Positions 1 to 64,000 of a DNA stretch of 64,000 bases are shown in pieces. The notes below the pieces were generated by a model. That model saw only the letters and a list, made by a program, of their open reading frames with translations, was not told where the DNA came from and did no database searches. The first letter of the stretch is position 1. Every line of letters starts with the position of its first letter. The stretch is from Gammaproteobacteria bacterium (lineage in GTDB: Bacteria > Pseudomonadota > Gammaproteobacteria > Nevskiales > Nevskiaceae). Made by a program: the position numbers and the translations under genes. The stretch is from positions 62,001 through 126,000 of the forward strand of contig JAPLSA010000028.1 in the NCBI GenBank assembly GCA_026398815.1, read 5' to 3'.

Positions 1-1125
1 GGCGCTGATCGGCGATTCGGTGATGTCCTTCGACAGTTTGTTCAGCGCGCCGAGCAGGTCGGTAGCCACCCAGTTGGCGCACAGCTTGGCTTCCGCGCCA
101 CTGGCGGCGACCACGGCCTCGTAATAGGCCGCAAGTTCACGCGACGAGGTCAGCGTCTTGGCGTCGTAGTCGGACAGGCCGAAGTCCTTCTCGAAACGGG
201 CGCGCTTGGCGTCCGGCAGTTCGGGCAGGCTGCCGCGAATCGCGTCGATGTACTCCGGCGTGCATACCACCGGCAACAGGTCCGGGTCCGGGAAGTAGCG
301 GTAGTCGTTGGCGTCTTCCTTGGAACGCATCGCCCGCGTCTCGCCGGTGTCCGGGTTGAACAGCCGGGTTTCCTGACGAATCGTGCCGCCGGCCTCGATC
401 ACTTCGATCTGCCGCTCGATCTCGTACTCGATCGCCTTTTCGACGTAGCGGAACGAGTTGACGTTCTTGGTCTCGGTGCGGGTGCCGAACTTCGGCGCGC
501 CGACCTTGCGAACCGACACGTTGGCGTCGCAGCGGAAACTGCCTTCCTGCATGTTGCCGTCGCAGATGCCCAGATAAACGACGATCTGGTGCAGCTTCTT
601 CAGATAGGCCACCGCTTCGGCTGCGGTGCGGATGTCCGGCTCGGAGACGATCTCGATCAGCGGCGTGCCGGCGCGGTTCAGGTCGATGCCCGAGGACTTC
701 TGGAAACCCTCATGCACCGACTTGCCGGCGTCCTCTTCCAGATGCGCGCGGGTGATGCCGATGCGCTTGCTCGCGCCGTCTTCGAGTTCGATGTCCAGAT
801 GGCCTTCGAACACGATCGGCAGCTCGTACTGCGAGATCTGGTAGCCCTTCGGCAGATCCGGATAGAAGTAGTGCTTGCGCGCGAACACGCTGCGCGGCGC
901 GATCTTGGCGCCGACCGACAGGCCAAAGGTCACCGCCTTCTTCACCGCATCGACGTTCAGCACCGGCAGCATGCCGGGCATGCCGAGGTCGATCGGCGAC
1001 GCCTGGGTGTTCGGCTCGGCACCGTAGGCGATCGCCGAACCGGAAAAAATCTTCGACTGCGTCGACAGCTGGCAGTGCACTTCGAGGCCGATGACGGCTT
1101 CCCAACCTTCCGGGATGCGACTCAT
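1..1125 (-). CDS. gatB: GatB, Asp/Glu-tRNA amidotransferase subunit B (3' end off the window)
   Basis: GatB binds the misacylated Glu-tRNA(Gln) or Asp-tRNA(Asn), phosphorylates the side-chain carboxylate with ATP and accepts ammonia from GatA. My translation from ATG at 1125 begins [20 protein letters not shown], the conserved GatB start, and later shows the metal-site region with [15 protein letters not shown]. About 375 codons are present; the family is usually near 475-480, so roughly the last 100 residues (the YqeY-like tRNA-binding tail) lie beyond position 1. Its ATG overlaps the gatA stop in an ATGA, as expected of the last gene in a gatC-gatA-gatB operon. Confidence 0.96.
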
Positions 1126-2582
1126 GACGCGTACTCCGTCGGCCACTGGGTGTGGAAGTCGGTGGCCTGCTGATACTGGTGCGCGACGTTCAGCATCCGC
1201 GCTTCGCTGAAGAAGTTGCCCATCAGCTGGAAGCCGGTCGGCAGGCCGTCGACGAAACCGCAGGGCAGGCTCATCGCCGGGATGCCGGCCAGGTTGGCGG
1301 CGATGGTGTAGATGTCGTTCAGGTACATGGCGACCGGGTCGTCGCTGTTCTGGCCGAACTTGAAGGCGACATCGGTGGCGGTCGGCCCGAGGATCAGGTC
1401 GATGCCGTCGGCAAAGGCACGCTTGAAATCGTCGTAGATCAGCCGGCGGACCTTCTGCGCCTGCAGGTAGTAGGCATCGTAGTAGCCGTGGCTGAGCACG
1501 TAGGTGCCGATCATGATCCGGCGCTGCACTTCGGCGCCGAAGCCTTCGCCGCGGCTGCGCTTGTACAGCTCTTCCAGCGACTTCGCGCCCTCGGCGCGAT
1601 GGCCGTAGCGCACGCCGTCGAAGCGGGCCAGATTGGAACTGGCTTCGGCCGGGGCGACGACGTAATAGGTCGGCACGCTGAGCGGCGAGTTCGGCAGGCT
1701 GATCTCGCGGAAGTTGACGCCGAGCCGGGTCAGGGTGGCGATCGCCTCTTCCACCCGGGCGCGGACGCCGGGGGCCATGCCGTCGGCAAAGTATTCCTTC
1801 GGCAGGCCGATGGTCAGGCCCTTGATCGACTGGCCGAGGCCCGAGACCAGGTCATCGACCGGGCGCTCGACGCTGGTCGAGTCCTTGGCGTCGAAGCCGG
1901 ACATCGCCTGCAGCACCTGGGCGGCATCTTCGGCGGAACGGGCAACGACGCCGGCCTGATCGAGGCTGGAGGCGAAGGCGATCATGCCGTAGCGCGACAC
2001 CCGGCCGTAGGTCGGCTTGATGCCGGTGAGATTGGTCAGCGCGGCCGGCTGGCGGATCGAGCCGCCGGTATCGGTGGCGGTGGCGACCGGGCACAGGCCG
2101 GCGGCAACGGCGGCGACCGAGCCGCCCGAGGAACCGCCCGGCACCCGGGTCTTGTCCCAGGGGTTGGACACGGGGCCGTAGAACGAGGTCTCGTTCGACG
2201 AGCCCATCGCGAATTCGTCCATGTTCAGCTTGCCGAGCATGACCATGCCGGCGGCGTCGAGCTTTTCGACGATGGTGGCGTCGTACGGGGCGATGAACTT
2301 GTCGAGCATCTGCGAGCCGCAGGCGGTGCGGACGCCGGTGGTGCAGAAGATGTCCTTCTGGCCGAGCGGAATGCCGGTCAGCAGGCCGGCGTCGCCGGCG
2401 GCGATCCGGGCATCGGCGGCATCAGCCTGCTTCAGCGCCCGTTCGGCGGTGACCGTGACATAGGAATTGATCGCGCCATCGAAGCTGTCGATGCGCTTCA
2501 GATAGGCCTGGGTCAGCTCGCGCGACGAAAACCGCTTTTCGCGCAGGCCGGCAGCGAGTTCGGCAATGGAAAGCTTGTGCAT
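1122..2582 (-). CDS. gatA: GatA, glutamyl-tRNA(Gln) amidotransferase subunit A
   Basis: GatA is the amidase that releases ammonia from glutamine for GatB. The protein of 486 residues has the amidase-signature Ser-cisSer-Lys triad: K76 in GQKDIF, S151 in GGSSGGS and S175 in [11 protein letters not shown]. Length matches the family. I chose ATG at 2582 because the family N-terminus ([13 protein letters not shown]) begins there; an upstream in-frame Met at 2648 would add 22 atypical residues. It lies 105 nt downstream of gatC and overlaps gatB by 4 nt. Confidence 0.97.
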
Positions 2583-2687
2583 GATTTCTCGATGGAATCT
2601 GTCTTGCGGGCGGTTGAGCGACGGGTCACGCGTTCGCTCGAACCGCACGAGTTATTGCGACACGGCTTCACCGGGTCGCAATAGCGG

Positions 2688-2975
2688 CTATTCGATGACT
2701 TTCGGCACCAGGTACAGCCCGTCCTGGGTTTCCGGCGCGATCGCCTGGTAGTCATCGCGGCGGTCGGCTTCGCTGATCACGTCCGGCCGCAGGCGCTGCA
2801 CCATGTCCAGCGGGTGCGCCATCGGGCTGACGCCGGCGGTGTCGGCGGCCGACAGGCGATCGACCATGCCAAGGATGTCGGTCAGCTGCCGGGCGTACGG
2901 CTCGACCTGTTCGGGGTTCAGCTGCAGCCGGGCCAGGTGGGCAACCTGGCGCACTTGTTCGGGACTCAGGGACAT
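2688..2975 (-). CDS. gatC: GatC, amidotransferase subunit C
   Basis: This 95-residue protein is the small subunit that wraps around GatA and stabilises the GatCAB complex. It shows the typical helical start MSLSPEQVRQVAHLARLQL and the tail LRPDVISE followed by LYLVPKVIE. The frame stays open far upstream to 3287, but family length and alignment support ATG at 2975. It heads the gatCAB operon and is divergent from mreB; the 247-nt gap between them must hold both promoters. Confidence 0.96.
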   Translation of the reverse strand: MSLSPEQVRQVAHLARLQLNPEQVEPYARQLTDILGMVDRLSAADTAGVSPMAHPLDMVQRLRPDVISEADRRDDYQAIAPETQDGLYLVPKVIE

Positions 2976-3060
2976 GGCGCTCGGGAAAGATGCGGAACAC
3001 GGAGCATTTCCACGACATCGGCCATGGAAATGCGGGTTTTTCGGCGTGCCGCGATGATAA

Positions 3061-4260
<1,200 letters not shown>

Positions 4261-4442
4261 CCGTCGGCGCGGTCGCGCCGGGCCGCTGCGGCAGATCGCC
4301 TGCGAAAGCGGCCGCGCGACGGGCCGGCGGACCACCCGCAAATGGTCCGTGAACGGCTCGCAAACGGTTGTAGCGATGGCGATCGCACCCTATTCTCTGG
4401 TGATTCCTGCACTCCGCTGCAGACGTCTTCTGCGCCCGGCCC

Positions 4443-5474
4443 TTGAACACCTCGCTTAGCGATTCCTCGCGCCATTCGCTGTTTCCCCGTGGCCCCGGTC
4501 TCGGCCTGAAGCTGACCCTCTTCGTGTCGCTGTCGATCCTGCTGATGGTGGCCGAGAACCAGGGCAGCCAGCGGCTCGGACCGGTGCGCCAGTGGATGTC
4601 GTGGGCGCTGATGCCGGTGCTCTGGATGGCCGCGTCGCCGGCTGAAGTCGGCAACGGCGTCGATCACTTCCGGTCGCGGGAATCCCTGCTGACCGACAAC
4701 CGCGAACTGCGCGAACGGCTGCTCAAGCAGGATGCCCGGCTGCTGCGGCTGGAATCGCTGGAAGCCGAGAACATCCGCATCCGCGAGCTGCTGGCCTCGG
4801 CGAGCTCGCTGGAAGACCGGGTGCTGATCGCCGAGATCCTGGCCACCAGCCAGGACCCGTACCGGCACCAGATCGTGCTCAACAAGGGTGGTCGCGACGG
4901 CGTCTACCGGGGCCAGGCGCTGGTCGATGCCGAAGGCGTAATGGGCCAGGTGGTGCAGGTCAATCCGGGTTCGTCGGTGGCGCTGCTGATCACCGATCCC
5001 GACCACGGCATTCCGGTGGAAATCAACCGTACCGGCCTGCAGACGATCGCGCTCGGCCGCGGCGACGGCCACAGCCTGTCGCTGCCCTATCTGCCGGGCA
5101 ATGCCGACGTCAAGGTCGGCGACCTGCTGGTGACCTCCGGCCTCGGCGGCCGTTTCCCGGCCGGCTATCCGGTCGGCACCGTGCACGAACTCAAGCACGC
5201 CGGCGGCGAAAGCTTCATGGAAGCGATCGCCTGGCCGAAGGCCAAGCTCAGCCAGGGCCGGCAGGCGCTGCTGGTCTGGAGCGAGCGGGCGCTGCCGTCA
5301 TCCGGTACCGAGGAAGAACCGGTCACCGTGCCGATCGATCTGCCGGTCAAGTCGGCCGCGTCGCCGGCTGCCGCGAAGCCCGCACCAGCGCCCACGCCGG
5401 CACCGGCTGCCGCCGCACCGGCCCCTGCGCCAGCGCCGGCCGCAGCCCGCAAGTCGAAGCCGGCCGCCCCGTGA
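4443..5474 (+). CDS. mreC: MreC, rod-shape-determining bitopic protein
   Basis: MreC links MreB to the PBP2-RodA synthase. The sequence shows a short cytoplasmic N-terminus, one membrane helix at about residues 22-38, a coiled coil near 75-110 (RLLKQDARLLRLESLEAE) and the periplasmic beta domain ending around 285. A Pro/Ala-rich tail of about 45 residues follows; such tails vary among relatives. The start is a TTG at 4443, chosen because the conserved FPRGPGLGLKL region follows directly and no ATG is available. The stop overlaps mreD (GTGA). Confidence 0.95.
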   Translation: MNTSLSDSSRHSLFPRGPGLGLKLTLFVSLSILLMVAENQGSQRLGPVRQWMSWALMPVLWMAASPAEVGNGVDHFRSRESLLTDNRELRERLLKQDARLLRLESLEAENIRIRELLASASSLEDRVLIAEILATSQDPYRHQIVLNKGGRDGVYRGQALVDAEGVMGQVVQVNPGSSVALLITDPDHGIPVEINRTGLQTIALGRGDGHSLSLPYLPGNADVKVGDLLVTSGLGGRFPAGYPVGTVHELKHAGGESFMEAIAWPKAKLSQGRQALLVWSERALPSSGTEEEPVTVPIDLPVKSAASPAAAKPAPAPTPAPAAAAPAPAPAPAAARKSKPAAP

Positions 5475-5965
5475 TCGGCGCGCTCGGCTTTCTCGCCAGC
5501 CTGGTGCTGGCCCTGATGCTGCAGGTCGTCGATCTGCCCGAGTGGGCAGCGCTGGCACGGCCGGCCTGGCCGCTGGTGATCATCGGCTACTGGGCGCTGT
5601 ACGTACCGGAAGCCCCGGCCATCGTCGCCGCCTGGCTGCTCGGCCTGTGCTGCGATGTGCTGTTCAGCGCCCCGCTCGGCCAGCACGCGCTGGGGCTGGT
5701 GGTGGCGGCCGTGCTGATCCGTCGGCTGGCCGGCATCTACATCCTGTTCCCGACCTGGCAGGCCGGGCTGGCGCTGATTCCGGTCTGGGGGCTGTATGCG
5801 TTCCTGATGTTCTGGATCGACGGCCTGACCCGCCACGCCGCCGACGCCACGCTGCGCTGGCTGCCGATCGTGTCGACCTCCATCGCCTGGCCGATCTGCG
5901 CCGCACTGCTCGACACCGTGCGAGCGCGCCGCGCCCGCCGCCGCAGCCGGATGCGCCTGCCGTGA
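5471..5965 (+). CDS. mreD: MreD, rod-shape-determining membrane protein
   Basis: The 164-residue integral membrane protein has five or so hydrophobic segments and a basic C-terminal end (RRARRRSRMRLP), typical of MreD, the polytopic partner of MreC. It starts at GTG 5471, overlapping the mreC stop by 4 nt, which implies translational coupling. Primary sequence is poorly conserved in this family, so the call rests on size, topology and position. Confidence 0.93.
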   Translation: MIGALGFLASLVLALMLQVVDLPEWAALARPAWPLVIIGYWALYVPEAPAIVAAWLLGLCCDVLFSAPLGQHALGLVVAAVLIRRLAGIYILFPTWQAGLALIPVWGLYAFLMFWIDGLTRHAADATLRWLPIVSTSIAWPICAALLDTVRARRARRRSRMRLP

Positions 5966-5969
5966 GGCC

Positions 5970-8009
5970 GTGCCGGTGAGCGCCCTCGGCTCGTCGCGCA
6001 GCGGCTACGACGCGATCAAGGATCTGTACGAGGAAAAGCGCACCTTCACCAGCCGCGTGGTCTTCGCGGCGATCCTGTGTCTGGTGATGATCGGCCTGCT
6101 GGCGGCGCGGCTGGTCGAGTTGCAGCTGGTCCAGCACGACTACTACACGACACGCGCCGACGACAACCGCATGCGGCTGACCGCGATCGCCCCGGTGCGC
6201 GGCCTGATCTACGACCGCAACGGCGCGCTGCTCGCCCAGAACGTGCCGAGCTTCGTGCTCGACATCACGCCCGAGCGGGTCAAGAACCTGAACGACACGC
6301 TGGCGCGGCTCAAGGCCTACGTGAACATCAGCGATCAGGACATCGCCCGTTTCCGGGAACGGATGCGCAAGGGGCCGCGCTACCGCAGCGTCACCCTGCG
6401 TTCGAACCTGACGCCCGAGGAAGTCGCCCGCTACCAGCTCAACCGCTACGAGTTCGACGGTGTCGAGGTCAATGCCGGGCTGGTGCGCAACTACCCGCTC
6501 GGCGAAAGCGCGGCGCACGTCATCGGCTACGTCGGCGGCATCAGCGAGGCCGACTACGCCAGGCTCGACGAAGCCTCGTACCAGGGGCTGTCGCAGATCG
6601 GCAAATCCGGTGTCGAGCGCAGCCACGAGGACCAGTTGCGCGGCATGCCGGGGGCGAAGATCGTCGAGGCCAATGCCTCCGGCCGGCCGCTGCGCGAGCT
6701 GGACTCGCAGCCCGGCAGCTCCGGCCAGAACCTGTTCCTGAGTCTCGACGCCAAGCTGCAGCTGGTTGCCGAAAAGGCACTGGGTGATCTCGAGGGCGCG
6801 GTGGTGGCGATCGACCCGCGCAACGGCGAAGTGCTGGCGCTGGTGTCGAAGCCCGGCTACGACCCGAAGCTGTTCGTCGAAGGCATCGACGCCAAGAGCT
6901 ATCGCGCCTTGCTCGAGGACAAGACCCGGCCGCTGTACAACCGCGCACTGCTCGGCACCTATCCGCCGGGCTCCACGATCAAGCCGTTCATGGCCACGGC
7001 GGCGCTGAACTTCCGCACCGTGACGCCGGACACGGCAGTCTACTGCGGCGGCTCGATGACCCTGCCGGGCAGCTCGCGCAAGTACCGCTGCCACAAGCGC
7101 CAGGGCCACGGCACCGTCAATCTGGACGGCGCGATCGCCAAGTCCTGCGACATCTACTTCTACCAGGCGGCCCAGAACCTCGGCATCGACCGGATCGACG
7201 AGATCCTGGGCCAGTTCGGTTTCGGCAGCCAGACTGGCATCGACATCCCGAACGAGAAGGGCGGCCTGCTGCCGTCGAAGGAATGGAAGCGCCGGGTCTA
7301 CAAGCAGGCCTGGTTCCCGGGCGAAACGCTGTCGATCGGCATCGGCCAGGGCTACCTCACCACCACGCCGCTGCAGCTGGCGCAGGCCACTGCCCGCGTG
7401 GCGATGCGCGGCCAGGGCTTCAAGCCGCACGTGGTTCACGCGATCTCCGATCCCTCGACCGGCGCGATCACCGGCGTGGCGCCGGAACCCTTGCCGCCGC
7501 TGACCGGTCAGAACGCCGATCTTCTGGAACGCGTGATCCATTCGATGGAGCAGGTCAACATGTTCCCCGGCGGCACTGCCTACCGGGCCTTCAAGGACGC
7601 GCCGTACAGCTCGGCCGGCAAGACCGGCACCGCGCAGGTCGCCGCGCTCAAGCAGGACGAGAAGATCGCGCCGACCCTGGAAGGCACGCCGAAGCATCTG
7701 CGCGATCACGCGCTGTTCATCGCTTTCGCGCCGGTTGACGAGCCACGCATCGCGGTCGCGGTGATCGCCGAGCACGCCGGCCACGGCGGCTCGGTGGCGG
7801 CCCCCGTCGCCCGTCAGGTGATGGACCAGTACCTGCTTGGCGAAGTCCGCTACGGCGTCGACGCCAGCACCGCCGCAGCCGCCGAATCGGCCGCCGCAGC
7901 AGCAGCCGCTGCCGCTGGCGAAACGCTGGATCCCGAACAGGACGAGGACGGCCCGAGCACCCACGACCACGGCGACGAACCGCCGGCGGCCTCGCCGGTG
8001 ACGCGATGA
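5970..8009 (+). CDS. mrdA: PBP2, elongasome peptidoglycan transpeptidase
   Basis: PBP2 cross-links new peptidoglycan during cell elongation. After a cytoplasmic stub and one membrane helix (about residues 29-50), it has the PBP dimerisation domain and a transpeptidase domain with S335 in STIKP, the SCD motif at 392 and KTGTAQ at 551. The 679-codon frame starts at GTG 5970; a second GTG six bases on is possible. An Ala-rich and then acidic tail (about residues 630-679) extends past the catalytic domain. It overlaps rodA by 4 nt. Confidence 0.97.
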   Translation: MPVSALGSSRSGYDAIKDLYEEKRTFTSRVVFAAILCLVMIGLLAARLVELQLVQHDYYTTRADDNRMRLTAIAPVRGLIYDRNGALLAQNVPSFVLDITPERVKNLNDTLARLKAYVNISDQDIARFRERMRKGPRYRSVTLRSNLTPEEVARYQLNRYEFDGVEVNAGLVRNYPLGESAAHVIGYVGGISEADYARLDEASYQGLSQIGKSGVERSHEDQLRGMPGAKIVEANASGRPLRELDSQPGSSGQNLFLSLDAKLQLVAEKALGDLEGAVVAIDPRNGEVLALVSKPGYDPKLFVEGIDAKSYRALLEDKTRPLYNRALLGTYPPGSTIKPFMATAALNFRTVTPDTAVYCGGSMTLPGSSRKYRCHKRQGHGTVNLDGAIAKSCDIYFYQAAQNLGIDRIDEILGQFGFGSQTGIDIPNEKGGLLPSKEWKRRVYKQAWFPGETLSIGIGQGYLTTTPLQLAQATARVAMRGQGFKPHVVHAISDPSTGAITGVAPEPLPPLTGQNADLLERVIHSMEQVNMFPGGTAYRAFKDAPYSSAGKTGTAQVAALKQDEKIAPTLEGTPKHLRDHALFIAFAPVDEPRIAVAVIAEHAGHGGSVAAPVARQVMDQYLLGEVRYGVDASTAAAAESAAAAAAAAAGETLDPEQDEDGPSTHDHGDEPPAASPVTR

Positions 8010-9136
8010 ACACGCATGTCCTGTCGCGCGCGCCGCAGCAGTCGGTCGGCCTGGCCGACCAGCTGGCCAAGCTGCACATCGATCTCTGGCTCGGGCTGCT
8101 GCTGCTGGCGCTCGGCGTGGTCGGGCTGCTGGTGCAGTACTCGGCCAGCGGCCATTCGATGGCGGTGGTGATCAACCAGGCCGAACGCCTGGGCCTGGGC
8201 TTCGGCGTGATGATCATCGCCGCGCAGGCGCCGCCGGAGTTCTATCGCTCGGCCGCGCCGTGGCTGTACGGCTTCGGCGTGCTGATGCTGCTGGCGGTGC
8301 TGGTGCTCGGCGATCACGCCAAGGGCGCGCAGCGCTGGCTGGATCTCGGCGTGCTGCGCTTCCAGCCGTCGGAAATCCTCAAGCTGGCGATGCCGATGGC
8401 GGTCGCCGCCTACCTGCACACCCGGCCGCTGCCGCCGAAGCCGATGACCATCCTGGTGACGCTGGCGATCATCGGCGTGCCGACCGTGCTGATCGCCATG
8501 CAGCCCGACCTCGGCACCGCGATGCTGGTACTGGCGGCCGGCGTGCTGGCGCTGTATTTCGGCGGTCTGGGCGTGCGCTGGATCCTGCTGGTGCTGGCCG
8601 CCGCCGCCGCTGCCGCGCCGTTGCTCTGGTACAAGCTGCACGACTACCAGCGCAACCGGGTGCTGACCTTTCTCGACCCGGAGCGCGACCCGCTCGGCAC
8701 CGGCTATCACATCACCCAGAGCAAGATCGCGATCGGCTCCGGCGGCCTGTTCGGCAAGGGCTGGCTGGCCGGCACCCAGGCCAAGCTCGATTTCCTGCCG
8801 GAATCGCATACCGACTTCATCTTCGCGGTGTTCTCCGAAGAGCTCGGCCTGCTCGGCGTCGCCGTGCTGATGGCGCTCTATGCGGCGATCGTCGGCCGCG
8901 GCCTGTACATCGCGCTCAGAGGCCAGGACAGCTTCCAGCGGCTGCTGGCCGGCAGTCTGGCGATGACCTTCTTCGTCTACGTGTTCATCAACATGGGCAT
9001 GGTCATCGGCCTGCTGCCGGTGGTCGGCGTACCGCTACCGCTGGTGAGCTTCGGCGGCACCTCGGCCGTGACCTTGCTGGCCGGCTTCGGGATGCTGATG
9101 TCGGTCTACACCCACCGAAAGCTGCTGGCGAACTAG
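8006..9136 (+). CDS. rodA: RodA, SEDS peptidoglycan glycosyltransferase
   Basis: RodA polymerises lipid II into glycan strands in complex with PBP2. The 376-residue protein has about ten membrane segments and the SEDS signature region near the C-terminus (GVPLPLVSFGGTS), plus the conserved loop HTDFIFAVFSEELG. Its ATG overlaps the mrdA stop (ATGA), the usual gene pair. Also named mrdB. Confidence 0.97.
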   Translation: MNTHVLSRAPQQSVGLADQLAKLHIDLWLGLLLLALGVVGLLVQYSASGHSMAVVINQAERLGLGFGVMIIAAQAPPEFYRSAAPWLYGFGVLMLLAVLVLGDHAKGAQRWLDLGVLRFQPSEILKLAMPMAVAAYLHTRPLPPKPMTILVTLAIIGVPTVLIAMQPDLGTAMLVLAAGVLALYFGGLGVRWILLVLAAAAAAAPLLWYKLHDYQRNRVLTFLDPERDPLGTGYHITQSKIAIGSGGLFGKGWLAGTQAKLDFLPESHTDFIFAVFSEELGLLGVAVLMALYAAIVGRGLYIALRGQDSFQRLLAGSLAMTFFVYVFINMGMVIGLLPVVGVPLPLVSFGGTSAVTLLAGFGMLMSVYTHRKLLAN

Positions 9137-9145
9137 AACATCGAC

Positions 9146-10195
9146 ATGCCCAAGACCTTCGCCGCCGTGGCGCTGGCGCTGCTCGCCGCGACCGCGCAGG
9201 CCGACTACCAGCATCATCCCAAGGTGCCGCTGCTGCTCGACACGCTGCGCGACGACTACGGCTTTTCGCCGGCCGATCTCGATGTCGTGAAAGCGGCGCT
9301 GAAGGACGCCAAGAAGCTGCCGAACCTGATCGACAAGGAACTCAACAACAAGGAATCGCCGAAGCCGAAGCCGGACGAGCAGGCCGAGACGCTTCCCGAC
9401 TGGGACGCCTACCGGCCGATCCACGTCAACCCGAAGAACATCGCCAACGGCGTCGCCTACCTGAAGGCCCATGCCGCCTGGTTCGCCCGGGCCGAAGCCG
9501 AGTTCGGCGTGCCGCCGACGGTGGTGGCCGCCGTGATGGGCGTGGAAACCAAGTACGGCGCCTACACCGGCAAGTACCGCGTGCTGGATGCGCTGACCAC
9601 CCAGGGCTTCGATCATCCCCGGCGCAGTCCGTTCTTCTTCTCCGAGCTGACCGAATTCTTCGCGCTGGCCCGCGATGCGGCCCGCAATCCGGCCGATCTG
9701 CTCGGCTCCTACGCCGGCGCAATGGGCTTTGCCCAGTTCATGCCGAGCAATTACCGCTGGCTGGCGCTGGACTACGACGGCGACGGCCGTCGCGACCTGT
9801 GGAGCGCGCCTGACGCGATCGGCTCGATCGCCCACTACCTGACCCGCTACGACCCGAAGCGCAGCTGGCAGCGCGGCGAGCCGCTGATCGTCCCGGCGAC
9901 GGTGTCCGGCCCGTTGCCGGCGACGCTGCCGCGCAACGGCAAGCGCGCCGACCAGACTGTCGCCAGCCTGCTGAAAGCCGGCGTCGTGCCTGCCGTGGCG
10001 CTGCCGGCCGCCACGCCGGTCGGCCTGGTCGAACTGCGCCGGGGCGGCAGCCGCGAATACTGGCTGGCGCTGCCGAACTTCTACGCCGTGTTCACCTACA
10101 ACCCGCGCACCTTCTATGCGATGGCGGTGACCCAGCTGGCCAATGAACTGGCGGCCGCGCAAGCAACCGACAGCACGACGAGCGCCGCCCGATGA
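9146..10195 (+). CDS. mltB: MltB-type lytic murein transglycosylase
   Basis: This enzyme cleaves the glycan backbone of peptidoglycan to form 1,6-anhydro ends. A cleavable signal peptide ends at AQA-D; there is no lipobox, so unlike E. coli MltB this one should be soluble in the periplasm. The catalytic Glu is E134 in MGVETKYG, and GAMGFAQFMPSNY and DYDGDGRRDLW are the other family motifs. At 349 residues it matches the family. It begins 9 nt after rodA and overlaps rlpA by 4 nt. Confidence 0.95.
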   Translation: MPKTFAAVALALLAATAQADYQHHPKVPLLLDTLRDDYGFSPADLDVVKAALKDAKKLPNLIDKELNNKESPKPKPDEQAETLPDWDAYRPIHVNPKNIANGVAYLKAHAAWFARAEAEFGVPPTVVAAVMGVETKYGAYTGKYRVLDALTTQGFDHPRRSPFFFSELTEFFALARDAARNPADLLGSYAGAMGFAQFMPSNYRWLALDYDGDGRRDLWSAPDAIGSIAHYLTRYDPKRSWQRGEPLIVPATVSGPLPATLPRNGKRADQTVASLLKAGVVPAVALPAATPVGLVELRRGGSREYWLALPNFYAVFTYNPRTFYAMAVTQLANELAAAQATDSTTSAAR

Positions 10196-11193
10196 GCCTC
10201 TGGATGCGCGTGGCGGCTGCAGCCGCCACCCTGCTGCTGGCCGCCTGCGCGGTCGATCCGGTGCCGTCCCGGCAGCCGTCGCGGGTACCGGTGCCGCGTC
10301 CGGGAACGTCCGGCACGCTGCCGCCCGCACCGGCTTCGGAGAAGGACCGGCCGCCGCTGCCGGGCGAGATCCCGCCCAATGTCACCTCGATCCCGGACGC
10401 GGTGCCGGAAGCCGTCGAGCGCAGCAAGTACGGCAATCCGGATTCCTATGAGGTGTTCGGCAAGCGCTACGAAGTCCTGGCCGATGCCCGTGGCTTCAAG
10501 GAGCGCGGCCACGCCTCGTGGTACGGCAAGAAATTCCACGGCCGGCGCACGTCCAGCGGCGAGAAGTACGACATGTTCGCAATGAGCGCCGCCCACAAGA
10601 CGCTGCCGATCCCGACCTTTGCGCGGATCACCAACCTGTCCAACGGCAAGAGCGTGGTGGTTCGGGTCAACGATCGCGGGCCGTTCCACGACGGCCGGAT
10701 CGTCGACCTGTCGTATACCGCCGCCGCCAAGCTGGACCTGATCGCCCACGGCTCGGCCGAGGTGGAGCTGGAAGTGGTCGATGCCGATGGCCACACGCTG
10801 CCGCCGCCGGAGACTGCCGTCGCCACCGCGCCGGCCCCTGCGCCGGCGACAGCTCCTGCGGTCAGCGCACCGGCGCCGAAGGTGTCGATCCCAGCCGCGG
10901 CAGCGGTATCGGCGGCACCGACGCCGGCCGCCGCCGCACCAGTGGTCACGTTGGCCGGCAAGCCACCGCGCTTCCTGCAGGCCGGCGTGTTCAACGACAC
11001 CAACAATGCGCTGACCTTCCGCGATTACCTGCGGCTCAACGGCGTCAAGCCGCTGGTGGTCAAGAGCGCGCTGCGCAACAGCCGGTGGGTGTACCGGGTG
11101 CTGATCGGCCCGTTCGACGACCCTGCCGCCCTGAAAGCGATGCGCGAAAAGCTGCACGCCGACGACACGCCGACCATTCTCGTCTACGAGTAG
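10192..11193 (+). CDS. rlpA: RlpA-type lipoprotein with SPOR domain
   Basis: RlpA is an outer-membrane lipoprotein; in Pseudomonas it cuts glycan strands stripped of stem peptides at the septum. Visible are a lipobox with C19 (LLAAC), a double-psi beta-barrel domain around residues 95-190 (ASWYGKKFHGRRTSSGE and VVRVNDRGPFHDGRIVDLS), an Ala/Pro-rich linker, and a C-terminal SPOR domain from about 258 that binds denuded septal glycan. It sits between mltB and dacA, as in many gammaproteobacteria. Confidence 0.95.
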   Translation: MSLWMRVAAAAATLLLAACAVDPVPSRQPSRVPVPRPGTSGTLPPAPASEKDRPPLPGEIPPNVTSIPDAVPEAVERSKYGNPDSYEVFGKRYEVLADARGFKERGHASWYGKKFHGRRTSSGEKYDMFAMSAAHKTLPIPTFARITNLSNGKSVVVRVNDRGPFHDGRIVDLSYTAAAKLDLIAHGSAEVELEVVDADGHTLPPPETAVATAPAPAPATAPAVSAPAPKVSIPAAAAVSAAPTPAAAAPVVTLAGKPPRFLQAGVFNDTNNALTFRDYLRLNGVKPLVVKSALRNSRWVYRVLIGPFDDPAALKAMREKLHADDTPTILVYE

Positions 11194-11276
11194 TCCGCCG
11201 CTTGCTGCGCTGCGGCAATTGGCCCGCTGCGCTACCATTTCCACTGTTTCCGCACCTTAGAAAGCCGATCTCCCGG

Positions 11277-12446
11277 ATGAACCGACCGCTCCTGCTTGCC
11301 CGTTCGCTGCTGCTCGCCACGGCCACCGTCATCGCTGCCGCCAGCCCGGCGCGCGCGATCACCATCCCCGACGCGCCGAGCATCGACGCCAAGAGCTATG
11401 CGCTGATCGATTTCGACAGCGGCGAGCTGCTGGTCGGCAACAATCCGGATGCCCGCATCGAGCCGGCGTCGATCACCAAGGTGCTGACCACCTACATCGC
11501 CTTCGACGAGATCAAGAAGGGCCGTCTGAAGCTCGACGACACCGCCCTGGTCAGCGAAAAGGCCTGGCGGCAGGGCAAGGATTCCAGCGAATCGCGGATG
11601 TTCCTGACGCTCGGCAGCCGGGTGAAGATCGAGGATCTGCTCAGAGGCATCATCATCGTGTCCGGCAACGACGCCTCGATCGCGCTGGCCGAGCATCTGG
11701 CCGGCAGCGAGGACGCCTTCGCCGACCTGATGAACGAATACGCCAAGCGGCTCGGCATGGTGAACAGCCATTTCGTCGACGCCAGCGGTCTGCCGCATCC
11801 GGAGCACTACACCACCGCCCGCGATCTGGCGATCCTCGGCCGGGCGCTGATCCGCGACTTCCCGGACGGCTATGCGATCTACTCGGAAAAGTCGTTCAAG
11901 TACGGCATCGACCGGCCGCAGGAAAACCGCAACGGCCTGCTGATCAAGGACCCGACCGTCGACGGCATCAAGACCGGCCACACCAGCGCCGCCGGCTACT
12001 GCCTGCTGTCGTCGGCCAAGCGTGACGGCCGCCGGCTGATCTCGGCGGTGATGGGCGCGCCAACCTGGGCCTACCGCGAGCAGGCCAGCCTGGAACTGCT
12101 GAACTACGGCTTCCGCTTCTGGGAAAGCGCCAGCCTGTTCGGCCCGGCGGCGGCGGTCGGCAACGTTCGCGTCTACAAGGGAGAGACCGACAGCGTGCAG
12201 GTCGGCACCCTGGAACCGCTGCGCCTGACCTTGCAGCGCGGCGCCAAGGAAACGCTGCAGGTGGTGCCGGAACTCGATGCCCGCGCGATCGCCCCGATCG
12301 CCGCCGGCACCGTGCTCGGCAAGGCCACGATCACCGCCGACGGCAAGCCGCTGCGCACCGTCGAGCTGGTGGCGCTGACCGAGGTCAAGTCGGGTGGCTT
12401 CTGGCGGCGACTGATCGACCAGATCAAGCTCTGGTTCGGCCTGTAA
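11277..12446 (+). CDS. dacA: D-alanyl-D-alanine carboxypeptidase (PBP5/6 type)
   Basis: The enzyme removes the terminal D-Ala of pentapeptide stems and so limits cross-linking. The 389-residue product has a signal peptide ending at ARA, the SxxK motif at S65-K68 (ASITKVLT), SGN at 129 and KTG at 232, the PBP5 beta domain, and a C-terminal amphipathic anchor (FWRRLIDQIKLWFGL). I chose ATG 11277; the open frame extends further upstream but runs through rlpA. Paralogues are called dacA or dacC and sequence alone cannot tell which this is. Confidence 0.95.
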   Translation: MNRPLLLARSLLLATATVIAAASPARAITIPDAPSIDAKSYALIDFDSGELLVGNNPDARIEPASITKVLTTYIAFDEIKKGRLKLDDTALVSEKAWRQGKDSSESRMFLTLGSRVKIEDLLRGIIIVSGNDASIALAEHLAGSEDAFADLMNEYAKRLGMVNSHFVDASGLPHPEHYTTARDLAILGRALIRDFPDGYAIYSEKSFKYGIDRPQENRNGLLIKDPTVDGIKTGHTSAAGYCLLSSAKRDGRRLISAVMGAPTWAYREQASLELLNYGFRFWESASLFGPAAAVGNVRVYKGETDSVQVGTLEPLRLTLQRGAKETLQVVPELDARAIAPIAAGTVLGKATITADGKPLRTVELVALTEVKSGGFWRRLIDQIKLWFGL

Positions 12447-12462
12447 GACGGGATTCCCCGAC

Positions 12463-12741
12463 ATGAGCGACGCGGAACCGAAGGCACCCGCCGGACTGAC
12501 CTATCCCTGCGAGTTTCCGCTGAAGGTGTTCATCCTCCCGGACGAGGCGACCGCCGCGCGCATCGCCGATGCCGTTCGCGCCGAACTGGCGGCCGGCGCC
12601 CCGGTGACAACCGCACGCCGGCTGTCGTCGACCGGCAAGTACCTGTCGCTGACGGTGAACTTCACCGCCGACGACGCCGAGCAGCTCGACCGCGTGATCA
12701 AGGCGGTGACCGCCGATCCGGGTGTGATCCTGGCGCTGTGA
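12463..12741 (+). CDS. ybeD: YbeD/DUF493 family regulatory-fold protein
   Basis: A 92-residue protein with the ACT-like fold of the YbeD family ([13 protein letters not shown] near the start, [17 protein letters not shown] near the end). Its biochemical role is not settled. The position between dacA and lipB is the conserved one. The stop overlaps the lipB GTG. Confidence 0.92.
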
Positions 12742-13388
12742 GCACGCCGCCGGTCGTCGTTCGCCACCTCGGCCTGCGCGACTACGGCAGCGTCTATGCC
12801 GAGATGCGGGACTTCACCGCCGCCCGCACGGCGACGTCGGCCGACGAGCTGTGGTGCGTCGAGCATCCCCCGGTGTTCACCCAGGGACAGGCCGGCAAGC
12901 CGGAGCACCTGCTGGCGCCGGGCGATATCCCGGTGGTGCAGAGCAACCGCGGCGGCCAGGTCACCTACCACGGCCCCGGCCAGGCGGTGATCTACGTGCT
13001 GGTCGATCTGGCCCGGCGCGGCGAAGGCATCCGCGCGCTGGTCACGCTGCTGGAGACCGCGATGATCGCGGTGCTGGCCGGCTACGGCATCACCGCGCAG
13101 GCCCGGACCGATGCGCCCGGCGTCTATGTCGACGGCCCGTTCGACGGCCGGCCGGGGCCGCGCAAGATCGGCTCGCTGGGCCTGCGCGTCAGCCGAGGCT
13201 GCAGCTACCACGGGCTGGCGCTGAACGTGGCGATGGACCTGGAACCGTTCGCACGGATCAATCCCTGCGGCCTGATCGACATGCAGATGACCCAGATCGC
13301 CGATCTGTGCGCCGACCCGCCGTCGCTGCCGGCGGTCCAGCAGGCGCTGGTCGAGGTGCTGATCACCTGGCTCGCGACGCCGGGCTGA
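12738..13388 (+). CDS. lipB: LipB, lipoyl(octanoyl) transferase
   Basis: LipB moves octanoate from acyl carrier protein onto lipoyl domains via a thioester on a Cys. The motif [13 protein letters not shown]143 in KIGSLGLRV and C177 in [11 protein letters not shown] are all present, so it looks active. It starts with GTG 12738, overlapping ybeD. In many relatives lipA follows; here the next gene is mlaF, 113 nt later. Confidence 0.96.
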
Positions 13389-13454
13389 ACGGCCCGGCCC
13401 GCAGGGGCAATGAACGATCCGGCGATCGAGAACTCCAATCGTCGATCCATCGCG

Positions 13455-13460
13455 TATAGT
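13455..13460 (+). promoter_or_regulatory. Candidate -10 element of the mla operon
   Basis: TATAGT (five of six to the -10 consensus) lies 42 nt before the mlaF ATG in the lipB-mlaF gap. The -35 region is poor, so support is modest. Confidence 0.35.
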
Positions 13461-13501
13461 TTTGGCCCTTGCAGCCCACCCCTTTCCCGATTCCGCCGAC
13501 G

Positions 13502-14317
13502 ATGACGACCGCCGCCGACAGCCTGGTTCGTGTCCGCTCGCTGAAGTTCGGCTTCGGCCCGAAAGTGATCTATGACGGCATCGATCTCGACATCGTGCGC
13601 GGCAAGATCACCGCCATCCTCGGCCCCAGCGGCACCGGCAAGACCACGCTGCTGCGGCTGATCGGCGGCCAGTGGAAGCCGGATGCCGGCAGCATCGAGT
13701 TCGATGGCATCGACGTGCACCGGCAGTCGCGCAGCCAGCTGTTCGAGTTGCGCAAGCGCATGGGCCTGCTGTTCCAGAGCGGCGCGCTGCTGACCGATCT
13801 CAGCGTGTTCGAGAACGTCGCGTTTCCGCTGCGCGAGCACACCGCGTTCCCGGAATCGATGATCCGCGACCTGGTGCTGATGAAGCTGGAAGCCGTCGGC
13901 CTGCGCGGCGCGGCGAAGCTCTACCCGAGCGAGATTTCCGGAGGCATGGCCCGCCGCGTGGCCATGGCCCGGGCGATCGCGCTGGAACCCGACATGATCA
14001 TGTACGACGAGCCGTTCACCGGCCAGGACCCGATCTCGATGGGCGTGCTGATCCGCCTGATCCAGGGCCTGAACAAGTCGCTGGACCTGACGTCGGTGAT
14101 CGTCACCCACGATGTCGAGGACGTCATGCGGATCGCCGATTACGTCTACGTGCTGTCGGGCGGCAAGGTGCTGGATCACGGCTCGCCGGCCGAGGTGCAG
14201 CATTCGAAGTCCGACCTGGTGCGCCAGTTCCTCAACGGCGAGGCCGACGGCCCGGTGTCGTTCCACTACAAGGCCGCGCGTGGCTATGCCGACGATCTGA
14301 TGGCGGGTCGCGAATGA
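13502..14317 (+). CDS. mlaF: MlaF, ATPase of the phospholipid transporter
   Basis: MlaF powers the inner-membrane MlaFEDB complex that moves phospholipids between the membranes. It has Walker [10 protein letters not shown] at 41-49, the ABC signature as [14 protein letters not shown], Walker B MIMYDEPF and the switch His in VTHD. The length is 271 residues. I chose ATG 13502 over an in-frame TTG at 13469 because the ABC domain begins shortly after. The stop overlaps mlaE (ATGA). Confidence 0.95.
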
Positions 14318-15078
14318 ACTTCCTTTCCCCGCTGACCGAAGGACTGCGCGGCCTCGGCCGCGCCGTGCTGTTCCTGTTCACGATCCTGGCCGGCATTCCG
14401 GCGGCGCTGCTGCGGCCGCGGCTGATCCTGCAGCAGATCTACTCGGTCGGCGTGCTGAGCCTGATCATCATCGTCATCTCCGGCAGCTTCATCGGCATGG
14501 TGCTGGCGCTGCAGGGCTATCGCACGCTGGTCAACTTCGGCGCAGCGTCGAGCCTCGGCGTGCTGGTGGCACTGTCGATCGTCCGCGAACTGGGGCCGGT
14601 GGTCACCGCGCTGCTGTTCGCCGGCCGCGCCGGCTCTGCGCTGGCGGCGGAAATCGGCCTGATGAAGGCCACCGACCAGCTGTCGGGCATGGAAATGATG
14701 GCCGTCGACCCGATCAAGCGGGTGATCGCGCCGCGTTTCATCGCCGGCCTGGTCGCGATGCCGCTGCTGGTGTCGATCTTTTCGCTGATGGCGATCGGCG
14801 TCGCCGGCGGCCACGCGATCGGCGTCGAACTGCTCGGCGTCGACGATGGCTCGTACTGGTCGCAGATCAACCAGGCGATGCACGGCACCGACATCCGCGA
14901 CATGCTGATCAAGGGCACCGTGTTCGGCCTGGCGATCAGCTGGATCGCCGTCTACCAGGGCTATCACGCCGCCCCCACGTCCGAAGGTGTCTCGCGGGCC
15001 ACGACCTCGACGGTCGTGGTGTCGTCGCTCGCGGTGCTCGCGCTCGACTTCGTGCTGACCGCCTTCATGTTCCATTAA
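14314..15078 (+). CDS. mlaE: MlaE, permease of the phospholipid transporter
   Basis: The 254-residue permease has an N-terminal interfacial helix and five membrane segments. Characteristic family stretches are [33 protein letters not shown] and [13 protein letters not shown]. It pairs with MlaF, and the 4-nt overlap with mlaF supports coupled translation. Confidence 0.96.
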
Positions 15079-15105
15079 GCCATCCCGATCAGACTGGATT
15101 TCGCC

Positions 15106-15618
15106 ATGCCATCTAGAAGCCTTGAACTGCTGGTCGGATTCTTCGTGAGCCTCGGCATCGCCGCCGTGTTCGTGCTGACCTTCCGTGTCGCCAGCCTCGA
15201 TTCGGTCGGCGACAGCGGCTCGAGCTACCGCATCACCGCGAAGTTCGAGAACACCGGCAGCCTGGCGCGCGGCGCGTCGGTGAAGATGTCCGGCGTGCGC
15301 ATCGGCCGGGTTCGCGACATCGGCATCGACCCGGAAACCTTCCAGGCCGTGGTGACGATGGAAATCGACGGCGCGCGCAACAACATTCCGGCCGACTCGA
15401 ACCTGAAGATCCTGACCGCCGGCCTGCTCGGCGAGCAGTACGTCGGCGTCGAGGCCGGCGGCGATCCGGAGCCGCTGAAGGATGGCAGCGTGGTGACGTT
15501 CACCCAGTCGGCGCTGGTGCTGGAAAACCTGATCGGCCAGATGCTGACCTCGTTCACGCAGAAGGAACCGAAGGCCGCGCAGCCCGCCGAACCGGCTGCC
15601 GCCGCCCCGGCGCCCTGA
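15106..15618 (+). CDS. mlaD: MlaD, MCE-domain phospholipid-binding protein
   Basis: MlaD forms the hexameric ring through which lipid passes at the inner membrane. It shows one N-terminal membrane helix (about 8-26), then a single MCE domain (about 40-115) with GASVKMSGVRIGRV and the pore loop region TAGLLGEQYVG. The last 20 residues are Ala/Pro-rich. The length of 170 fits single-MCE MlaD proteins. Confidence 0.95.
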   Translation: MPSRSLELLVGFFVSLGIAAVFVLTFRVASLDSVGDSGSSYRITAKFENTGSLARGASVKMSGVRIGRVRDIGIDPETFQAVVTMEIDGARNNIPADSNLKILTAGLLGEQYVGVEAGGDPEPLKDGSVVTFTQSALVLENLIGQMLTSFTQKEPKAAQPAEPAAAAPAP

Positions 15619-15648
15619 TCGAACAAAGACCCGAGGAGAAACCTGTCC

Positions 15649-16263
15649 ATGTTCAAACCACTGATGTCCCTGCTGCTGACGCTCGGTCTTGCCGCCGGCG
15701 CGCACGCCGACGCGACCACGCCGGACCAGGCGCTGCGCGGCACGACGGAAAAGATCCAGAACCTGATCAAGGACAACTACAAGACCTACCGCAAGGATCT
15801 GCCGACCTTCTACAAGGCGGTGGATGACGTGGTGGTGCCGCGCTTCGACGTGCCGTACATCGCCCAGCTGGTGCTGGCCACGCACTACAAGACTGCCTCC
15901 GCCGACCAGCGCAGCCGCTTCGCCGACTCCTTCAAGAACATGCTGGTGCGGGCCTACGGCAACGCGATGCTCGACAACTACAACTCGATCCAGATCGAGT
16001 GGCTGCCGGTGCGCATCGACGGCGACAAGGCGCTGGTCAACACCAGCATGAGCAACAGCGGCGGCAAGAAGTACGCAATCGGCTTCCGCGTCCGCAAGGT
16101 CAACGACGACTGGAAGGTGTTCGACATCGCGGTCGAGAACATCTCGCTGATCACCAATTTCCGCACCCAGCTGAGCGCGGAGATCAAGCGCACCAGCCTC
16201 GACGACGTGATCAAGCGGATGGAAAGCGGCGAGTTCGCCCAGACTGCGCCCGGCGCTCCGTGA
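15649..16263 (+). CDS. mlaC: MlaC, periplasmic phospholipid shuttle
   Basis: MlaC carries lipid between MlaA at the outer membrane and MlaFEDB. The 204-residue protein has a signal peptide ending near AHADA and the family pattern VPRFDVPYIAQLVLATHYK and DWKVFDIAVENISL. The Shine-Dalgarno sequence GAGGAG precedes ATG 15649. Confidence 0.95.
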   Translation: MFKPLMSLLLTLGLAAGAHADATTPDQALRGTTEKIQNLIKDNYKTYRKDLPTFYKAVDDVVVPRFDVPYIAQLVLATHYKTASADQRSRFADSFKNMLVRAYGNAMLDNYNSIQIEWLPVRIDGDKALVNTSMSNSGGKKYAIGFRVRKVNDDWKVFDIAVENISLITNFRTQLSAEIKRTSLDDVIKRMESGEFAQTAPGAP

Positions 16264-16270
16264 CCGGCCG

Positions 16271-16531
16271 ATGAGCGCCGCGCTGGAAGGAGAGCTGAGC
16301 TTTGCCCGGGTCCCGCACTGGCTGGCCCAGGCGGACGCGCTGGCGGCGGCCACCGTACTGGACCTGAGCCGCATCACCCGCACCGATTCCGCCGGGCTGG
16401 CGCTGCTGCTGGAACTGACCCGGCGTGCGCGCCAGAAAGGGCAGACGCTGTCGTTGAAGGCGCCGCCCGCGCAGCTGCGGCAACTGGCCGGTTTCTTCGG
16501 CCTTGACGGCGTGCTGCAATTCGCCGACTGA
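16271..16531 (+). CDS. mlaB: MlaB, STAS-domain subunit
   Basis: An 86-residue STAS protein that binds MlaF and stabilises the transporter. The motif SRITRTDSAGLALLLEL includes the conserved Thr-Asp-Ser region. It follows mlaC by 7 nt, completing mlaFEDCB. Confidence 0.9.
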   Translation: MSAALEGELSFARVPHWLAQADALAAATVLDLSRITRTDSAGLALLLELTRRARQKGQTLSLKAPPAQLRQLAGFFGLDGVLQFAD

Positions 16532-16568
16532 TTTCACTGAAACACCGCTGCGCAACGGGGAGCATCAC

Positions 16569-17321
16569 ATGCGGCTTGCAGGGACCATGCTGGCGATTGC
16601 CGCGCTGACCGCGCTCGGCGGCTGCGCCCACCGGCCGGCGGACGATCCGGCGGACCCGCTGGAGCCGGTCAACCGGGCGGTCTTCCGGTTCAACGAAACG
16701 GCTGACCGATACGCGCTGCGGCCGGTGGCGAAGGTCTACGCCAAGGTCACGCCGGCGCCGGCGCGCACCGGCATCGGCAACTTCTTCGACAACCTTCAGG
16801 AACCGCGCAACATCGTCAATGCGATCCTGCAGGCGAAGTTCGTACAGGCCAGCAAGAACTTCGGCCGCCTGCTGCTGAACAGCACGGCCGGGCTCGGCGG
16901 CTTCATCGACGTGGCCAGCGAAGTCGGCCTGGAAAAGCACGAGGAAGGCCTCGGCCAGACGCTGGGCTACTGGGGTGTCGGCGAAGGCTGGTACCTGATG
17001 CTGCCGCTGCTCGGGCCGAGCACCAACCGCGATCTGGTCGGCTTCGTCGGCGACAGCTTCGTCAATCCCTCGTTCTACCTGCCGGGCCGCTACGACGTCT
17101 ACGCGATCAGCGCCAACGCGATGAACCTGGTCAACGTGCGCGCCAACCTGCTGTCGGCCGATGGCCTGCTGCAGCAGCAGTTCGACCGCTACCTGTTCGT
17201 CCGCACCGCCTACCTGCAGCAGCGCTGGAGCCTGATCCACGACGGCAACCCGCCGCTCGAGGACTTCGATCTGCCGGATGACGACGGCGACAGCGACGAC
17301 GGCACAGCTGCCGGCAAGTAG
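16569..17321 (+). CDS. mlaA: MlaA/VacJ outer-membrane lipoprotein
   Basis: MlaA sits in the outer membrane and extracts mislocalised phospholipids from the outer leaflet for MlaC. The lipobox Cys is C19 (ALGGC). Family motifs are DPLEPVNRAVFRFNE, FDNLQEPRNIVNAILQ and GLGQTLGYWGVGEGWYLMLP. The length is 250 residues. In E. coli mlaA is unlinked; here it closes the mla operon, 37 nt after mlaB. Confidence 0.95.
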   Translation: MRLAGTMLAIAALTALGGCAHRPADDPADPLEPVNRAVFRFNETADRYALRPVAKVYAKVTPAPARTGIGNFFDNLQEPRNIVNAILQAKFVQASKNFGRLLLNSTAGLGGFIDVASEVGLEKHEEGLGQTLGYWGVGEGWYLMLPLLGPSTNRDLVGFVGDSFVNPSFYLPGRYDVYAISANAMNLVNVRANLLSADGLLQQQFDRYLFVRTAYLQQRWSLIHDGNPPLEDFDLPDDDGDSDDGTAAGK

Positions 17322-17393
17322 TTACCCCCGCCGGATGGCGGACGGTTTGCCGCTCCGCGCCGCCGGCCCGTCACCAGCCGGCGGCGACGAAGC

Positions 17394-18905
17394 TCAGGCA
17401 GCGGCCGACAGCTTCCGGCGCGTTCGCCCACCGCGGCTGCCGATGTCCGATACCGGCGAAGAGAACTGCAGGTAGGCGTCCTCGATCGGCGCTTCGAGCA
17501 GCATCGGCTTGTCCAACTCGTAGGCGTGCAGCACCCGCCACGGCAGCTGCCGGCCCTGGCGCGGCAGGCTGCTCTGGGCACGGCGGATGTAACCGGAGCC
17601 GAGCGAACCCAGGATGGTGTCGTCCTGCATCTCGCCGTCCGGCGCGCTGGCCACGAACAGCGTCTGGCCGCGCTTGTCCATGTGGTTGATCACGCGGCAG
17701 ATGTAACGCGCGATCAGGTCGGCCTTCAGGGTCCACGAGGCATTGGTGTAGCCCATGATCCAGCCGAGGTTCGGCACGTCCTGCAGCAGCGCGCCCTTGT
17801 AGGTCATCAAACTGCCGGAATCGCGCGCCTCGCCGTCCACCGTCACCTGCACGCCGCCGAAGATCTGGATGTTCAGGCCGGTGGCGGTGACGATGATGTC
17901 GGCCTCCAGTTGCTGGCCGGACTTGAGCAGGATGCCGGTCTCGGTGAAGCGCTCGATGTGGTCGGTAACGATCGAGGCCTTGCCCGACTTCAGCGTCTTG
18001 AACAGGTCGCCGTTCGGCACCGCGCACAGGCGCTCGTCCCAGGGCTTGTAGCTCGGCGTGAAGTGCTTCATGTCCACCGCGTCACCCAGCTGTTGCTTGA
18101 CCGCGCCGAGCAGCAGCTTGCGGATGCGGTTCGGGTAACGCTTGGCGGCCTTGTACATCACCCGCTGCAGCTTGATGTTGCGGGTGCGGGCCAGCTGGTG
18201 CACCCACTTGCTGGGCAGGAAGCGGCTCAGCAGGCTGGAGATCTTGTCGTCGCCCGGCACCGAAAAGATGTAGCTCGGCGAGCGCTGCAGCATGGTCACA
18301 TGGGCGGCGTCGGGGGCCATCGCCGGCACCAGGGTGACAGCCGTCGCGCCGCTGCCGATCACCACCACCTTCTTGCCCTTGTAGTCGAGCTTGTCCGGCC
18401 AGTGCTGCGGGTGGATGCGGGTGCCCTTGAAGCTGTCGGCGCCGGGGAAATCGGGCAGAAAGCCCTTGTCGTAGTTGTAGTAGCCGGTGCAGCTGATCAG
18501 CACCCGGCTGGTGAAGCTGCGGCTTTCGCCGCTGGCCTCGTCGACTGCCTGCACGGTCCACAGGGCATCGGCGGTCGAGAAATCGGCGCTGACGATCTTC
18601 AGGCCGTAGCGGATCTTCTTGTCGACGCCGTATTCCTTCGCGGTGTCGATCACGTACTGGCGGATCGCCGGGCCATCGGCCAGTACCTTGGTGTCGTTCC
18701 ACGGCCGGAACGCATAGCCGAAGCTGAACATGTCGGAATCCGAGCGGATGCCGGGATAGCGGAACAGATCCCAGGTGCCACCGATCGACTGCCGCCGTTC
18801 CAGTACCGCGAACTTCTTGCCGGGGCAATCGCGGGTCAGGTGGCAGGCCATGCCGATGCCGGACAGGCCGGCACCGATGATCAGCACGTCGTAGGTCTCG
18901 CTCAT
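17394..18905 (-). CDS. almA: AlmA-like flavin-dependent monooxygenase
   Basis: The 503-residue protein has an FAD Rossmann motif GAGLSGIG at 11-18, the Baeyer-Villiger fingerprint FKGTRIHPQHWP at 159-170 and an NADPH Rossmann motif GSGATA at 184-189. Runs such as ERRQSIGGTWDLFRYPG, SCTGYYNYDKGF and VDMKHFTPSYKPWD match, from memory, Acinetobacter AlmA, linked to growth on long-chain alkanes. Its true reaction may be Baeyer-Villiger oxidation of ketones. It is 145 nt downstream of motB on the same strand but probably has its own promoter. The family call is firm; the substrate is inferred. Confidence 0.82.
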   Translation of the reverse strand: MSETYDVLIIGAGLSGIGMACHLTRDCPGKKFAVLERRQSIGGTWDLFRYPGIRSDSDMFSFGYAFRPWNDTKVLADGPAIRQYVIDTAKEYGVDKKIRYGLKIVSADFSTADALWTVQAVDEASGESRSFTSRVLISCTGYYNYDKGFLPDFPGADSFKGTRIHPQHWPDKLDYKGKKVVVIGSGATAVTLVPAMAPDAAHVTMLQRSPSYIFSVPGDDKISSLLSRFLPSKWVHQLARTRNIKLQRVMYKAAKRYPNRIRKLLLGAVKQQLGDAVDMKHFTPSYKPWDERLCAVPNGDLFKTLKSGKASIVTDHIERFTETGILLKSGQQLEADIIVTATGLNIQIFGGVQVTVDGEARDSGSLMTYKGALLQDVPNLGWIMGYTNASWTLKADLIARYICRVINHMDKRGQTLFVASAPDGEMQDDTILGSLGSGYIRRAQSSLPRQGRQLPWRVLHAYELDKPMLLEAPIEDAYLQFSSPVSDIGSRGGRTRRKLSAAA

Positions 18906-19050
18906 CTGGAATTCCTCGCAGCGAAGGTTGCGGCGCAGGCCCGTTGACGATCAGGCGCGGCGTCCGGTGACCGCAGCGGCCGGGCCCAGCCCGCCGCGCG
19001 TCCGGCAGATGATCAGGCAAAGCACCGTGTGACGCTACAAGTGTTCTCTT

Positions 19051-20037
19051 TCAGTGCGTGCCGGCCGGCGCCGCCCCGTGGCCGGTGGTGGCCGGTGGCG
19101 GCGCAGCGGCTGCTGCCGGTTCGGCCGAGGGTTCGGCGACCGTCGCGCCGTCCGGCAACGCGGCGCCGAGCGTGCCGTCGTCATGACCGCCGTCGGTCAG
19201 GCTGGCTTCCTCGGCCTGGTTCATCACCACGATGCTGATGCGTCGGTTGATCGGCGCCTGCGGATTGGCCTTGTCGAACAGCACCGACGACGCCAGGCCA
19301 ACCACCACCGCCACCTTGTTCTCGTTCAGACCACCGGCGATCAGCGCCCGGCGCGCGGCATTGGCGCGGTCGGCCGACAGCTCCCAGTTGGTGTAGCCGG
19401 CGCGGTCACCGTACGGCGCGTTGTCGGTGTGGCCGGAAATGCTGATCCGGTTCGGCACCGTCTGGATGAACGCCCCCAGCTCGTGAAGGATTTCCACCGT
19501 GTACGGCTTGAGCTGGCTGCTGCCGATGTCGAACATCGGCCGGTTCTGCTTGTCGACGATCTGGATGCGCAGCCCGGCCGGCGTGATGTCGATCAGCAGC
19601 TGATCCTTGAACGGCTCCAGCGCCTGGCTGGCGTCGATCGCCTGGCGCAGCTCCTTCATCAGCGTTTCCAGCCGCTTGCGCTCCAGCTCCTTGGACAACC
19701 GCTTGATCTCCTTGGGATCGGCCGGCTTGGTGGTGACCTTCTTCAGCTCCATGCCGCTGCCCAGCTTGACCAGGCTGGTGCTGGCGCCGCCCGGCCCGTT
19801 CATGCCGGGGCTCGGCGCCGTGGCGCGGCCATCCATCATGCTGGGGTTGTTGAAGTATTCGGAGATCGCGCCGCGCTGTTCCTTGGTGGTCGCCGCGATC
19901 AGCCACATCAGCAGGAAGAAGGCCATCATCGCGGTCGCGAAATCGGCGAACGCCACCTTCCAGGAACCGCCGTGATGACCGCCGCCGACGACCTTCTTGA
20001 CTCGCCGGATGACGATCGGAGTCGGGGCGTCGGCCAT
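19051..20037 (-). CDS. motB: MotB, flagellar stator protein
   Basis: MotB anchors the MotA proton channel to peptidoglycan. D32 in the single membrane helix (FADFATAMMAFFLLMW) is at the same position as the proton-binding Asp of E. coli MotB. The OmpA-type domain shows ISISGHTDNAPYG and ELSADRANAARR. The first 30 residues are basic and His/Gly-rich, and the C-terminus ends in an Ala/Pro-rich tail of about 50 residues. It follows motA by 1 nt. No other flagellar genes are in the window. Confidence 0.95.
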   Translation of the reverse strand: MADAPTPIVIRRVKKVVGGGHHGGSWKVAFADFATAMMAFFLLMWLIAATTKEQRGAISEYFNNPSMMDGRATAPSPGMNGPGGASTSLVKLGSGMELKKVTTKPADPKEIKRLSKELERKRLETLMKELRQAIDASQALEPFKDQLLIDITPAGLRIQIVDKQNRPMFDIGSSQLKPYTVEILHELGAFIQTVPNRISISGHTDNAPYGDRAGYTNWELSADRANAARRALIAGGLNENKVAVVVGLASSVLFDKANPQAPINRRISIVVMNQAEEASLTDGGHDDGTLGAALPDGATVAEPSAEPAAAAAPPPATTGHGAAPAGTH

Positions 20038-20038
20038 C

Positions 20039-20893
20039 TCACTTGGCTCCCTTCAGGTGCTCTTCGAGCTGCGCGAAGCTCGGCCGCATGTCGGCATTCA
20101 GCGTCTTGCGCGCGAACTCCACGGCGATGTTCGGGTTGTAGCCGTGCAGGCTGGCGATCAGGCCCATCTTGACCGCCTCGAAAGCCTTGGCATCGGCCTT
20201 TGCCGCGCCTTCCATCGCCACCGCCAGCGGGCCGACGAAACCGTAGGCGAGCAGGATGCCGAGGAAGGTACCGACCAGCGCCGCCGCCACATGCTCACCG
20301 ACCGCCGCGATGTCGCCACCGATCGACCCCATGGTGATGACGATGCCGAGCACCGCCGCGACGATGCCGAAGCCGGGCAGCGAATCGGACACGCGGGTCA
20401 GCGCGTGGGACGCCGCCTCGGCCTCGTGGTGGTGGGTCTCGAGTTCCAGATCCAGCAGCGGTTCCAGCTCGTTCGGGCCCATGTTGCCGGACACGATCAT
20501 CCGCAGGCAGTCGGTGATGAACTCGACCAGGTGATGATCCTTCTGCACCAGCGGGTACTTGGAAAAGATCGCCGAGGCCTTCGGGTCCTCGACATGCGAT
20601 TCCAGCGACATCATGCCGCTCTTGCGCGCGGTGTTCAGCAGCTCGAACAGCAGCGCCAGGATTTCCAGGTAATGCTTCTTGCTGTAGTGCGGCCCCTTCA
20701 GCACGCCGATGATCGCGCTGAACACTGCTTTCACCACGCGCATCGGATTGGCGATCAGAAAGCCGCCCATCGCCGCGCCGCCGATCACCAGCAGCTCGTA
20801 GGGCTGCCACAGCGCCATGACATGGCCATGGGACAGCACGAAGCCGCCGAGCACGCTGGCGATGACAACGATGGAACCGACGATGGGCAGCAT
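20039..20893 (-). CDS. motA: MotA, flagellar stator channel protein
   Basis: This 284-residue protein forms the proton channel with MotB. It has four membrane segments, the cytoplasmic loop with charged residues, and the conserved prolines in DSLPGFGIVAAVLG and YGFVGPLA. ATG 20893 gives the normal N-terminus (MLPIVGSIVVIASVLGGF); the frame remains open upstream without family similarity. Confidence 0.95.
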   Translation of the reverse strand: MLPIVGSIVVIASVLGGFVLSHGHVMALWQPYELLVIGGAAMGGFLIANPMRVVKAVFSAIIGVLKGPHYSKKHYLEILALLFELLNTARKSGMMSLESHVEDPKASAIFSKYPLVQKDHHLVEFITDCLRMIVSGNMGPNELEPLLDLELETHHHEAEAASHALTRVSDSLPGFGIVAAVLGIVITMGSIGGDIAAVGEHVAAALVGTFLGILLAYGFVGPLAVAMEGAAKADAKAFEAVKMGLIASLHGYNPNIAVEFARKTLNADMRPSFAQLEEHLKGAK

Positions 20894-21038
20894 GGCAAGA
20901 GATCCGGATCGGGGATTTGCGCGGGCTATCGACCGCCGCCACGCATCCTTGAGCGGCGCCCGGCGCCCGTGGCACCAGCGGCAGCGACTGGCCCGCGAGC
21001 GGCTCACAATGCGGCACCCCTGCACCGCGTCCACGGCC

Positions 21039-21653
21039 ATGTCCCGCTTCCACAGCTACCGGCCCGAAGAAGGCCACCGCCTCGCGCACGACCCGTTCAA
21101 CGCCATCGTCGGCCCGCGGCCGATCGGCTGGATCTCGACGCGCGCGGCCAGCGGCATCGCCAACCTCGCGCCCTACAGCTTCTTCAACGCCTTCAACTAC
21201 CGGCCGCCGATCATCGGTTTCTCGTCGATCGGCTGGAAGGACACCGTGCGCAACATCGAGGCGACCCGCGAATTCGTCTGGAACCTGGCGACCCGGCCGC
21301 TGGCCGAGGCGATGAACGCTTCCTGCGCCGCCGTCGCACCGGAGATCGACGAATTCACGCTGGCTGGCGTCACACCGCTGGCCTCGACCTTGGTGGCTGC
21401 ACCCCGCGTTGCCGAATCCCCGGTCAGCTTCGAATGCCGACTCAGCCAGATGCTGCGGCTGACCGGTGCCGACGGCACCGCCGTCGACAGCTGGATGGTG
21501 TTCGGCGAAGTGGTGGCCGTGCACATCGACCAGGCCCTGCTGGTCGATGGCGTCTACGACACCGCCGCCGCCGAGCCGATCCTGCGCGGCGGCGGCCCGG
21601 CCGACTACTTCACGATCGACGCCGCCCACCGGTTCCGGATGTGGCGGCCCTGA
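21039..21653 (+). CDS. Flavin reductase-like (FMN-binding split barrel) protein
   Basis: The 204-residue protein resembles the flavin reductase/DUF447-like split-barrel group: VGPRPIGWISTRAASGIANLAPYS is split here as VGPRPIGWISTR and NLAPYSFFNAF, typical FMN-contacting segments. It probably reduces or binds FMN. The next gene, 43 nt on, is a nitroreductase and may share the cofactor. ATG 21039 is chosen because upstream sequence in the frame overlaps motA antisense. Confidence 0.85.
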   Translation: MSRFHSYRPEEGHRLAHDPFNAIVGPRPIGWISTRAASGIANLAPYSFFNAFNYRPPIIGFSSIGWKDTVRNIEATREFVWNLATRPLAEAMNASCAAVAPEIDEFTLAGVTPLASTLVAAPRVAESPVSFECRLSQMLRLTGADGTAVDSWMVFGEVVAVHIDQALLVDGVYDTAAAEPILRGGGPADYFTIDAAHRFRMWRP

Positions 21654-21696
21654 GCGCCGATAATCCCGCTTCGTTCCCACTGCGCCCGAGCCCCCG

Positions 21697-22371
21697 ATGA
21701 CTGTCACCGAAGCGCTGCACGCCCGCATCTCGACCCGCGCCTTCCTCGACACACCGCTGACCGAAGCGACGCTGCGCGAGATCCTCGACGCCGCACGCTG
21801 GTCGCCGAGCGGCGGCAACCTGCAGCCCTGGCAGGTGATCGCGGTGTCCGGTGCCGCGCAGGAGGCGGTCAAGCAACTGGTGCGGGACTACAAAGGTCCG
21901 GGCATGTTCCCGGACGAAGAAGGCGCTCATCCGGTCTACCCGGCCAACCTCTGGGACCCGTACCGCAGCCGCCGCTACAAGGTCGGCGAGGATCTCTACG
22001 CGCTGCTCGGCATCGGCCGCGACAACAAGCCCGGCCGGCTCAAGCAGCTGGCCAAGAACTTCGAGTTCTTCGGCGCGCCGGTCGGTCTGTTCTTCGTCAT
22101 CGACAGCCGCATGGGCCACGGCCAGTGGGCGCATCTGGGCATGTTCATGCAGTCGGTGGCGCTGGCCGCGACCGAGCGTGGCGTCGCCTCCTGCTTCCAG
22201 GAACTGTGGGGCACGCTGCGCACCACGCTGAAGGCACATTTCCAGCTCGACGAGCACCAGTTGGTCTACTGCGGCATGGCGCTCGGCTATGCCGATCCGG
22301 CCGCCGCCGTGAACCGGCTGCGCACCGAGCGCGAGCCGGTGGACAGCTTCGCGCGCTTCCATTTCGACTGA
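21697..22371 (+). CDS. Nitroreductase family protein
   Basis: A 224-residue FMN-dependent NAD(P)H oxidoreductase. The N-terminal FMN motif ISTRAF is followed by WSPSGGNLQPWQVI, and GMALGYADP is near the C-terminus. Substrates for this branch cannot be told from sequence. It likely forms a two-gene unit with the flavin reductase-like gene upstream. Confidence 0.9.
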   Translation: MTVTEALHARISTRAFLDTPLTEATLREILDAARWSPSGGNLQPWQVIAVSGAAQEAVKQLVRDYKGPGMFPDEEGAHPVYPANLWDPYRSRRYKVGEDLYALLGIGRDNKPGRLKQLAKNFEFFGAPVGLFFVIDSRMGHGQWAHLGMFMQSVALAATERGVASCFQELWGTLRTTLKAHFQLDEHQLVYCGMALGYADPAAAVNRLRTEREPVDSFARFHFD

Positions 22372-22518
22372 AGCCGGGACCGATTCGGTCCGCCCCAGGC
22401 AGGCGGCGCGCTGCTACCCTGCGCGCCGTTCTGGCAGGCCTTGTGCCTGTCGAACGCCATCCCCTTCCGACCGACTGCGCCCCCTGCACGACGTCCCCGA
22501 CCGCAGGAGCGCCGCACC

Positions 22519-23214
22519 ATGTCCACCATCCATTTCATCGGCGGCGAGAAAGGCGGCGTCGGCAAGTCGCTGGTCTCCCGCGTGCTCGCCCAGTACCTGA
22601 TCGACCACCAGCTACCGTTCCTCGGCTTCGATTCCGACCGCTCGCACGGCGCGCTGCTGCGTTTCTACGCCGGCTATGCCTCGCCGGTGGTGGTCGATGA
22701 CTACGACAGCCTCGACAAGGTCGTCGAAGCCGCCGCCGCCGAGCCGGAGCGGCGGGTGCTGGTCGATCTCGCCGCGCAGACCCAGGCGCCGCTGGTGCGC
22801 TGGATCGAGGAATCCGGCGCGCTGGAACTGGCCAAGGAGATCGGCATCCGCATCCGCTACTGGCACGTGATGGATTCGGGCAAGGATTCGGTCGACCTGC
22901 TGCGCAAGCTGTTCGACCGCTTCGACGATCATCTCGACTACGTGCTGGTGCTGAACGCGCTGCGCGGCGACGACTTCGGCATCTTCGAGCAGTCCGGCGA
23001 GCCGAAGCGCGCGAAGGACCTCGGCGCGCGGATCATCCGCTTCCCGCGCCTGCACGACACGGTGATGAACAAGATCGACGCCCGCAGCGCCAGCTTCTGG
23101 GCCGCCGCCCACGGCGGCGACAAGTCGCTGGCCGGCCTCGGCATGCTCGAACGCAGCCGGGTCAAGGTCTGGCTCGGCAAGGCCTACGCGGAACTGGACG
23201 GCCTGTCGGTCTGA
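22519..23214 (+). CDS. ParA-like P-loop ATPase with deviant Walker A
   Basis: The 231-residue protein begins MSTIHFIGGEKGGVGKS, a deviant Walker A box at 8-17, and continues FLGFDSDRSHGALLRFY. The Walker A' Asp is in GFDSD and the third motif in RVLVDLAAQ. It resembles TraL/MobD-type ATPases of plasmids, chromosomal relatives of which are uncharacterised. No ParB-like partner or parS-like repeats are nearby. It converges on the RIO kinase gene with only 10 nt between stops. Confidence 0.8.
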   Translation: MSTIHFIGGEKGGVGKSLVSRVLAQYLIDHQLPFLGFDSDRSHGALLRFYAGYASPVVVDDYDSLDKVVEAAAAEPERRVLVDLAAQTQAPLVRWIEESGALELAKEIGIRIRYWHVMDSGKDSVDLLRKLFDRFDDHLDYVLVLNALRGDDFGIFEQSGEPKRAKDLGARIIRFPRLHDTVMNKIDARSASFWAAAHGGDKSLAGLGMLERSRVKVWLGKAYAELDGLSV

Positions 23215-23224
23215 GCGGCGCGCC

Positions 23225-24085
23225 TTAGTCCTCGGCGTCCGCCGCCTCGCGGCCACGCTGGCGGGCTTCGGCTTCCCAGCGCGCTTCCTCGATCTGGGCC
23301 AGCACGCCGTCGACATCGGCGGCACCTTCGGGGAACGTAAACTGGCCGGTCAGCGGGCTGTCCGGCCGCAGTTCGGCGGCTTCGAACAACGCCCAGATCT
23401 CGTGGGCGTACCAGCTGTCGCGCAGTTCCGGCGCCTGCCGCGCGCAGTACGCGGTGATGTTCTCGACATCGCGCGCCAGCATCCGGAAAGCGTTGTTGTT
23501 GCCGGCCGCATCGACCGCCTGCGGCAGGTCGATGATCACCGGGCCATCGGGCCCGAGCAGCACGTTGAACTCCGACAGATCGCCGTGGATCAGCCCGGCG
23601 CACAGCATGCGCACGATCTGGTTCATCAGGAACGCGTGCCAGGCGCGTGCCTGCTCGGGCGTCGGGGTGACGTCGTTGAGACGCATCGCCGGGCCGCCAT
23701 CGGCATCGCGGACCAGTTCCATCACCAGCACGCCGTCGAAATGGCCATGCGGCTTCGGCACCCGCACGCCGGCCGCTTCGAGCCGGTACAGCGCATCGAC
23801 CTCGGCGTTCTTCCAGGCTTCCTCCTGCTGCTTGCGGCCGTGCCTGGAGCGCTTGCCCATCGCCCGCTGGTCGCGGCTGCCACGGGCGCGGCGGCCTTCC
23901 TGGTATTCGGCCAGCTTGTGGAAGCCGCGCTTCTCGGCTTCCTTGTAGACCTTGGCGCAGCGGATCACGCCGCCACCGCAGTCGACGACATAGACGGAGG
24001 CTTCCTTGCCGCTCTTCAGCGGGCGGATCACCGATTCGATGATGCCGTCTTCGATCAGCGGCTCGAGACCGCGCGGGGTTTTCAT
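23225..24085 (-). CDS. RIO-family serine protein kinase
   Basis: The 286-residue protein has the RIO kinase core: SGKEASVYVV (ATP contact), the catalytic loop LIHGDLSEFNVLL and the metal-binding IIDLPQAVD. A strongly basic insertion of about 30 residues (RARGSRDQRAMGKRSRHGRK) follows the beta-sheet lobe, as seen in bacterial RIO1-like proteins. Its target in bacteria is not established. ATG 24085 gives MKTPRGLEPL. Confidence 0.9.
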   Translation of the reverse strand: MKTPRGLEPLIEDGIIESVIRPLKSGKEASVYVVDCGGGVIRCAKVYKEAEKRGFHKLAEYQEGRRARGSRDQRAMGKRSRHGRKQQEEAWKNAEVDALYRLEAAGVRVPKPHGHFDGVLVMELVRDADGGPAMRLNDVTPTPEQARAWHAFLMNQIVRMLCAGLIHGDLSEFNVLLGPDGPVIIDLPQAVDAAGNNNAFRMLARDVENITAYCARQAPELRDSWYAHEIWALFEAAELRPDSPLTGQFTFPEGAADVDGVLAQIEEARWEAEARQRGREAADAED

Positions 24086-24217
24086 CGCGCATTGTCGCCG
24101 GGTTCGGGGACAGTGCACCGACGACCTTGCGAGGGCACGCCCTGATCGTCGGTCTGCCGGCGGCGCGCCGTATGCTTCGGGTCCCGGCCGCCCGGCCCGC
24201 CTCCACAGGACTCCACG

Positions 24218-24565
24218 ATGATCACCACCGCATCCGGCCTGCAGTACGAAGACACGGTCGAAGGCAGCGGCGCCACGGCCACTGCCGGCCAGCACGTCAG
24301 CGTTCACTACACCGGCTGGCTCTACAAGGACGGCGCGGCCGGCAAGAAATTCGATTCCAGCAAGGATCGCGGCCAGCCGTTCGCGTTCCCGCTCGGCGGC
24401 GGCCGGGTGATCCGCGGCTGGGACGAGGGCGTGCAGGGCATGAAGGTCGGCGGCACCCGGCGGCTGGTGATTCCGGCCGATCTCGGTTACGGCGCGTCCG
24501 GCGCCGGCGGCGTGATCCCGCCGAATGCCACCCTGCTGTTCGAAGTCGAGCTGCTCGGCGTCTGA
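24218..24565 (+). CDS. FKBP-type peptidyl-prolyl cis-trans isomerase
   Basis: A single-domain 115-residue FKBP without signal peptide, so cytoplasmic. The family motifs [37 protein letters not shown] and [16 protein letters not shown] are complete, indicating an active isomerase or folding helper. It is divergent from the RIO kinase gene. Confidence 0.95.
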
Positions 24566-24607
24566 GCCGATCCGTCCCACCACGAGGCCACCACGAGGAG
24601 ACCCACG

Positions 24608-25501
24608 ATGCGCAAGAACATCGAATTCAAGACCGACGACGGCGTGACCTTGCGCGGCTGGCACTACCTGCCCGACACCGGCAGCGGCCCGTTCCCGACC
24701 ATCGTCATGGCCCACGGCTTTTCGGCGACCAAGGAGCTGTTTCTCGACAAGTACGCCGAGCTGTACTGCGCCGCCGGCATGGCGGTGCTGGTCTATGACC
24801 ACCGCAATCTCGGCGCCAGCGACGGCCAGCCGCGTCAGGAGATCGATCCCTGGGCGCAGATCAACGGCTATCGCGATGCGATCACCTTCGCCGAAACCCT
24901 GGCCGAGACCGATGCCAGCCGGATCGGCATCTTCGGCTCCAGCTACAGCGGCGGCCACGTGCTGGTGGTGGCGGCACTCGACCGCCGCGTGAAGTGCGTG
25001 GTGGCGCAGGTGCCGCTGGTCGATGGTCCGCGCAATGCCCAGCGCATCGTGCCGGCCCATGCGATGGCCGGCATGCGGGCGATGTTCGAGGCCGACCGCC
25101 GCGCCCGCTACGCCGGCCAGCCGCCGATCCGCCTGCCGGTGGTGTCGAACGACGGCACGCCCTGCGCGCTGCCGACCACCGACAGCTACGACTTCATGGT
25201 CGACGTCGGCAGCCAGAAGACCGACACCTGGATCAACGAGGTGACCCTGCGCTCGGTCGAGATGTTCATGGAGTACACGCCGGGCGCCTATATCAGCCAG
25301 ATCAGCCCGACGCCGCTGCTGATGCTGGTGCAGCTCGGCGATCACCTGACGGTGGCCGACCTGGCGCTGGAGGCCTACGAAAAGGCGCTGCAGCCAAAGA
25401 AGCTGATCACCATGCCGGGCGGCCACTTCGCCGCCTACATCGACAACTTCGAGACCGCCGGTCCGGGTTCGCGCGACTGGTTTGCCGAACACCTGAGGTA
25501 G
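24608..25501 (+). CDS. Alpha/beta hydrolase, CocE/X-Pro-like
   Basis: The 297-residue cytoplasmic hydrolase has the oxyanion region VMAHGFSATKE, the nucleophile elbow GSSYSGGH (GxSYxG type, Ser in the third position) and a late His in PGGHFAAY. A close family resemblance is to DLH/peptidase S15-like hydrolases of unknown substrate. A Shine-Dalgarno sequence GAGGAG lies before ATG 24608. It starts 42 nt after the FKBP gene. Confidence 0.87.
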   Translation: MRKNIEFKTDDGVTLRGWHYLPDTGSGPFPTIVMAHGFSATKELFLDKYAELYCAAGMAVLVYDHRNLGASDGQPRQEIDPWAQINGYRDAITFAETLAETDASRIGIFGSSYSGGHVLVVAALDRRVKCVVAQVPLVDGPRNAQRIVPAHAMAGMRAMFEADRRARYAGQPPIRLPVVSNDGTPCALPTTDSYDFMVDVGSQKTDTWINEVTLRSVEMFMEYTPGAYISQISPTPLLMLVQLGDHLTVADLALEAYEKALQPKKLITMPGGHFAAYIDNFETAGPGSRDWFAEHLR

Positions 25502-25617
25502 GCACGCCGTTCAGCTGCCACGCCAGCCGCGTTCGTCGCCATTCGCGTGGCGGCGGCGCGGCACGGCGCGACGATCGCTCCATCGGCCATCCGGCCCTCG
25601 TTCAAGGAGACCTCGTC

Positions 25618-25773
25618 ATGCAGACCGCCATCGCCCTTTCCCGCCTGCTTCGCCAGATGGCCGAGCGGCAGCGCCAGCAGCATTCACAGGTCGCCGATCC
25701 GCGTCTGGCCGGCAACCTCGCGCGGTTGTCCGACCAGCCGGCGCCGACGGCCCCCCAGGGCACGCCGCGCTGA
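25618..25773 (+). CDS. Small hypothetical protein, 51 residues
   Basis: The reading frame starts at ATG 25618 with a strong Shine-Dalgarno AAGGAG seven bases upstream. The product begins MQTAIALSRLLRQMAERQRQ: a short amphipathic helix followed by a Gln/Arg-rich part and a Pro-rich end. I do not recognise it. The good ribosome site argues that it is translated; a chance frame is still possible in G+C-rich DNA. Confidence 0.5.
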   Translation: MQTAIALSRLLRQMAERQRQQHSQVADPRLAGNLARLSDQPAPTAPQGTPR

Positions 25774-25807
25774 TCGCCCGCCTCGAGGGCGGGCTGCACC
25801 ATTGCCG

Positions 25808-25831
25808 GCGCGGACGGTTTAAAGTCCGCGC
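25808..25831 (+). promoter_or_regulatory. Inverted repeat abutting the start codon of the outer-membrane protein gene
   Basis: GCGCGGAC and GTCCGCGC form a perfect 8-bp inverted repeat with the loop GGTTTAAA, ending at the base before ATG 25832. As RNA it would hide the whole initiation region; as DNA it could be an operator. No Shine-Dalgarno sequence is visible here. A second hairpin (GCCCGCC/GGCGGGC, about 25776-25795) lies just upstream. Confidence 0.45.
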
Positions 25832-26470
25832 ATGAACAAGACCCTGCTCGCCCTCGCCCTCGTCGCCCCGCTGCCAGCGCTCGCGCTGCCGGGCCTGTCC
25901 CTGGAAGCCAACGCCTTCGGCGGCGGTACCTCGATCGATGCCGCCGGCAACGGATCCGGTGACGGCAAGGGCATCGAGTACGGCGTCCGTGCCGCCGCCA
26001 AGCTCGGCAGCGGCCTGTTCGCCGAAGGGCAGTACACGCGCCTGAATCCGGAAGACAACGCCTTCGGCGACGGCCTGAATTCGCGGATCGACGAGTTCCG
26101 CGTCGGCGGCGGTTATGCGCTGTCGCTGCCGATCCTGCCGATCTTCACCGCCGGCGTGTATGCGCACTACGTGACCCAGGACGTGAACCTGGGCAGCGCC
26201 GGTTCCGGCAACAGCAATGGCTACGACATCGGCGTGCTCGGCCGCTTCGATCCGCTGCCGTTCATCGGGGCCTATGCCCGCGTTGGCAAGGTCGAAAGCA
26301 CCGGCTTCGCCGGCTACGGCTCCGACGGTGTCGATTCGCTGATCGGCGTCGACCTGTCGCTGATGCCGTTCGTGCGCCTGTTCGCCGAATACCGCTACAC
26401 CGAGGCGCTGGCCTCGGGCGCTAAGTTCGATTCCCACGGCTTCCGCGGCGGCGTGAAGATCGGCCTCTGA
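25832..26470 (+). CDS. Small outer-membrane beta-barrel protein (YfaZ-like)
   Basis: The 212-residue protein has a signal peptide (to about ALALP), alternating beta-strands such as GLFAEGQYTRL, FIGAYARVGKV and FVRLFAEYRYTEA, and ends in a strand (FRGGVKIGL) with a terminal hydrophobic residue, as outer-membrane proteins do. I place it near the YfaZ family with modest confidence. Its start is preceded by an inverted repeat and its end by a good terminator. Confidence 0.75.
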   Translation: MNKTLLALALVAPLPALALPGLSLEANAFGGGTSIDAAGNGSGDGKGIEYGVRAAAKLGSGLFAEGQYTRLNPEDNAFGDGLNSRIDEFRVGGGYALSLPILPIFTAGVYAHYVTQDVNLGSAGSGNSNGYDIGVLGRFDPLPFIGAYARVGKVESTGFAGYGSDGVDSLIGVDLSLMPFVRLFAEYRYTEALASGAKFDSHGFRGGVKIGL

Positions 26471-26490
26471 AAGCGGCCGCATCACCCCGA

Positions 26491-26517
26491 AAAGCCCGCC
26501 TTCATGGCGGGCTTTTT
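26491..26517 (+). terminator. Rho-independent terminator
   Basis: AAAGCCCGCC-TTCA-TGGCGGGCTTT followed by T residues, 20 nt after the outer-membrane protein stop. Confidence 0.9.
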
Positions 26518-26700
26518 CGTTGCGCCAGCGACCGGAAAATATTTCACCGGCTGCTGGAATAAGCCGGCGTCCGGCCCGTTGTCGGAGGGCAGCCCGCCGG
26601 AGCGAAACCCGGCGCGCATCCGGGCCACGGACACGCGCGGCACGGTATGCGGCGACCCGCTGCCCCCTCCATTGCCGCGCCTTTTCCGACGACTTCCGCC

Positions 26701-28068
26701 ATGACCTTCCGATCGCTATCCGCTGCCGGGCTGCTCGCCTGCAGCCTGCTTGCCGCCGTCGCCCACGCCGGGCCGACCGACCTCAGCTTCCCGCCGACCA
26801 GTTCGGCGGGCCACGACTTCAACCATGCGCCGATCGGCCAGTCGTTCCGGGCCGAGACCGCCGCCGTCCGCGCCGGCCTGCACCTGGCTGACCAGCATTC
26901 GTTCGGCCAGTGGCTGGCCGGCCGCTCGCCAGACCAGACCGTGGCGCCGTATCCGTATGCGGTGGCGCCGTCGATCCGCGTGCGCGCCCAGCTGCTGGCC
27001 GGCGAAGGCAGCACGGGCGCGGTGCTGCACAGCCGCGACCTGACGCTGACCGCGCCGTACTTCGGCTTCGTCGAGTTCGATTACGGCGCGGCCGGCATCC
27101 GGCTGACGCCCGGCCTGATGTACACGCTGCTGCTGACTGACATTTCCGGCCAGTCGTATCCGAACGGCGTGACCGGCTGGGTGTCCTCGGCCGTGCATGA
27201 CTTCTCCACCGCCGCCACGCTGCCGCCCGGCGCCTACGCCAACGGCCTGCCGATCCTGCAGGGCCAGATCCAGTTCAACGATGCCGGCATCGGCGACAAC
27301 GCCTTCCAGGCCATCGACACCAGCGCCACCAGCCCGCTGCCGCCGCCCCCGCTGCCGCCGCCCGCCTGCTCCGGCAACTACGCGGTGGTAAGCACCGTGG
27401 CGCTCAAGTTCATCGAGGTGAATGGCGGAACCCGCAGCGCCGATCGCGTGTACTACGCGCCGCAGGCCGCCACCACGTTCACCGGCGGCACCACCACGTT
27501 CAAGCTGCAGGAGCGCGTCAGCTACGTCGGCACGCTCGATGTCGCCAGCTGCCACGCCACTCAGATGACGGTCTACCCGGTGCCGACGCCGGTGCTGGTC
27601 AGCGGCACCCTGCCGGCGGCCACGGTTGGCATCGCCTACTCGGCCACTCTGACCGCTTCCGGCGGCATCGCGCCGTACAGCTGGTCGGCGATCGGCCTGC
27701 CGGCTGGCCTGAGCTTCAGCAATGGCGCGATCAGCGGCACGCCGACGGTGGCCGGCGCCAGCACGGTGACCGTCGACACCGCCGATGCGATCGGCCAGAC
27801 GACGCGCACCGGCTACACGCTGACCGTCAATCCGGCGGCCGCCCCGACCTGCTCGGCCTCCACCGGCCGCGACAGCCGCGGCACCGGCAAGATCACCGCG
27901 CTCGGCAGCGGCTACGTGATGATCGGCACGCTGAAGCTGACGCTGAACAGCTGCACGGTGATCAAGCCGCAGAAGGGCAGCACGGCGCTGAAGGTCGGCC
28001 AGACCGTCGACTGGAACGGCATCGGCACCGGCAGCGTGATCCCGGCCAAGTCGATCGACGCCCGCTGA
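26701..28068 (+). CDS. Exported protein with an Ig-like (He_PIG) domain
   Basis: The 455-residue product has a signal peptide (to AVAHA). An N-terminal beta-rich region (about 30-210) resembles the sugar- or surface-associated domains of PEP-CTERM-type proteins. A Pro-rich hinge and a Cys-containing segment follow, then a putative Ig domain around 310-395 (GGIAPYSWSAIGLPAGLSFS and GAISGTPTVAG). The last 60 residues (TGKITALGSGYVMIGT, VGQTVDWNGIG) look like a small OB/DUF5666-type module. No anchor is seen. Function unknown; probably secreted or surface-bound. Confidence 0.7.
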   Translation: MTFRSLSAAGLLACSLLAAVAHAGPTDLSFPPTSSAGHDFNHAPIGQSFRAETAAVRAGLHLADQHSFGQWLAGRSPDQTVAPYPYAVAPSIRVRAQLLAGEGSTGAVLHSRDLTLTAPYFGFVEFDYGAAGIRLTPGLMYTLLLTDISGQSYPNGVTGWVSSAVHDFSTAATLPPGAYANGLPILQGQIQFNDAGIGDNAFQAIDTSATSPLPPPPLPPPACSGNYAVVSTVALKFIEVNGGTRSADRVYYAPQAATTFTGGTTTFKLQERVSYVGTLDVASCHATQMTVYPVPTPVLVSGTLPAATVGIAYSATLTASGGIAPYSWSAIGLPAGLSFSNGAISGTPTVAGASTVTVDTADAIGQTTRTGYTLTVNPAAAPTCSASTGRDSRGTGKITALGSGYVMIGTLKLTLNSCTVIKPQKGSTALKVGQTVDWNGIGTGSVIPAKSIDAR

Positions 28069-28100
28069 GCCCAGCGCTTCACGCGCCAGCAGCTTCCAGC

Positions 28101-28132
28101 AAAAAGGGCCGGCATCGCTGCCGGCCCTTTTC
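28101..28132. terminator. Bidirectional hairpin terminator
   Basis: AAAAGGGCCGGCA-TCGC-TGCCGGCCCTTTT lies between the convergent exported-protein gene and hldD. A and T tracts on both flanks suit termination in both directions. Confidence 0.9.
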
Positions 28133-28159
28133 CTTGCCGCGGGCAATCGGGCGTGAGGC

Positions 28160-29095
28160 TCAGCCGTTCAGCCAGTCCAGGTAACGCTTCACTCCTTCCT
28201 CGACGGTCAGGAACGGCCGGTCGTAGCCGATCGCGCGCAGCTGCTCGTGGCTGGCTTCGGTGTAGCTCTGGTAGCGGCCGACCAGGTTGTCCGGGAACGG
28301 CACGTAGTCGATGCGGCCACGGCCGTGCCAGGCGATCACGCTGTTGGCGATGTCGTTGAACGGCTGCGCACGGCCGGTGCCGCAGTTGTAGATACCGGAC
28401 TTCTGCGGGTGATCCCAGAACCACAGGTTCATCGCCACCACGTCGTCGACGTGGATGAAGTCGCGGCGCTGGCCGCCGTCCGGGTAGCCGTCGCTGCCGG
28501 CGAACAGCTTGCAGACGCCGTCCTTGGCAATCTGGTTGTTGAAGTGGAACGCGGTCGAAGCCATGCCGCCCTTGTGCTGCTCGCGCGGGCCGTAGACGTT
28601 GAAGTAGCGCAGGCCGACCACCTGGTTGCGCGGCTTCATGCGGCGCACGTACTGGTCCAACAGGAACTTCGAATACGCGTACATGTTCAGCGGCTTTTCG
28701 CAGCCGCGTTCCTCGCGGAAGCCCTGGCTGCCCATGCCGTAGACCGACGCCGAGCTGGCGTAGAAGTACGGGATGTCGTGCTGCTGGCAGTAGTGCAGCA
28801 GCACTTTCGAGTAGCGGTAGTTCACGTCCATCACGAACTTGCCGTTCCACTCGGTGGTCGCCGAGCAGGCGCCCTGATGGAAGATCGCGTGGATGCGCGG
28901 CAGTTCGCCGCGCTCGACACGGCCGAGAAACTCGTCCTTGTCGAGATAGTCGGCAATCTCGGCATCGGCGAGGTTGCGGAACTTGGTGCCGTCGGTCAGC
29001 TCGTCGACCGCGATGATGTCGCTCCTGCCACGGGCATTGAGGCCGAGTATCAGGTTGGAGCCGATGAAGCCGGCTGCTCCGGTCACGACGATCAC
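28160..29095 (-). CDS. hldD: HldD, ADP-L-glycero-D-manno-heptose 6-epimerase
   Basis: HldD epimerises ADP-D-glycero-manno-heptose, the last step to the LPS inner-core heptose donor. It has the NADP Rossmann motif [10 protein letters not shown], the SDR catalytic Tyr/Lys in [10 protein letters not shown] and family stretches [10 protein letters not shown] and [14 protein letters not shown]. The 311-residue frame starts with GTG 29095, overlapping the glnE stop in a GTGA. No other LPS-core gene is adjacent. Confidence 0.95.
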
Positions 29096-31851
29096 ATTTC
29101 TTCTCCGAGTACGAGTTGACGCCAGCGGGCCGCCACCGCCGCCCGTTCCGCAGCGAAGTCTGCCTGATCGGCCAGCCCGTCGGCCTGCTGCAGCGCGCGT
29201 CGGTGCAGCCAGCCCCGGTAGGCGCGCGTGGCGCGCAGCAGGTCGTCCTTCTGCTCGGCGGTGATCCGTCCCGCTTCGGCCAGCGCTTCCAGCTGCCGCC
29301 AGTTGTCGGTGTACTCGACCAGGCTGGCAGCGCCGTGGGCATCGCGCAGCACCAGGAACTGGGTCAGGAATTCGGCGTCGATCAGCCCGCCTTCGGCCTG
29401 CTTCACGTCCCACTTGCCGGCCGCCCGCTTTTCCAGGTTGCTGCGCATCTTGGTCCGCATGTCGACCACTTCGCGGCGCAGCGTGTCGGCGTCGCGGACG
29501 CGCATCAGCACCTCTAGGCGCAGCGCGGTGATCGCCGCGCACAGCGCCGCATCGCCAACCACCGCGCGGGCGCGCAGGAAGGCCTGGTGCTCCCAGGTCC
29601 AGGCCGAATCGCGCTGATAGCGGGCGAAGCTGGCCAGCCCGCTGACCACCATCCCGGAGTTGCCGCTCGGCCGCAGCTGCAGGTCGACCTCGTAGGCGCG
29701 GCCGGCCGGCGTGTGAGTGGCCAGGTAATGGACGATGCGCTGGCCGAGGCGGGCGAAGAACTGGGCGTTGCTGATCGGCTTCGGGCCGCCGGTCGGGGCG
29801 TCCGGCTGGTCGCAGTCGTAGACGAACACCAGGTCGAGATCGGAGCCGTAGCCCAGTTCGAGCGAGCCGAACTTGCCGTAGCCGAGGATCACGAAGCCGG
29901 CCGGGCTGCCGTCGGCATTGACCGGCGCGCCGTGCGCCTCGGCCAGCTGCGCCCGCGCGGCGGCGACAGTGCGGGCCAGGATCGCTTCGGCCAGCCAGGT
30001 CAGGCGGTCGCTGACCTGCACCAGCGGCAGGCTGCCGGACAGGTCGCAGGCGGCAATCCGCAAGGTCATCTCCTGCCGGTAACGGCGCAGCAGCTCCATC
30101 TGCGCTTCCATGTCGTCGGCGGCGATCCGCTCGAAGCGGGTGTCGAGCTCGTCGTGCAGCTGCTGGCGGCTCGGCGTTTCGGCGGCCAGCCTGGGGTCGA
30201 GCAGCGCATCGAGCAGCGCCGGCGTGCGCGCCAGCAGCGCGGTCAGCCAGGGGCTCGCCGCGCACAGCCGGACCAGCTGCGCGCGAGCCACTCCGGAGTC
30301 GCGCAGCAGGATCAGGTACGGGCTGCGGCCAAGGATCGCGGCGATCACTTCCAGCGCGCGCACCGCCGCCGTCGCCGGGTCCGGCTGGCGCGCCGCCTCG
30401 TCGAGCAGCAGCGGCAGCAGGCTGCGCAGCCGCGCCTGCGAGGGATCGGACAGCGTGCGCATCAGCCGCGACTGGCGCAGGTCGGCCAGCGCCTTGGCGA
30501 CTGCCACCGTGCCGCTGCCGAAGCCGCGCGCGCCGAGCGCCGCTTCGGATTCGACCGCGACATCCCAGGCCTCGTTGGCGCCGGCGTCGAAGGCCGGCGT
30601 CGCCGCCGGCGTCTCGGCTTCGGCGAACAGCCGCTCGAACTCGCGGCGCACGAAGGCCCGCGCCGCTTCGATCGGCGCCAGCGCCGTCGCGTAATCCGGC
30701 GCACCGAGCGCAGCGGCGAACGCGGCGCGGGCGGCGTCATCGGTCGGCAGCCGGTGGGTCTGCAGGTCGCCGTGCAGCTGCACGGCGTTCTCGGCGCGGC
30801 GCAGCAGCACGTAGGCCTCGTCGAGCGCCCGGGCCGTGTCGGCCGGCAGCAGGCCGCTGCTGCCGAGCGTGCGCAGCACCGGCCGCAGCCGGGCGTCGCG
30901 CAGCCGCGCGTCCTGCCCGCCCCGGGTCAGCTGGAACAGCTGGACGATGAACTCGACCTCGCGGATGCCGCCGGGGCCGAGCTTCAGGTTGTCGGCCGCA
31001 CCCTTGGCCTGGGCATCGCGGTCGATCAGGCCTTTCAGCTCGCGCAGGCTGTTGATCGCGCCGTAGTCGAGATAGCGGCGGTAGACGAACGGCCGCAGGT
31101 GGTCGAGCAGCATCTGCCCGGCCGCGCGATCACCGGCGCAGCTGCGCGCCTTGACCATCGCGTAGCGCTCCCATTCGCGGCCGTGGGTCTGGTAGTAGTC
31201 CTCCATGCCGCTCATCGATGCCGCATGCGGGCCGACGCTGCCGAACGGCCGCAGCAGGGTGTCGACGCGGAACACGAAGCCGTCCTCGGTCGGCGTCGCC
31301 AGCAGCCGAGCGCTGTCGCGGGCCAGCTTCGCGAAGTACTCCTCGTTGCTGATGCCGCGCGTGCCGTCGGTGTCGCCGTTGGCGGTGTAGCCGAAGATCA
31401 GGTCGATATCGGAGGAGAAGTTCAGCTCGCAGCCGCCGAGCTTGCCCATGCCGAGCACGAACGGCGTGGCGAGCCGGCCATCGGCCTCGCGCGGCTGGCC
31501 GTGGCGGGCCCGCAGGCCGCGCGCCACGAAGGCCATCGCGGCGTCGATCGCGGCATCGGCCAGCGCCGACAGATCGGCCAGCGTCTCGTCGAGCCCGGCC
31601 AGTGCTCCGATGTCACGCACCGCGATCCGCGCCAGCTCGCGATTGCGGAAGCGACGCAGTTCGCGCATCAGCGCCGCTTCGTCACCGAGGCCGTCGAGCG
31701 CGGCGCCGAGCCGCTCGGCCACCACCGGCAACTGGCGTTCGAAGCTGCCGTCCGACCACGCGGCTTCCGCCCAGTCGGCCTGGCGGCGGAACACGCCGGC
31801 GATGAACGGGCTGGCCGCGAGCACGCGGGTTTTCAGGTCGGCGTCGGACAT
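29092..31851 (-). CDS. glnE: GlnE, bifunctional glutamine synthetase adenylyl-transferase/removase
   Basis: GlnE adds and removes AMP on glutamine synthetase in response to PII. Two nucleotidyltransferase domains are seen, each followed by a helical GlnD-PII-like region: the removase site [11 protein letters not shown] in the N-terminal half and the transferase site [13 protein letters not shown] in the C-terminal half. The length of 919 residues is close to the E. coli 946. ATG 31851 ([10 protein letters not shown]) is preferred; another Met eight codons upstream is possible. It overlaps hldD. Confidence 0.95.
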
Positions 31852-31972
31852 GGGCGGGCGGGGCAGGCGCTGCATCAATTTGGGGCAGCGAGTGTAGCGC
31901 CGGGCATCGACGGCGCCGCCGGCACCCGCTTCGTGCGAAATTGCGCGCCTTCGCAGCAAGCTCCATCGACGC

Positions 31973-33223
31973 ATGAGCAACACCCGCAACAGCGACATCC
32001 TGATTCTCGGCGGCGGCATCATCGGCCTGAGCGTGGCGCTGGCCTGCCTGCGCGCCGGCCGCGGCGTCACCATCCTCGAGCAGAAGACCGCCGGCAGCGC
32101 CGCCAGCCACGGCAACTGCGGCACCATCACGCCCAGCCACATGCCGCTGCATGCGCCCGGCACGCTGATCAAGGGGCTGAAGTGGATGCTCAGGGCCGAC
32201 GCGCCGCTGCGCATCAAGCCGAGCCTGGATCCGGCCCTGATCGGCTGGCTGCTGCGCTTCGCGCGGCTGTGCAACGCGCGGGACTTCCGCGCCACGGCGG
32301 AAGTGAAGGCGAAGCTGCTGCTGGCGTCGCGCGCGCGGCTGGAACAGCTGATCGCCGCCGAGGGTCTGCAGTGCGAGTTCGAGCGCAGCGGCACCCTTTA
32401 TGTCTACCGCGATCCGGCCAGCTTCGCGGCGGCGGCCGGCGATGCCGCGCTGCTGCCGGAACTGGGGATGGTCTGCGACACGCTGGACGGCGATCAGGTG
32501 CGGGCGCTGGAGCCGGCGCTGAATGCCTCGGTGATCGGCGCCCACTTCCATCCTGGCGATGCGCGGCTGCGTCCGAGCACCTATGCCGCCGAGCTGGCCC
32601 GGGTGGTGCGCGCTGCCGGCGGCGTGATCGAGGAGCAGACCGCCATCGACGGCATCGCCACCCATGCCGGGCGGGTGGTCCATGTCGACACCGCGCGCGG
32701 CCGGCACGCCGGCCGGGACGTGGTGCTGGCGCTCGGTGCCTGGTCGCCGCTGCTAGGGCGCCAGCTCGGCCTGAAGATCCCGATCCAGCCCGGCAAGGGC
32801 TACTCGATCACCTACAGCCGGCCGCAGCGGGCGCCAGTGATTCCGATGGTGCTGAAGGAGCGCAGCGTCTGCGTGACTGCCTGGGGCTCCGGCTACCGGC
32901 TCGGCAGCACGATGGAATTCGCGGGTTACGACACGCGCCTGAACCGGGTGCGGCTCGACGCGCTGGCGCGTGGCGCGGCCGAGTACCTGCACGAGCCGGT
33001 CGGGCCGAAGGTCGAGGAGGAATGGTTCGGCTGGCGGCCGATGACGCCGGACGATCTGCCGATCATCGGCCGCGCGCCGGGTCTGGCCAATCTGACGCTC
33101 GCCACAGGTCATGGCATGCTGGGCGTGAGTCTGTCGGCGATCACCGGCCAGCTGGTCAGCGAATTGCTGACCAGCCGACCGCCGTCGCTGGACCTCGCGC
33201 CATACGCGGCAAGCCGTTTTTGA
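31973..33223 (+). CDS. DadA-like FAD-dependent D-amino acid dehydrogenase
   Basis: The 416-residue DAO-family flavoprotein has the FAD motif GGGIIGLSVA at 13-22, QPGKGYSITY and the C-terminal ATGHGMLGVSLS that closes over the flavin. Such enzymes oxidise D-amino acids to keto acids and pass electrons to the respiratory chain. No alr or Lrp-type gene is adjacent, so the substrate is open; deamination of proline derivatives is an alternative. Confidence 0.87.
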   Translation: MSNTRNSDILILGGGIIGLSVALACLRAGRGVTILEQKTAGSAASHGNCGTITPSHMPLHAPGTLIKGLKWMLRADAPLRIKPSLDPALIGWLLRFARLCNARDFRATAEVKAKLLLASRARLEQLIAAEGLQCEFERSGTLYVYRDPASFAAAAGDAALLPELGMVCDTLDGDQVRALEPALNASVIGAHFHPGDARLRPSTYAAELARVVRAAGGVIEEQTAIDGIATHAGRVVHVDTARGRHAGRDVVLALGAWSPLLGRQLGLKIPIQPGKGYSITYSRPQRAPVIPMVLKERSVCVTAWGSGYRLGSTMEFAGYDTRLNRVRLDALARGAAEYLHEPVGPKVEEEWFGWRPMTPDDLPIIGRAPGLANLTLATGHGMLGVSLSAITGQLVSELLTSRPPSLDLAPYAASRF

Positions 33224-33324
33224 ACGCCGCGGCGCGCCGCTCGACGGCTCGTTAATGAGGGGCTGACCCGCTGGTCGGAATACATCACACCGACAGTCGG
33301 GAAAGCGCGCTGATCGCCAATATT

Positions 33325-33353
33325 TTGACCTTGGCGGGTTCGATCGCTGAAAC
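33325..33353 (+). promoter_or_regulatory. Candidate promoter of the first OmpA-like gene
   Basis: TTGACC, a 17-nt spacer and TGAAAC lie about 73 nt before the ATG in an AT-richer patch. The -35 is good (5/6) and the -10 weak. The -35 and next bases (TTGACCTTGG) recur before the second OmpA-like gene. Confidence 0.35.
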
Positions 33354-33426
33354 TTCACATTCGGGCATGAAAACGGCGTGTGCAACAGCTGATTCCCGAC
33401 CCTAGAACTCCAACGGACTTTCGCAA

Positions 33427-34518
33427 ATGCTCAAGACTCTCGTGGCGCTGGCAGTGGTCGGTACCGCCGGTGCAGCGCTGGCCCAGGATGATCAGCCGGT
33501 CACCCGCGATCGCGTCGTCTACAACTCGAACGATTACGTCAGCCTGATCGGCAATCTCGCCATTCCGGACAGCGGTCGGGGCACCGACACCTTCGGCGGC
33601 AACGTCACCTTCATCTTCGGCAACCAGATTCACGAGAACATCTCGATCGAAGGCCGCTTCACCGCAGCCCTGCTGGAAACCGGCCGCGGCAAGGGCACGG
33701 ACTTCTACCAGTACACCGGCGGCCTCGATGTCAGCTTCAGCCCGTACGACCGCCGCGACGAACGCGCGCTGACGCCGTTCGCGCTGATCGGCATCCTGAC
33801 CACCGCTGACGACGTGGCACCGAACAACCGCGACGACAGCTCGATCGGCGGCAACGTCGGCCTCGGCTTCGTCACCAAGCCGCTGTTCCACAACCTGCGG
33901 CTGCGCGCCGAAGGCCGCTACACCTACTCCAGCTTCGAAAGCGGCTACCACGACTACAGCGTCGGCTTCGGTTTCGAGCTGCCGCTCGGCCGCGACCATG
34001 AACAGCTGACGGTCATCCCGGCCAAGATCGAGACCCGGGTGGTCGAGATCGTCAAGTCGGTGCCGCGCCAGATCATCGACACCGACGGCGACACCGTCGA
34101 AGACGCGCAGGACCAGTGCCCGGGTACGCCGAAGGGCGTGCGGGTCGACGCTGCCGGCTGTGTGCTGCCGGGCCAGCTGCTCAGCCTGCGTCCGATCACC
34201 TTCGAAGCCAACGAAGCACGCCTGCGGCCGAACGCCCAGTCGGCGCTCGACGTGATCGCCCGCGGCCTGATCGCCCAGCCGGCGCTGAAGGTCGAGGTCG
34301 GCGGCCATGCATCGCTGACCGGTTCGGCCGAGGAGACGCAGGAACTCTCGCAGCAGCGTGCCGACTCGGTCCGCGCCTACCTGATCGAAAAGGGCGTGTC
34401 GCCGGATCAGCTGATCGCGACCGGCTACGGCAAGAAGCAGCCGAAGGTGCGCCGCGAGCGCAACGACGACGACCGCACGCTGAACCGCCGCGTCGAATTC
34501 CGCGTCATCAGCCGCTGA
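33427..34518 (+). CDS. OmpA-family outer-membrane protein with TSP3 hinge (paralogue 1)
   Basis: The 363-residue protein has a signal peptide to ALA-Q (19/20), a beta-barrel-like N-terminal domain to about residue 190, a thrombospondin-3-type calcium motif (DTDGDTVEDAQDQCPGTP) around 219-236 with two cysteines, and an OmpA C-terminal domain. In that domain the usual GHTD is GHAS at 293-296, so the Asp that contacts diaminopimelate is missing, while the Arg of QQRADSV remains. It is paralogous to the next gene and opens a cluster of surface proteins. Confidence 0.88.
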   Translation: MLKTLVALAVVGTAGAALAQDDQPVTRDRVVYNSNDYVSLIGNLAIPDSGRGTDTFGGNVTFIFGNQIHENISIEGRFTAALLETGRGKGTDFYQYTGGLDVSFSPYDRRDERALTPFALIGILTTADDVAPNNRDDSSIGGNVGLGFVTKPLFHNLRLRAEGRYTYSSFESGYHDYSVGFGFELPLGRDHEQLTVIPAKIETRVVEIVKSVPRQIIDTDGDTVEDAQDQCPGTPKGVRVDAAGCVLPGQLLSLRPITFEANEARLRPNAQSALDVIARGLIAQPALKVEVGGHASLTGSAEETQELSQQRADSVRAYLIEKGVSPDQLIATGYGKKQPKVRRERNDDDRTLNRRVEFRVISR

Positions 34519-34822
34519 TCGCGGACTCCCCTGCCCGGCGACCGGTGATCCGGCAGTCGGGCAGGGGATCAAGAATCAAGGCTGGACGGAGGTTGCGGCA
34601 GGGCGGGGCTTTCTTGCTTTTCCGCCGCTGTCCGATCCCCGGAAGCCTGCAACAACATGCTGATTCAATTGTAGAAATCACACCATCTCATCGACGGCGA
34701 GTTGATTTTTTCGAATTGACTTTGGGGAGGCGGGCCAGCATTCTGCCCGCAAGTTTTGCGCCCGGTCACCCGCGGTGCTCGTTCGTACGGTCGATCCAGT
34801 TCAGGGGCAAGGAAACATACTT
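34519..34822 (+). other. 304-nt intergenic region between the two OmpA-like genes
   Basis: This is the longest gap in the window. It contains an AT-rich island (about 34655-34720), a candidate promoter at 34716-34744 and the ribosome site AAGGA before ATG 34823. A weak inverted repeat of the preceding gene's end (TGCCCGGCGACC, GGGCAGGGG) may end transcription. I see no further gene in it. Confidence 0.6.
34716..34744 (+). promoter_or_regulatory. Candidate promoter of the second OmpA-like gene and lipoprotein genes
   Basis: TTGACT, a 17-nt spacer and CATTCT, about 79 nt before the ATG. The -35 is close to consensus and the -10 weak. Its TTGACTTTGG start resembles the element before paralogue 1. 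Confidence 0.4.
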
Positions 34823-35890
34823 ATGCGCAAGGCTTTGATTGCAGCGGCAGTGCTGTCCAGCGGTGGCGCGCACGCGCATGGCAATAACGATATCGGCCAG
34901 CACGAATACATCAGCATCCTGCCGAGCTACGAATACGACGACAAGGAGCGCACCGGCAAGCGTCGCTTCAGCGGCGGTGCCTCGCTGATCTACGGTCATT
35001 CGTTCGCGAACAATCTCGGGGTCGAGCTGAACGCCAACTTCGGCCTGTTCGAGACCGGCAAGGGCAACGGCACCGATTTCTACCGCTACAGCGGCACCGC
35101 CGATCTGGTTTACACCTTCAACGATCGCAACGGTCCGGCGCTGCTGCATCCGTTCGTGCTGGTCGGTGTCGGCGGCGCCTACAACGACGTAACCCCTGAT
35201 TCCCGCGACGCCGCCAGCCTGCTCTACGGCGGTGGCGCTGGCGTGGTGACCCGCGACCTCTACCACGGCCTGCGCGTCCGCGCGGAAGGCCGCTACGTGC
35301 GCGACGAGTTCGGCCCCGGCTACGGCGATGTCCGCGCCTCGCTCGGCATCGAGATCGCCCTCGGCCGCGCCGTCGCCCGCACCATCGAGGCGCCGGCACC
35401 GCCGCCGCAGATCATCGAAGTGGTCAAGGAAGTCCCGCGTCCGTTCGTCGACACCGACGGCGACACCGTGCCGGATGAACGCGACAAGTGCCCGGATACC
35501 CCGCTGGGCCTGAAGGTCGACTCCGACGGCTGCGTCATCCCTGACCAGGTCATCGAGCTGAAGGGTGTGACCTTCGAGTTCAACAAGACGCGCCTGACGC
35601 CGAACGCGGAAGTCGTGCTCGACACCGTGGTCAAGGCCTTCATCGGCCAGTCGGGCCTGAAGGTCGAGATCGGCGGCCACACCGACTCGCGCGGTTCCGA
35701 CGCCTACAACCAGAAGCTGTCGCAGGGCCGTGCGGATTCCGTCCGCAACTACCTGATCTCGAGGGGCGCACGGCCGGATCAGCTGACTGCGGTCGGCTAC
35801 GGCGAAAGCCAGCTGCTGATCAATCCGGAGACCAACGATGACGACTACGAGCTGAACCGTCGCGTCGAATTCAAGGTCGTCGGCAATTGA
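34823..35890 (+). CDS. OmpA-family outer-membrane protein with TSP3 hinge (paralogue 2)
   Basis: The 355-residue protein has a short signal peptide (to AHA), a barrel-like domain, the calcium motif DTDGDTVPDERDKCPDTP with two cysteines, and a complete OmpA domain (GGHTDSRGSDAYNQKLSQGR) able to bind peptidoglycan. Overall it is laid out like paralogue 1. ATG 34823 is chosen over an in-frame GTG at 34775 because the signal peptide begins there and AAGGA stands nine bases before it. Three lipoprotein genes follow directly, the first beginning 38 nt after this stop. Confidence 0.9.
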   Translation: MRKALIAAAVLSSGGAHAHGNNDIGQHEYISILPSYEYDDKERTGKRRFSGGASLIYGHSFANNLGVELNANFGLFETGKGNGTDFYRYSGTADLVYTFNDRNGPALLHPFVLVGVGGAYNDVTPDSRDAASLLYGGGAGVVTRDLYHGLRVRAEGRYVRDEFGPGYGDVRASLGIEIALGRAVARTIEAPAPPPQIIEVVKEVPRPFVDTDGDTVPDERDKCPDTPLGLKVDSDGCVIPDQVIELKGVTFEFNKTRLTPNAEVVLDTVVKAFIGQSGLKVEIGGHTDSRGSDAYNQKLSQGRADSVRNYLISRGARPDQLTAVGYGESQLLINPETNDDDYELNRRVEFKVVGN

Positions 35891-35928
35891 TCGCCGCCAT
35901 CCGAACGAAGAATGCTATGGAGAACAGA

Positions 35929-36969
35929 GTGAACAAGTCCGCACTGCAGAAACGCCTGATTCCGATGGCGCTGGCGATGATGCTGTCCGGGGGCCTGACC
36001 GGTTGCGCCGATGACGCGAGCAATCTGATCGGCGGCACCACTTCCGGCACGACGGGCGGTTCCACCGGCGGCACGACTTCCGGAACCACGGCCGGTACCA
36101 CTGGCGGCACGACCTCGGGCACCACAGCCGGGACGACGGCCGGCACCACGGGCGGCGCCACCTCGGGGGACACCGGCGGCACGACCTCGGGCACCACGGC
36201 GGGCACCACCGGCGGCACCACCTCGGGCACGACGGCCGGTACCACTGGCGGCACGACCTCGGGTACCACGGCGGGCACCACCGGCGGCACCACCTCGGGT
36301 GACACCGGCGGCACGACGGCCGGCACCACCGGTGGCACGACCTCGGGGACCACGGCTGGCACCACCGGCGGCACCACGTCGGGGACCACGGGTGGCTCGA
36401 CCGGCGGCAGCACCACCGGCGGCGACATCGGCGGCATCGTCTGCAACCCGACGTCGGACACCTTCCGGCCGATCCGGCTGCCGAACGCTGCGGCCACGGG
36501 CCAGGTCAACGGCATCTGCCTGGGCTGCTCGGTTGCCAATCCGGAAAACACGATCGACGAAGATTTCACGACGATCTCCATGCTGATCACGCCGGTCGGT
36601 CTTCTGGCCGGCTCGCCGCAGCTGAACGTCATCGACACGGCGACCACCTACCCGGCAGGCCGTCGCGCCGGTTTCGTGATCTTCGATCCGGCCGGCGCGC
36701 TGCTGACCTTGGACCTGCTGCAGTCGGTGACCATCGTGGCCGCCAACAATGGCGATCCGGTCGATTCCGCCACCGTGCCGACCGGCATCTCGCTGGATCT
36801 GCTGGGCACGCCGATCCTCGGCACCGATGGCGCGCGCTTTGTCAGCTTCGTACCGGCCGCGAACTTCAACGAACTGCGCCTCACCTACCGCGGCGCGCTG
36901 GCCACCGCCCTGCAGCAGATTGCCGTCGTCCAGGCCTGCGTGTCGGTCAACCCGGCCGTGCTGCCGTGA
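35929..36969 (+). CDS. Lipoprotein with Thr/Gly repeat stalk and four-Cys domain (paralogue A)
   Basis: A lipoprotein signal with C26 (SGGLTGC) is followed by CADDASNLI, a 131-residue stalk of GTTS/GTTA/GTTG quartets, and a C-terminal domain of about 180 residues. The domain holds an initial Cys (IVCNPTSD), GICLGCSV, NPENTIDEDFTT and a last Cys in QACVSV. Ala after the Cys favours outer-membrane sorting. I chose GTG 35929 because GGAG lies six bases upstream and the signal peptide then has normal length; an upstream ATG at 35917 and a TTG at 35887 are in frame. I do not recognise the domain as a named family. Confidence 0.8.
   Translation: MNKSALQKRLIPMALAMMLSGGLTGCADDASNLIGGTTSGTTGGSTGGTTSGTTAGTTGGTTSGTTAGTTAGTTGGATSGDTGGTTSGTTAGTTGGTTSGTTAGTTGGTTSGTTAGTTGGTTSGDTGGTTAGTTGGTTSGTTAGTTGGTTSGTTGGSTGGSTTGGDIGGIVCNPTSDTFRPIRLPNAAATGQVNGICLGCSVANPENTIDEDFTTISMLITPVGLLAGSPQLNVIDTATTYPAGRRAGFVIFDPAGALLTLDLLQSVTIVAANNGDPVDSATVPTGISLDLLGTPILGTDGARFVSFVPAANFNELRLTYRGALATALQQIAVVQACVSVNPAVLP
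36031..36423 (+). repeat. In-frame tandem repeat encoding the Thr/Gly stalk of paralogue A
   Basis: About eleven copies of a degenerate 36-bp unit (twelve residues, three GTTx quartets with x = S, A, G). Individual quartets vary (GDTG, GSTG, GATSG). Copy number could change without shifting the frame. Confidence 0.85.
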
Positions 36970-36989
36970 TTGCTCCAAGGAATTCTCAG

Positions 36990-37820
36990 ATGAAGCGACT
37001 GATCGGCATCACCATGGCGCTCACGTTGGCCGGCGGCCTCGCCGGCTGTGCCGACGACGCCAGCAACCTGATTGGCGGGACCACGTCCGGCACGACCGGC
37101 GGTACCACCGGCGGCACGACCTCGGGAACCACCGCCGGCACCACGGGTGGCACCACTTCCGGAACCACGGCGGGTACCACGGGCGGCACCACGTCGGGAA
37201 CGACGGCGGGCACCACCGGCGGCACCACCTCGGGTGTCACAGGCGGCACGACCGGCGGCACGACCACCGGTGGCGACATCGGCGGCATCGTCTGCAACCC
37301 GACGTCCGACACCTTCCGCCCGATCCGTCAGCCGAACGCGGCGGCCACCGGCCAGACCAACGGCATCTGCATCGGCTGCTCGGTCGGCAATCCGGAAAAC
37401 GCCATTGACGACGACTTCACGACCGTTGCGGCGCTGAACACGCCGGTCGGCCTGCTGAGTGGTTCGTCGCAGCTGAACGTCATCGACACCGCCCAGACCT
37501 ACCCGGCAGGCCGCCGTGCCGGCTTCGTGGTGTTCGATCCGGCCGGCGCGCTGCTGACGCTGAACCTGCTGCAGTCGGTGTCGATCGTCGCCGCCAACAA
37601 CGGCATGCCGGTCGACATGGCCACGGTGCCGCCGCGTCTTGCGCTGGATCTGCTCGGCACCCGCATCATCGGCAACGAAGACGCGCAGTTCCTGAGCTTC
37701 GTGCCGACCGCCGAATTCAACGAACTGCGGCTGTCGTTCGGTGGCCTGCTTGGCAATGTGCTCGCCCAGCTCGGCGTCGTCCACGCCTGCGTTTCCGTGA
37801 ATCCTGCCGTACTGCCATGA
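36990..37820 (+). CDS. Lipoprotein with Thr/Gly repeat stalk and four-Cys domain (paralogue B)
   Basis: The layout is that of paralogue A, with lipobox Cys C20 (LAGGLAGC), CADDASNLI, a shorter 67-residue stalk, and a C-terminal domain close in sequence to A throughout (IVCNPTSDTFRPIR, GICIGCSVGNPENAIDDDF, HACVSVNPAVLP at the end). The ribosome site AAGGA precedes ATG 36990. It starts 20 nt after paralogue A and overlaps paralogue C by 4 nt, so the three are probably co-transcribed. Confidence 0.85.
   Translation: MKRLIGITMALTLAGGLAGCADDASNLIGGTTSGTTGGTTGGTTSGTTAGTTGGTTSGTTAGTTGGTTSGTTAGTTGGTTSGVTGGTTGGTTTGGDIGGIVCNPTSDTFRPIRQPNAAATGQTNGICIGCSVGNPENAIDDDFTTVAALNTPVGLLSGSSQLNVIDTAQTYPAGRRAGFVVFDPAGALLTLNLLQSVSIVAANNGMPVDMATVPPRLALDLLGTRIIGNEDAQFLSFVPTAEFNELRLSFGGLLGNVLAQLGVVHACVSVNPAVLP
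37074..37274 (+). repeat. In-frame tandem repeat encoding the Thr/Gly stalk of paralogue B
   Basis: The same 36-bp-unit repeat as in paralogue A with fewer copies (67 codons against 131). The different lengths in two close paralogues imply expansion or contraction since duplication. Confidence 0.85.
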
Positions 37821-38557
37821 CTGTAATGAAGCGAAATTCAATGAAGTCCTGGATGGCAGTTGCAGCGGCGCTGACCCTAGCCGGCGGCTTGGCAGGCTGC
37901 GCCGATGATTCGAGCAATCTCGTTGATCCGGTCGACCCTGTTGATCCGGTCGATCCGGTGGACCCGGTGCCCTGCGTGATCAGCTGCACGCCGACCCCGC
38001 CGCCGCCGCCGACCTCGCTGGAGGATTGCAACCCGAACAATCCGAACGCGACCTACGCGCCGATCAACAGCAACGTGTCGTCGGTCGACGTCAACACCGA
38101 AGGCCTGTGCATCAACTGCCGCGTGGCCTCGTCGGCCTCGGCATTCGACGGCAACCTCAGCACGTTCTCGGTCGAGACGGCCGGCGTTGGCGTGCTCGGC
38201 ACGATCGGCCTGGCCGGTTACGGCCCGCGCAGCTATCAGACGTCGCCGACGGTGCAGCGTCGCATCGGCTTCTTCGTGGCCTATCCGGCCGATTCGGTGG
38301 CGGACGTGGCGCTGCTGACCAAGGTCAGCGCCTCGACGGTCGACATCAACGGCGCCGTGGTGCAGGGGCCGGGCGACCAGACGCTCGACACCGTGCTGAG
38401 CCTGCAGCTGCTGGGCCTGCCGCTGCTGGAGGGCCAGTCGCTGGCCTTCGTCAGCGTGCCGACCTCGCAGCCGTTCAATGGCGCCCGTCTCGACTTCACG
38501 CCGACCATCGGCGTGCTGGCCGGCCTCAACGTCATCGAGGCCTGTATCTCGCGCTGA
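37817..38557 (+). CDS. Lipoprotein with (VDP)5 stalk and four-Cys domain (paralogue C)
   Basis: The 246-residue frame starts at ATG 37817 (ATGA overlap) or at in-frame Mets 37826 or 37841. Lipobox LAGGLAGC and CADDSSNL match A and B, but the stalk is five VDP triplets and a Pro-rich part. The C-terminal domain is divergent yet keeps DCNPNNP, GLCINCRV, AFDGNLSTFSV and a final EACISR. It is the last gene of the cluster and is followed by a terminator 28 nt downstream. Confidence 0.8.
   Translation: MTVMKRNSMKSWMAVAAALTLAGGLAGCADDSSNLVDPVDPVDPVDPVDPVPCVISCTPTPPPPPTSLEDCNPNNPNATYAPINSNVSSVDVNTEGLCINCRVASSASAFDGNLSTFSVETAGVGVLGTIGLAGYGPRSYQTSPTVQRRIGFFVAYPADSVADVALLTKVSASTVDINGAVVQGPGDQTLDTVLSLQLLGLPLLEGQSLAFVSVPTSQPFNGARLDFTPTIGVLAGLNVIEACISR
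37922..37966 (+). repeat. (VDP)5 coding repeat
   Basis: Five 9-bp units (variants of GTTGATCCG/GTCGACCCT) encode the stalk that replaces the Thr/Gly stalk of the two paralogues. Confidence 0.8.
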
Positions 38558-38584
38558 AGTCCGGCAGACGAGTAGCGACACCGG

Positions 38585-38612
38585 AAGGCCCGCAGCGATG
38601 CGGGCCTTTTTC
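38585..38612 (+). terminator. Rho-independent terminator
   Basis: AAGGCCCGCA-GCGA-TGCGGGCCTTTTT lies 28 nt after the third lipoprotein gene and probably ends the surface-protein operon. Confidence 0.9.
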
Positions 38613-38699
38613 GTTGCATCGGGCGGCAGTCGCGCAGATCGGGAGCAGCGCCGGCCGATCCTGGCCCCGCGGGTCCGCTGTTGCCTGCGCCCCGGCGAC

Positions 38700-40139
38700 T
38701 CAGGCGTCCGGTTCGGCGTCGTCCAGCTCGATCAGCGGCGGCGCAGCAGTGCCCGGCAGCGATTCGACGCTGCGCAGCTTGCGGCTGATGGCCCGGCTCC
38801 GGGTTTCCACCGAACCCATCGAGTTCTGCACGGTTTCCAGCTGCTTCTTGGCCTTGGCGAGCACGTCGCCGAACTTCTCGAACTCGGTCTTGACGGTGCC
38901 CAGCACAGTCCAGACCTCACTTGACCGCTTCTGGATCGCCAAGGTCCGGAAGCCCATCTGCAGGCTGTTCAGCAGCGCGGTCAAGGTGGTGGGCCCGGCC
39001 ACCGTCACCCGGCACTCGCGCTGCAGCCATTCGCTCAAGGACGGGCGCCGGATCACTTCGGCATACAGACCTTCGGTCGGCAGGAACAGCAGCGCAAAGT
39101 CGGTCGTGTGCGGCGGCTCGATGTACTTGTCGCGGATCGATTTCGCTTCCAGCTTGATCCGCGCTTCGAGCTGGCGGCCGGCTTCGTCGATGCCGGCGGC
39201 ATCGGCGCGTTCCTGAGCATCGAGCAGGCGCTCGTAATCCTCGCGCGGGAACTTGGCGTCGATCGGCAACCACACCGGCCCCGCGTCATCGGCACCGGGC
39301 AGGCGGATTGCGTATTCCACCGGATCGCGGCTGCCGGGCCGGGTCACCTTGTTCTGCTCGTACTGCTCGGCCACCAAGACCTGCTCCAGCAGGCTGCCGA
39401 GCTGCACCTCGCCCCAGATGCCCCGCGTCTTGACGTTCGACAGCACGCGCTTGAGGCCGCCGACGTCGGTGGCCAGCGACTGCATCTCGCCGAGGCCGCG
39501 CTGCACCTGCTCCAGCCGTTCGGCGACCCGCGAAAACGATTCGCCCAGCCGCTTCTGCAAGGTGTCGTTGAGCTTCTCGTCGACGGTGCGGCGCATCTCG
39601 TCGAGCTTGGCGGTGTTGTCGGCCTGGATTGCCGCCAGCCGCGATTCAACCGTTGCACGCAGTTCGTTCATGCGCTGCGCGCTGGTTTCGGCCAGCGTGT
39701 TGAACTGGCTGTTCAGCTGCTCGCCGAAACGGGCCAGCGCCTGCGCCTGGCTCTGCTGCTGCTGCTCGCGGGCCGCGCGGGCTTCGGCCTGCTGCGCGGC
39801 CTGGCGCTCGTCGGACAGGCGTGACTGCGCCTCGATCTGCTGCGCGAAGGTGGCCAGCTGGGTCGCCAGCTGACTACCCAGCAGCTCGGCCTGGGCGGTC
39901 TGGTTGGCGCCGAAGCGGTCGAGCGCGACGGCCAGCTCGCCGCGGCCCTGGGCCGACTGCGCCGCAGTCTCGCGGCGCGCGGTGGCGGCTTCGTCACGCA
40001 CGGCTGCCTCGATGCGGCTGCCGTCGCGGGCACTGGCATCCAGTGCGGCGCGCAGGCCGCGCACGGCGAGCCAGGCCAGCACGGCGGCCAGGGCGGCGAT
40101 CAGGGAAAGAGCGAGAACGACGAGATCGGCGGTGGTCAT
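38700..40139 (-). CDS. rmuC: RmuC family DNA recombination protein
   Basis: The 479-residue protein has an N-terminal membrane helix (about 5-28), a long coiled coil rich in Gln/Ala/Arg (about 45-200) and a C-terminal nuclease-like domain (TRGIWGEVQLGSLLEQVL, LPIDAKFPREDYERL, VAGPTTLTALLNSLQMGF). RmuC limits DNA inversions and interacts with replication and recombination. No operon partner is apparent. Confidence 0.94.
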   Translation of the reverse strand: MTTADLVVLALSLIAALAAVLAWLAVRGLRAALDASARDGSRIEAAVRDEAATARRETAAQSAQGRGELAVALDRFGANQTAQAELLGSQLATQLATFAQQIEAQSRLSDERQAAQQAEARAAREQQQQSQAQALARFGEQLNSQFNTLAETSAQRMNELRATVESRLAAIQADNTAKLDEMRRTVDEKLNDTLQKRLGESFSRVAERLEQVQRGLGEMQSLATDVGGLKRVLSNVKTRGIWGEVQLGSLLEQVLVAEQYEQNKVTRPGSRDPVEYAIRLPGADDAGPVWLPIDAKFPREDYERLLDAQERADAAGIDEAGRQLEARIKLEAKSIRDKYIEPPHTTDFALLFLPTEGLYAEVIRRPSLSEWLQRECRVTVAGPTTLTALLNSLQMGFRTLAIQKRSSEVWTVLGTVKTEFEKFGDVLAKAKKQLETVQNSMGSVETRSRAISRKLRSVESLPGTAAPPLIELDDAEPDA

Positions 40140-40191
40140 CCGGCGATTGTACGGGCCGGGTCCGGCGTTGCCCTGCCGCTATGCGAGGCCG

Positions 40192-41988
40192 TCAGCCGAA
40201 CAGCCGCTGCTGGTCGAGCGTCGACAGCCCGCCGTCGGCCGCGCTGCGCGCCGATTCAAGGTGCGCAAAGGCACGCGGCAGCAATTGGTGGATGTAGAAG
40301 CGCGCCGTCTCCAGCTTGGCGGCGTGGAAAGGATCGGCCGCGTCGGCCTTGGGCAGCGCCAGCACGGCTGCCCGGGCGAACAGGTAGCCGAAACACAGAT
40401 GGCCGAGCGCCTGCAGCAGGTCGTAGGCGGCTGCGTCGGCAGCATCGCGATCGCGCTGCTGGGCCTCGGCCAGCTGGCCGACGCCGGCCTCGAAGGCATC
40501 GGCCAGCCGCTGCACCGGTGCAAACAGCAATGCCAGTTCCGACGGCTGCGCCGGATCGCCGAGAAAGCCGCGCATCCGCGCCAGCAGCCTGGTGAGCCGG
40601 GCACCGCCGTCGCCCAGGATCTTGCGGCCGACCAGGTCGCGCGCCTGCACGCCGTTGGTGCCCTCGTAGATCTGGGCGATGCGGACATCGCGCACCCGCT
40701 GTTCGATGCCGTGATCGCGCAGGTAGCCGTGGCCGCCGAGCACCTGCAAGGCCAGGTTGGCGTCGTCGAAAGCGTTGTCGCTGAGGAAGGCCTTGGTCAC
40801 CGGCGTCAGCAACGCCAGCAGATCGCCGGCATCGGCCCGCTCGGCAGGATCGGGATGATGGGCTTCCAGGTCGCTGCACAGCGCCATCCAGTAGCTGAGC
40901 ATCCGGCCGCCCTCGATGCGCGCCTTCTGGGTCAGCAGCATCCGGCGCACGTCCGGGTGATGGATGATCGGATCGGCCGGCAGCTCCGGATGCCGGGCGC
41001 CGCCGGAAGCCCGCATCTGCAGCCGTTCGCGCGCGTAGGCGAGCGCTGCGTCATAGGCGCCCTGCGCCACCGCCACCGCCTGCACGCCGACATTCAGCCG
41101 CGCCTCGTTCATCAGGATGAACATCGCCGCCAGCCCCTGGTGCGGCCGGCCGACCAGCCAGCCGCGCGCATCGTCCAGCGTCACCGAGCAGGTCGGGCTG
41201 CCGCGCAGACCCATCTTGTGCTCGACGTGAGTGACTTCCAGCCGGTTGCGGCTGCCATCCTCGAGCCGCTTCGGCACCAGGAACAGCGAAATGCCGCGCA
41301 CACCGGGCGGCGCATCGGGCAGCCGCGCCAGCACCATATGGACGATGCTCTCGGTCCAGTCGTGGTCGGCGCCGGAGATGAAGATCTTGCTGCCGCGCAG
41401 GCGGTAGGCCGGCGTGTCGGGCAGGTCGTGTGCCGGATCGGGCAGCGCCGTGCTGCGCAGCAGGCCGAGGTCACTGCCGGCGTGCGCTTCGGTCAGCAGC
41501 ATCGTGGTGGTGACGCGGCCGTCGACGATCGCCGGCAGCCAGCGTGCCTGCAATGCCGGCGACGCGTGCTCGCTGACGATCCGGTAGACGCCGTGCGACA
41601 GGATCGGCGTCATCGTCCAGCTCTGGTTGGCGCCGTTCAGCAGCTCGACGATCGTCGAATGCGCCAGCGACGGGAAGCCCTGCCCGCCGTGTTCCGGCGC
41701 GCAGCTCAAGGTCGGCCAGCCGGCGTCGACGAACTGCCGGTAGGCATCGGCGAAGCCGGGCGGCGTTCGGACCGCGCCGTCCTCCAGCTGGCAGCCGATG
41801 GCGTCGCCACCGGCGTTGAGCGGCGCCAGCACGTCTTCGGCAAAGCGTGCCGCGCTGGACAGCGCACTGTCGAGCAGGTCCGCCTCGATCTCCTCGAACG
41901 CCGGCATCCGGCGCAAGTGCTCGCCGGCCGCCAGCAGCTCGTGGATCACGAAGGCCATGTCGCGCAGCGGAGCTTGGTAGGCAGCCAT
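40192..41988 (-). CDS. Acyl-CoA dehydrogenase with C-terminal extension
   Basis: This 598-residue flavoenzyme is of the larger acyl-CoA dehydrogenase type (DmdC/FadE5-like) with the family C-terminal domain. Visible motifs are MLLTEAHAGSDLGLL for FAD and substrate contact, VTHVEHKMGLRGSPTC, LNVGVQAVAVAQGAYD and QVLGGHGYLRDHGIEQRVRD. It catalyses the first oxidation of a CoA thioester; chain length is not predictable. ATG 41988 is chosen. It follows the padR gene by 43 nt. Confidence 0.92.
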   Translation of the reverse strand: MAAYQAPLRDMAFVIHELLAAGEHLRRMPAFEEIEADLLDSALSSAARFAEDVLAPLNAGGDAIGCQLEDGAVRTPPGFADAYRQFVDAGWPTLSCAPEHGGQGFPSLAHSTIVELLNGANQSWTMTPILSHGVYRIVSEHASPALQARWLPAIVDGRVTTTMLLTEAHAGSDLGLLRSTALPDPAHDLPDTPAYRLRGSKIFISGADHDWTESIVHMVLARLPDAPPGVRGISLFLVPKRLEDGSRNRLEVTHVEHKMGLRGSPTCSVTLDDARGWLVGRPHQGLAAMFILMNEARLNVGVQAVAVAQGAYDAALAYARERLQMRASGGARHPELPADPIIHHPDVRRMLLTQKARIEGGRMLSYWMALCSDLEAHHPDPAERADAGDLLALLTPVTKAFLSDNAFDDANLALQVLGGHGYLRDHGIEQRVRDVRIAQIYEGTNGVQARDLVGRKILGDGGARLTRLLARMRGFLGDPAQPSELALLFAPVQRLADAFEAGVGQLAEAQQRDRDAADAAAYDLLQALGHLCFGYLFARAAVLALPKADAADPFHAAKLETARFYIHQLLPRAFAHLESARSAADGGLSTLDQQRLFG

Positions 41989-42031
41989 GTCGGTGTCGAT
42001 CGAGCAGGAGGAAACGGAACGGTGCGGCGTT

Positions 42032-42577
42032 TCAGCCAGCCGCTGGTAGATCCAGCAACGCCAGCGCTTCATCGCACCAGGCGAGCGTCGTGCGCTCGGT
42101 GAGGATGCCCATGCGCAGGCCCAGGTAGCGGCCGCGCCGACGTGCGTTGAGCGCGGCTGGGTTCGGATAATGCTCGGCCATGATCGCTTCGTAGCGCGCC
42201 AGTCTTTCGGCGTGGCGTTGCCGGCGGCGGCTGATTTCGGCCAGCAGCGCGTCGCGGTTGTCGTCGTCGAGCGCGAACAGCTTGACCAGCAGCTCTTCCT
42301 TGAATGCCGGCGGCTCGGTGGCTTCGGTCAGCCACTGGTCGATCAGCTTCCGGCCGGCGTCGGTCAGCTGGTAGACGATCCGGTTCGGCCGCTCGCTCTG
42401 CGCCACGGTCTCGGCCTGCACCCGGCCGGCCGCCGCCAGCTTGTGCAGCTCCTGGTAGATCTGCTGGTGGCTGACCGGCCAGAAGAAGCCGACCGTCTGG
42501 TCGAAACGCTTGGCGAGGTCATAGCCGGAGTGCGCCCGGTCGAGCAGCGACACCAGGATCGCGTGCGACAGCGCCAT
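42032..42577 (-). CDS. PadR-family transcriptional regulator
   Basis: The 181-residue protein begins MALSHAILVSLLDRAHSGYD and has the PadR winged helix with FFWPVSHQQIYQELHKL as the recognition segment, then a Vir-type C-terminal helical domain for dimer formation. It sits between the nitronate monooxygenase and acyl-CoA dehydrogenase genes and probably represses this operon through the palindrome at 43597-43630. Confidence 0.93.
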   Translation of the reverse strand: MALSHAILVSLLDRAHSGYDLAKRFDQTVGFFWPVSHQQIYQELHKLAAAGRVQAETVAQSERPNRIVYQLTDAGRKLIDQWLTEATEPPAFKEELLVKLFALDDDNRDALLAEISRRRQRHAERLARYEAIMAEHYPNPAALNARRRGRYLGLRMGILTERTTLAWCDEALALLDLPAAG

Positions 42578-42593
42578 GACCTCGCCCGCCCCC

Positions 42594-43559
42594 TCAGGCC
42601 GCCAGCAGGCGGCCGCGTGCAGCGAGGTATTCGCGCTCCAGGCGGTCGACCAGTTCGCCGGCGCTGGTCACCGACTTCACGGCGCCGATGCCCTGGCCGC
42701 AGCCCCAGATGGTCTTCCAGGCCTTGGCGTCGGTGTTGCCGCCGGAGCCGAAATCCATCTTGCTCGGGTCCGATTCCGGCAGCTTGTCCGGGTCCAGCCC
42801 GGCGGCGACGATCGACGGCCGCAGGTAATTGCCGTGCACGCCGGTGAACAGGTTGGAGTAGACGATGTCGTCGGCGCCGCAGTCGACGATGCACTGCTTG
42901 TAGCGGGCGTCGGCATTGGCTTCGGTGGTGGCGATGAACGCCGAGCCGATGTAGCCGAGATCAGCACCCATCGCCTGCGCGGCAAGCACGGCGCTGCCGC
43001 TGGCGATCGAGCCGGACAGCAGCAGCGGGCCGTCGAACCACTCGCGGATTTCCTGGATCAGCGCGAACGGCGACTGCGTGCCGGCATGGCCACCGGCGCC
43101 GGCAGCGACCGCGATCAGGCCATCGGCGCCCTTCTCGATCGCCTTCTTCGCGAACTTGTTGTTGATGATGTCGTGCAGGGTGATGCCGCCGTACGAGTGG
43201 ATCGCCTCGTTGACGTCGACCCGCGCGCCGAGCGAGGTGATGACGATCGGCACCTTGTACTTCACGCACATCTCCAGATCGTGCTCGAGCCGGTTGTTCG
43301 ACTTGTGGACGATCTGGTTGACCGCGTACGGCGCCGCCGGGCGATCCGGATTGGCCTGGTTGTGGCGGTCCAGCTCCTCGTTGATCCGCTGCAGCCACTT
43401 GCCGAGTTCTTCGGCCGGCCGCGCGTTCAGCGCCGGAAACGAGCCGACGACGCCGGCCTTGCACTGGGCGATCACCAGGTCCGGATTGGAAATGATGAAC
43501 AGCGGCGAGGCGACGACCGGAATGCGCAGGCGGTCGCGAAGCACGGGCGGAAGAGACAT
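42594..43559 (-). CDS. Nitronate monooxygenase / 2-nitropropane dioxygenase family
   Basis: A 321-residue FMN-binding TIM-barrel protein with PVVASPLFIISNPDLV near the start, AAGAGGHAGTQSPFAL for FMN phosphate and substrate, and LLLSGSIASGSAVLAA. Family members oxidise nitronates, and relatives act in fatty-acid or quinone metabolism. It is the first gene of a three-gene unit with padR (16-nt gap) and acyl-CoA dehydrogenase. ATG 43559 is chosen. Confidence 0.9.
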   Translation of the reverse strand: MSLPPVLRDRLRIPVVASPLFIISNPDLVIAQCKAGVVGSFPALNARPAEELGKWLQRINEELDRHNQANPDRPAAPYAVNQIVHKSNNRLEHDLEMCVKYKVPIVITSLGARVDVNEAIHSYGGITLHDIINNKFAKKAIEKGADGLIAVAAGAGGHAGTQSPFALIQEIREWFDGPLLLSGSIASGSAVLAAQAMGADLGYIGSAFIATTEANADARYKQCIVDCGADDIVYSNLFTGVHGNYLRPSIVAAGLDPDKLPESDPSKMDFGSGGNTDAKAWKTIWGCGQGIGAVKSVTSAGELVDRLEREYLAARGRLLAA

Positions 43560-43592
43560 GCGGGCCAACCTCATCGAAAAGGGAGATCGGAG

Positions 43593-43619
43593 CTTATATG
43601 CAGAAAATTGTCTGTGCAA
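43593..43619 (-). promoter_or_regulatory. Candidate promoter of the nitronate monooxygenase-padR operon
   Basis: Read on the minus strand: TTGCAC (43619-43614), a 15-nt spacer and TATAAG (43598-43593). The -10 is near consensus and the spacer short. The palindrome 43597-43630 covers it, as for a repressed promoter. Confidence 0.45.
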
Positions 43620-43630
43620 TTTTTTGCATA
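43597..43630. promoter_or_regulatory. Palindromic operator, probably for the PadR regulator
   Basis: TATGCAGAAAATTG and CAATTTTTTGCATA are 14-bp inverted arms with one mismatch and a 6-nt centre, in an AT-rich island about 38-72 nt before the nitronate monooxygenase start. ATGC-GCAT outer bases resemble the ATGT/ACAT outer bases of known PadR sites. Confidence 0.65.
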
Positions 43631-43777
43631 ACCAACCATAAGGACGCGGTCGACAAACATTCGGTGTAGCGGCAGACGATGCGGCGCGAGTGGGCGGGGC
43701 TTTCCGGGTTCATGCCCTGCGCAGCTGACAGCGATTCGATCGGGCGCGTCACTCGGCCCGGCGCTGCCGCGCTGCGG

Positions 43778-44632
43778 CTAGCCGCCGGCCGGCAGCGAGA
43801 ATTCGGTGATGCCGTAGCCGGCCGCTGCCGGAATCCGCAGCGTGATGCCGGCCGCCGTGTCGATGCGCTCGGGCAGCACTTCGATGATGGTGTCAGCGCG
43901 CGCGGCCGCCAGCGCTTCCGCCACGCTGCGGCTGCGGCCGAGCTTCTCGACGTTCAGCCGCGTGGCCGGCACCAGCGTGCGACGGCCGGCATCGGCCTGC
44001 GCCAGCGCGTCCTGGGGGCGAATCCACACCGAATCGACGGCTTCGCTGCCGTCATGCAGCAGCACCTGTTCGGCCGGCGCGGCGGCCAGATAGAAACGGG
44101 TGTCGAAACGTTTCGGCATGAAGGTCGGCGTGGTCCAGTGCGCGAACGGCACCAAGGTCTCGCAGGCCAGGCTCAGGTCTTCGGCCGCAAGCATCGCGGC
44201 GATGCCGAGCGTGCCCTTGTCGAGCGCGGCCCGGTACTGCGGCCCGAGTGCTGCGACCCGCGCAGGATCGACGAACGCCGCCGAGCCGCGCGGCCGCGCC
44301 AGCAGCACGCCGCATTCCTCGAAGGCCTCGCGGACGGCGGCGATGCGCAGTGCGATCTCGTCGGCATTCAGGCCTTCGATACCGCTGCAGCGCGCGTGCG
44401 CGGCCGGATCGTGATCGCCGGTCGCCAACTTGCCGCCAGGAAACACCAGCGCGCCGGAGGCAAAGTCGATCTGCTGGTGGCGCACCACCATGAACACTTC
44501 GAGGCCGTCGGCGCCGTCGCGCAGCAGCAGGACGGTGGCGGCAAGGCGCGCGGGTGCGATCGGAGCAGCGGCAGGTGAGGTCACGGCGTCAGGGGCAGGC
44601 GGTTCAGGGCCGCCGACGATCCCGCAAATCAA
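43778..44632 (-). CDS. NUDIX hydrolase
   Basis: The 284-residue frame carries a NUDIX domain with an insertion: [10 protein letters not shown], then about 25 residues, then [11 protein letters not shown], the NUDT19-like arrangement of hydrolases acting on CoA derivatives or other nucleoside diphosphates. The start is uncertain: TTG 44632 overlaps the HNH gene stop, and GTG 44584 is an alternative that removes a Pro/Ala-rich lead. Confidence 0.82.
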
Positions 44633-45192
44633 TTGCTGACTGCAACCTTCTTGCGCGCGTAGGCAAGCAGGAACTCCATCTGGTCAGCCAGGATTCGCCG
44701 GTTCGACAGGATCAGGTATTGCGCGAGGTTCGGGATGTACGGCACCGCCAGCAGCTTCATGCCGGCTTCCTCTGGTGTGCGATCGTCCTTGTACTGGTTG
44801 CAGGCGCGGCAGGCGGTGACGCAGTTTTCCCAGATCGAATCGCCGCCGCGCGAAGCGGGAACGATGTGGTCGCGCGTCAGTTCGTTCGGCGAGAACTGGC
44901 GGCCGCAGTACAGGCACAGGTTCTTGTCGCGCTGGAACAGCGTGCGATTGGTCAGCAGCGGCGCGTTGCCGCCGTTGTGGCGCCGCGAGCGATCGGCGAC
45001 GGCGATGATCGAGCCGATCCGCAACTCGGACGGCAGCCCGGTGCGGGCATTGATGCCGCCGCGGACGATGAAGCGTTCGGCGCCGGTTTCCCAGCGCACG
45101 CAGTCCCGGGCGTAAAGCGTTGCAGCGGTCTGCCAACGAATCCAGCCAACCGGCATGCCACCGATATCGAGCTTGAGGATCGAATGCATCAT
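44629..45192 (-). CDS. HNH endonuclease domain protein
   Basis: The 187-residue protein has a C-terminal HNH domain with zinc ligands in CLYCGRQF and CRACNQYK and the catalytic segment [12 protein letters not shown]. Chromosomal HNH proteins of this type are widespread and have no settled role. No restriction, phage or toxin partner is nearby. Two adjacent ATG codons mark the start. Confidence 0.87.
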
Positions 45193-45435
45193 GTTCTTGA
45201 CTTTAGCCGACTTTCACGGGCACGTGTGCGTGCGGCAAGCATGGCCGGAGGATGTTGCAGCGCTGCGTCCGCGGTCGTCGGCCAGCGGTCCGTCCGGTTG
45301 AACCCGACGCCGCCTGCCCCACCTTTGCAGATGTGCAGAATGGGCCGGTCACTGCCGCCGATGCCGGTGCACCCGCCCCGATTGCTGCGCGTCCTCGCCG
45401 TCGCCAGCGCCCGTCATCGTCACTGGAACCTGAAC

Positions 45436-45864
45436 ATGAAACTCCTTCACACCATGCTGCGTGTCGGCGACCTCGACCGCTCGATCGCCTTCTACCGCGA
45501 TGTGCTCGGCCTGAAGCTGGTCTCCCGCCGCGATTACCCCGAAGGCCGCTTCACGCTCGCCTTCATGGGCGCCGAGGAGCGCGTCGACGGCATCCAGCGC
45601 GGCGCCGAGCTGGAGCTGACGCACAACTGGGATACCGCCCGGTACGAACTGGGCACCGGCTACGGCCATGTGGCGCTCGAGGTGGCCGACGCCTACGCGG
45701 CCTGCGAGCAGGTCAAGGCGCGCGGCGGCAAGGTCACCCGCGAAGCCGGGCCGATGAAGCACGGCACCACCGTGATCGCCTTCGTCGAAGATCCGGACGG
45801 CTACAAGATCGAGTTCATCCAGCGCCGGTCCGGCGCAGACGCCGGCACTGCGGCAGCGGCCTGA
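45436..45864 (+). CDS. gloA: GloA, lactoylglutathione lyase (glyoxalase I)
   Basis: GloA converts the hemithioacetal of methylglyoxal and glutathione to lactoylglutathione. The 142-residue protein aligns along its length with E. coli GloA; the metal ligands are H5, E60, H78 and E126. The short insertion before E60 relative to E. coli is minor. ATG 45436 is chosen from the family start ([13 protein letters not shown]). Confidence 0.96.
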
Positions 45865-46040
45865 ACCGGCACCCACCGCGCGGCTGCAACGGACATGAAA
45901 CCGGAACATCCGGACGCAGACGCACGCCATCCTCGAAGTTGAGGATGACGCGCATGATCGGCCGGCTGCTGCGCGGTTTCAGCCAGGCAGCGCCGGCGAC
46001 AAGGCCTTCCGCCCTCTCCACATCGTTCAGCGAGAACACC

Positions 46041-46670
46041 ATGAACACCGTTTGCGAATTGCCGGCCGCCGCACGCCGGGTCGATCACTCCGGATTTCCC
46101 GACCCCGCGCGCGATCTGGCGACGCCCGGTCCAGGCCCGCAGGAAGCGGTGTTCGCGGCGGGCTGCTTCTGGTGCGTCGAGGCCGTGTTCGAACGGCTCG
46201 ACGGCGTGTCGGACGTGATTTCCGGTTACGCCGGCGGCAGCGCCGACACCGCCAACTACGAGGCCGTCTGCACCGGCCGCACGAATCACGCGGAGGTCGT
46301 GAAGGTCGTCTATGACCCGGCGGTGATCTCCTACGGCCAGCTGCTGAAGGTGCTGTTCGCAGTCGCTCACGATCCGACCCAGCTCGATCGCCAGGGCAAT
46401 GACCGTGGCCGCCAGTACCGGTCGGCGGTCTTTTTCCAGAGCGAGGCGGAGCGCGAAGTCGCGGCGGCCTACATCGCGCAACTGGAAGCCGCGCGCGTGT
46501 TCCGCAGCCCGATCGTCACCCTGCTGACGCCGCTGGAACGCTTCTACCGCGCCGAGACCTATCATCAGGACTACGCGATCCGGAACCCCGGCCAGCCGTA
46601 CATCGCCGGCGTCGCCGCGCCGAAGGTCGACAAGCTGGAACACACCTTCACCGAGTACCTTCGCAAATGA
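46041..46670 (+). CDS. msrA: MsrA, peptide methionine-S-sulfoxide reductase
   Basis: MsrA reduces the S epimer of methionine sulfoxide. The active-site segment is GCFWC at 41-45 (C42 catalytic), where most relatives have GCFWG. The rest is regular: [27 protein letters not shown] and [10 protein letters not shown]. The 209-residue protein has no signal peptide. The stop overlaps msrB (ATGA). Confidence 0.95.
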
Positions 46671-47188
46671 GCCTGTTCGACAAGAAGAAGCCGGCAGCCG
46701 ACACGCAGGACGGCGGCGCCGACACCGCAATCGCCACCAGCGCCAGCGGCTACGACCTGCGCCCGATCAGCCCGGCGCTGAAGCAGACGCTGGCCGAAGG
46801 CCTGAACGCCGAAGAGCGCCGCGTGCTGCTGGATCACGGCACCGAGCGCGCGTTCTGCGGCCATTTCAACGACAACAAGAAGGACGGCGTCTACGCCTGC
46901 CGGCTGTGCGGCCTGCCACTGTTCCGGTCGACCGCCAAGTTCGATTCCGGCACCGGCTGGCCAAGCTTCTTCGAGCCGTTCGACAACAGCCACGTCCGCA
47001 ACATCAAGGACTACAGCTACGGGATGATCCGCACCGAAATCCGCTGCCGCCGCTGCGACGGCCATCTGGGCCACGTGTTCGACGACGGCCCGAAGCCGAC
47101 CGGCCAGCGCTACTGCCTGAATTCGGTGTCGATGGCGTTCTTCGACAACGGCCAGCCGATCCCGCAGCAGGTCGACATCGCCGCCTGA
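46667..47188 (+). CDS. msrB: MsrB, peptide methionine-R-sulfoxide reductase
   Basis: MsrB reduces the R epimer. It has the zinc cysteines in CRLCGLPL and CRRCDGHLG, the catalytic Cys in RYCLNSVSM and the motif [11 protein letters not shown]. The 173-residue protein has an extra N-terminal stretch of about 35 residues of low similarity. The 4-nt overlap with msrA points to coupled synthesis of both repair enzymes. Confidence 0.95.
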
Positions 47189-47275
47189 CGACATCGCCCG
47201 CGATTGCCGCGCCCGCGGCCGGGCGGCCGCTTACTGCTTTCACCACACACCAGAACTGACCGAGGAGAAAACCGC

Positions 47276-47875
47276 ATGGCCGAGCCCAGGACCCTGACCC
47301 AGATTGCCGGCGCGCCGCTGACGCCGTCGCCGCTGGCGAACGCCGCGCTGCTGGTGATCGACCTGCAGAACGAGTACCTCAAGGGCGCGCTGAAGCTCGA
47401 CCAGATCGAGCGCGCGGTGACCGAAACGCAGAAGCTGCTGGCACTGGCCCGCGCCAACGGTGTGCCGGTGTTCCACTTCCAGCACAAGACCGGCCCCGGC
47501 GCACCGATCTTCGACCCCACCGGCCCGTTCTTCGGCCTGATCGACGCCGTGAAACCTGCCGCCGGCGAAACGGTGATCGAGAAGAACTATCCGAACTGCT
47601 TCACCGCCACCGGCCTCGCCGAGGCGCTCAAGGCAAGCGGCCGCAGCGAAGTGATCCTGGCCGGCGCGATGACCCACATGTGCATTTCCGCCACTGCCCG
47701 ATCGGCCACCGACCACGGCTTCCGCGCCACAGTGGTCGCCGATGCCTGCGCAACAAGGCCGCTGCCCGGCGCGCTCGGCGGCACGATCCCGGCCTCGCAG
47801 GTGCACGAGACGGCGCTGGCGGAGATCGCCGACGGCTTCAACGTGGTGGTGAGGAACGCTGAGGCCTGGGCCTGA
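47276..47875 (+). CDS. Isochorismatase-family cysteine hydrolase
   Basis: A 199-residue protein with the triad D29 (VIDLQNEY), K103 (EKNYPNCF) and C136 (THMCISATAR). Members hydrolyse amides or vinyl ethers such as nicotinamide or N-carbamoyl compounds; this one cannot be assigned. GAGGAG precedes ATG 47276. It ends with a terminator. Confidence 0.9.
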   Translation: MAEPRTLTQIAGAPLTPSPLANAALLVIDLQNEYLKGALKLDQIERAVTETQKLLALARANGVPVFHFQHKTGPGAPIFDPTGPFFGLIDAVKPAAGETVIEKNYPNCFTATGLAEALKASGRSEVILAGAMTHMCISATARSATDHGFRATVVADACATRPLPGALGGTIPASQVHETALAEIADGFNVVVRNAEAWA

Positions 47876-47892
47876 CAGGCTGAGTCAGCCGT

Positions 47893-47921
47893 AAAAAGGC
47901 CCGCAATGCGGGCCTTTTTTA
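47893..47921 (+). terminator. Rho-independent terminator
   Basis: AAAAAGGCCCGCA-ATGCGGGCCTTTTTT, 17 nt after the isochorismatase-family gene; the A-tract also allows it to serve the convergent gene. Confidence 0.9.
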
Positions 47922-47938
47922 TATCGGGTGACGGCGGC

Positions 47939-48691
47939 TCAGCGCCGCTTGAAGGTCACCACCAGCACGTCGCGCCAGGCCGGCTGCGTGGGGTCCAGGG
48001 CTTCGACCGGCGTCACGCCGTGGCGCACGCGGCCGTCGTCGACCAGGGCGGCATCGAACGGATCGGTCAGGGTGAAGCTGCCGAGTTCGCGATCGTCCGC
48101 CGCGATGATGGTCGTCGTGCCTTCGACGATGTTGTGCCGGCGGATCATCAGCACCAGCACGTGGTCGACGCCGTCGCGGTGCGCACCTTCCGGCGTCGGC
48201 TGGCCGGCTACGCCGGGCCCGGCCTCGATGCGGAACTGATGCACTTCGGCCTTCCAGGCGGTCACCGACGGTGACAGCCGGCCGAACAGCCCGGCGCACC
48301 AGCGAAGGATCGTGTGCAGGCTGTCGCCGTTGCCGATCGCCTCTCCCACCGGCTCGAACCAGCGGGCAATGCCGCCATTCAGCGGGTTGTATTCCAGCCC
48401 CTGCCAGTGCGGCTGGTGCGGCTCGCGGACGATCGGCTGGCCCGCCTCGACCGCGAACACCGCATGGCGACGGCGGCGGTAGCGGCCGCCGTCGGCCATG
48501 AAGGTGTCCAGCGCCAGATCGCTCCAGCTGGCGCTGAACGCCGGCCAGTCATCCAGCGAACCGGCCGCCAGCAGGGCGCCCTGCATCGCCGTGCCACCGA
48601 CGAAGGCGAAGCCATCGGCGGTCATAGCCGCGCACAGCCGTGACGGCGACGGCAGGCCGATCACGGCGGGCTTGGGCGGGGGCAGGTTCAT
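47939..48691 (-). CDS. 2-oxoglutarate/Fe(II) dioxygenase (2OG-Fe_Oxy_2, isoleucine dioxygenase-like)
   Basis: The 250-residue protein resembles the PF10014 group that includes L-isoleucine 4-hydroxylase and E. coli BsmA-type proteins. The iron ligands are probably the His and Asp in EGAHRDGVDHVLVL and the His in RHGVTPV, with a following Arg near the C-terminus for 2-oxoglutarate. It likely hydroxylates a free amino acid; the substrate is open. Confidence 0.82.
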   Translation of the reverse strand: MNLPPPKPAVIGLPSPSRLCAAMTADGFAFVGGTAMQGALLAAGSLDDWPAFSASWSDLALDTFMADGGRYRRRRHAVFAVEAGQPIVREPHQPHWQGLEYNPLNGGIARWFEPVGEAIGNGDSLHTILRWCAGLFGRLSPSVTAWKAEVHQFRIEAGPGVAGQPTPEGAHRDGVDHVLVLMIRRHNIVEGTTTIIAADDRELGSFTLTDPFDAALVDDGRVRHGVTPVEALDPTQPAWRDVLVVTFKRR

Positions 48692-48760
48692 GACGGACGC
48701 GGATTATCCGCGAACGCGCGGCGAAAATCGTCGAGTCGAATTGCAGTCAAAAGCTCCGGA

Positions 48761-48846
48761 ACACAAAGGCACAAAGGACGGCAACAACAAGGGCACCAAG
48801 AAAGACTTTCTTTGTGTCCTTGCTTCTCCCCTTTGTGCCTTTGTGT
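48761..48846. repeat. MITE/REP-like imperfect hairpin with 17-bp perfect inverted ends
   Basis: ACACAAAGGCACAAAGG (48761-48777) and CCTTTGTGCCTTTGTGT (48830-48846) are exact inverted copies. The inner part pairs again (AAGAAAG/CTTTCTT with one loop base). The element is AT-rich in a G+C-rich gap between two minus-strand genes and contains no frame. It looks like a non-autonomous element; copies elsewhere could not be searched. Confidence 0.75.
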
Positions 48847-48888
48847 ACCGGGCTTTTCAAGCTTGCGTCCACCGTTCCTCACCAAGCC

Positions 48889-51303
48889 TCAAACCTTCTT
48901 CACCTGGATGAAGAAGGCCAGCAGCGACGGCAGCAGGATCAGCGCGCCGAGCATGTTGACCAGGAACATGAAGCTCAGCAGCACGCCCATGTCGGCCTGG
49001 AACTTCAGCGCCGAGAACGCCCAGGTGGCGACACCGAGGCTCATCGTCACCGCCGTGAACGCCGCCGCCGCGCCGCGTTCCTTCAGCGCATTGAAGAAGG
49101 CTTCGACCAGGCTCATGCCGTGGTGCAGGTGCACCTCGATGCGGTCGTACAGGTAGATGCCGTAGTCCACACCCACGCCGACGCCGAGCGCGATCACCGG
49201 CAGGGTCGATACCTTGAGGCCAATGCCGAGCACCGCCATCAGCGCGTTGTTCAGCAGCGACACCAGCGCCAGCGGCAGAATGATGCACAAGGTGGCGCCG
49301 AACGAACGGAAGGTCAGCAGACACATCAGGGTGATGGCGCCGAAGATCGCCGCCAGTTCGTGCTTGTCGGCTTCCTCGACCGCTTCGTTGGTCGCCGCCA
49401 TCACCCCGGCGTTGCCGGAGGCCAGCTTGAATTCGACCTTCGGCGCGATCTCGGCGAACTCCGAATCCGGCGCGTGGAACTCGGTGTTCCAGTCCTTCAC
49501 CGACTGCACGATGTGGGCAAGCGTCTCGCCCTGGTGATCGCTGGTGAAGAACAGCATCTGCATCGCCGAGCAGTCGGAATTGAGCAGGCCGGTGCCGGTG
49601 TCGATCGGCGTCACCGCCTGCGCCAGCACATCGCGATTGCGGGCCAGCACGCGCCAGCGCAGCGAGCCTTCGTTGAAACCGGCGTTGACGATCTTGGCCA
49701 TGCTCGGCAGGGAGATCGCGCTGGCGATGCCGTCGACGTTCTTCATCCGCCACTCGAAGGCGTCCATCGCGTCCATCACCCGGTGGTCGGTGCAGGCGCC
49801 GTCGATGTCCTTGGTTTGTACGACGATCGAGATCACGTCGACGCCGATCTTGAAATTGCCGGTGATCGCCGCGTTGTCGCGGTTGTAGCGGGAATCCTCG
49901 CGCAGCTCCGGCAGGCCGGAACCGAGATCGCCGACCTTCTGCTCGCGGGCGAACACGAAGCCGATGACCAACAGCACCAGGCTGCCGGCAATGGCCCAGA
50001 CCGCGGTGCGCTTTTCGGCGAAGTGCGAGCAGGCACGCCAGAACGGATCGAAGCTGTTTTCCAGCTTGAGCTTCTTGTCGAGCGTCTTCTGACCGATGTT
50101 CAGATAGGTCAGCAGGATCGGCAGCACCATCTTGTTGGTGACGATCATCAAGCTGACGCCGAGCGTCGCGGTGATGCCGAGTTCGCGGACGATGTCGATC
50201 TCGATCAGCATGATCACCAGGAAGCCGAGCGCATTGGTGACCAGCGCCAGGGTGCCCGGAATGAACAGCTGGCTGAACGCGTAGCGCGAGGCATCGGTGG
50301 CATCGAAGCCGTCGGCGATCGCATCCTTCCAGGCGTTGGTCATCTGCACCGCGTGGCTGCAGCCGATCGAGAAGATCAGGAACGGCACCAGGATCGACAG
50401 CGGATCGATGCCGTAGCCGGCCAGCGGCAAGGTGCCGAGTAGCCACAGCACCGGCAGCAGCGCGCAGACCAGCGCCACACCGGTCAGCTTCGCGGACTTC
50501 GTGTACCAGAGCAGCAGCAGCGCGGTGATCACGAAGGCGATCAGGAAGAAGGCGATCACGCCCTGAGCACCGGCGGTGATGTCACCGACCGCCTTGGCGA
50601 AGCCGATGATGTGCACCTGCACGCCGTCCTTCTGGTACTTCGCGCGCAGTGCTTCCAGCTCGGCGGCAATGCGCGGGTAGTTCAGCTTCTCGCCAGTTTC
50701 CGGATCGACATCGAGCAGGTCGGCGCGGATCAGCGCGCCGTGCAGGTCGTTCGACACCAGACGGCCGACGAGGCCGGCCTTCTGGACGTTGCGGCGCACG
50801 GTTTCCAGATCTTCCGGCTCGCCCTGGAAGGTGGCCGGGATGACGTTTCCGCCGGCGAAGCCGCCTTCGACGATCTCGATGAAACGCACGTTCGGCGTGA
50901 ACAGCGACTGCACGGTCGGCCGGTCGACGCCCTTGATGTAGAACAGGTCGTCGGTCGCCGCCTTCAGGCTGGCCATGAAGGTCTTGTCGAAGATCGTCGC
51001 CGGCGGCGCGCCATCGGCGGCCGGCTCGCGGATCAGCGCGACGATGATGCGGTTGGCGCCGCCGAAGGTCTGCTCGTAGTCCGTGAACGTCTTCATGTAC
51101 GGATGTTCGAGCGGGATCATCTTCTTGAAGCCGGCATCGACCTTGAGCCCGCTCGCCGACCAGGCGAGGAACACGGTCAGCGCCGCGAAGATGCCGAGCA
51201 TCAGCGCCCGGTTGCCGAACAGCAGGTTGGACAGCGACTGGATCAGCCCGCCGAGCGGGCCTTCGATGCGCGGCAGGTCGGCCGTGGTCTTGTTCGGGGT
51301 CAT
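48889..51303 (-). CDS. RND/MMPL-family transporter
   Basis: An 804-residue inner-membrane transporter with two repeats of a periplasmic domain and a group of membrane helices (about twelve in all). The signature regions are SIGCSHAVQMTN in the first half and GVGVGVDYGIYLYDRI in the second. Such MMPL-like RND proteins move lipids and other hydrophobic compounds (HpnN is one). It overlaps the YCF48-like gene by 4 nt and ends a four-gene unit with DUF1302 and DUF1329 genes. Confidence 0.92.
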   Translation of the reverse strand: MTPNKTTADLPRIEGPLGGLIQSLSNLLFGNRALMLGIFAALTVFLAWSASGLKVDAGFKKMIPLEHPYMKTFTDYEQTFGGANRIIVALIREPAADGAPPATIFDKTFMASLKAATDDLFYIKGVDRPTVQSLFTPNVRFIEIVEGGFAGGNVIPATFQGEPEDLETVRRNVQKAGLVGRLVSNDLHGALIRADLLDVDPETGEKLNYPRIAAELEALRAKYQKDGVQVHIIGFAKAVGDITAGAQGVIAFFLIAFVITALLLLWYTKSAKLTGVALVCALLPVLWLLGTLPLAGYGIDPLSILVPFLIFSIGCSHAVQMTNAWKDAIADGFDATDASRYAFSQLFIPGTLALVTNALGFLVIMLIEIDIVRELGITATLGVSLMIVTNKMVLPILLTYLNIGQKTLDKKLKLENSFDPFWRACSHFAEKRTAVWAIAGSLVLLVIGFVFAREQKVGDLGSGLPELREDSRYNRDNAAITGNFKIGVDVISIVVQTKDIDGACTDHRVMDAMDAFEWRMKNVDGIASAISLPSMAKIVNAGFNEGSLRWRVLARNRDVLAQAVTPIDTGTGLLNSDCSAMQMLFFTSDHQGETLAHIVQSVKDWNTEFHAPDSEFAEIAPKVEFKLASGNAGVMAATNEAVEEADKHELAAIFGAITLMCLLTFRSFGATLCIILPLALVSLLNNALMAVLGIGLKVSTLPVIALGVGVGVDYGIYLYDRIEVHLHHGMSLVEAFFNALKERGAAAAFTAVTMSLGVATWAFSALKFQADMGVLLSFMFLVNMLGALILLPSLLAFFIQVKKV

Positions 51304-52334
51304 TTCGCGGCTCCTGCCAGATCGAGAACGCTGGTGCCGGCTTCACCGAACAGCAGCGCGTGGCCGGCATCGAGCGGCAGCGCGGTCGAGTAGGCGGCGA
51401 TCTTCGCCGGCGCCAGGCTGGTGAAGGTCTTGCCGCCATCGCGGCTGATGCGCACCGAACCCGCCGAGCCGACCAGGGTCACGCTGCTATCGGCGGCAAC
51501 GCCGCCACCGAGCAGGGTCACCGGGCCGGAGCCTTCGGAGGCCGTCCAGCTGGCGCCGGCATCGCGGCTGACAAAGGCCCGCCCGCGCAGACCGAAGATC
51601 ATCAGGCCATCGGCGCCGATCGGCAGCGCACCGAAGTACGAGCCTTCGTACGGCGGCTTGACCGCCGACCAGGTCGCGCCGTTGTCGGCGGATATTTTCA
51701 GCAGCCCGGATTCGCCGACGATCGCCAGCTTGTCACCAGCGAAGGCAGTGATCGCGTTGAGATGCCGGTCGTCCTCCTCGCCTTCCGGCGCCAGCGCGCG
51801 GTCGGTCCAGGTGGCGCCGCCATCGGCGGTTTCCAGATACAGGCCGTAGGCGCCGACGGCGATCGCGTGCTGCGCGTCGCGGGCCTGGACACCGAGCAGT
51901 GGTTCTTCGTCAGCCGGCGCGAAGCGCTGTTCCTTCCAGCTGGCGCCGCCATCGGCGGTCATCGCGATCAGGCCGTCGTGGCCGACCAGCCAGCCGGTCT
52001 TGTCGTCGACGAAGTGCACGGCCGTCAGCATGGTCCGGCGCAGGCCGGCGCCCCGCTGCCAGCTTGCGCCGTCGTCATCGGAGGTGATCGCGTAACCGTG
52101 CTCGCCGACCGCGACGATGCGCTTGCCGGCCCGCGTGGCGTCATTGAGCAGCAGGCGTTCGACGGTGGCTTTCGGAATCGGCCCGGCCACCGAGCGCGGT
52201 ACCGGCCGGGGCAGCGCAGCAGCGTCGGCGGCGGCCGGGGCATCGGCCGGGTTCTGCGCCGTTGCCGGCAGCTGGGTGATGCCGGTCGCGAAGCCCAGCA
52301 GCGCGATCGCGATCCATCGTGGCGATGCTCGCAT
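51300..52334 (-). CDS. YCF48/BNR-repeat periplasmic protein
   Basis: After a signal peptide (to ATAQ) the protein carries repeated beta-propeller blades with BNR Asp-box motifs such as SDDDGASWQRG, TADGGASWKEQ and SADNGATWSAV. It is like the photosystem II assembly factor YCF48 in fold only; in proteobacteria such proteins lie beside RND transporters. ATG 52334 is chosen (MRASPRWIA); a Met five codons upstream at 52349 is also possible. Confidence 0.85.
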   Translation of the reverse strand: MRASPRWIAIALLGFATGITQLPATAQNPADAPAAADAAALPRPVPRSVAGPIPKATVERLLLNDATRAGKRIVAVGEHGYAITSDDDGASWQRGAGLRRTMLTAVHFVDDKTGWLVGHDGLIAMTADGGASWKEQRFAPADEEPLLGVQARDAQHAIAVGAYGLYLETADGGATWTDRALAPEGEEDDRHLNAITAFAGDKLAIVGESGLLKISADNGATWSAVKPPYEGSYFGALPIGADGLMIFGLRGRAFVSRDAGASWTASEGSGPVTLLGGGVAADSSVTLVGSAGSVRISRDGGKTFTSLAPAKIAAYSTALPLDAGHALLFGEAGTSVLDLAGAAK

Positions 52335-52433
52335 CGATGTCGTCTCCATGTTCGGAACCTCAAACCAACAAGGCCGGCGGATCGAACCCGCCGGCCCTGG
52401 TGACGATGGCTGCCGAAGCAGCCGTGCTGCCGG

Positions 52434-53768
52434 TCAGCGGACGCCGGACTCGCGCAAGCTCGCCGGCGTGAAGTCGGCCTGGGTGAGCTTCGACGGCGCG
52501 TACATCTTGTCGTCGCCGGTGCGTACGCCGAGCGCCAGGAAGCGGCCGGACTGCAGGTCGCTGTGGACTTCGACGGTGCCGAAGGTCATCGGCACGTCCC
52601 AGAGCTGGATCGAGTGGTATTCGCCGGTGCGGAACAGCTCGCCGCGGCCGTCGTACTTGTCGACCAGCACCGGCGCCCAGGTGTCCTCGTCGAGATAGAA
52701 GGTGCGCCGCGCATACAGGTGCGAGGTGCCCTTCTTCAGCTTGGAATCGACCACCCAGACGCGGTGCAGCTCGTAGCGGGTGTAGTCCGGGTTCAGGAAG
52801 CCCGGCCGCACGATGTCTTCCAGCTTCACGCCGCTCGACAGCTTGTAGCTGTTGTACGGAATGTAGAGGTCCTTCTTGCCGACCAGCTCGAAGTCGTAGC
52901 GGTCGGTGGCGCCGTTGTAGATGTTGAAGTCATCGTTGGTGCGCAGGCCGTCGGCCGCCGTGCCCGGGTTGTCGTAGGCCACGTTCGGCGCCTGGCGCAC
53001 ACGCCGCTGGCCGGGGTTGTAGGTCCAGGCCGAACGGAACACCTTGGTCTGGTCCAGCGGCTCGTGCACCAGCAGCACCGAACCGGCCAGGCGGGCCGGC
53101 GCGACGATACGCTGCAGGAAGTAGAACAGCAGGTTGTCGGTGCGCTCGGCCGGCTTCTTGTTCAGCGAGCCGAACTGGAAGTCGAGCTGGTACTGGAAGC
53201 GCACCGGCGTGTACTCGCCGCCCCGGGTGACCGCCAGCTGCACGTTGTCGGTCTCGTAGGTTTCGCCGCGATAGCGGGTCAGCGCGTTCCAGATCGCTTC
53301 GTTGCCGTTCTTCGGCGTCGGGAACGGCAGGCCGCCGTTGACGCCGAGCACGCCGTTGCCGGACTCCGACAGCTTGGCCTTGCCGGCGTTGGCCTTGGTC
53401 TCGTCGTAGTAGCCCTTCGGATAGACGCCGGTCCGGTGGGTCGGATAGACGTTGATCCTGTAGGCCGGGTACTTCTTGAAGGTGGCGAGCTGGCCGGCGG
53501 TCAGCTGCGCCTTGTGCTCCTCGGCGTTGGCGGCCGTGATCACCAGGATCGGCTTCTCGTCCGCGAACGGGTCCGGATAGAGGATGCCGGGCTTGAAGCC
53601 GGCCGGGGCCTTCACGATCTCGCCGGTCCAGGCCGGGATGGTGCCGGCGGCGTTGGCGGCGGCATCGCCGCCCATGGTGTTCAGCGATTCGGCGTGCGCG
53701 GACAGTGCCGTCATGGCACCGAAGGCGGCAGCGACCAGCGAGCTGGAAATTCGGTTCAGTTTCGTCAT
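52434..53768 (-). CDS. DUF1329 family outer-membrane lipoprotein-like protein
   Basis: The 444-residue product has a signal peptide (to SAHA) without a lipobox and the DUF1329 pattern (GTIPAWTGEI near the start, then QYQLDFQFGS, YNPGQRRVRQAPNVAYDN and WVVDSKLKKGTSHLYARRTFYLDED). The fold is thought to resemble LolA/LolB-type lipid carriers. It is always found with DUF1302 and RND genes and presumably hands a hydrophobic ligand across the periplasm. ATG 53768 is chosen. Confidence 0.88.
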   Translation of the reverse strand: MTKLNRISSSLVAAAFGAMTALSAHAESLNTMGGDAAANAAGTIPAWTGEIVKAPAGFKPGILYPDPFADEKPILVITAANAEEHKAQLTAGQLATFKKYPAYRINVYPTHRTGVYPKGYYDETKANAGKAKLSESGNGVLGVNGGLPFPTPKNGNEAIWNALTRYRGETYETDNVQLAVTRGGEYTPVRFQYQLDFQFGSLNKKPAERTDNLLFYFLQRIVAPARLAGSVLLVHEPLDQTKVFRSAWTYNPGQRRVRQAPNVAYDNPGTAADGLRTNDDFNIYNGATDRYDFELVGKKDLYIPYNSYKLSSGVKLEDIVRPGFLNPDYTRYELHRVWVVDSKLKKGTSHLYARRTFYLDEDTWAPVLVDKYDGRGELFRTGEYHSIQLWDVPMTFGTVEVHSDLQSGRFLALGVRTGDDKMYAPSKLTQADFTPASLRESGVR

Positions 53769-53785
53769 GAGCATTCCTCTGCGGT

Positions 53786-55759
53786 TCAGAACGCGTAAGT
53801 CATCGTCAGGGCGATGAAGTCGCGGTCCTTCAATGGATTGGCGGCGGTGCAGTAAGACTGCGACTGGCCTGCAGCGAGGCCGTTGCTGCCGGCCAGCGCC
53901 GGGTTGGGATCGTCCGAGCCGCAATACACGCGCCCCCCGAAGAACGAGGTGTAGGACAGGTCGATCGTGTAGGTGGCCTGGTAGTTGAAGTTGACGCCGG
54001 CGGTGACCGCCTGCGCGCCTTCGTTGAACGTCGGGCTGACGCCCTTGACGTCGTGGCTGAACACCGCGCGCGGCGACATGTTCCAGGCGCCGAGCAGGCT
54101 CAGGTAGTCGAGCCGGGCAACGGCGCGATAGCCCCAGGAGTGCTGCGTGGCGTAGCCGCCGTTCTGCACCGATCCGCCGGCTGCGTTGGATGCCGCCGCC
54201 AGCGCCGGCAGCGCCGTGCCCGGTCCGTCGAACAGCACGCTGGTCGGCAGGTCGAGGAAGGTGTAGCCGACCTCACCGACCAGCGCGAGCTGCTGGGCGC
54301 CGAGGATGGTCGGGATCACCTGCGTCGCCGTGGTCTGGATCTGGTGCGCCTTGACCCGCTGCCAGCCGCGGATTTCGGCACCGGCGGCGATGTCGGCCGG
54401 ATTCGGCGCGAAGTTCGACTCGATGTTCAGCGCCGCCAGCAGCAGTTCGGTGGCCGCCCGCTGCAGCGGCAGGTTCGGCCGGTAGCTGTACTCGCCCTGC
54501 AGCGCCATGCCGTTCGGGAGCTGGGTGTTGAACGACAGGCCGAGCAGGTGGATGTTCTTCGGGTACTCGAGGAAGTACGCCGCGCTGCCGTTCTGGCCCG
54601 AGGCCACGCCGACGCTGCCGCCGAGCTGCGGCGGCAACGGCACATTGGTGGCTGCCGACGTCGTGCCACTGCCGCGCCGCGCATCGGTCGACTTCAGCGC
54701 CGACACCAGCGGCACCCGCGAGTGGTAGTACTGGTAGTAGGCGCCGAACTCGGTCGAGCCCAGCCAGTCGGCGAGATAGCGGGTGGCGACACCGAACTGG
54801 CCGAAGCCGTTCGGCCGGTCACGCACGCCGGTACGGCCAACCCAGACGCTGGCATCGCCGCGGAACGGGCCGAGGCCCGCCGCCTGCGCGGCGGCAGACA
54901 GGCCGGCGGTGGTGCCGGTCGGCGGGAACGGGTTGCCCATGAAATCGTCATCGCGACGACCGAAGGTCACCACCGCGCGGTTGCCGTCGTCGCTGGCGAT
55001 GTCGGTGGTGGAGAAGTACGAGCCGCGCGGGTCGAGGAAGAAGTTGTCGAAGCGCGCCTGCACATAGCCTTCGGCGGTCAGGCTGTCGGTCAGCTCCTGG
55101 CTGAACGACAGCATCGGCGTCGGCCGGAAGGCCTCGCGCAGCTCCGCACCCGGGGCGCGCAGCCGCAGGATGTCGAGCGGATTGGTGGCGTTGATGCCAT
55201 TGGGAATGAACGTCGACTCGCCCCAGTTGATCACCTGGTTGCCGATGCGGACGTTGGTCGTGCGGTTGCCGAACGGCTTGCCGGACACGCTCAGGAAGGC
55301 GTCGAGCAGTTCCCAGTGCATCTGCAGGCGGTCACGGCCGCGCGGACCGAACTTTTCCAGTTCGTGGGCGACCTGGAAATCCATGAACTCGGTGCCGCGC
55401 ACGAACAGCCCGATGTTGTCGCCGTACCGCAGCTCCAGCTCGTGGGTCCCGCGGGCGATCTGGTTGACGAGATCGCCGGCCGAGTAGTTGAGGTTGCCGT
55501 CGTCGCCGTTGACGCTGCGCGCGGTGCCGCCGTTGGCGATGCCGACCAGGCTGTCGGAGCGTCCCTGGGCACGCCACAGCATGCCGTAGGACAGGGTGTT
55601 GTCGAGATTGCCCTTCACGGGGCCGAGGTCGAACTGGAAGGCGGTGGCCGGACCGGCCGCCATCATCGCGATGCCGGCCGCCAGTGCCACCAGCGGTGCG
55701 CGGCGCGCGATCGACGGGCACGCCGTCGCAGTTCCCTGCACGGGATCATAGCTCTGCAT
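53786..55759 (-). CDS. DUF1302 family outer-membrane beta-barrel protein
   Basis: The 657-residue protein has a signal peptide (to TAFQF), many amphipathic strands and a C-terminal strand ending in aromatic Phe (ALTMTYAF), as for BAM-inserted barrels. Stretches such as NVRIGNQVINWGES and GYVQARFDNFFLDPRGSYF fit DUF1302 members. It heads the unit with DUF1329 (17-nt gap), YCF48-like and RND genes and is the proposed outer-membrane channel. Confidence 0.9.
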   Translation of the reverse strand: MQSYDPVQGTATACPSIARRAPLVALAAGIAMMAAGPATAFQFDLGPVKGNLDNTLSYGMLWRAQGRSDSLVGIANGGTARSVNGDDGNLNYSAGDLVNQIARGTHELELRYGDNIGLFVRGTEFMDFQVAHELEKFGPRGRDRLQMHWELLDAFLSVSGKPFGNRTTNVRIGNQVINWGESTFIPNGINATNPLDILRLRAPGAELREAFRPTPMLSFSQELTDSLTAEGYVQARFDNFFLDPRGSYFSTTDIASDDGNRAVVTFGRRDDDFMGNPFPPTGTTAGLSAAAQAAGLGPFRGDASVWVGRTGVRDRPNGFGQFGVATRYLADWLGSTEFGAYYQYYHSRVPLVSALKSTDARRGSGTTSAATNVPLPPQLGGSVGVASGQNGSAAYFLEYPKNIHLLGLSFNTQLPNGMALQGEYSYRPNLPLQRAATELLLAALNIESNFAPNPADIAAGAEIRGWQRVKAHQIQTTATQVIPTILGAQQLALVGEVGYTFLDLPTSVLFDGPGTALPALAAASNAAGGSVQNGGYATQHSWGYRAVARLDYLSLLGAWNMSPRAVFSHDVKGVSPTFNEGAQAVTAGVNFNYQATYTIDLSYTSFFGGRVYCGSDDPNPALAGSNGLAAGQSQSYCTAANPLKDRDFIALTMTYAF

Positions 55760-55875
55760 AGTCGTCTCCTATCGCACCGGCGACCGTTTGCAGGCCGGTC
55801 GCCGTTCGGCTGTCTGCCGTCGTTTTAGTGATCGTGCGCCCCTGCCAGCAGGCGGTGCGCATCGAGTTACCGCTC

Positions 55876-55900
55876 CATCCCTACCCGTATGGGCGGGATG
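55876..55900. promoter_or_regulatory. Inverted repeat upstream of the DUF1302 operon
   Basis: CATCCC-TA-CCC-GTAT-GGG-C-GGGATG forms a nearly perfect palindrome, 117 nt before the DUF1302 start. It could be an operator or, less likely for lack of a T-tract, the terminator of the gene before it. Confidence 0.4.
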
Positions 55901-56019
55901 TGGTCGAAGGTATACGAGTCATGCGGCGCATTTGCAAGCACGCGACCGGCGCCGCCGGGAACCCGGGCCGCGTCGGCTGCGGATGTCGCAATGCAGCGAA
56001 AGCAAAGGGATTTGTCCGC

Positions 56020-57177
56020 TCAGGGCGAGGCCGGCTGCGGTCGCGCTGGCGCCTGCTGCCAACCGTCAGGCGGTGGCTCGGCCCCGACGATCGCGCGGGC
56101 GAGCGGCAGCCTGGCGATCGTCGGCTCGCTCAGCGAACCCAGATACAGCCAGGGCCCGTGCTCCTCGACGCTGGTGATCGGCGCATAGGCGTCGGTGCCG
56201 TGGTACTGCAGGTTGGCGATCACCCGGCCCTCGAGATCGAAGCCGAGCACCAGGCTGTGCTTGATCGGCGAAAACGCCAGCCGCTGCTGGATGGCCGCCG
56301 GCAGCCGCGCCAGCAGCCGCCGCAGCTGCGGCCATTCGCCGAGCGCGTCGAGGCCCGGGTCGCGGGGATTGGCCAGTGCCACCCAGACCCGGTCACGGCC
56401 GTTGAAGCTCAGGTTGTCCGGGAAGCCCGGCAGGTTGTCGGCAAACAGTTCGCGGCGGCCAGCCTTGTCGCCGCGCAGCCAGATGCGGCTGATCCGGTAC
56501 GCCGAGGTCTCCGCCACCAGCGCGTATTCGCCACCCGGTCCGAGCGCGACCCCGTTGGCGAAGTAGAGATCGCGCGCCAGCTCGGAGGTAACGCCGGTGG
56601 CGCTGTCGTGGACCAGCAGGCGGCCGTGCGGCCGATGCTCCAGCAGATCGTGCAGGTAGGCGCGGATGCCGAATTTGGTCGAGGCATCGGAAAACACGAT
56701 CTGCGTGCCGCTGCTGTCGACATCGTCGGTGAAGCCAAGCGGCGCGCCACCGGCCTCGGTCGCCAGCACGCGCACCTGCCCGGCCTCAATGCGCAGCAGT
56801 CCCTTGACGGCATCGGCGACGATCGGCGCGCCATCGGCGGCGAAGGCGATGCCCAGCGGCCGGCCGCCGGTGTCGGCCAGCAGCTCGTAGTGGCGGCCGT
56901 CTGCAGACAGGCGGATCACCCGGCCATCGTCGAAGCCGGTGATCACGCGACCCTCGGCGTCGATACCGATGCCTTCCGGCCCGATACCAATGCCGGCAGC
57001 CAGCCGTTGCAGGTCCTTCAGCCTGTCATTGGCGGCAAGCGGCCCTTCCGCCGCCGGCGCCCGGGGCGGCTGCCAGGCGACCGGATCGACGTCGGTTGGC
57101 GTCAGCAACAGGTAGGCAATGACAGCGACAAGGCAGGCCAGCAGCCCCGCAAGCAGCGTTCTCAACAGCTTTCTCAT
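56020..57177 (-). CDS. Strictosidine synthase-like / SMP-30 beta-propeller protein
   Basis: The 385-residue protein has an uncleaved N-terminal membrane helix (about 7-26) and a six-bladed propeller of the SSL/SMP-30 type, with EGIGIDAEGRVITGFDDG, LYFANGVALGPGGEYALVAE, YRISRIWLRG and NLPGFPDNLSFNGRDRVWVA. Relatives in bacteria are lactonase- or arylesterase-like. It precedes the DUF1302 operon by 260 nt on the same strand and may take part in the same pathway. Confidence 0.85.
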   Translation of the reverse strand: MRKLLRTLLAGLLACLVAVIAYLLLTPTDVDPVAWQPPRAPAAEGPLAANDRLKDLQRLAAGIGIGPEGIGIDAEGRVITGFDDGRVIRLSADGRHYELLADTGGRPLGIAFAADGAPIVADAVKGLLRIEAGQVRVLATEAGGAPLGFTDDVDSSGTQIVFSDASTKFGIRAYLHDLLEHRPHGRLLVHDSATGVTSELARDLYFANGVALGPGGEYALVAETSAYRISRIWLRGDKAGRRELFADNLPGFPDNLSFNGRDRVWVALANPRDPGLDALGEWPQLRRLLARLPAAIQQRLAFSPIKHSLVLGFDLEGRVIANLQYHGTDAYAPITSVEEHGPWLYLGSLSEPTIARLPLARAIVGAEPPPDGWQQAPARPQPASP

Positions 57178-57345
57178 GGCAATCGGGAAGTTTGAAAAGG
57201 GTTCGGCGGCGCTCGTTCCGCGCCGCGCCGGCCGCCAGTACCTCGACTTTCGGCCAGACGGTCGCCACCATACGCCAGCGCACGTTGCAGCGGTCGCTTT
57301 GCTAGCATTCGCGCACATCTGTACTCAGACGACCCGAGAATCTTC

Positions 57346-59004
57346 ATGTCCAAGCTGCCGAACCCGGTGCAACAACTGCTCAAGCGGGCTGCCGAAACCC
57401 CGAACGAGCCCTACCTGCACCAGCCGGTCAAAGGCGTCTGGCGGACCTGGACCTGGGGCGAAGTCGCCGACCAGGCGCGGCGGATGGCGTCGGCGCTGTT
57501 GGCCATGGGCCTGAAGCCCGGCGACGCGGTGGCGATGACCGGCATGAACAACGCGCACTGGTTCATGGCCGATTTCGCCTGCGGCCTGGCCGGGCTCATC
57601 GGCGTTGGCCTGTATCCGAAGCAGAGCGAGGACGCGGTGCGCTACATCGCCGGCCACGCCGGCATCAAGGTGGCGTTCATCGGTCCGATGCCGGACGCCG
57701 CCGGTTTCCTGGCAGCGCTGCCAGCCGATGTCGTCCGCATCGCGCTGCCGTATCCGGGCGTTGCGCCCTGCGCGCAGGACTGGAACACGCTGACCGCCGC
57801 CCATGCGCCGATCGCGCAGCCGGTCGAACGGCCGGCCGATGCGCTCTGGAGCCTGATCTACACCTCCGGCACCACCGGCAACCCGAAGGGCGTGATCATG
57901 ACCGCCGAGAACCTCGCGTTCACGGTAGCCGGCATGCTGCGTGACCAGCCGGCCCGCGCCGGCGGCGAGCATTTCCTGTCCTATCTGCCGCTGGCGCATG
58001 CCTTCGAGCGCGGCGCGGTGGAAATTGCCAGCCTCTACCTGCCGGCCCAGGTGCACTTTCTCGAGGAACTCGAAAAGCTGCCGGAAACGCTGGGGCTGGT
58101 GCGGCCGACCCGTTTCTACGGCGTGCCGCTGGTCTACAGCCGCATCCAGGGCGGCATTCTGAAAAAGCTGCCGCAGGCCAAGATCGACCGCCTGCTGAAG
58201 CTGCCGATCATCTCCGGCCTGATCCGCCGGAAGATCCGCAAGGGCCTGGGCCTGGATCGCGCCTGGCTGGTGGTCTCCGGCGCCGCGCCGCTGCCGCGGC
58301 CGATCATCGAATGGTTCGCCAAACTCGGCATCGACGTGATGCAGGGTTACGGCATGACCGAGAACTCGATCTACGCCAGCCTCAACCTGCCGGGCCAGAA
58401 CAAGGTCGGCTCGATCGGCAAGCCGTTCGTCGATGCCGGCGTCCGCATCGCCGAGGACGGCGAGATCCAGTGCAAGCATCCGGGCAACACGCCGGGCTAC
58501 TACAAGGACCCCGAGAAGACCGCCGAGCTGTTCACTGCCGATGGCTGGCTGCGCACCGGCGACAAGGGCCACATCGATGCCGACGGCTACCTGTTCATCA
58601 CCGGCCGGGTGAAGGAAATCTTCAAGACCATGAAGGGCAAATACGTCAGCCCGGCGCCAATCGAGGGCAAGTTCGGCACCAACACCACGGTCGAGCAGAT
58701 GTGCCTGGTCGGGGCCGGGCTGTACCAGCCGATGCTGGTGCTGTCGCTGAACGCCGATGCCCGCAAGCTGCCGCGCGAGCAGGTTGAGGCCGGCCTGGTG
58801 GCGACCATGAAGGCGGTCAATCAGTCGCTCGAACCGCACGAACAGATCTGCAAGATCGTCGTTACCCGCGACACCTGGAGCATCGACAACGGCCTGATGA
58901 CGCCGACCATGAAGGTGCGCCGCAACGAGATCGAAAAGCGCTACGGCGAACTGCTGGCCGGGCTCGAAGCCGATCGCAAGACCCAGGTGTACTGGGAAGA
59001 CTGA
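57346..59004 (+). CDS. Long-chain acyl-CoA synthetase-like AMP-dependent ligase
   Basis: The 552-residue enzyme activates a carboxylic acid as the adenylate and transfers it to CoA. It has the P-loop IYTSGTTGNPKGVIM, the acyl-binding helix-loop QGYGMTENS, GWLRTGDKGHID and GRVKEIFKTMKGKYVSPAPIE with the C-terminal lysine region. It resembles FadD15/FAA1-type synthetases for long-chain acids. It is divergent from the strictosidine synthase-like gene. ATG 57346 stands 168 nt from that gene's start. Confidence 0.92.
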   Translation: MSKLPNPVQQLLKRAAETPNEPYLHQPVKGVWRTWTWGEVADQARRMASALLAMGLKPGDAVAMTGMNNAHWFMADFACGLAGLIGVGLYPKQSEDAVRYIAGHAGIKVAFIGPMPDAAGFLAALPADVVRIALPYPGVAPCAQDWNTLTAAHAPIAQPVERPADALWSLIYTSGTTGNPKGVIMTAENLAFTVAGMLRDQPARAGGEHFLSYLPLAHAFERGAVEIASLYLPAQVHFLEELEKLPETLGLVRPTRFYGVPLVYSRIQGGILKKLPQAKIDRLLKLPIISGLIRRKIRKGLGLDRAWLVVSGAAPLPRPIIEWFAKLGIDVMQGYGMTENSIYASLNLPGQNKVGSIGKPFVDAGVRIAEDGEIQCKHPGNTPGYYKDPEKTAELFTADGWLRTGDKGHIDADGYLFITGRVKEIFKTMKGKYVSPAPIEGKFGTNTTVEQMCLVGAGLYQPMLVLSLNADARKLPREQVEAGLVATMKAVNQSLEPHEQICKIVVTRDTWSIDNGLMTPTMKVRRNEIEKRYGELLAGLEADRKTQVYWED

Positions 59005-59171
59005 TCCGGTGGCCGGCGGTGTCCGCACCGCCGGCGATCGTGAGACGCCGCACGTCACGGCTCTGTATTGACGTAATTTTTACTTTTTCTTGATTCCTAT
59101 CCTTTCCCCCGATCCCTAGCCTTCGGACCGATGCCCCGCTGCGGGCATCGTCACGAACCGGGGAGACGGGA

Positions 59172-59816
59172 ATGAAAGGGATCGTCGCAAGCGCGACCTG
59201 GTGGCTGGCCCTGCTGCTGACGGCGCTGCCGTCGCAGGCACTGGATCTGGTGCCGCAGACCATCGACCAGCTGATCGACCGCAGCCCGCGGATCGTCATC
59301 GCCACCTGCACGGCCAGCGAAACCCGGGCCGTCGCCGCCCACGGCAACAATCCTTTCACCTTCAGCCGCTTCGACAAGGTCGAAACGCTGGCCGGCGACC
59401 TCGGCGGCCGCTTCGAGCTGCGCCTGTTCGGCGGCCGCATCGGCAATACCCGGGTCTGGGAAGACGGCCTGCCGAACTTCACGCCGGGCACCCGCTATCT
59501 GCTGTTTCTCGGCCCGAGCAACGCCGAAGGCTATCCGCTGCTGAAGCCGCAGGGCGTGTTCGAGATCCTGGCCGCGCAGGGTGAACCGCCTGCCGAACGC
59601 CTGCGCGCCACCGCCGGCCAAGGCCATCCGGAGCAGACGCTGGCGCAGCTCCGCAGCCGGGTCCGGGAACGCCGCGCCGTGCTGCCGGCTACTGCCGGGC
59701 CGAGCCGGAATTCCGCCGCGCCCGCCAGCCTCACGCCTTCACATCCGTCCCGCGACGCGAGCACTGCGCCGCGCGGCTCGACGACGGCTGCCACCCGGCA
59801 GCTTCCTGCACCGTAG
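59172..59816 (+). CDS. Exported protein of unknown function, beside a matrixin-like gene
   Basis: The 214-residue product has a signal peptide (to SQA), then a beta-rich domain (about 24-140) with VIATCTASETRAVA, FELRLFGGRIG and FTPGTRYLLFLGPS. The last 70 residues are of low complexity. I have seen this domain type next to matrixin metalloproteases but know of no proven role. A Shine-Dalgarno GGGAGA precedes ATG 59172. The next gene starts 20 nt on. Confidence 0.7.
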   Translation: MKGIVASATWWLALLLTALPSQALDLVPQTIDQLIDRSPRIVIATCTASETRAVAAHGNNPFTFSRFDKVETLAGDLGGRFELRLFGGRIGNTRVWEDGLPNFTPGTRYLLFLGPSNAEGYPLLKPQGVFEILAAQGEPPAERLRATAGQGHPEQTLAQLRSRVRERRAVLPATAGPSRNSAAPASLTPSHPSRDASTAPRGSTTAATRQLPAP

Positions 59817-59836
59817 CAATCCTTGGGGGACACAAC

Positions 59837-62800
59837 ATGAGAACGCATGGGGCGCGGATCATCCGCACCGGCATTGCCAGCCTGGTCACGGCGCTCGCTG
59901 CGCTGACCACATCCGGGCCGGCGAAGGCCTATCACTTCTTCGAGGCCGACGTCGGCGGCGGCTGCCGCTGGGCGGCGATCGGACCGGGTAACGTCGACTA
60001 TCGCGTCGATGGCTCGTCAACGCCGGACATCGCCGCCACCGTGCTGGCCGAAGCCGTCGCGGCGAAAAGCCAGTGGAACGACGTGGCATCCGCCGAAGAC
60101 GTGTTCGGCAACTTCACCACTGTCGCGATCGACTACACCGGCGACAACTTCGGCACCGCCTGGGGCATCGGCACCTTGAGCGGCGCCAGCGACGGCCAGA
60201 ACGAAGTGGTGTTCGACGAGGACGGCAGCGCGATGGCGGTCATCGGCCTCGATCCGTCCGACGTCAACGGCTTCGGCCCGTCGCGCGAAGTGGTCAGCGG
60301 CGGCAGCTGCACGATCACCGACGCCTTCCTGCTGCTCAACGGCACGCGCACCAACTACCACCGGCCGTCCACCGCCGTGCACGAGCTGGGCCACACGATC
60401 GGCTTCGCGCACTCCTCGGTCGGCCAGTTCAACAGCCTGAACTCCACCGCCTTCAACGGCGGCTTCGGCAGCCCGAGCGATGCGCTGACGCCGATCAACA
60501 TCAACAACGTGCCGACCATGCATCCGTTCAGCATCACCGGCACGGCCCGAGCGACGATCGAGGACGACGATCGCGCCGCGATCTCGCGCCGCTATCCGAA
60601 CGCCGCCTTCTCGACCACGCTCGGCACCATCGTCGGCAATGTCCGCCGCTGTTCCAACGATGCCCCGGTCGCCGGCGTCAACGTGCGCGCCATCAACACC
60701 GCCACCGGCGCCCAGGTCAGCCGCTACACCGCCTTCGATTCCAACACCACCGGCCGCTTCGAAATCAGTGTGCCGCCGGGCAGCTATCACGTGGTGGTCG
60801 AGGAAATGGGCCACAACGGCTTCGAAGCCGACCGCATGGCGATCAAGACCGCCACCGACCAGGGCTTCCCGTTCGAGTACTACGGCCCGACCGCCGAAGC
60901 CGAGCTGGCCTGCTCGGAAGATGACAGCGAAGCGCCGCTGGCCGTGCCGGTCAGCGCCGGCAGCACCGCCGACGTGCAGATCCGCCTCAACGACGGCGTC
61001 CGCCTGGCGTTCGTCGTCGACGACACCGGCAGCATGTCGAACGAGATCAGCGCCGTGCGGCAGATCCTGACCAACATCATCGACAACCGCATCGCCGCCG
61101 GCGGGCCGTTCCCGCGCACCGCCGTCGTCACCTTCAAGGACAACGTCACCCGCCGCGTGGTCAGCGACGTGCCATCGAAGATCCAGGCCGTGGTCAACAC
61201 GCTGTTCGCCAGTGGCGGCAGCGATTGCCCGGAATCGTCGAACGCCGCGCTGATGACCGCCGGCCGCATCCTCGCCAACGGCGGCCGCGCAATCCTGTTC
61301 ACCGATGCCGACTCCCGCCCCGACGGCCCGAGCCGCGGCAGCGTGGTCAGCTACTACCGCAGCCGCAGCCTGACCATGTCGACCCTGCTGTCGGCGACCT
61401 GCAGCGAGGAATTCCCGTCGGCCCGCGCCGCCGTGACCAGCGGCACCGGCACGCGCAAGGCCGAACGCGCCGGCCAGCATGAAGGCTCGGTGAGCCTCCG
61501 GCCGTGGGCGCCGGAGACCATCGTGGCCCGCGCACTGACGCCGCGTCGCCCGGCCGGCGTCCACTTCGCCGAGGAGTACCCGGAACCGGAAATGCTGGGC
61601 CGTGAGAGCGCGTTCACCACCAACTCGGGCATCTCGCAGTTCACCGGCGGCGTGTTTGTCGCCACGCCGCGCCCGATCTCCGCCGATGACCGCACCCGCT
61701 ACATCAACGCCGGCACCAGCATCGGCCTCGGCAGTGTCACCTCGACGGTGGCCACGCTGGCGCCGTCGGCCGTGCCGGCCGGCGCGACGGCGGTGCTCGA
61801 CGTGCTCGGCGCATCGACCAACTTCACCTCGTCGTCGACGGTGAGCTTCGCCAATCCGTCGCTCACCGTGGTGTCGCGTGAAGTGCTGTCGCCGCGTCTG
61901 ATCCGCACCCGGATCGCCGTGGCGGCCGACACCGTGCCGGGCTTCTTCGACGTCAGCGTCGCCACCCCGCTCGGCACCGCCACCGAAGTCGCCAACGGCG
62001 TCGGCGCACTGCAGGTGACCACGCCGGTGAGCGGCGGTGAAATCGCCACGCTGTCGCCGTCCTCGGCCGCACGCGGCAGCAGCCGCGACGTGACGATCTT
62101 CGGCGCCGGCACCGCGTTCACTGCCGATTCGGTCGTGCAGTTCCTCCGCAGCGGCTCGGTGACGCCGAACATCACGGTGAATTCCCGCACGCTGGTCTCG
62201 CCGACCGAACTGCGCGTCAACGTCACCATCGCCGACGCGGCCGTGACCTCGTTCTACGACGTTGCCGTCGACAGCATCACCGAGGCGCGCGGCTTCACGG
62301 TGACCGAAGTGGCGCCGGTGGTGCCGACCATCGTGTCGCTGACGCCCAGCGCCAGCGCCCGGGGCGTGACCGGCCTGCCGGTGACCCTGGTCGGCCAGAA
62401 CGTCAGCTTCACCGATGCCAGCGTGGTCAGCTTCGGCGACGGCATCACCGTCACCGGCACCACCCTGGTCGACGCCACCACGCTGACCGCGACGATCTCG
62501 GTCGCCGCCGATGCCGCACCGGGCTTCCGCGATGTCACGGTCAACACCGCTGGCGTCACCGCAGCGATCCTGGCCGGCTTCCAGGTCACCGTGCCGCCGG
62601 CCGACATCGTGTCGGTGACGCCGGGCAGCGGCAGCCGCGGCGCCAGCGGCCTGGCGGTCACCATCGTCGGAGAGAACGTCGCCTTCAGCGCCGACAGCGT
62701 CGTCAGCTTCGGCGATGGCATCACCGTCACCGGCACCTCGCGGCTCAACCCGACGACGCTGGTCGCCACGCTCAGCATCGCTGCCGATGCGGCGGTCGGC

Positions 62801-63217
62801 CCCCGCAATGTCTCGGTGACCACCGATGGCCTGACGCTGGTGGAGAGCAACGGCTTCACGGTCAGCAATGCCGTCATTACCGGCCTTGCACCGGACAGCG
62901 CGCAGGCCGGCAGCCGCAGCGTGACGCTGACCATCTCCGGCAGCGGCTTCGGCAGCCCGGCGGCGGTGGCGTTCTCCGGCACCGGCATCACCGTGCGCAG
63001 CGTGACCGTCGATAGCGCCACCCGCATCACCGCCGTGATCGACCTCGATCGCAATGCGGCGGTCGGCCTGCGCGATGTCACGGTGACCGTCAGCGGCGTC
63101 TCCGCCCAGTTCGGCTTCCGGGTGCTGCAGCGGCGCAGCGGCGGCGCGGCTGGCCTGGCGCTGGTGCTTGGCCTTGGCGCGATGGCTGGCCTGCGGCGCC
63201 GGTCCCGGCGCCGCTGA
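59837..63217 (+). CDS. Surface matrixin-like metalloprotease with VWA, TIG repeats and GlyGly-CTERM-like tail
   Basis: The 1126-residue protein has a signal peptide; a metzincin-type protease domain with HELGHTIGFAHS (near 182) as zinc site; a carboxypeptidase regulatory-like domain (about 270-330); a VWA domain from about 388 with the metal-site motif DDTGSMSNE; and five IPT/TIG-like repeats (about 640-1095; VVSFGDGITVTGT occurs in two). The end, RRSGGAAGLALVLGLGAMAG then RRRSRRR, fits a GlyGly-CTERM sorting signal cut by rhombosortase. I infer a secreted or surface adhesin-protease. Confidence 0.83.
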   Translation: MRTHGARIIRTGIASLVTALAALTTSGPAKAYHFFEADVGGGCRWAAIGPGNVDYRVDGSSTPDIAATVLAEAVAAKSQWNDVASAEDVFGNFTTVAIDYTGDNFGTAWGIGTLSGASDGQNEVVFDEDGSAMAVIGLDPSDVNGFGPSREVVSGGSCTITDAFLLLNGTRTNYHRPSTAVHELGHTIGFAHSSVGQFNSLNSTAFNGGFGSPSDALTPININNVPTMHPFSITGTARATIEDDDRAAISRRYPNAAFSTTLGTIVGNVRRCSNDAPVAGVNVRAINTATGAQVSRYTAFDSNTTGRFEISVPPGSYHVVVEEMGHNGFEADRMAIKTATDQGFPFEYYGPTAEAELACSEDDSEAPLAVPVSAGSTADVQIRLNDGVRLAFVVDDTGSMSNEISAVRQILTNIIDNRIAAGGPFPRTAVVTFKDNVTRRVVSDVPSKIQAVVNTLFASGGSDCPESSNAALMTAGRILANGGRAILFTDADSRPDGPSRGSVVSYYRSRSLTMSTLLSATCSEEFPSARAAVTSGTGTRKAERAGQHEGSVSLRPWAPETIVARALTPRRPAGVHFAEEYPEPEMLGRESAFTTNSGISQFTGGVFVATPRPISADDRTRYINAGTSIGLGSVTSTVATLAPSAVPAGATAVLDVLGASTNFTSSSTVSFANPSLTVVSREVLSPRLIRTRIAVAADTVPGFFDVSVATPLGTATEVANGVGALQVTTPVSGGEIATLSPSSAARGSSRDVTIFGAGTAFTADSVVQFLRSGSVTPNITVNSRTLVSPTELRVNVTIADAAVTSFYDVAVDSITEARGFTVTEVAPVVPTIVSLTPSASARGVTGLPVTLVGQNVSFTDASVVSFGDGITVTGTTLVDATTLTATISVAADAAPGFRDVTVNTAGVTAAILAGFQVTVPPADIVSVTPGSGSRGASGLAVTIVGENVAFSADSVVSFGDGITVTGTSRLNPTTLVATLSIAADAAVGPRNVSVTTDGLTLVESNGFTVSNAVITGLAPDSAQAGSRSVTLTISGSGFGSPAAVAFSGTGITVRSVTVDSATRITAVIDLDRNAAVGLRDVTVTVSGVSAQFGFRVLQRRSGGAAGLALVLGLGAMAGLRRRSRRR

Positions 63218-63270
63218 GCGGGCGCACACGCCGGCAACGCTGATCGCCTGATCGGCTGATCCGGCCCAGC

Positions 63271-63308
63271 AAAAAGCCCCCCGTAGCTCAGGCTGCGGGG
63301 GGCTTTTT
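63271..63308. terminator. Strong hairpin terminator
   Basis: AAAAAGCCCCCCG-TAGCTCAGGCTG-CGGGGGGCTTTTT after the protease gene. A- and T-tracts on both sides let it serve the convergent gene at 63353. Confidence 0.92.
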
Positions 63309-63352
63309 CATGGATCGTCCGTCAAGGCGACCGTCACGGCGACCGGCGGCGC

Positions 63353-63892
63353 TCAGGCCTCGGTGGCGGGCCGCGGGCTGCGCACCGGCTTGCGTCGCAC
63401 GTACAGCTCCTTCTCGACCCGGGCCACGACATCGCCCTTGCTGTCGAGCACCTCGACGTGGAACACCGGCAGGTACTTGGCGCCGCCGGCCGTGGCCTGC
63501 CGTGCAGCATCGACGTCGGCCTCGCTGATCCGGAACTTCGCGCGCACCGTGCCCTTGCCGGGGCGCAGAAATTCGATCTTCGCGGCCTTGTCCCAGACCA
63601 GGTAGCCAGGCCCCAGGCCGGCAAAGAACTGCAGGCAGTAGAACGGATCGACCATCGCGTACAGGCTGCCGCCGAAATGGGTGCCGAAGGCGTTGGCGTT
63701 GCCGGGCTGGCGACGCAGCTCGACATCGATCTCCCGGAAATCACGGCTGACCCGCGTCACCCGGATGCCGGCGCCGAGGTAGGGCGGATACAGGTTCATG
63801 CGCAGCCGGAACACGGCGGCGTTCCGGTACAACAAGCTGGACAACAGGTCCGCCGCCTTGGCGCGCAGGCCGCCGGGCTGGGTGGCCGCCAT
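63353..63892 (-). CDS. DUF4442 hotdog-fold thioesterase-like protein
   Basis: The 179-residue protein has the DUF4442 pattern (NLYPPYLGAGIRVTRVS, GTHFGGSLYAMVDPFY) of hotdog-fold proteins close to thioesterases. It may hydrolyse acyl-CoA or acyl-ACP, but a catalytic residue is not obvious. Its ATG overlaps the purU stop by one base (TGATG), implying coupling. Confidence 0.85.
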   Translation of the reverse strand: MAATQPGGLRAKAADLLSSLLYRNAAVFRLRMNLYPPYLGAGIRVTRVSRDFREIDVELRRQPGNANAFGTHFGGSLYAMVDPFYCLQFFAGLGPGYLVWDKAAKIEFLRPGKGTVRAKFRISEADVDAARQATAGGAKYLPVFHVEVLDSKGDVVARVEKELYVRRKPVRSPRPATEA

Positions 63893-64000
63893 CAGTTGAA
63901 CACCACGGTCTTGTTGCCGTCGACGATGATCCGGTCCTCGACATGCCAGCGCACCGCGCGTGCCAGCACCTGGCGCTCCAGATCGCGGCCGAGGCGGCGC
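63892..64000 (-). CDS. purU: PurU, formyltetrahydrofolate deformylase (3' end only)
   Basis: The last 36 codons at the window edge encode [20 protein letters not shown] and end GNKTVVFN, matching the PurU C-terminus. The enzyme releases formate from 10-formyl-tetrahydrofolate. The remainder lies beyond position 64000. Confidence 0.8.

What the first reader, a model, noticed from the sequence alone, without database searches (positions are those of the whole stretch)
33427..38557. Candidate undescribed surface system: two OmpA/TSP3 paralogues with three repeat-stalk lipoproteins
Five consecutive plus-strand genes encode two paralogous OmpA-type proteins and three paralogous lipoproteins that share the lipobox, the CADD[AS]SNL start and a C-terminal domain, differing mainly in stalk (131-residue Thr/Gly, 67-residue Thr/Gly, (VDP)5). 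Close spacing (38, 20 and -4 nt) for the last four genes and a terminator at the end suggest one operon. Taken together this suggests a peptidoglycan-anchored outer-membrane complex holding lipid-anchored stalks of different length. The genes and paralogy are seen; the complex is inferred.
Basis: partly seen in the sequence, partly recalled or inferred. Interest (0 to 1): 0.72.

Follow-up and report, generated by a model that had tools for sequence, protein, structure and literature searches.

The report
OmpA anchors paired with stalked lipoproteins
In Nevskia and related bacteria, genes for OmpA-type outer-membrane anchors often sit beside genes for lipid-anchored proteins that carry an unclassified, sugar-binding-like head on a stalk of variable length, which looks like a two-part cell-surface display system.

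Summary
The five genes are real and as described. Each lipoprotein is a stalk plus a ~170-residue C-terminal head that matches no Pfam, NCBIfam or PDB sequence family. The predicted head fold is a galactose-binding-like beta-sandwich. The head occurs in 67 of 85 genomes of the order and rarely in class and phylum samples. The genetic link to OmpA is strong but not universal: 69 of 136 head ORFs, in 62 of 114 loci, have an OmpA gene within 1 kb. Conversely, of 34 close relatives of OmpA-2 in 17 Nevskia-type genomes, 30 lie beside a head gene, 1 does not, 3 are cut by contig ends (counted by hand). Within-genome partner swaps show that anchors and heads are inherited as matched pairs (79% versus 50%, 0 of 1000 shuffles). 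Stalks change freely. The nearest architecture known is myxobacterial TraA/TraB, whose family tests fail here. Surface exposure and a physical complex are inferred. OmpA-1 has lost the presumed peptidoglycan-site Asp, so 'two peptidoglycan anchors' is doubtful. Verdict: real module, unclassified head family, new variant of a known kind.

The parts
33427..34518 (+). OmpA-1: signal peptide, N-terminal region homologous to that of OmpA-2, one TSP3-like motif, OmpA C-terminal domain with the usual Asp replaced (GGHASLTG where OmpA-2 has GGHTDSRG)
   Evidence: it groups with the upstream OmpA of L051, L052, L054-L057 and L075
34823..35890 (+). OmpA-2: signal peptide, eight predicted beta strands, one TSP3-like motif, OmpA C-terminal domain with GGHTD
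   Evidence: 30 of 34 close relatives lie beside a head gene (one search read)
35684..35686 (+). codon of the Asp in GGHTD of OmpA-2 (residue 288), presumed peptidoglycan-binding Asp (role recalled from OmpA-like domains)
35917..36969 (+). lipoprotein 1: lipobox, 131-residue Thr/Gly run, head
36030..36409 (+). 36-bp tandem repeats coding the Thr/Gly stalk of lipoprotein 1
36442..36966 (+). head domain 1
36990..37820 (+). lipoprotein 2: lipobox, 67-residue Thr/Gly run, head
37074..37261 (+). 36-bp tandem repeats coding the Thr/Gly stalk of lipoprotein 2
37293..37817 (+). head domain 2, predicted galactose-binding-like beta-sandwich
37817..38557 (+). lipoprotein 3: lipobox, (VDP)5 and proline-rich stalk, divergent head; start overlaps the end of lipoprotein 2 by 4 nt
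37922..37968 (+). repeats coding (VDP)5
38027..38554 (+). head domain 3
38583..38610 (+). intrinsic terminator at the end of the cluster

Best explanation
This is a two-part outer-membrane display module. Part one is an OmpA-type protein (OmpA-2): an eight-stranded barrel in the outer membrane, a short TSP3-like linker and a C-terminal domain that grips peptidoglycan. Part two is one or more lipoproteins, held in the outer membrane by an N-terminal lipid, that present a C-terminal galactose-binding-like head on a stalk of variable length. Most likely the heads face outward and bind a glycan (the cells' own matrix, a neighbouring cell or a surface), and the OmpA partner ties the site to the cell wall so that pulling does not strip the lipid-anchored stalks from the membrane. 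Stalks of 146, 82 and 43 residues in this window would place heads at different heights. Shown: the genes, lipoboxes, the head family, the genetic pairing and co-inheritance, stalk swapping. Predicted: the folds. Inferred: surface exposure, ligand, physical contact, load-bearing role.
For: Head family: 67 of 85 genomes in the order. Pairing: 69 of 136 head ORFs have an OmpA-domain ORF within 1 kb, 60 within 300 bp, 48 on the same strand; with 1-25 OmpA-domain genes per genome my rough arithmetic gives about 1.5% by chance. Converse: of 34 hits of OmpA-2 at E<=1e-60 in 17 of 18 genomes of the genus, 30 have a head within 2 kb, 1 has none (L198), 3 are cut by contig ends; counted as loci 22, 1 and 2 of 25 (by hand; the window is included). 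7 other OmpA-domain neighbourhoods of the own genome have no head (the genome has 12 PF00691 matches in all). Co-absence: G016 has neither though it has 9 OmpA-domain genes. Partner-swap test in 17 genomes with two pairs, OmpA compared on the C-terminal domain: 106 concordant, 28 discordant, 2 skipped; shuffles 50% +-4%, 0 of 1000 as high. Distance correlation over 69 pairs r = 0.60, 0 of 2000 permutations (species not controlled). Lipobox by pattern in 59 of 69 paired and 50 of 67 unpaired ORFs. Stalk from lipid Cys to head: 27 to 581 residues in paired ORFs, about 20 to 850 in all where a lipobox was found; such free length fits exposure outside better than a fixed periplasmic gap. Stalk type: Thr/Gly, VDP, Ig-like Big_2 (2 stretches in paired L085, 8 in unpaired L063), TSP3 (11 in paired L061, 13 in unpaired L078). 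Fold: pLDDT 80.9, pTM 0.80; best solved matches CBM29, lectinolysin lectin domain and CBM32, E 2e-4 to 8e-4, TM 0.39-0.57. OmpA-2 model: eight strands plus OmpA domain; barrels NspA and Ail match at TM 0.69 and 0.65 by target length.
Against: 67 of 136 head ORFs, and 52 of 114 loci, have no OmpA gene within 1 kb; closeness to the end of the stretch can explain at most 17 of those loci. The two-head proteins of about 1000 residues are mostly unpaired, and so are 7 of 7 loci of genus g21 (Salinisphaera). The same genome has a secreted head protein without lipobox (L008) and a lipoprotein head (L191) with no OmpA gene in the fetched stretch. OmpA-1 lacks the site Asp in this window and three relatives. 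Co-inheritance can follow from linkage alone and does not show contact; the 134 comparisons are not independent. Fold matches are at fold level only (10-17% identity), so sugar binding is a guess. No route for export to the outer face was identified. The OmpA-2 model is modest (pLDDT 68, pTM 0.44; whole-chain TM to E. coli OmpA only 0.33-0.34).
Confidence: 0.5

Rival explanations
1. Cell-contact recognition, working like TraA/TraB of myxobacteria: heads on one cell bind heads or sugars on a neighbour and the wall-anchored OmpA barrel holds the junction.
For: Published TraB has a barrel, TSP3 repeats and an OmpA domain; TraA has a recognition head on a stalk with a likely lipidated anchor; the genes overlap in an operon (passages of PMC12045341 and PMC6372800). 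The window has the same set of parts. Both OmpA proteins match the TSP3-OmpA part of the TraB model (69 and 89 bits).
Against: No hit in this genome reaches the TraB cut-off of 700 bits, the best partial hit is another OmpA (G000:C30, 169 bits), and four of the 14 control genomes give weak hits too, so the partial match is unspecific. The lipid is at the N-terminus here and the proteins end with the head. Heads 1 and 2 are 90-91% identical to those of the nearest relative, as is OmpA-2 (91%): no excess divergence of the heads. Homotypic binding is not testable here.
Confidence: 0.15
2. Periplasmic module: the lipoproteins face inward and their heads bind cell-wall glycan or another periplasmic sugar, with OmpA as a second wall tether.
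For: Default sorting of outer-membrane lipoproteins is to the inner leaflet (established knowledge). OmpA of E. coli binds the lipoprotein RcsF through its periplasmic domain, not the barrel (abstract of PMC7553776). Head cysteines (CxxC and a late Cys) could form disulfides in the periplasm.
Against: Stalks of 27 to 581 residues in paired proteins and stalks that differ between orthologues do not fit a fixed gap.
Confidence: 0.22
3. No physical partnership: the genes are only co-regulated neighbours, for example envelope proteins induced together.
For: Half of the head ORFs have no OmpA neighbour. Divergent arrangement in 21 of 69 paired ORFs.
Against: Pairing recurs in both orientations and several architectures across families of the order and in two genomes outside it; matched co-inheritance; specificity for an OmpA subset.
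Confidence: 0.13

Closest known systems
TraA/TraB outer membrane exchange receptor pair (Myxococcales)
   Same: Operon pair of a barrel-TSP3-OmpA protein and a stalk with a recognition head and a likely lipid anchor (passages of PMC12045341 and PMC6372800).
   Different: Lipid anchor at the N-terminus here; no PA14-type match in the lipoproteins; TraB model cut-off missed by far; several lipoproteins per locus; no evidence of membrane exchange.
AtaA/TpgA (Acinetobacter)
   Same: A surface fibre with a peptidoglycan-binding partner that reinforces its anchoring (passages of PMC13082670).
   Different: AtaA is a trimeric autotransporter; the window proteins are lipoproteins and their OmpA partner has its own predicted barrel. 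The TpgA model is only partly matched by OmpA-2 (33.6 bits, cut-off 350).
RcsF with OmpA (E. coli)
   Same: Outer-membrane lipoprotein with an OmpA partner (abstract of PMC7553776).
   Different: RcsF is a stress sensor; no sequence relation was sought here.
F5/8 type C, CBM32 and CBM29 carbohydrate-binding domains
   Same: Predicted fold; an NxxD....T-like motif in the head resembles the one recalled for F5/8 type C domains.
   Different: No Pfam match to such a family even at E 10; TM 0.39-0.57; CxxC and a late Cys conserved here.
OmpA/OprF family
   Same: PF00691 domain and predicted barrel.
   Different: A subset found almost always beside head genes in the genus; OmpA-1 with the site Asp replaced.

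Membership tests
OmpA family | C-terminal OmpA domain PF00691 | tested here: met
   79.1 and 77.9 bits, cut-off 27.2
OmpA family | eight-stranded N-terminal barrel | tested here: met
   OmpA-2 only, by prediction: eight strands; solved eight-stranded barrels NspA and Ail match at TM 0.69 and 0.65 by target length; OmpA-1 not modelled
OmpA family | Asp of the peptidoglycan site | tested here: inconclusive
   present in OmpA-2, replaced in OmpA-1; among partner OmpA ORFs 51 have it, 2 do not, 10 did not fit the pattern; the role of the residue is recalled
TSP3-OmpA proteins | TSP3 repeat PF02412 | tested here: inconclusive
   one motif each, 17.7 and 14.8 bits, below the cut-off of 25; many divergent partners in other genera have five or six by motif count
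Bacterial lipoproteins | signal peptide with lipobox Cys | tested here: met
   LTGC, LAGC, LAGC in the window; pattern in 59 of 69 paired and 50 of 67 unpaired head ORFs; lipidation itself not testable
TraA/TraB | full-length TraB model NF033763 | tested here: not met
   69.3 and 88.7 bits, cut-off 700, only the TSP3-OmpA part matched; no hit over cut-off in the genome
TraA/TraB | TraA with PA14-like head and MYXO-CTERM tail | tested here: not met
   no Pfam family in the lipoproteins at E<=1 except a weak P68HR hit (E 0.87); the proteins end with the head; no MYXO-CTERM model was run
F5/8 type C / CBM32 | sequence match to a Pfam carbohydrate-binding family | tested here: not met
   30 heads at E<=10: six unrelated families, best E 0.029
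F5/8 type C / CBM32 | galactose-binding-like beta-sandwich fold | tested here: met
   predicted model and Foldseek, fold level only
F5/8 type C / CBM32 | glycan binding | not testable with these tools
   needs purified protein

The most novel reading that the evidence does not exclude
A gammaproteobacterial counterpart of TraAB that arose independently: a cell-contact recognition or adhesion apparatus in which matched OmpA-head pairs form parallel sets within one cell, with head height tuned by repeat-number changes in the stalk.
Probability: 0.17. Interest if true: 0.85.

Novelty: new variant of a known kind. Interest (0 to 1): 0.6.

Why it matters
It defines an unclassified head-domain family, concentrated in one order of bacteria and tied by gene order and inheritance to a specific subset of OmpA proteins. 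OmpA-like proteins are usually discussed as general envelope anchors; here a subset appears dedicated to particular lipoproteins. Natural stalk swaps, stalk-length differences between orthologues and two matched pairs in some genomes give a ready comparative set for asking how lipid-anchored surface proteins are held to the cell wall.

Tried and rejected
Rejected: that the head is a known Pfam or NCBIfam domain (one search gave only scattered hits of one or two of 30 heads, best E 0.008) or has a PDB sequence relative (none at E<=1). Rejected: that all OmpA genes go with heads; 7 other OmpA-domain neighbourhoods of this genome and three next-best hits in relatives (L209-L211) have none. Considered and dropped: that OmpA linker length follows stalk length; L080 (five TSP3 motifs, short stalk) and L061, L068 and L087 (at most one motif, long stalks) speak against it. 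Led nowhere: plasmid collection (no match), viral fold library (weak matches, many to phage tail proteins), Rfam (none), sigma-70 scan (none found). Paper searches, seen as listings only: Nevskia with OmpA, 0 papers; Nevskia with rosette, stalk, surface film, genome, nothing on this in the 15 listed of 823; thrombospondin type 3 with OmpA and peptidoglycan, 1 paper, on TraAB; family names with adhesin, lipoprotein and OmpA, none of the 12 listed of 714 holds the family names; first search, 20 listed of 2,016.

Limits: the place lists were cut by the tool. The 136 ORFs in 114 loci are those listed and fetched, plus seven loci (L191-L197, three of them outside the order), not every head. Later loci are not in those counts: L199, L201, L202, L207 and L208 are paired, L204, L205 and L206 are not (L204 has only a MotB-like OmpA domain some 4 kb away), and L198, L200, L203 and L209-L211 have an OmpA but no head, L219 and L220 are paired, L217 and L218 not. 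The class and phylum searches scored at most 9 and 8 candidates per genome, so they may miss some heads. ORFs are stop-to-stop, so gaps are approximate. TSP3 counts come from a simple pattern; another pattern printed zeros and was not used. Trees are of the quick kind.
Full report
Observation. The five genes, the lipoboxes, the shared CADD[AS]SNL start, the 131- and 67-residue Thr/Gly runs, the (VDP)5 run, the spacings and the terminator were checked and found. The stalks of lipoproteins 1 and 2 are coded by tandem repeats with a 36-bp unit, 12 residues. The two OmpA proteins are 44% identical. I call this genus Nevskia on that basis.

What the proteins are. The OmpA proteins match PF00691 clearly and TSP_3 weakly. 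The OmpA-2 model has eight strands followed by the OmpA domain, with modest confidence (pLDDT 68, pTM 0.44). Its top hit by E-value is an E. coli OmpA model (whole-chain TM only 0.33-0.34); the solved barrels NspA and Ail match at TM 0.69 and 0.65 by target length. The lipoprotein heads match no Pfam, NCBIfam or PDB sequence family. Across 30 diverse heads CxxC is invariant, and an Asp, a late Cys and several other positions are nearly so. The predicted head is a beta-sandwich (pLDDT 80.9, pTM 0.80). Its best solved matches are CBM29, the lectinolysin lectin domain and CBM32 (E 2e-4 to 8e-4, TM 0.39-0.57). That is fold-level similarity only.

Distribution. The head profile hits 67 of 85 genomes of the order (65 of 85 with the first, narrower alignment). 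In a class sample it hits 6 of 369 genomes, three of them inside the order; in a phylum sample 5 of 398, one of them the window's own. Those two searches scored fewer candidates per genome. No plasmid match was found.

Pairing with OmpA. I fetched the neighbourhoods of all heads listed and of seven further loci. Of 136 head ORFs, 69 have an OmpA-domain ORF within 1 kb, 60 within 300 bp, 48 on the same strand. By locus it is 62 of 114; of the 52 others, 17 have a head ORF within 1.5 kb of the end of the stretch. With 1 to 25 OmpA-domain genes per genome about 1.5% would be expected by chance (my arithmetic). In eight Nevskia loci (window, L051, L052, L054-L057, L075) two OmpA genes are followed by one to three head genes. 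In other genera an OmpA with several TSP3 motifs often lies divergently beside a ~500-residue head protein, or an OmpA with one motif precedes a ~280-residue one. Outside the order, two of seven loci have an OmpA gene directly beside the head gene (L219, L220); L217, L218 and L195 do not, and L196 and L197 are short contigs.

Converse and co-inheritance. Searching 18 genomes of the genus with OmpA-2 gave 34 hits at E<=1e-60 in 17 genomes. Checked by hand against head positions, 30 have a head within 2 kb, one (L198) is followed instead by a frame with a lipobox and no head match, and three run into contig ends. Counted as loci this is 22, 1 and 2 of 25. G016 has neither gene type. In the OmpA tree the window's OmpA-2 sits in a starred set of 25 rows that are all nearest partners or the upstream OmpA of the same cassettes, while the 7 other OmpA rows of the own genome fall outside it (the rows came from head neighbourhoods apart from those 7). 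In 17 genomes with two independent pairs, head similarity and OmpA C-terminal-domain similarity agree in 106 of 134 comparisons (2 more were skipped); shuffling partners within genomes gives 50% +-4%, and 0 of 1000 shuffles reach 79%. This controls for species relatedness, but tight linkage alone could produce it.

Stalks. Most head proteins are lipoproteins by pattern (59 of 69 paired, 50 of 67 unpaired; several more show a lipobox by eye). The stalk between lipid Cys and head is 27 to 581 residues in paired ORFs and about 20 to 850 in all where a lipobox was found. Orthologues of lipoprotein 1 have stalks of about 153 (window), 152 (L051) and 93 (L052) residues (counted slightly into the head), and relatives of lipoprotein 3 have a Thr/Gly stalk in L054, L055 and L074 where the window has VDP. 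In L054, L055 and L074 two heads are fused in one protein with a Thr/Gly linker between them. Elsewhere the stalk holds Ig-like Big_2 or TSP3 stretches. In the head tree lipoproteins 1 and 2 each group with their counterparts in L051 and L052 (support 97* and 89), so they split before these species did; head 3 is in a separate, long-branched group of five (100*).

Results against the reading. Half of the head ORFs are unpaired. Unpaired types include most two-head proteins of about 1000 residues, 7 of 7 loci of genus g21 (Salinisphaera), and in this genome L008 (secreted, no lipobox) and L191. OmpA-1 of the window, L051, L052 and L056 has lost the Asp of the GHTD motif, while OmpA-1 of L093, L096 and L098 keeps it. 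Thus only OmpA-2 is a clear candidate peptidoglycan anchor in this window.

Mechanism. The simplest reading that fits is a display module: OmpA-2 in the outer membrane gripping the wall, and lipid-anchored stalks carrying sugar-binding-like heads. Free stalk length argues for heads outside. TraA/TraB is the best architectural parallel: TraB has a barrel, TSP3 repeats and an OmpA domain, TraA a recognition head on a stalk with a likely lipidated anchor, and the genes overlap in an operon (passages of PMC12045341 and PMC6372800). The first of these, a preprint, proposes that TraB anchors the junction to peptidoglycan. AtaA/TpgA is a second parallel for reinforced surface proteins (passages of PMC13082670). 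A caution is E. coli RcsF, which binds the periplasmic part of OmpA and, its authors conclude, does not reach the surface by way of it (abstract of PMC7553776). Family membership in TraAB fails by model score, and the anchor is at the other end.

Verdict. A real, recurrent gene module with an unclassified head family; a new variant of the known kind 'wall-anchored barrel plus lipid-anchored receptor'. Confidence in the genetic module is high; confidence in the full mechanism is about one half.

Noticed in passing
L008:5454-6122 (G000:C26:75456-75956): A further head in the same genome: secreted, no lipobox, no stalk, no OmpA-domain ORF in the fetched 12 kb; close relatives in L071, L072, L073, L076 and L077.
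   Followed up: partly
L191:8428-9381 (G000:C1) and L204:8164-9087: Lipoproteins with a divergent head lacking CxxC and with Asp right after the lipid Cys; no OmpA partner within 1 kb, although similar proteins in L199 and L201 are paired.
   Followed up: partly
33427-34518; also L051, L052, L056: Upstream OmpA with the Asp of the GHTD motif replaced in four related genomes, kept in L093, L096 and L098.
   Followed up: partly
L068:244-6355: Two OmpA-head pairs lie back to back in divergent orientation in one Nevskia-type genome.
   Followed up: no
L198:7993-10752: The one close OmpA-2 relative without a head is followed by a 510-codon frame with a lipobox by eye and no head match: perhaps a different passenger.
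   Followed up: partly
L167:6736-10164 (G000:C17): A large lipoprotein that looks like a penicillin-acylase-type enzyme (recalled, not tested) with the same kind of Thr/Gly stretch after its lipid Cys, so such linkers are not confined to this module.
   Followed up: no
59837-63217: 1126-residue protein with a 276-bp repeat (62323-62832) and a hydrophobic, Arg-rich C-terminal tail like a surface-sorting signal (recalled, not tested).
   Followed up: no
L195:5403-9755: Outside the order, two heads sit near the N-terminus of a 1451-residue frame with cadherin-type repeats.
   Followed up: partly
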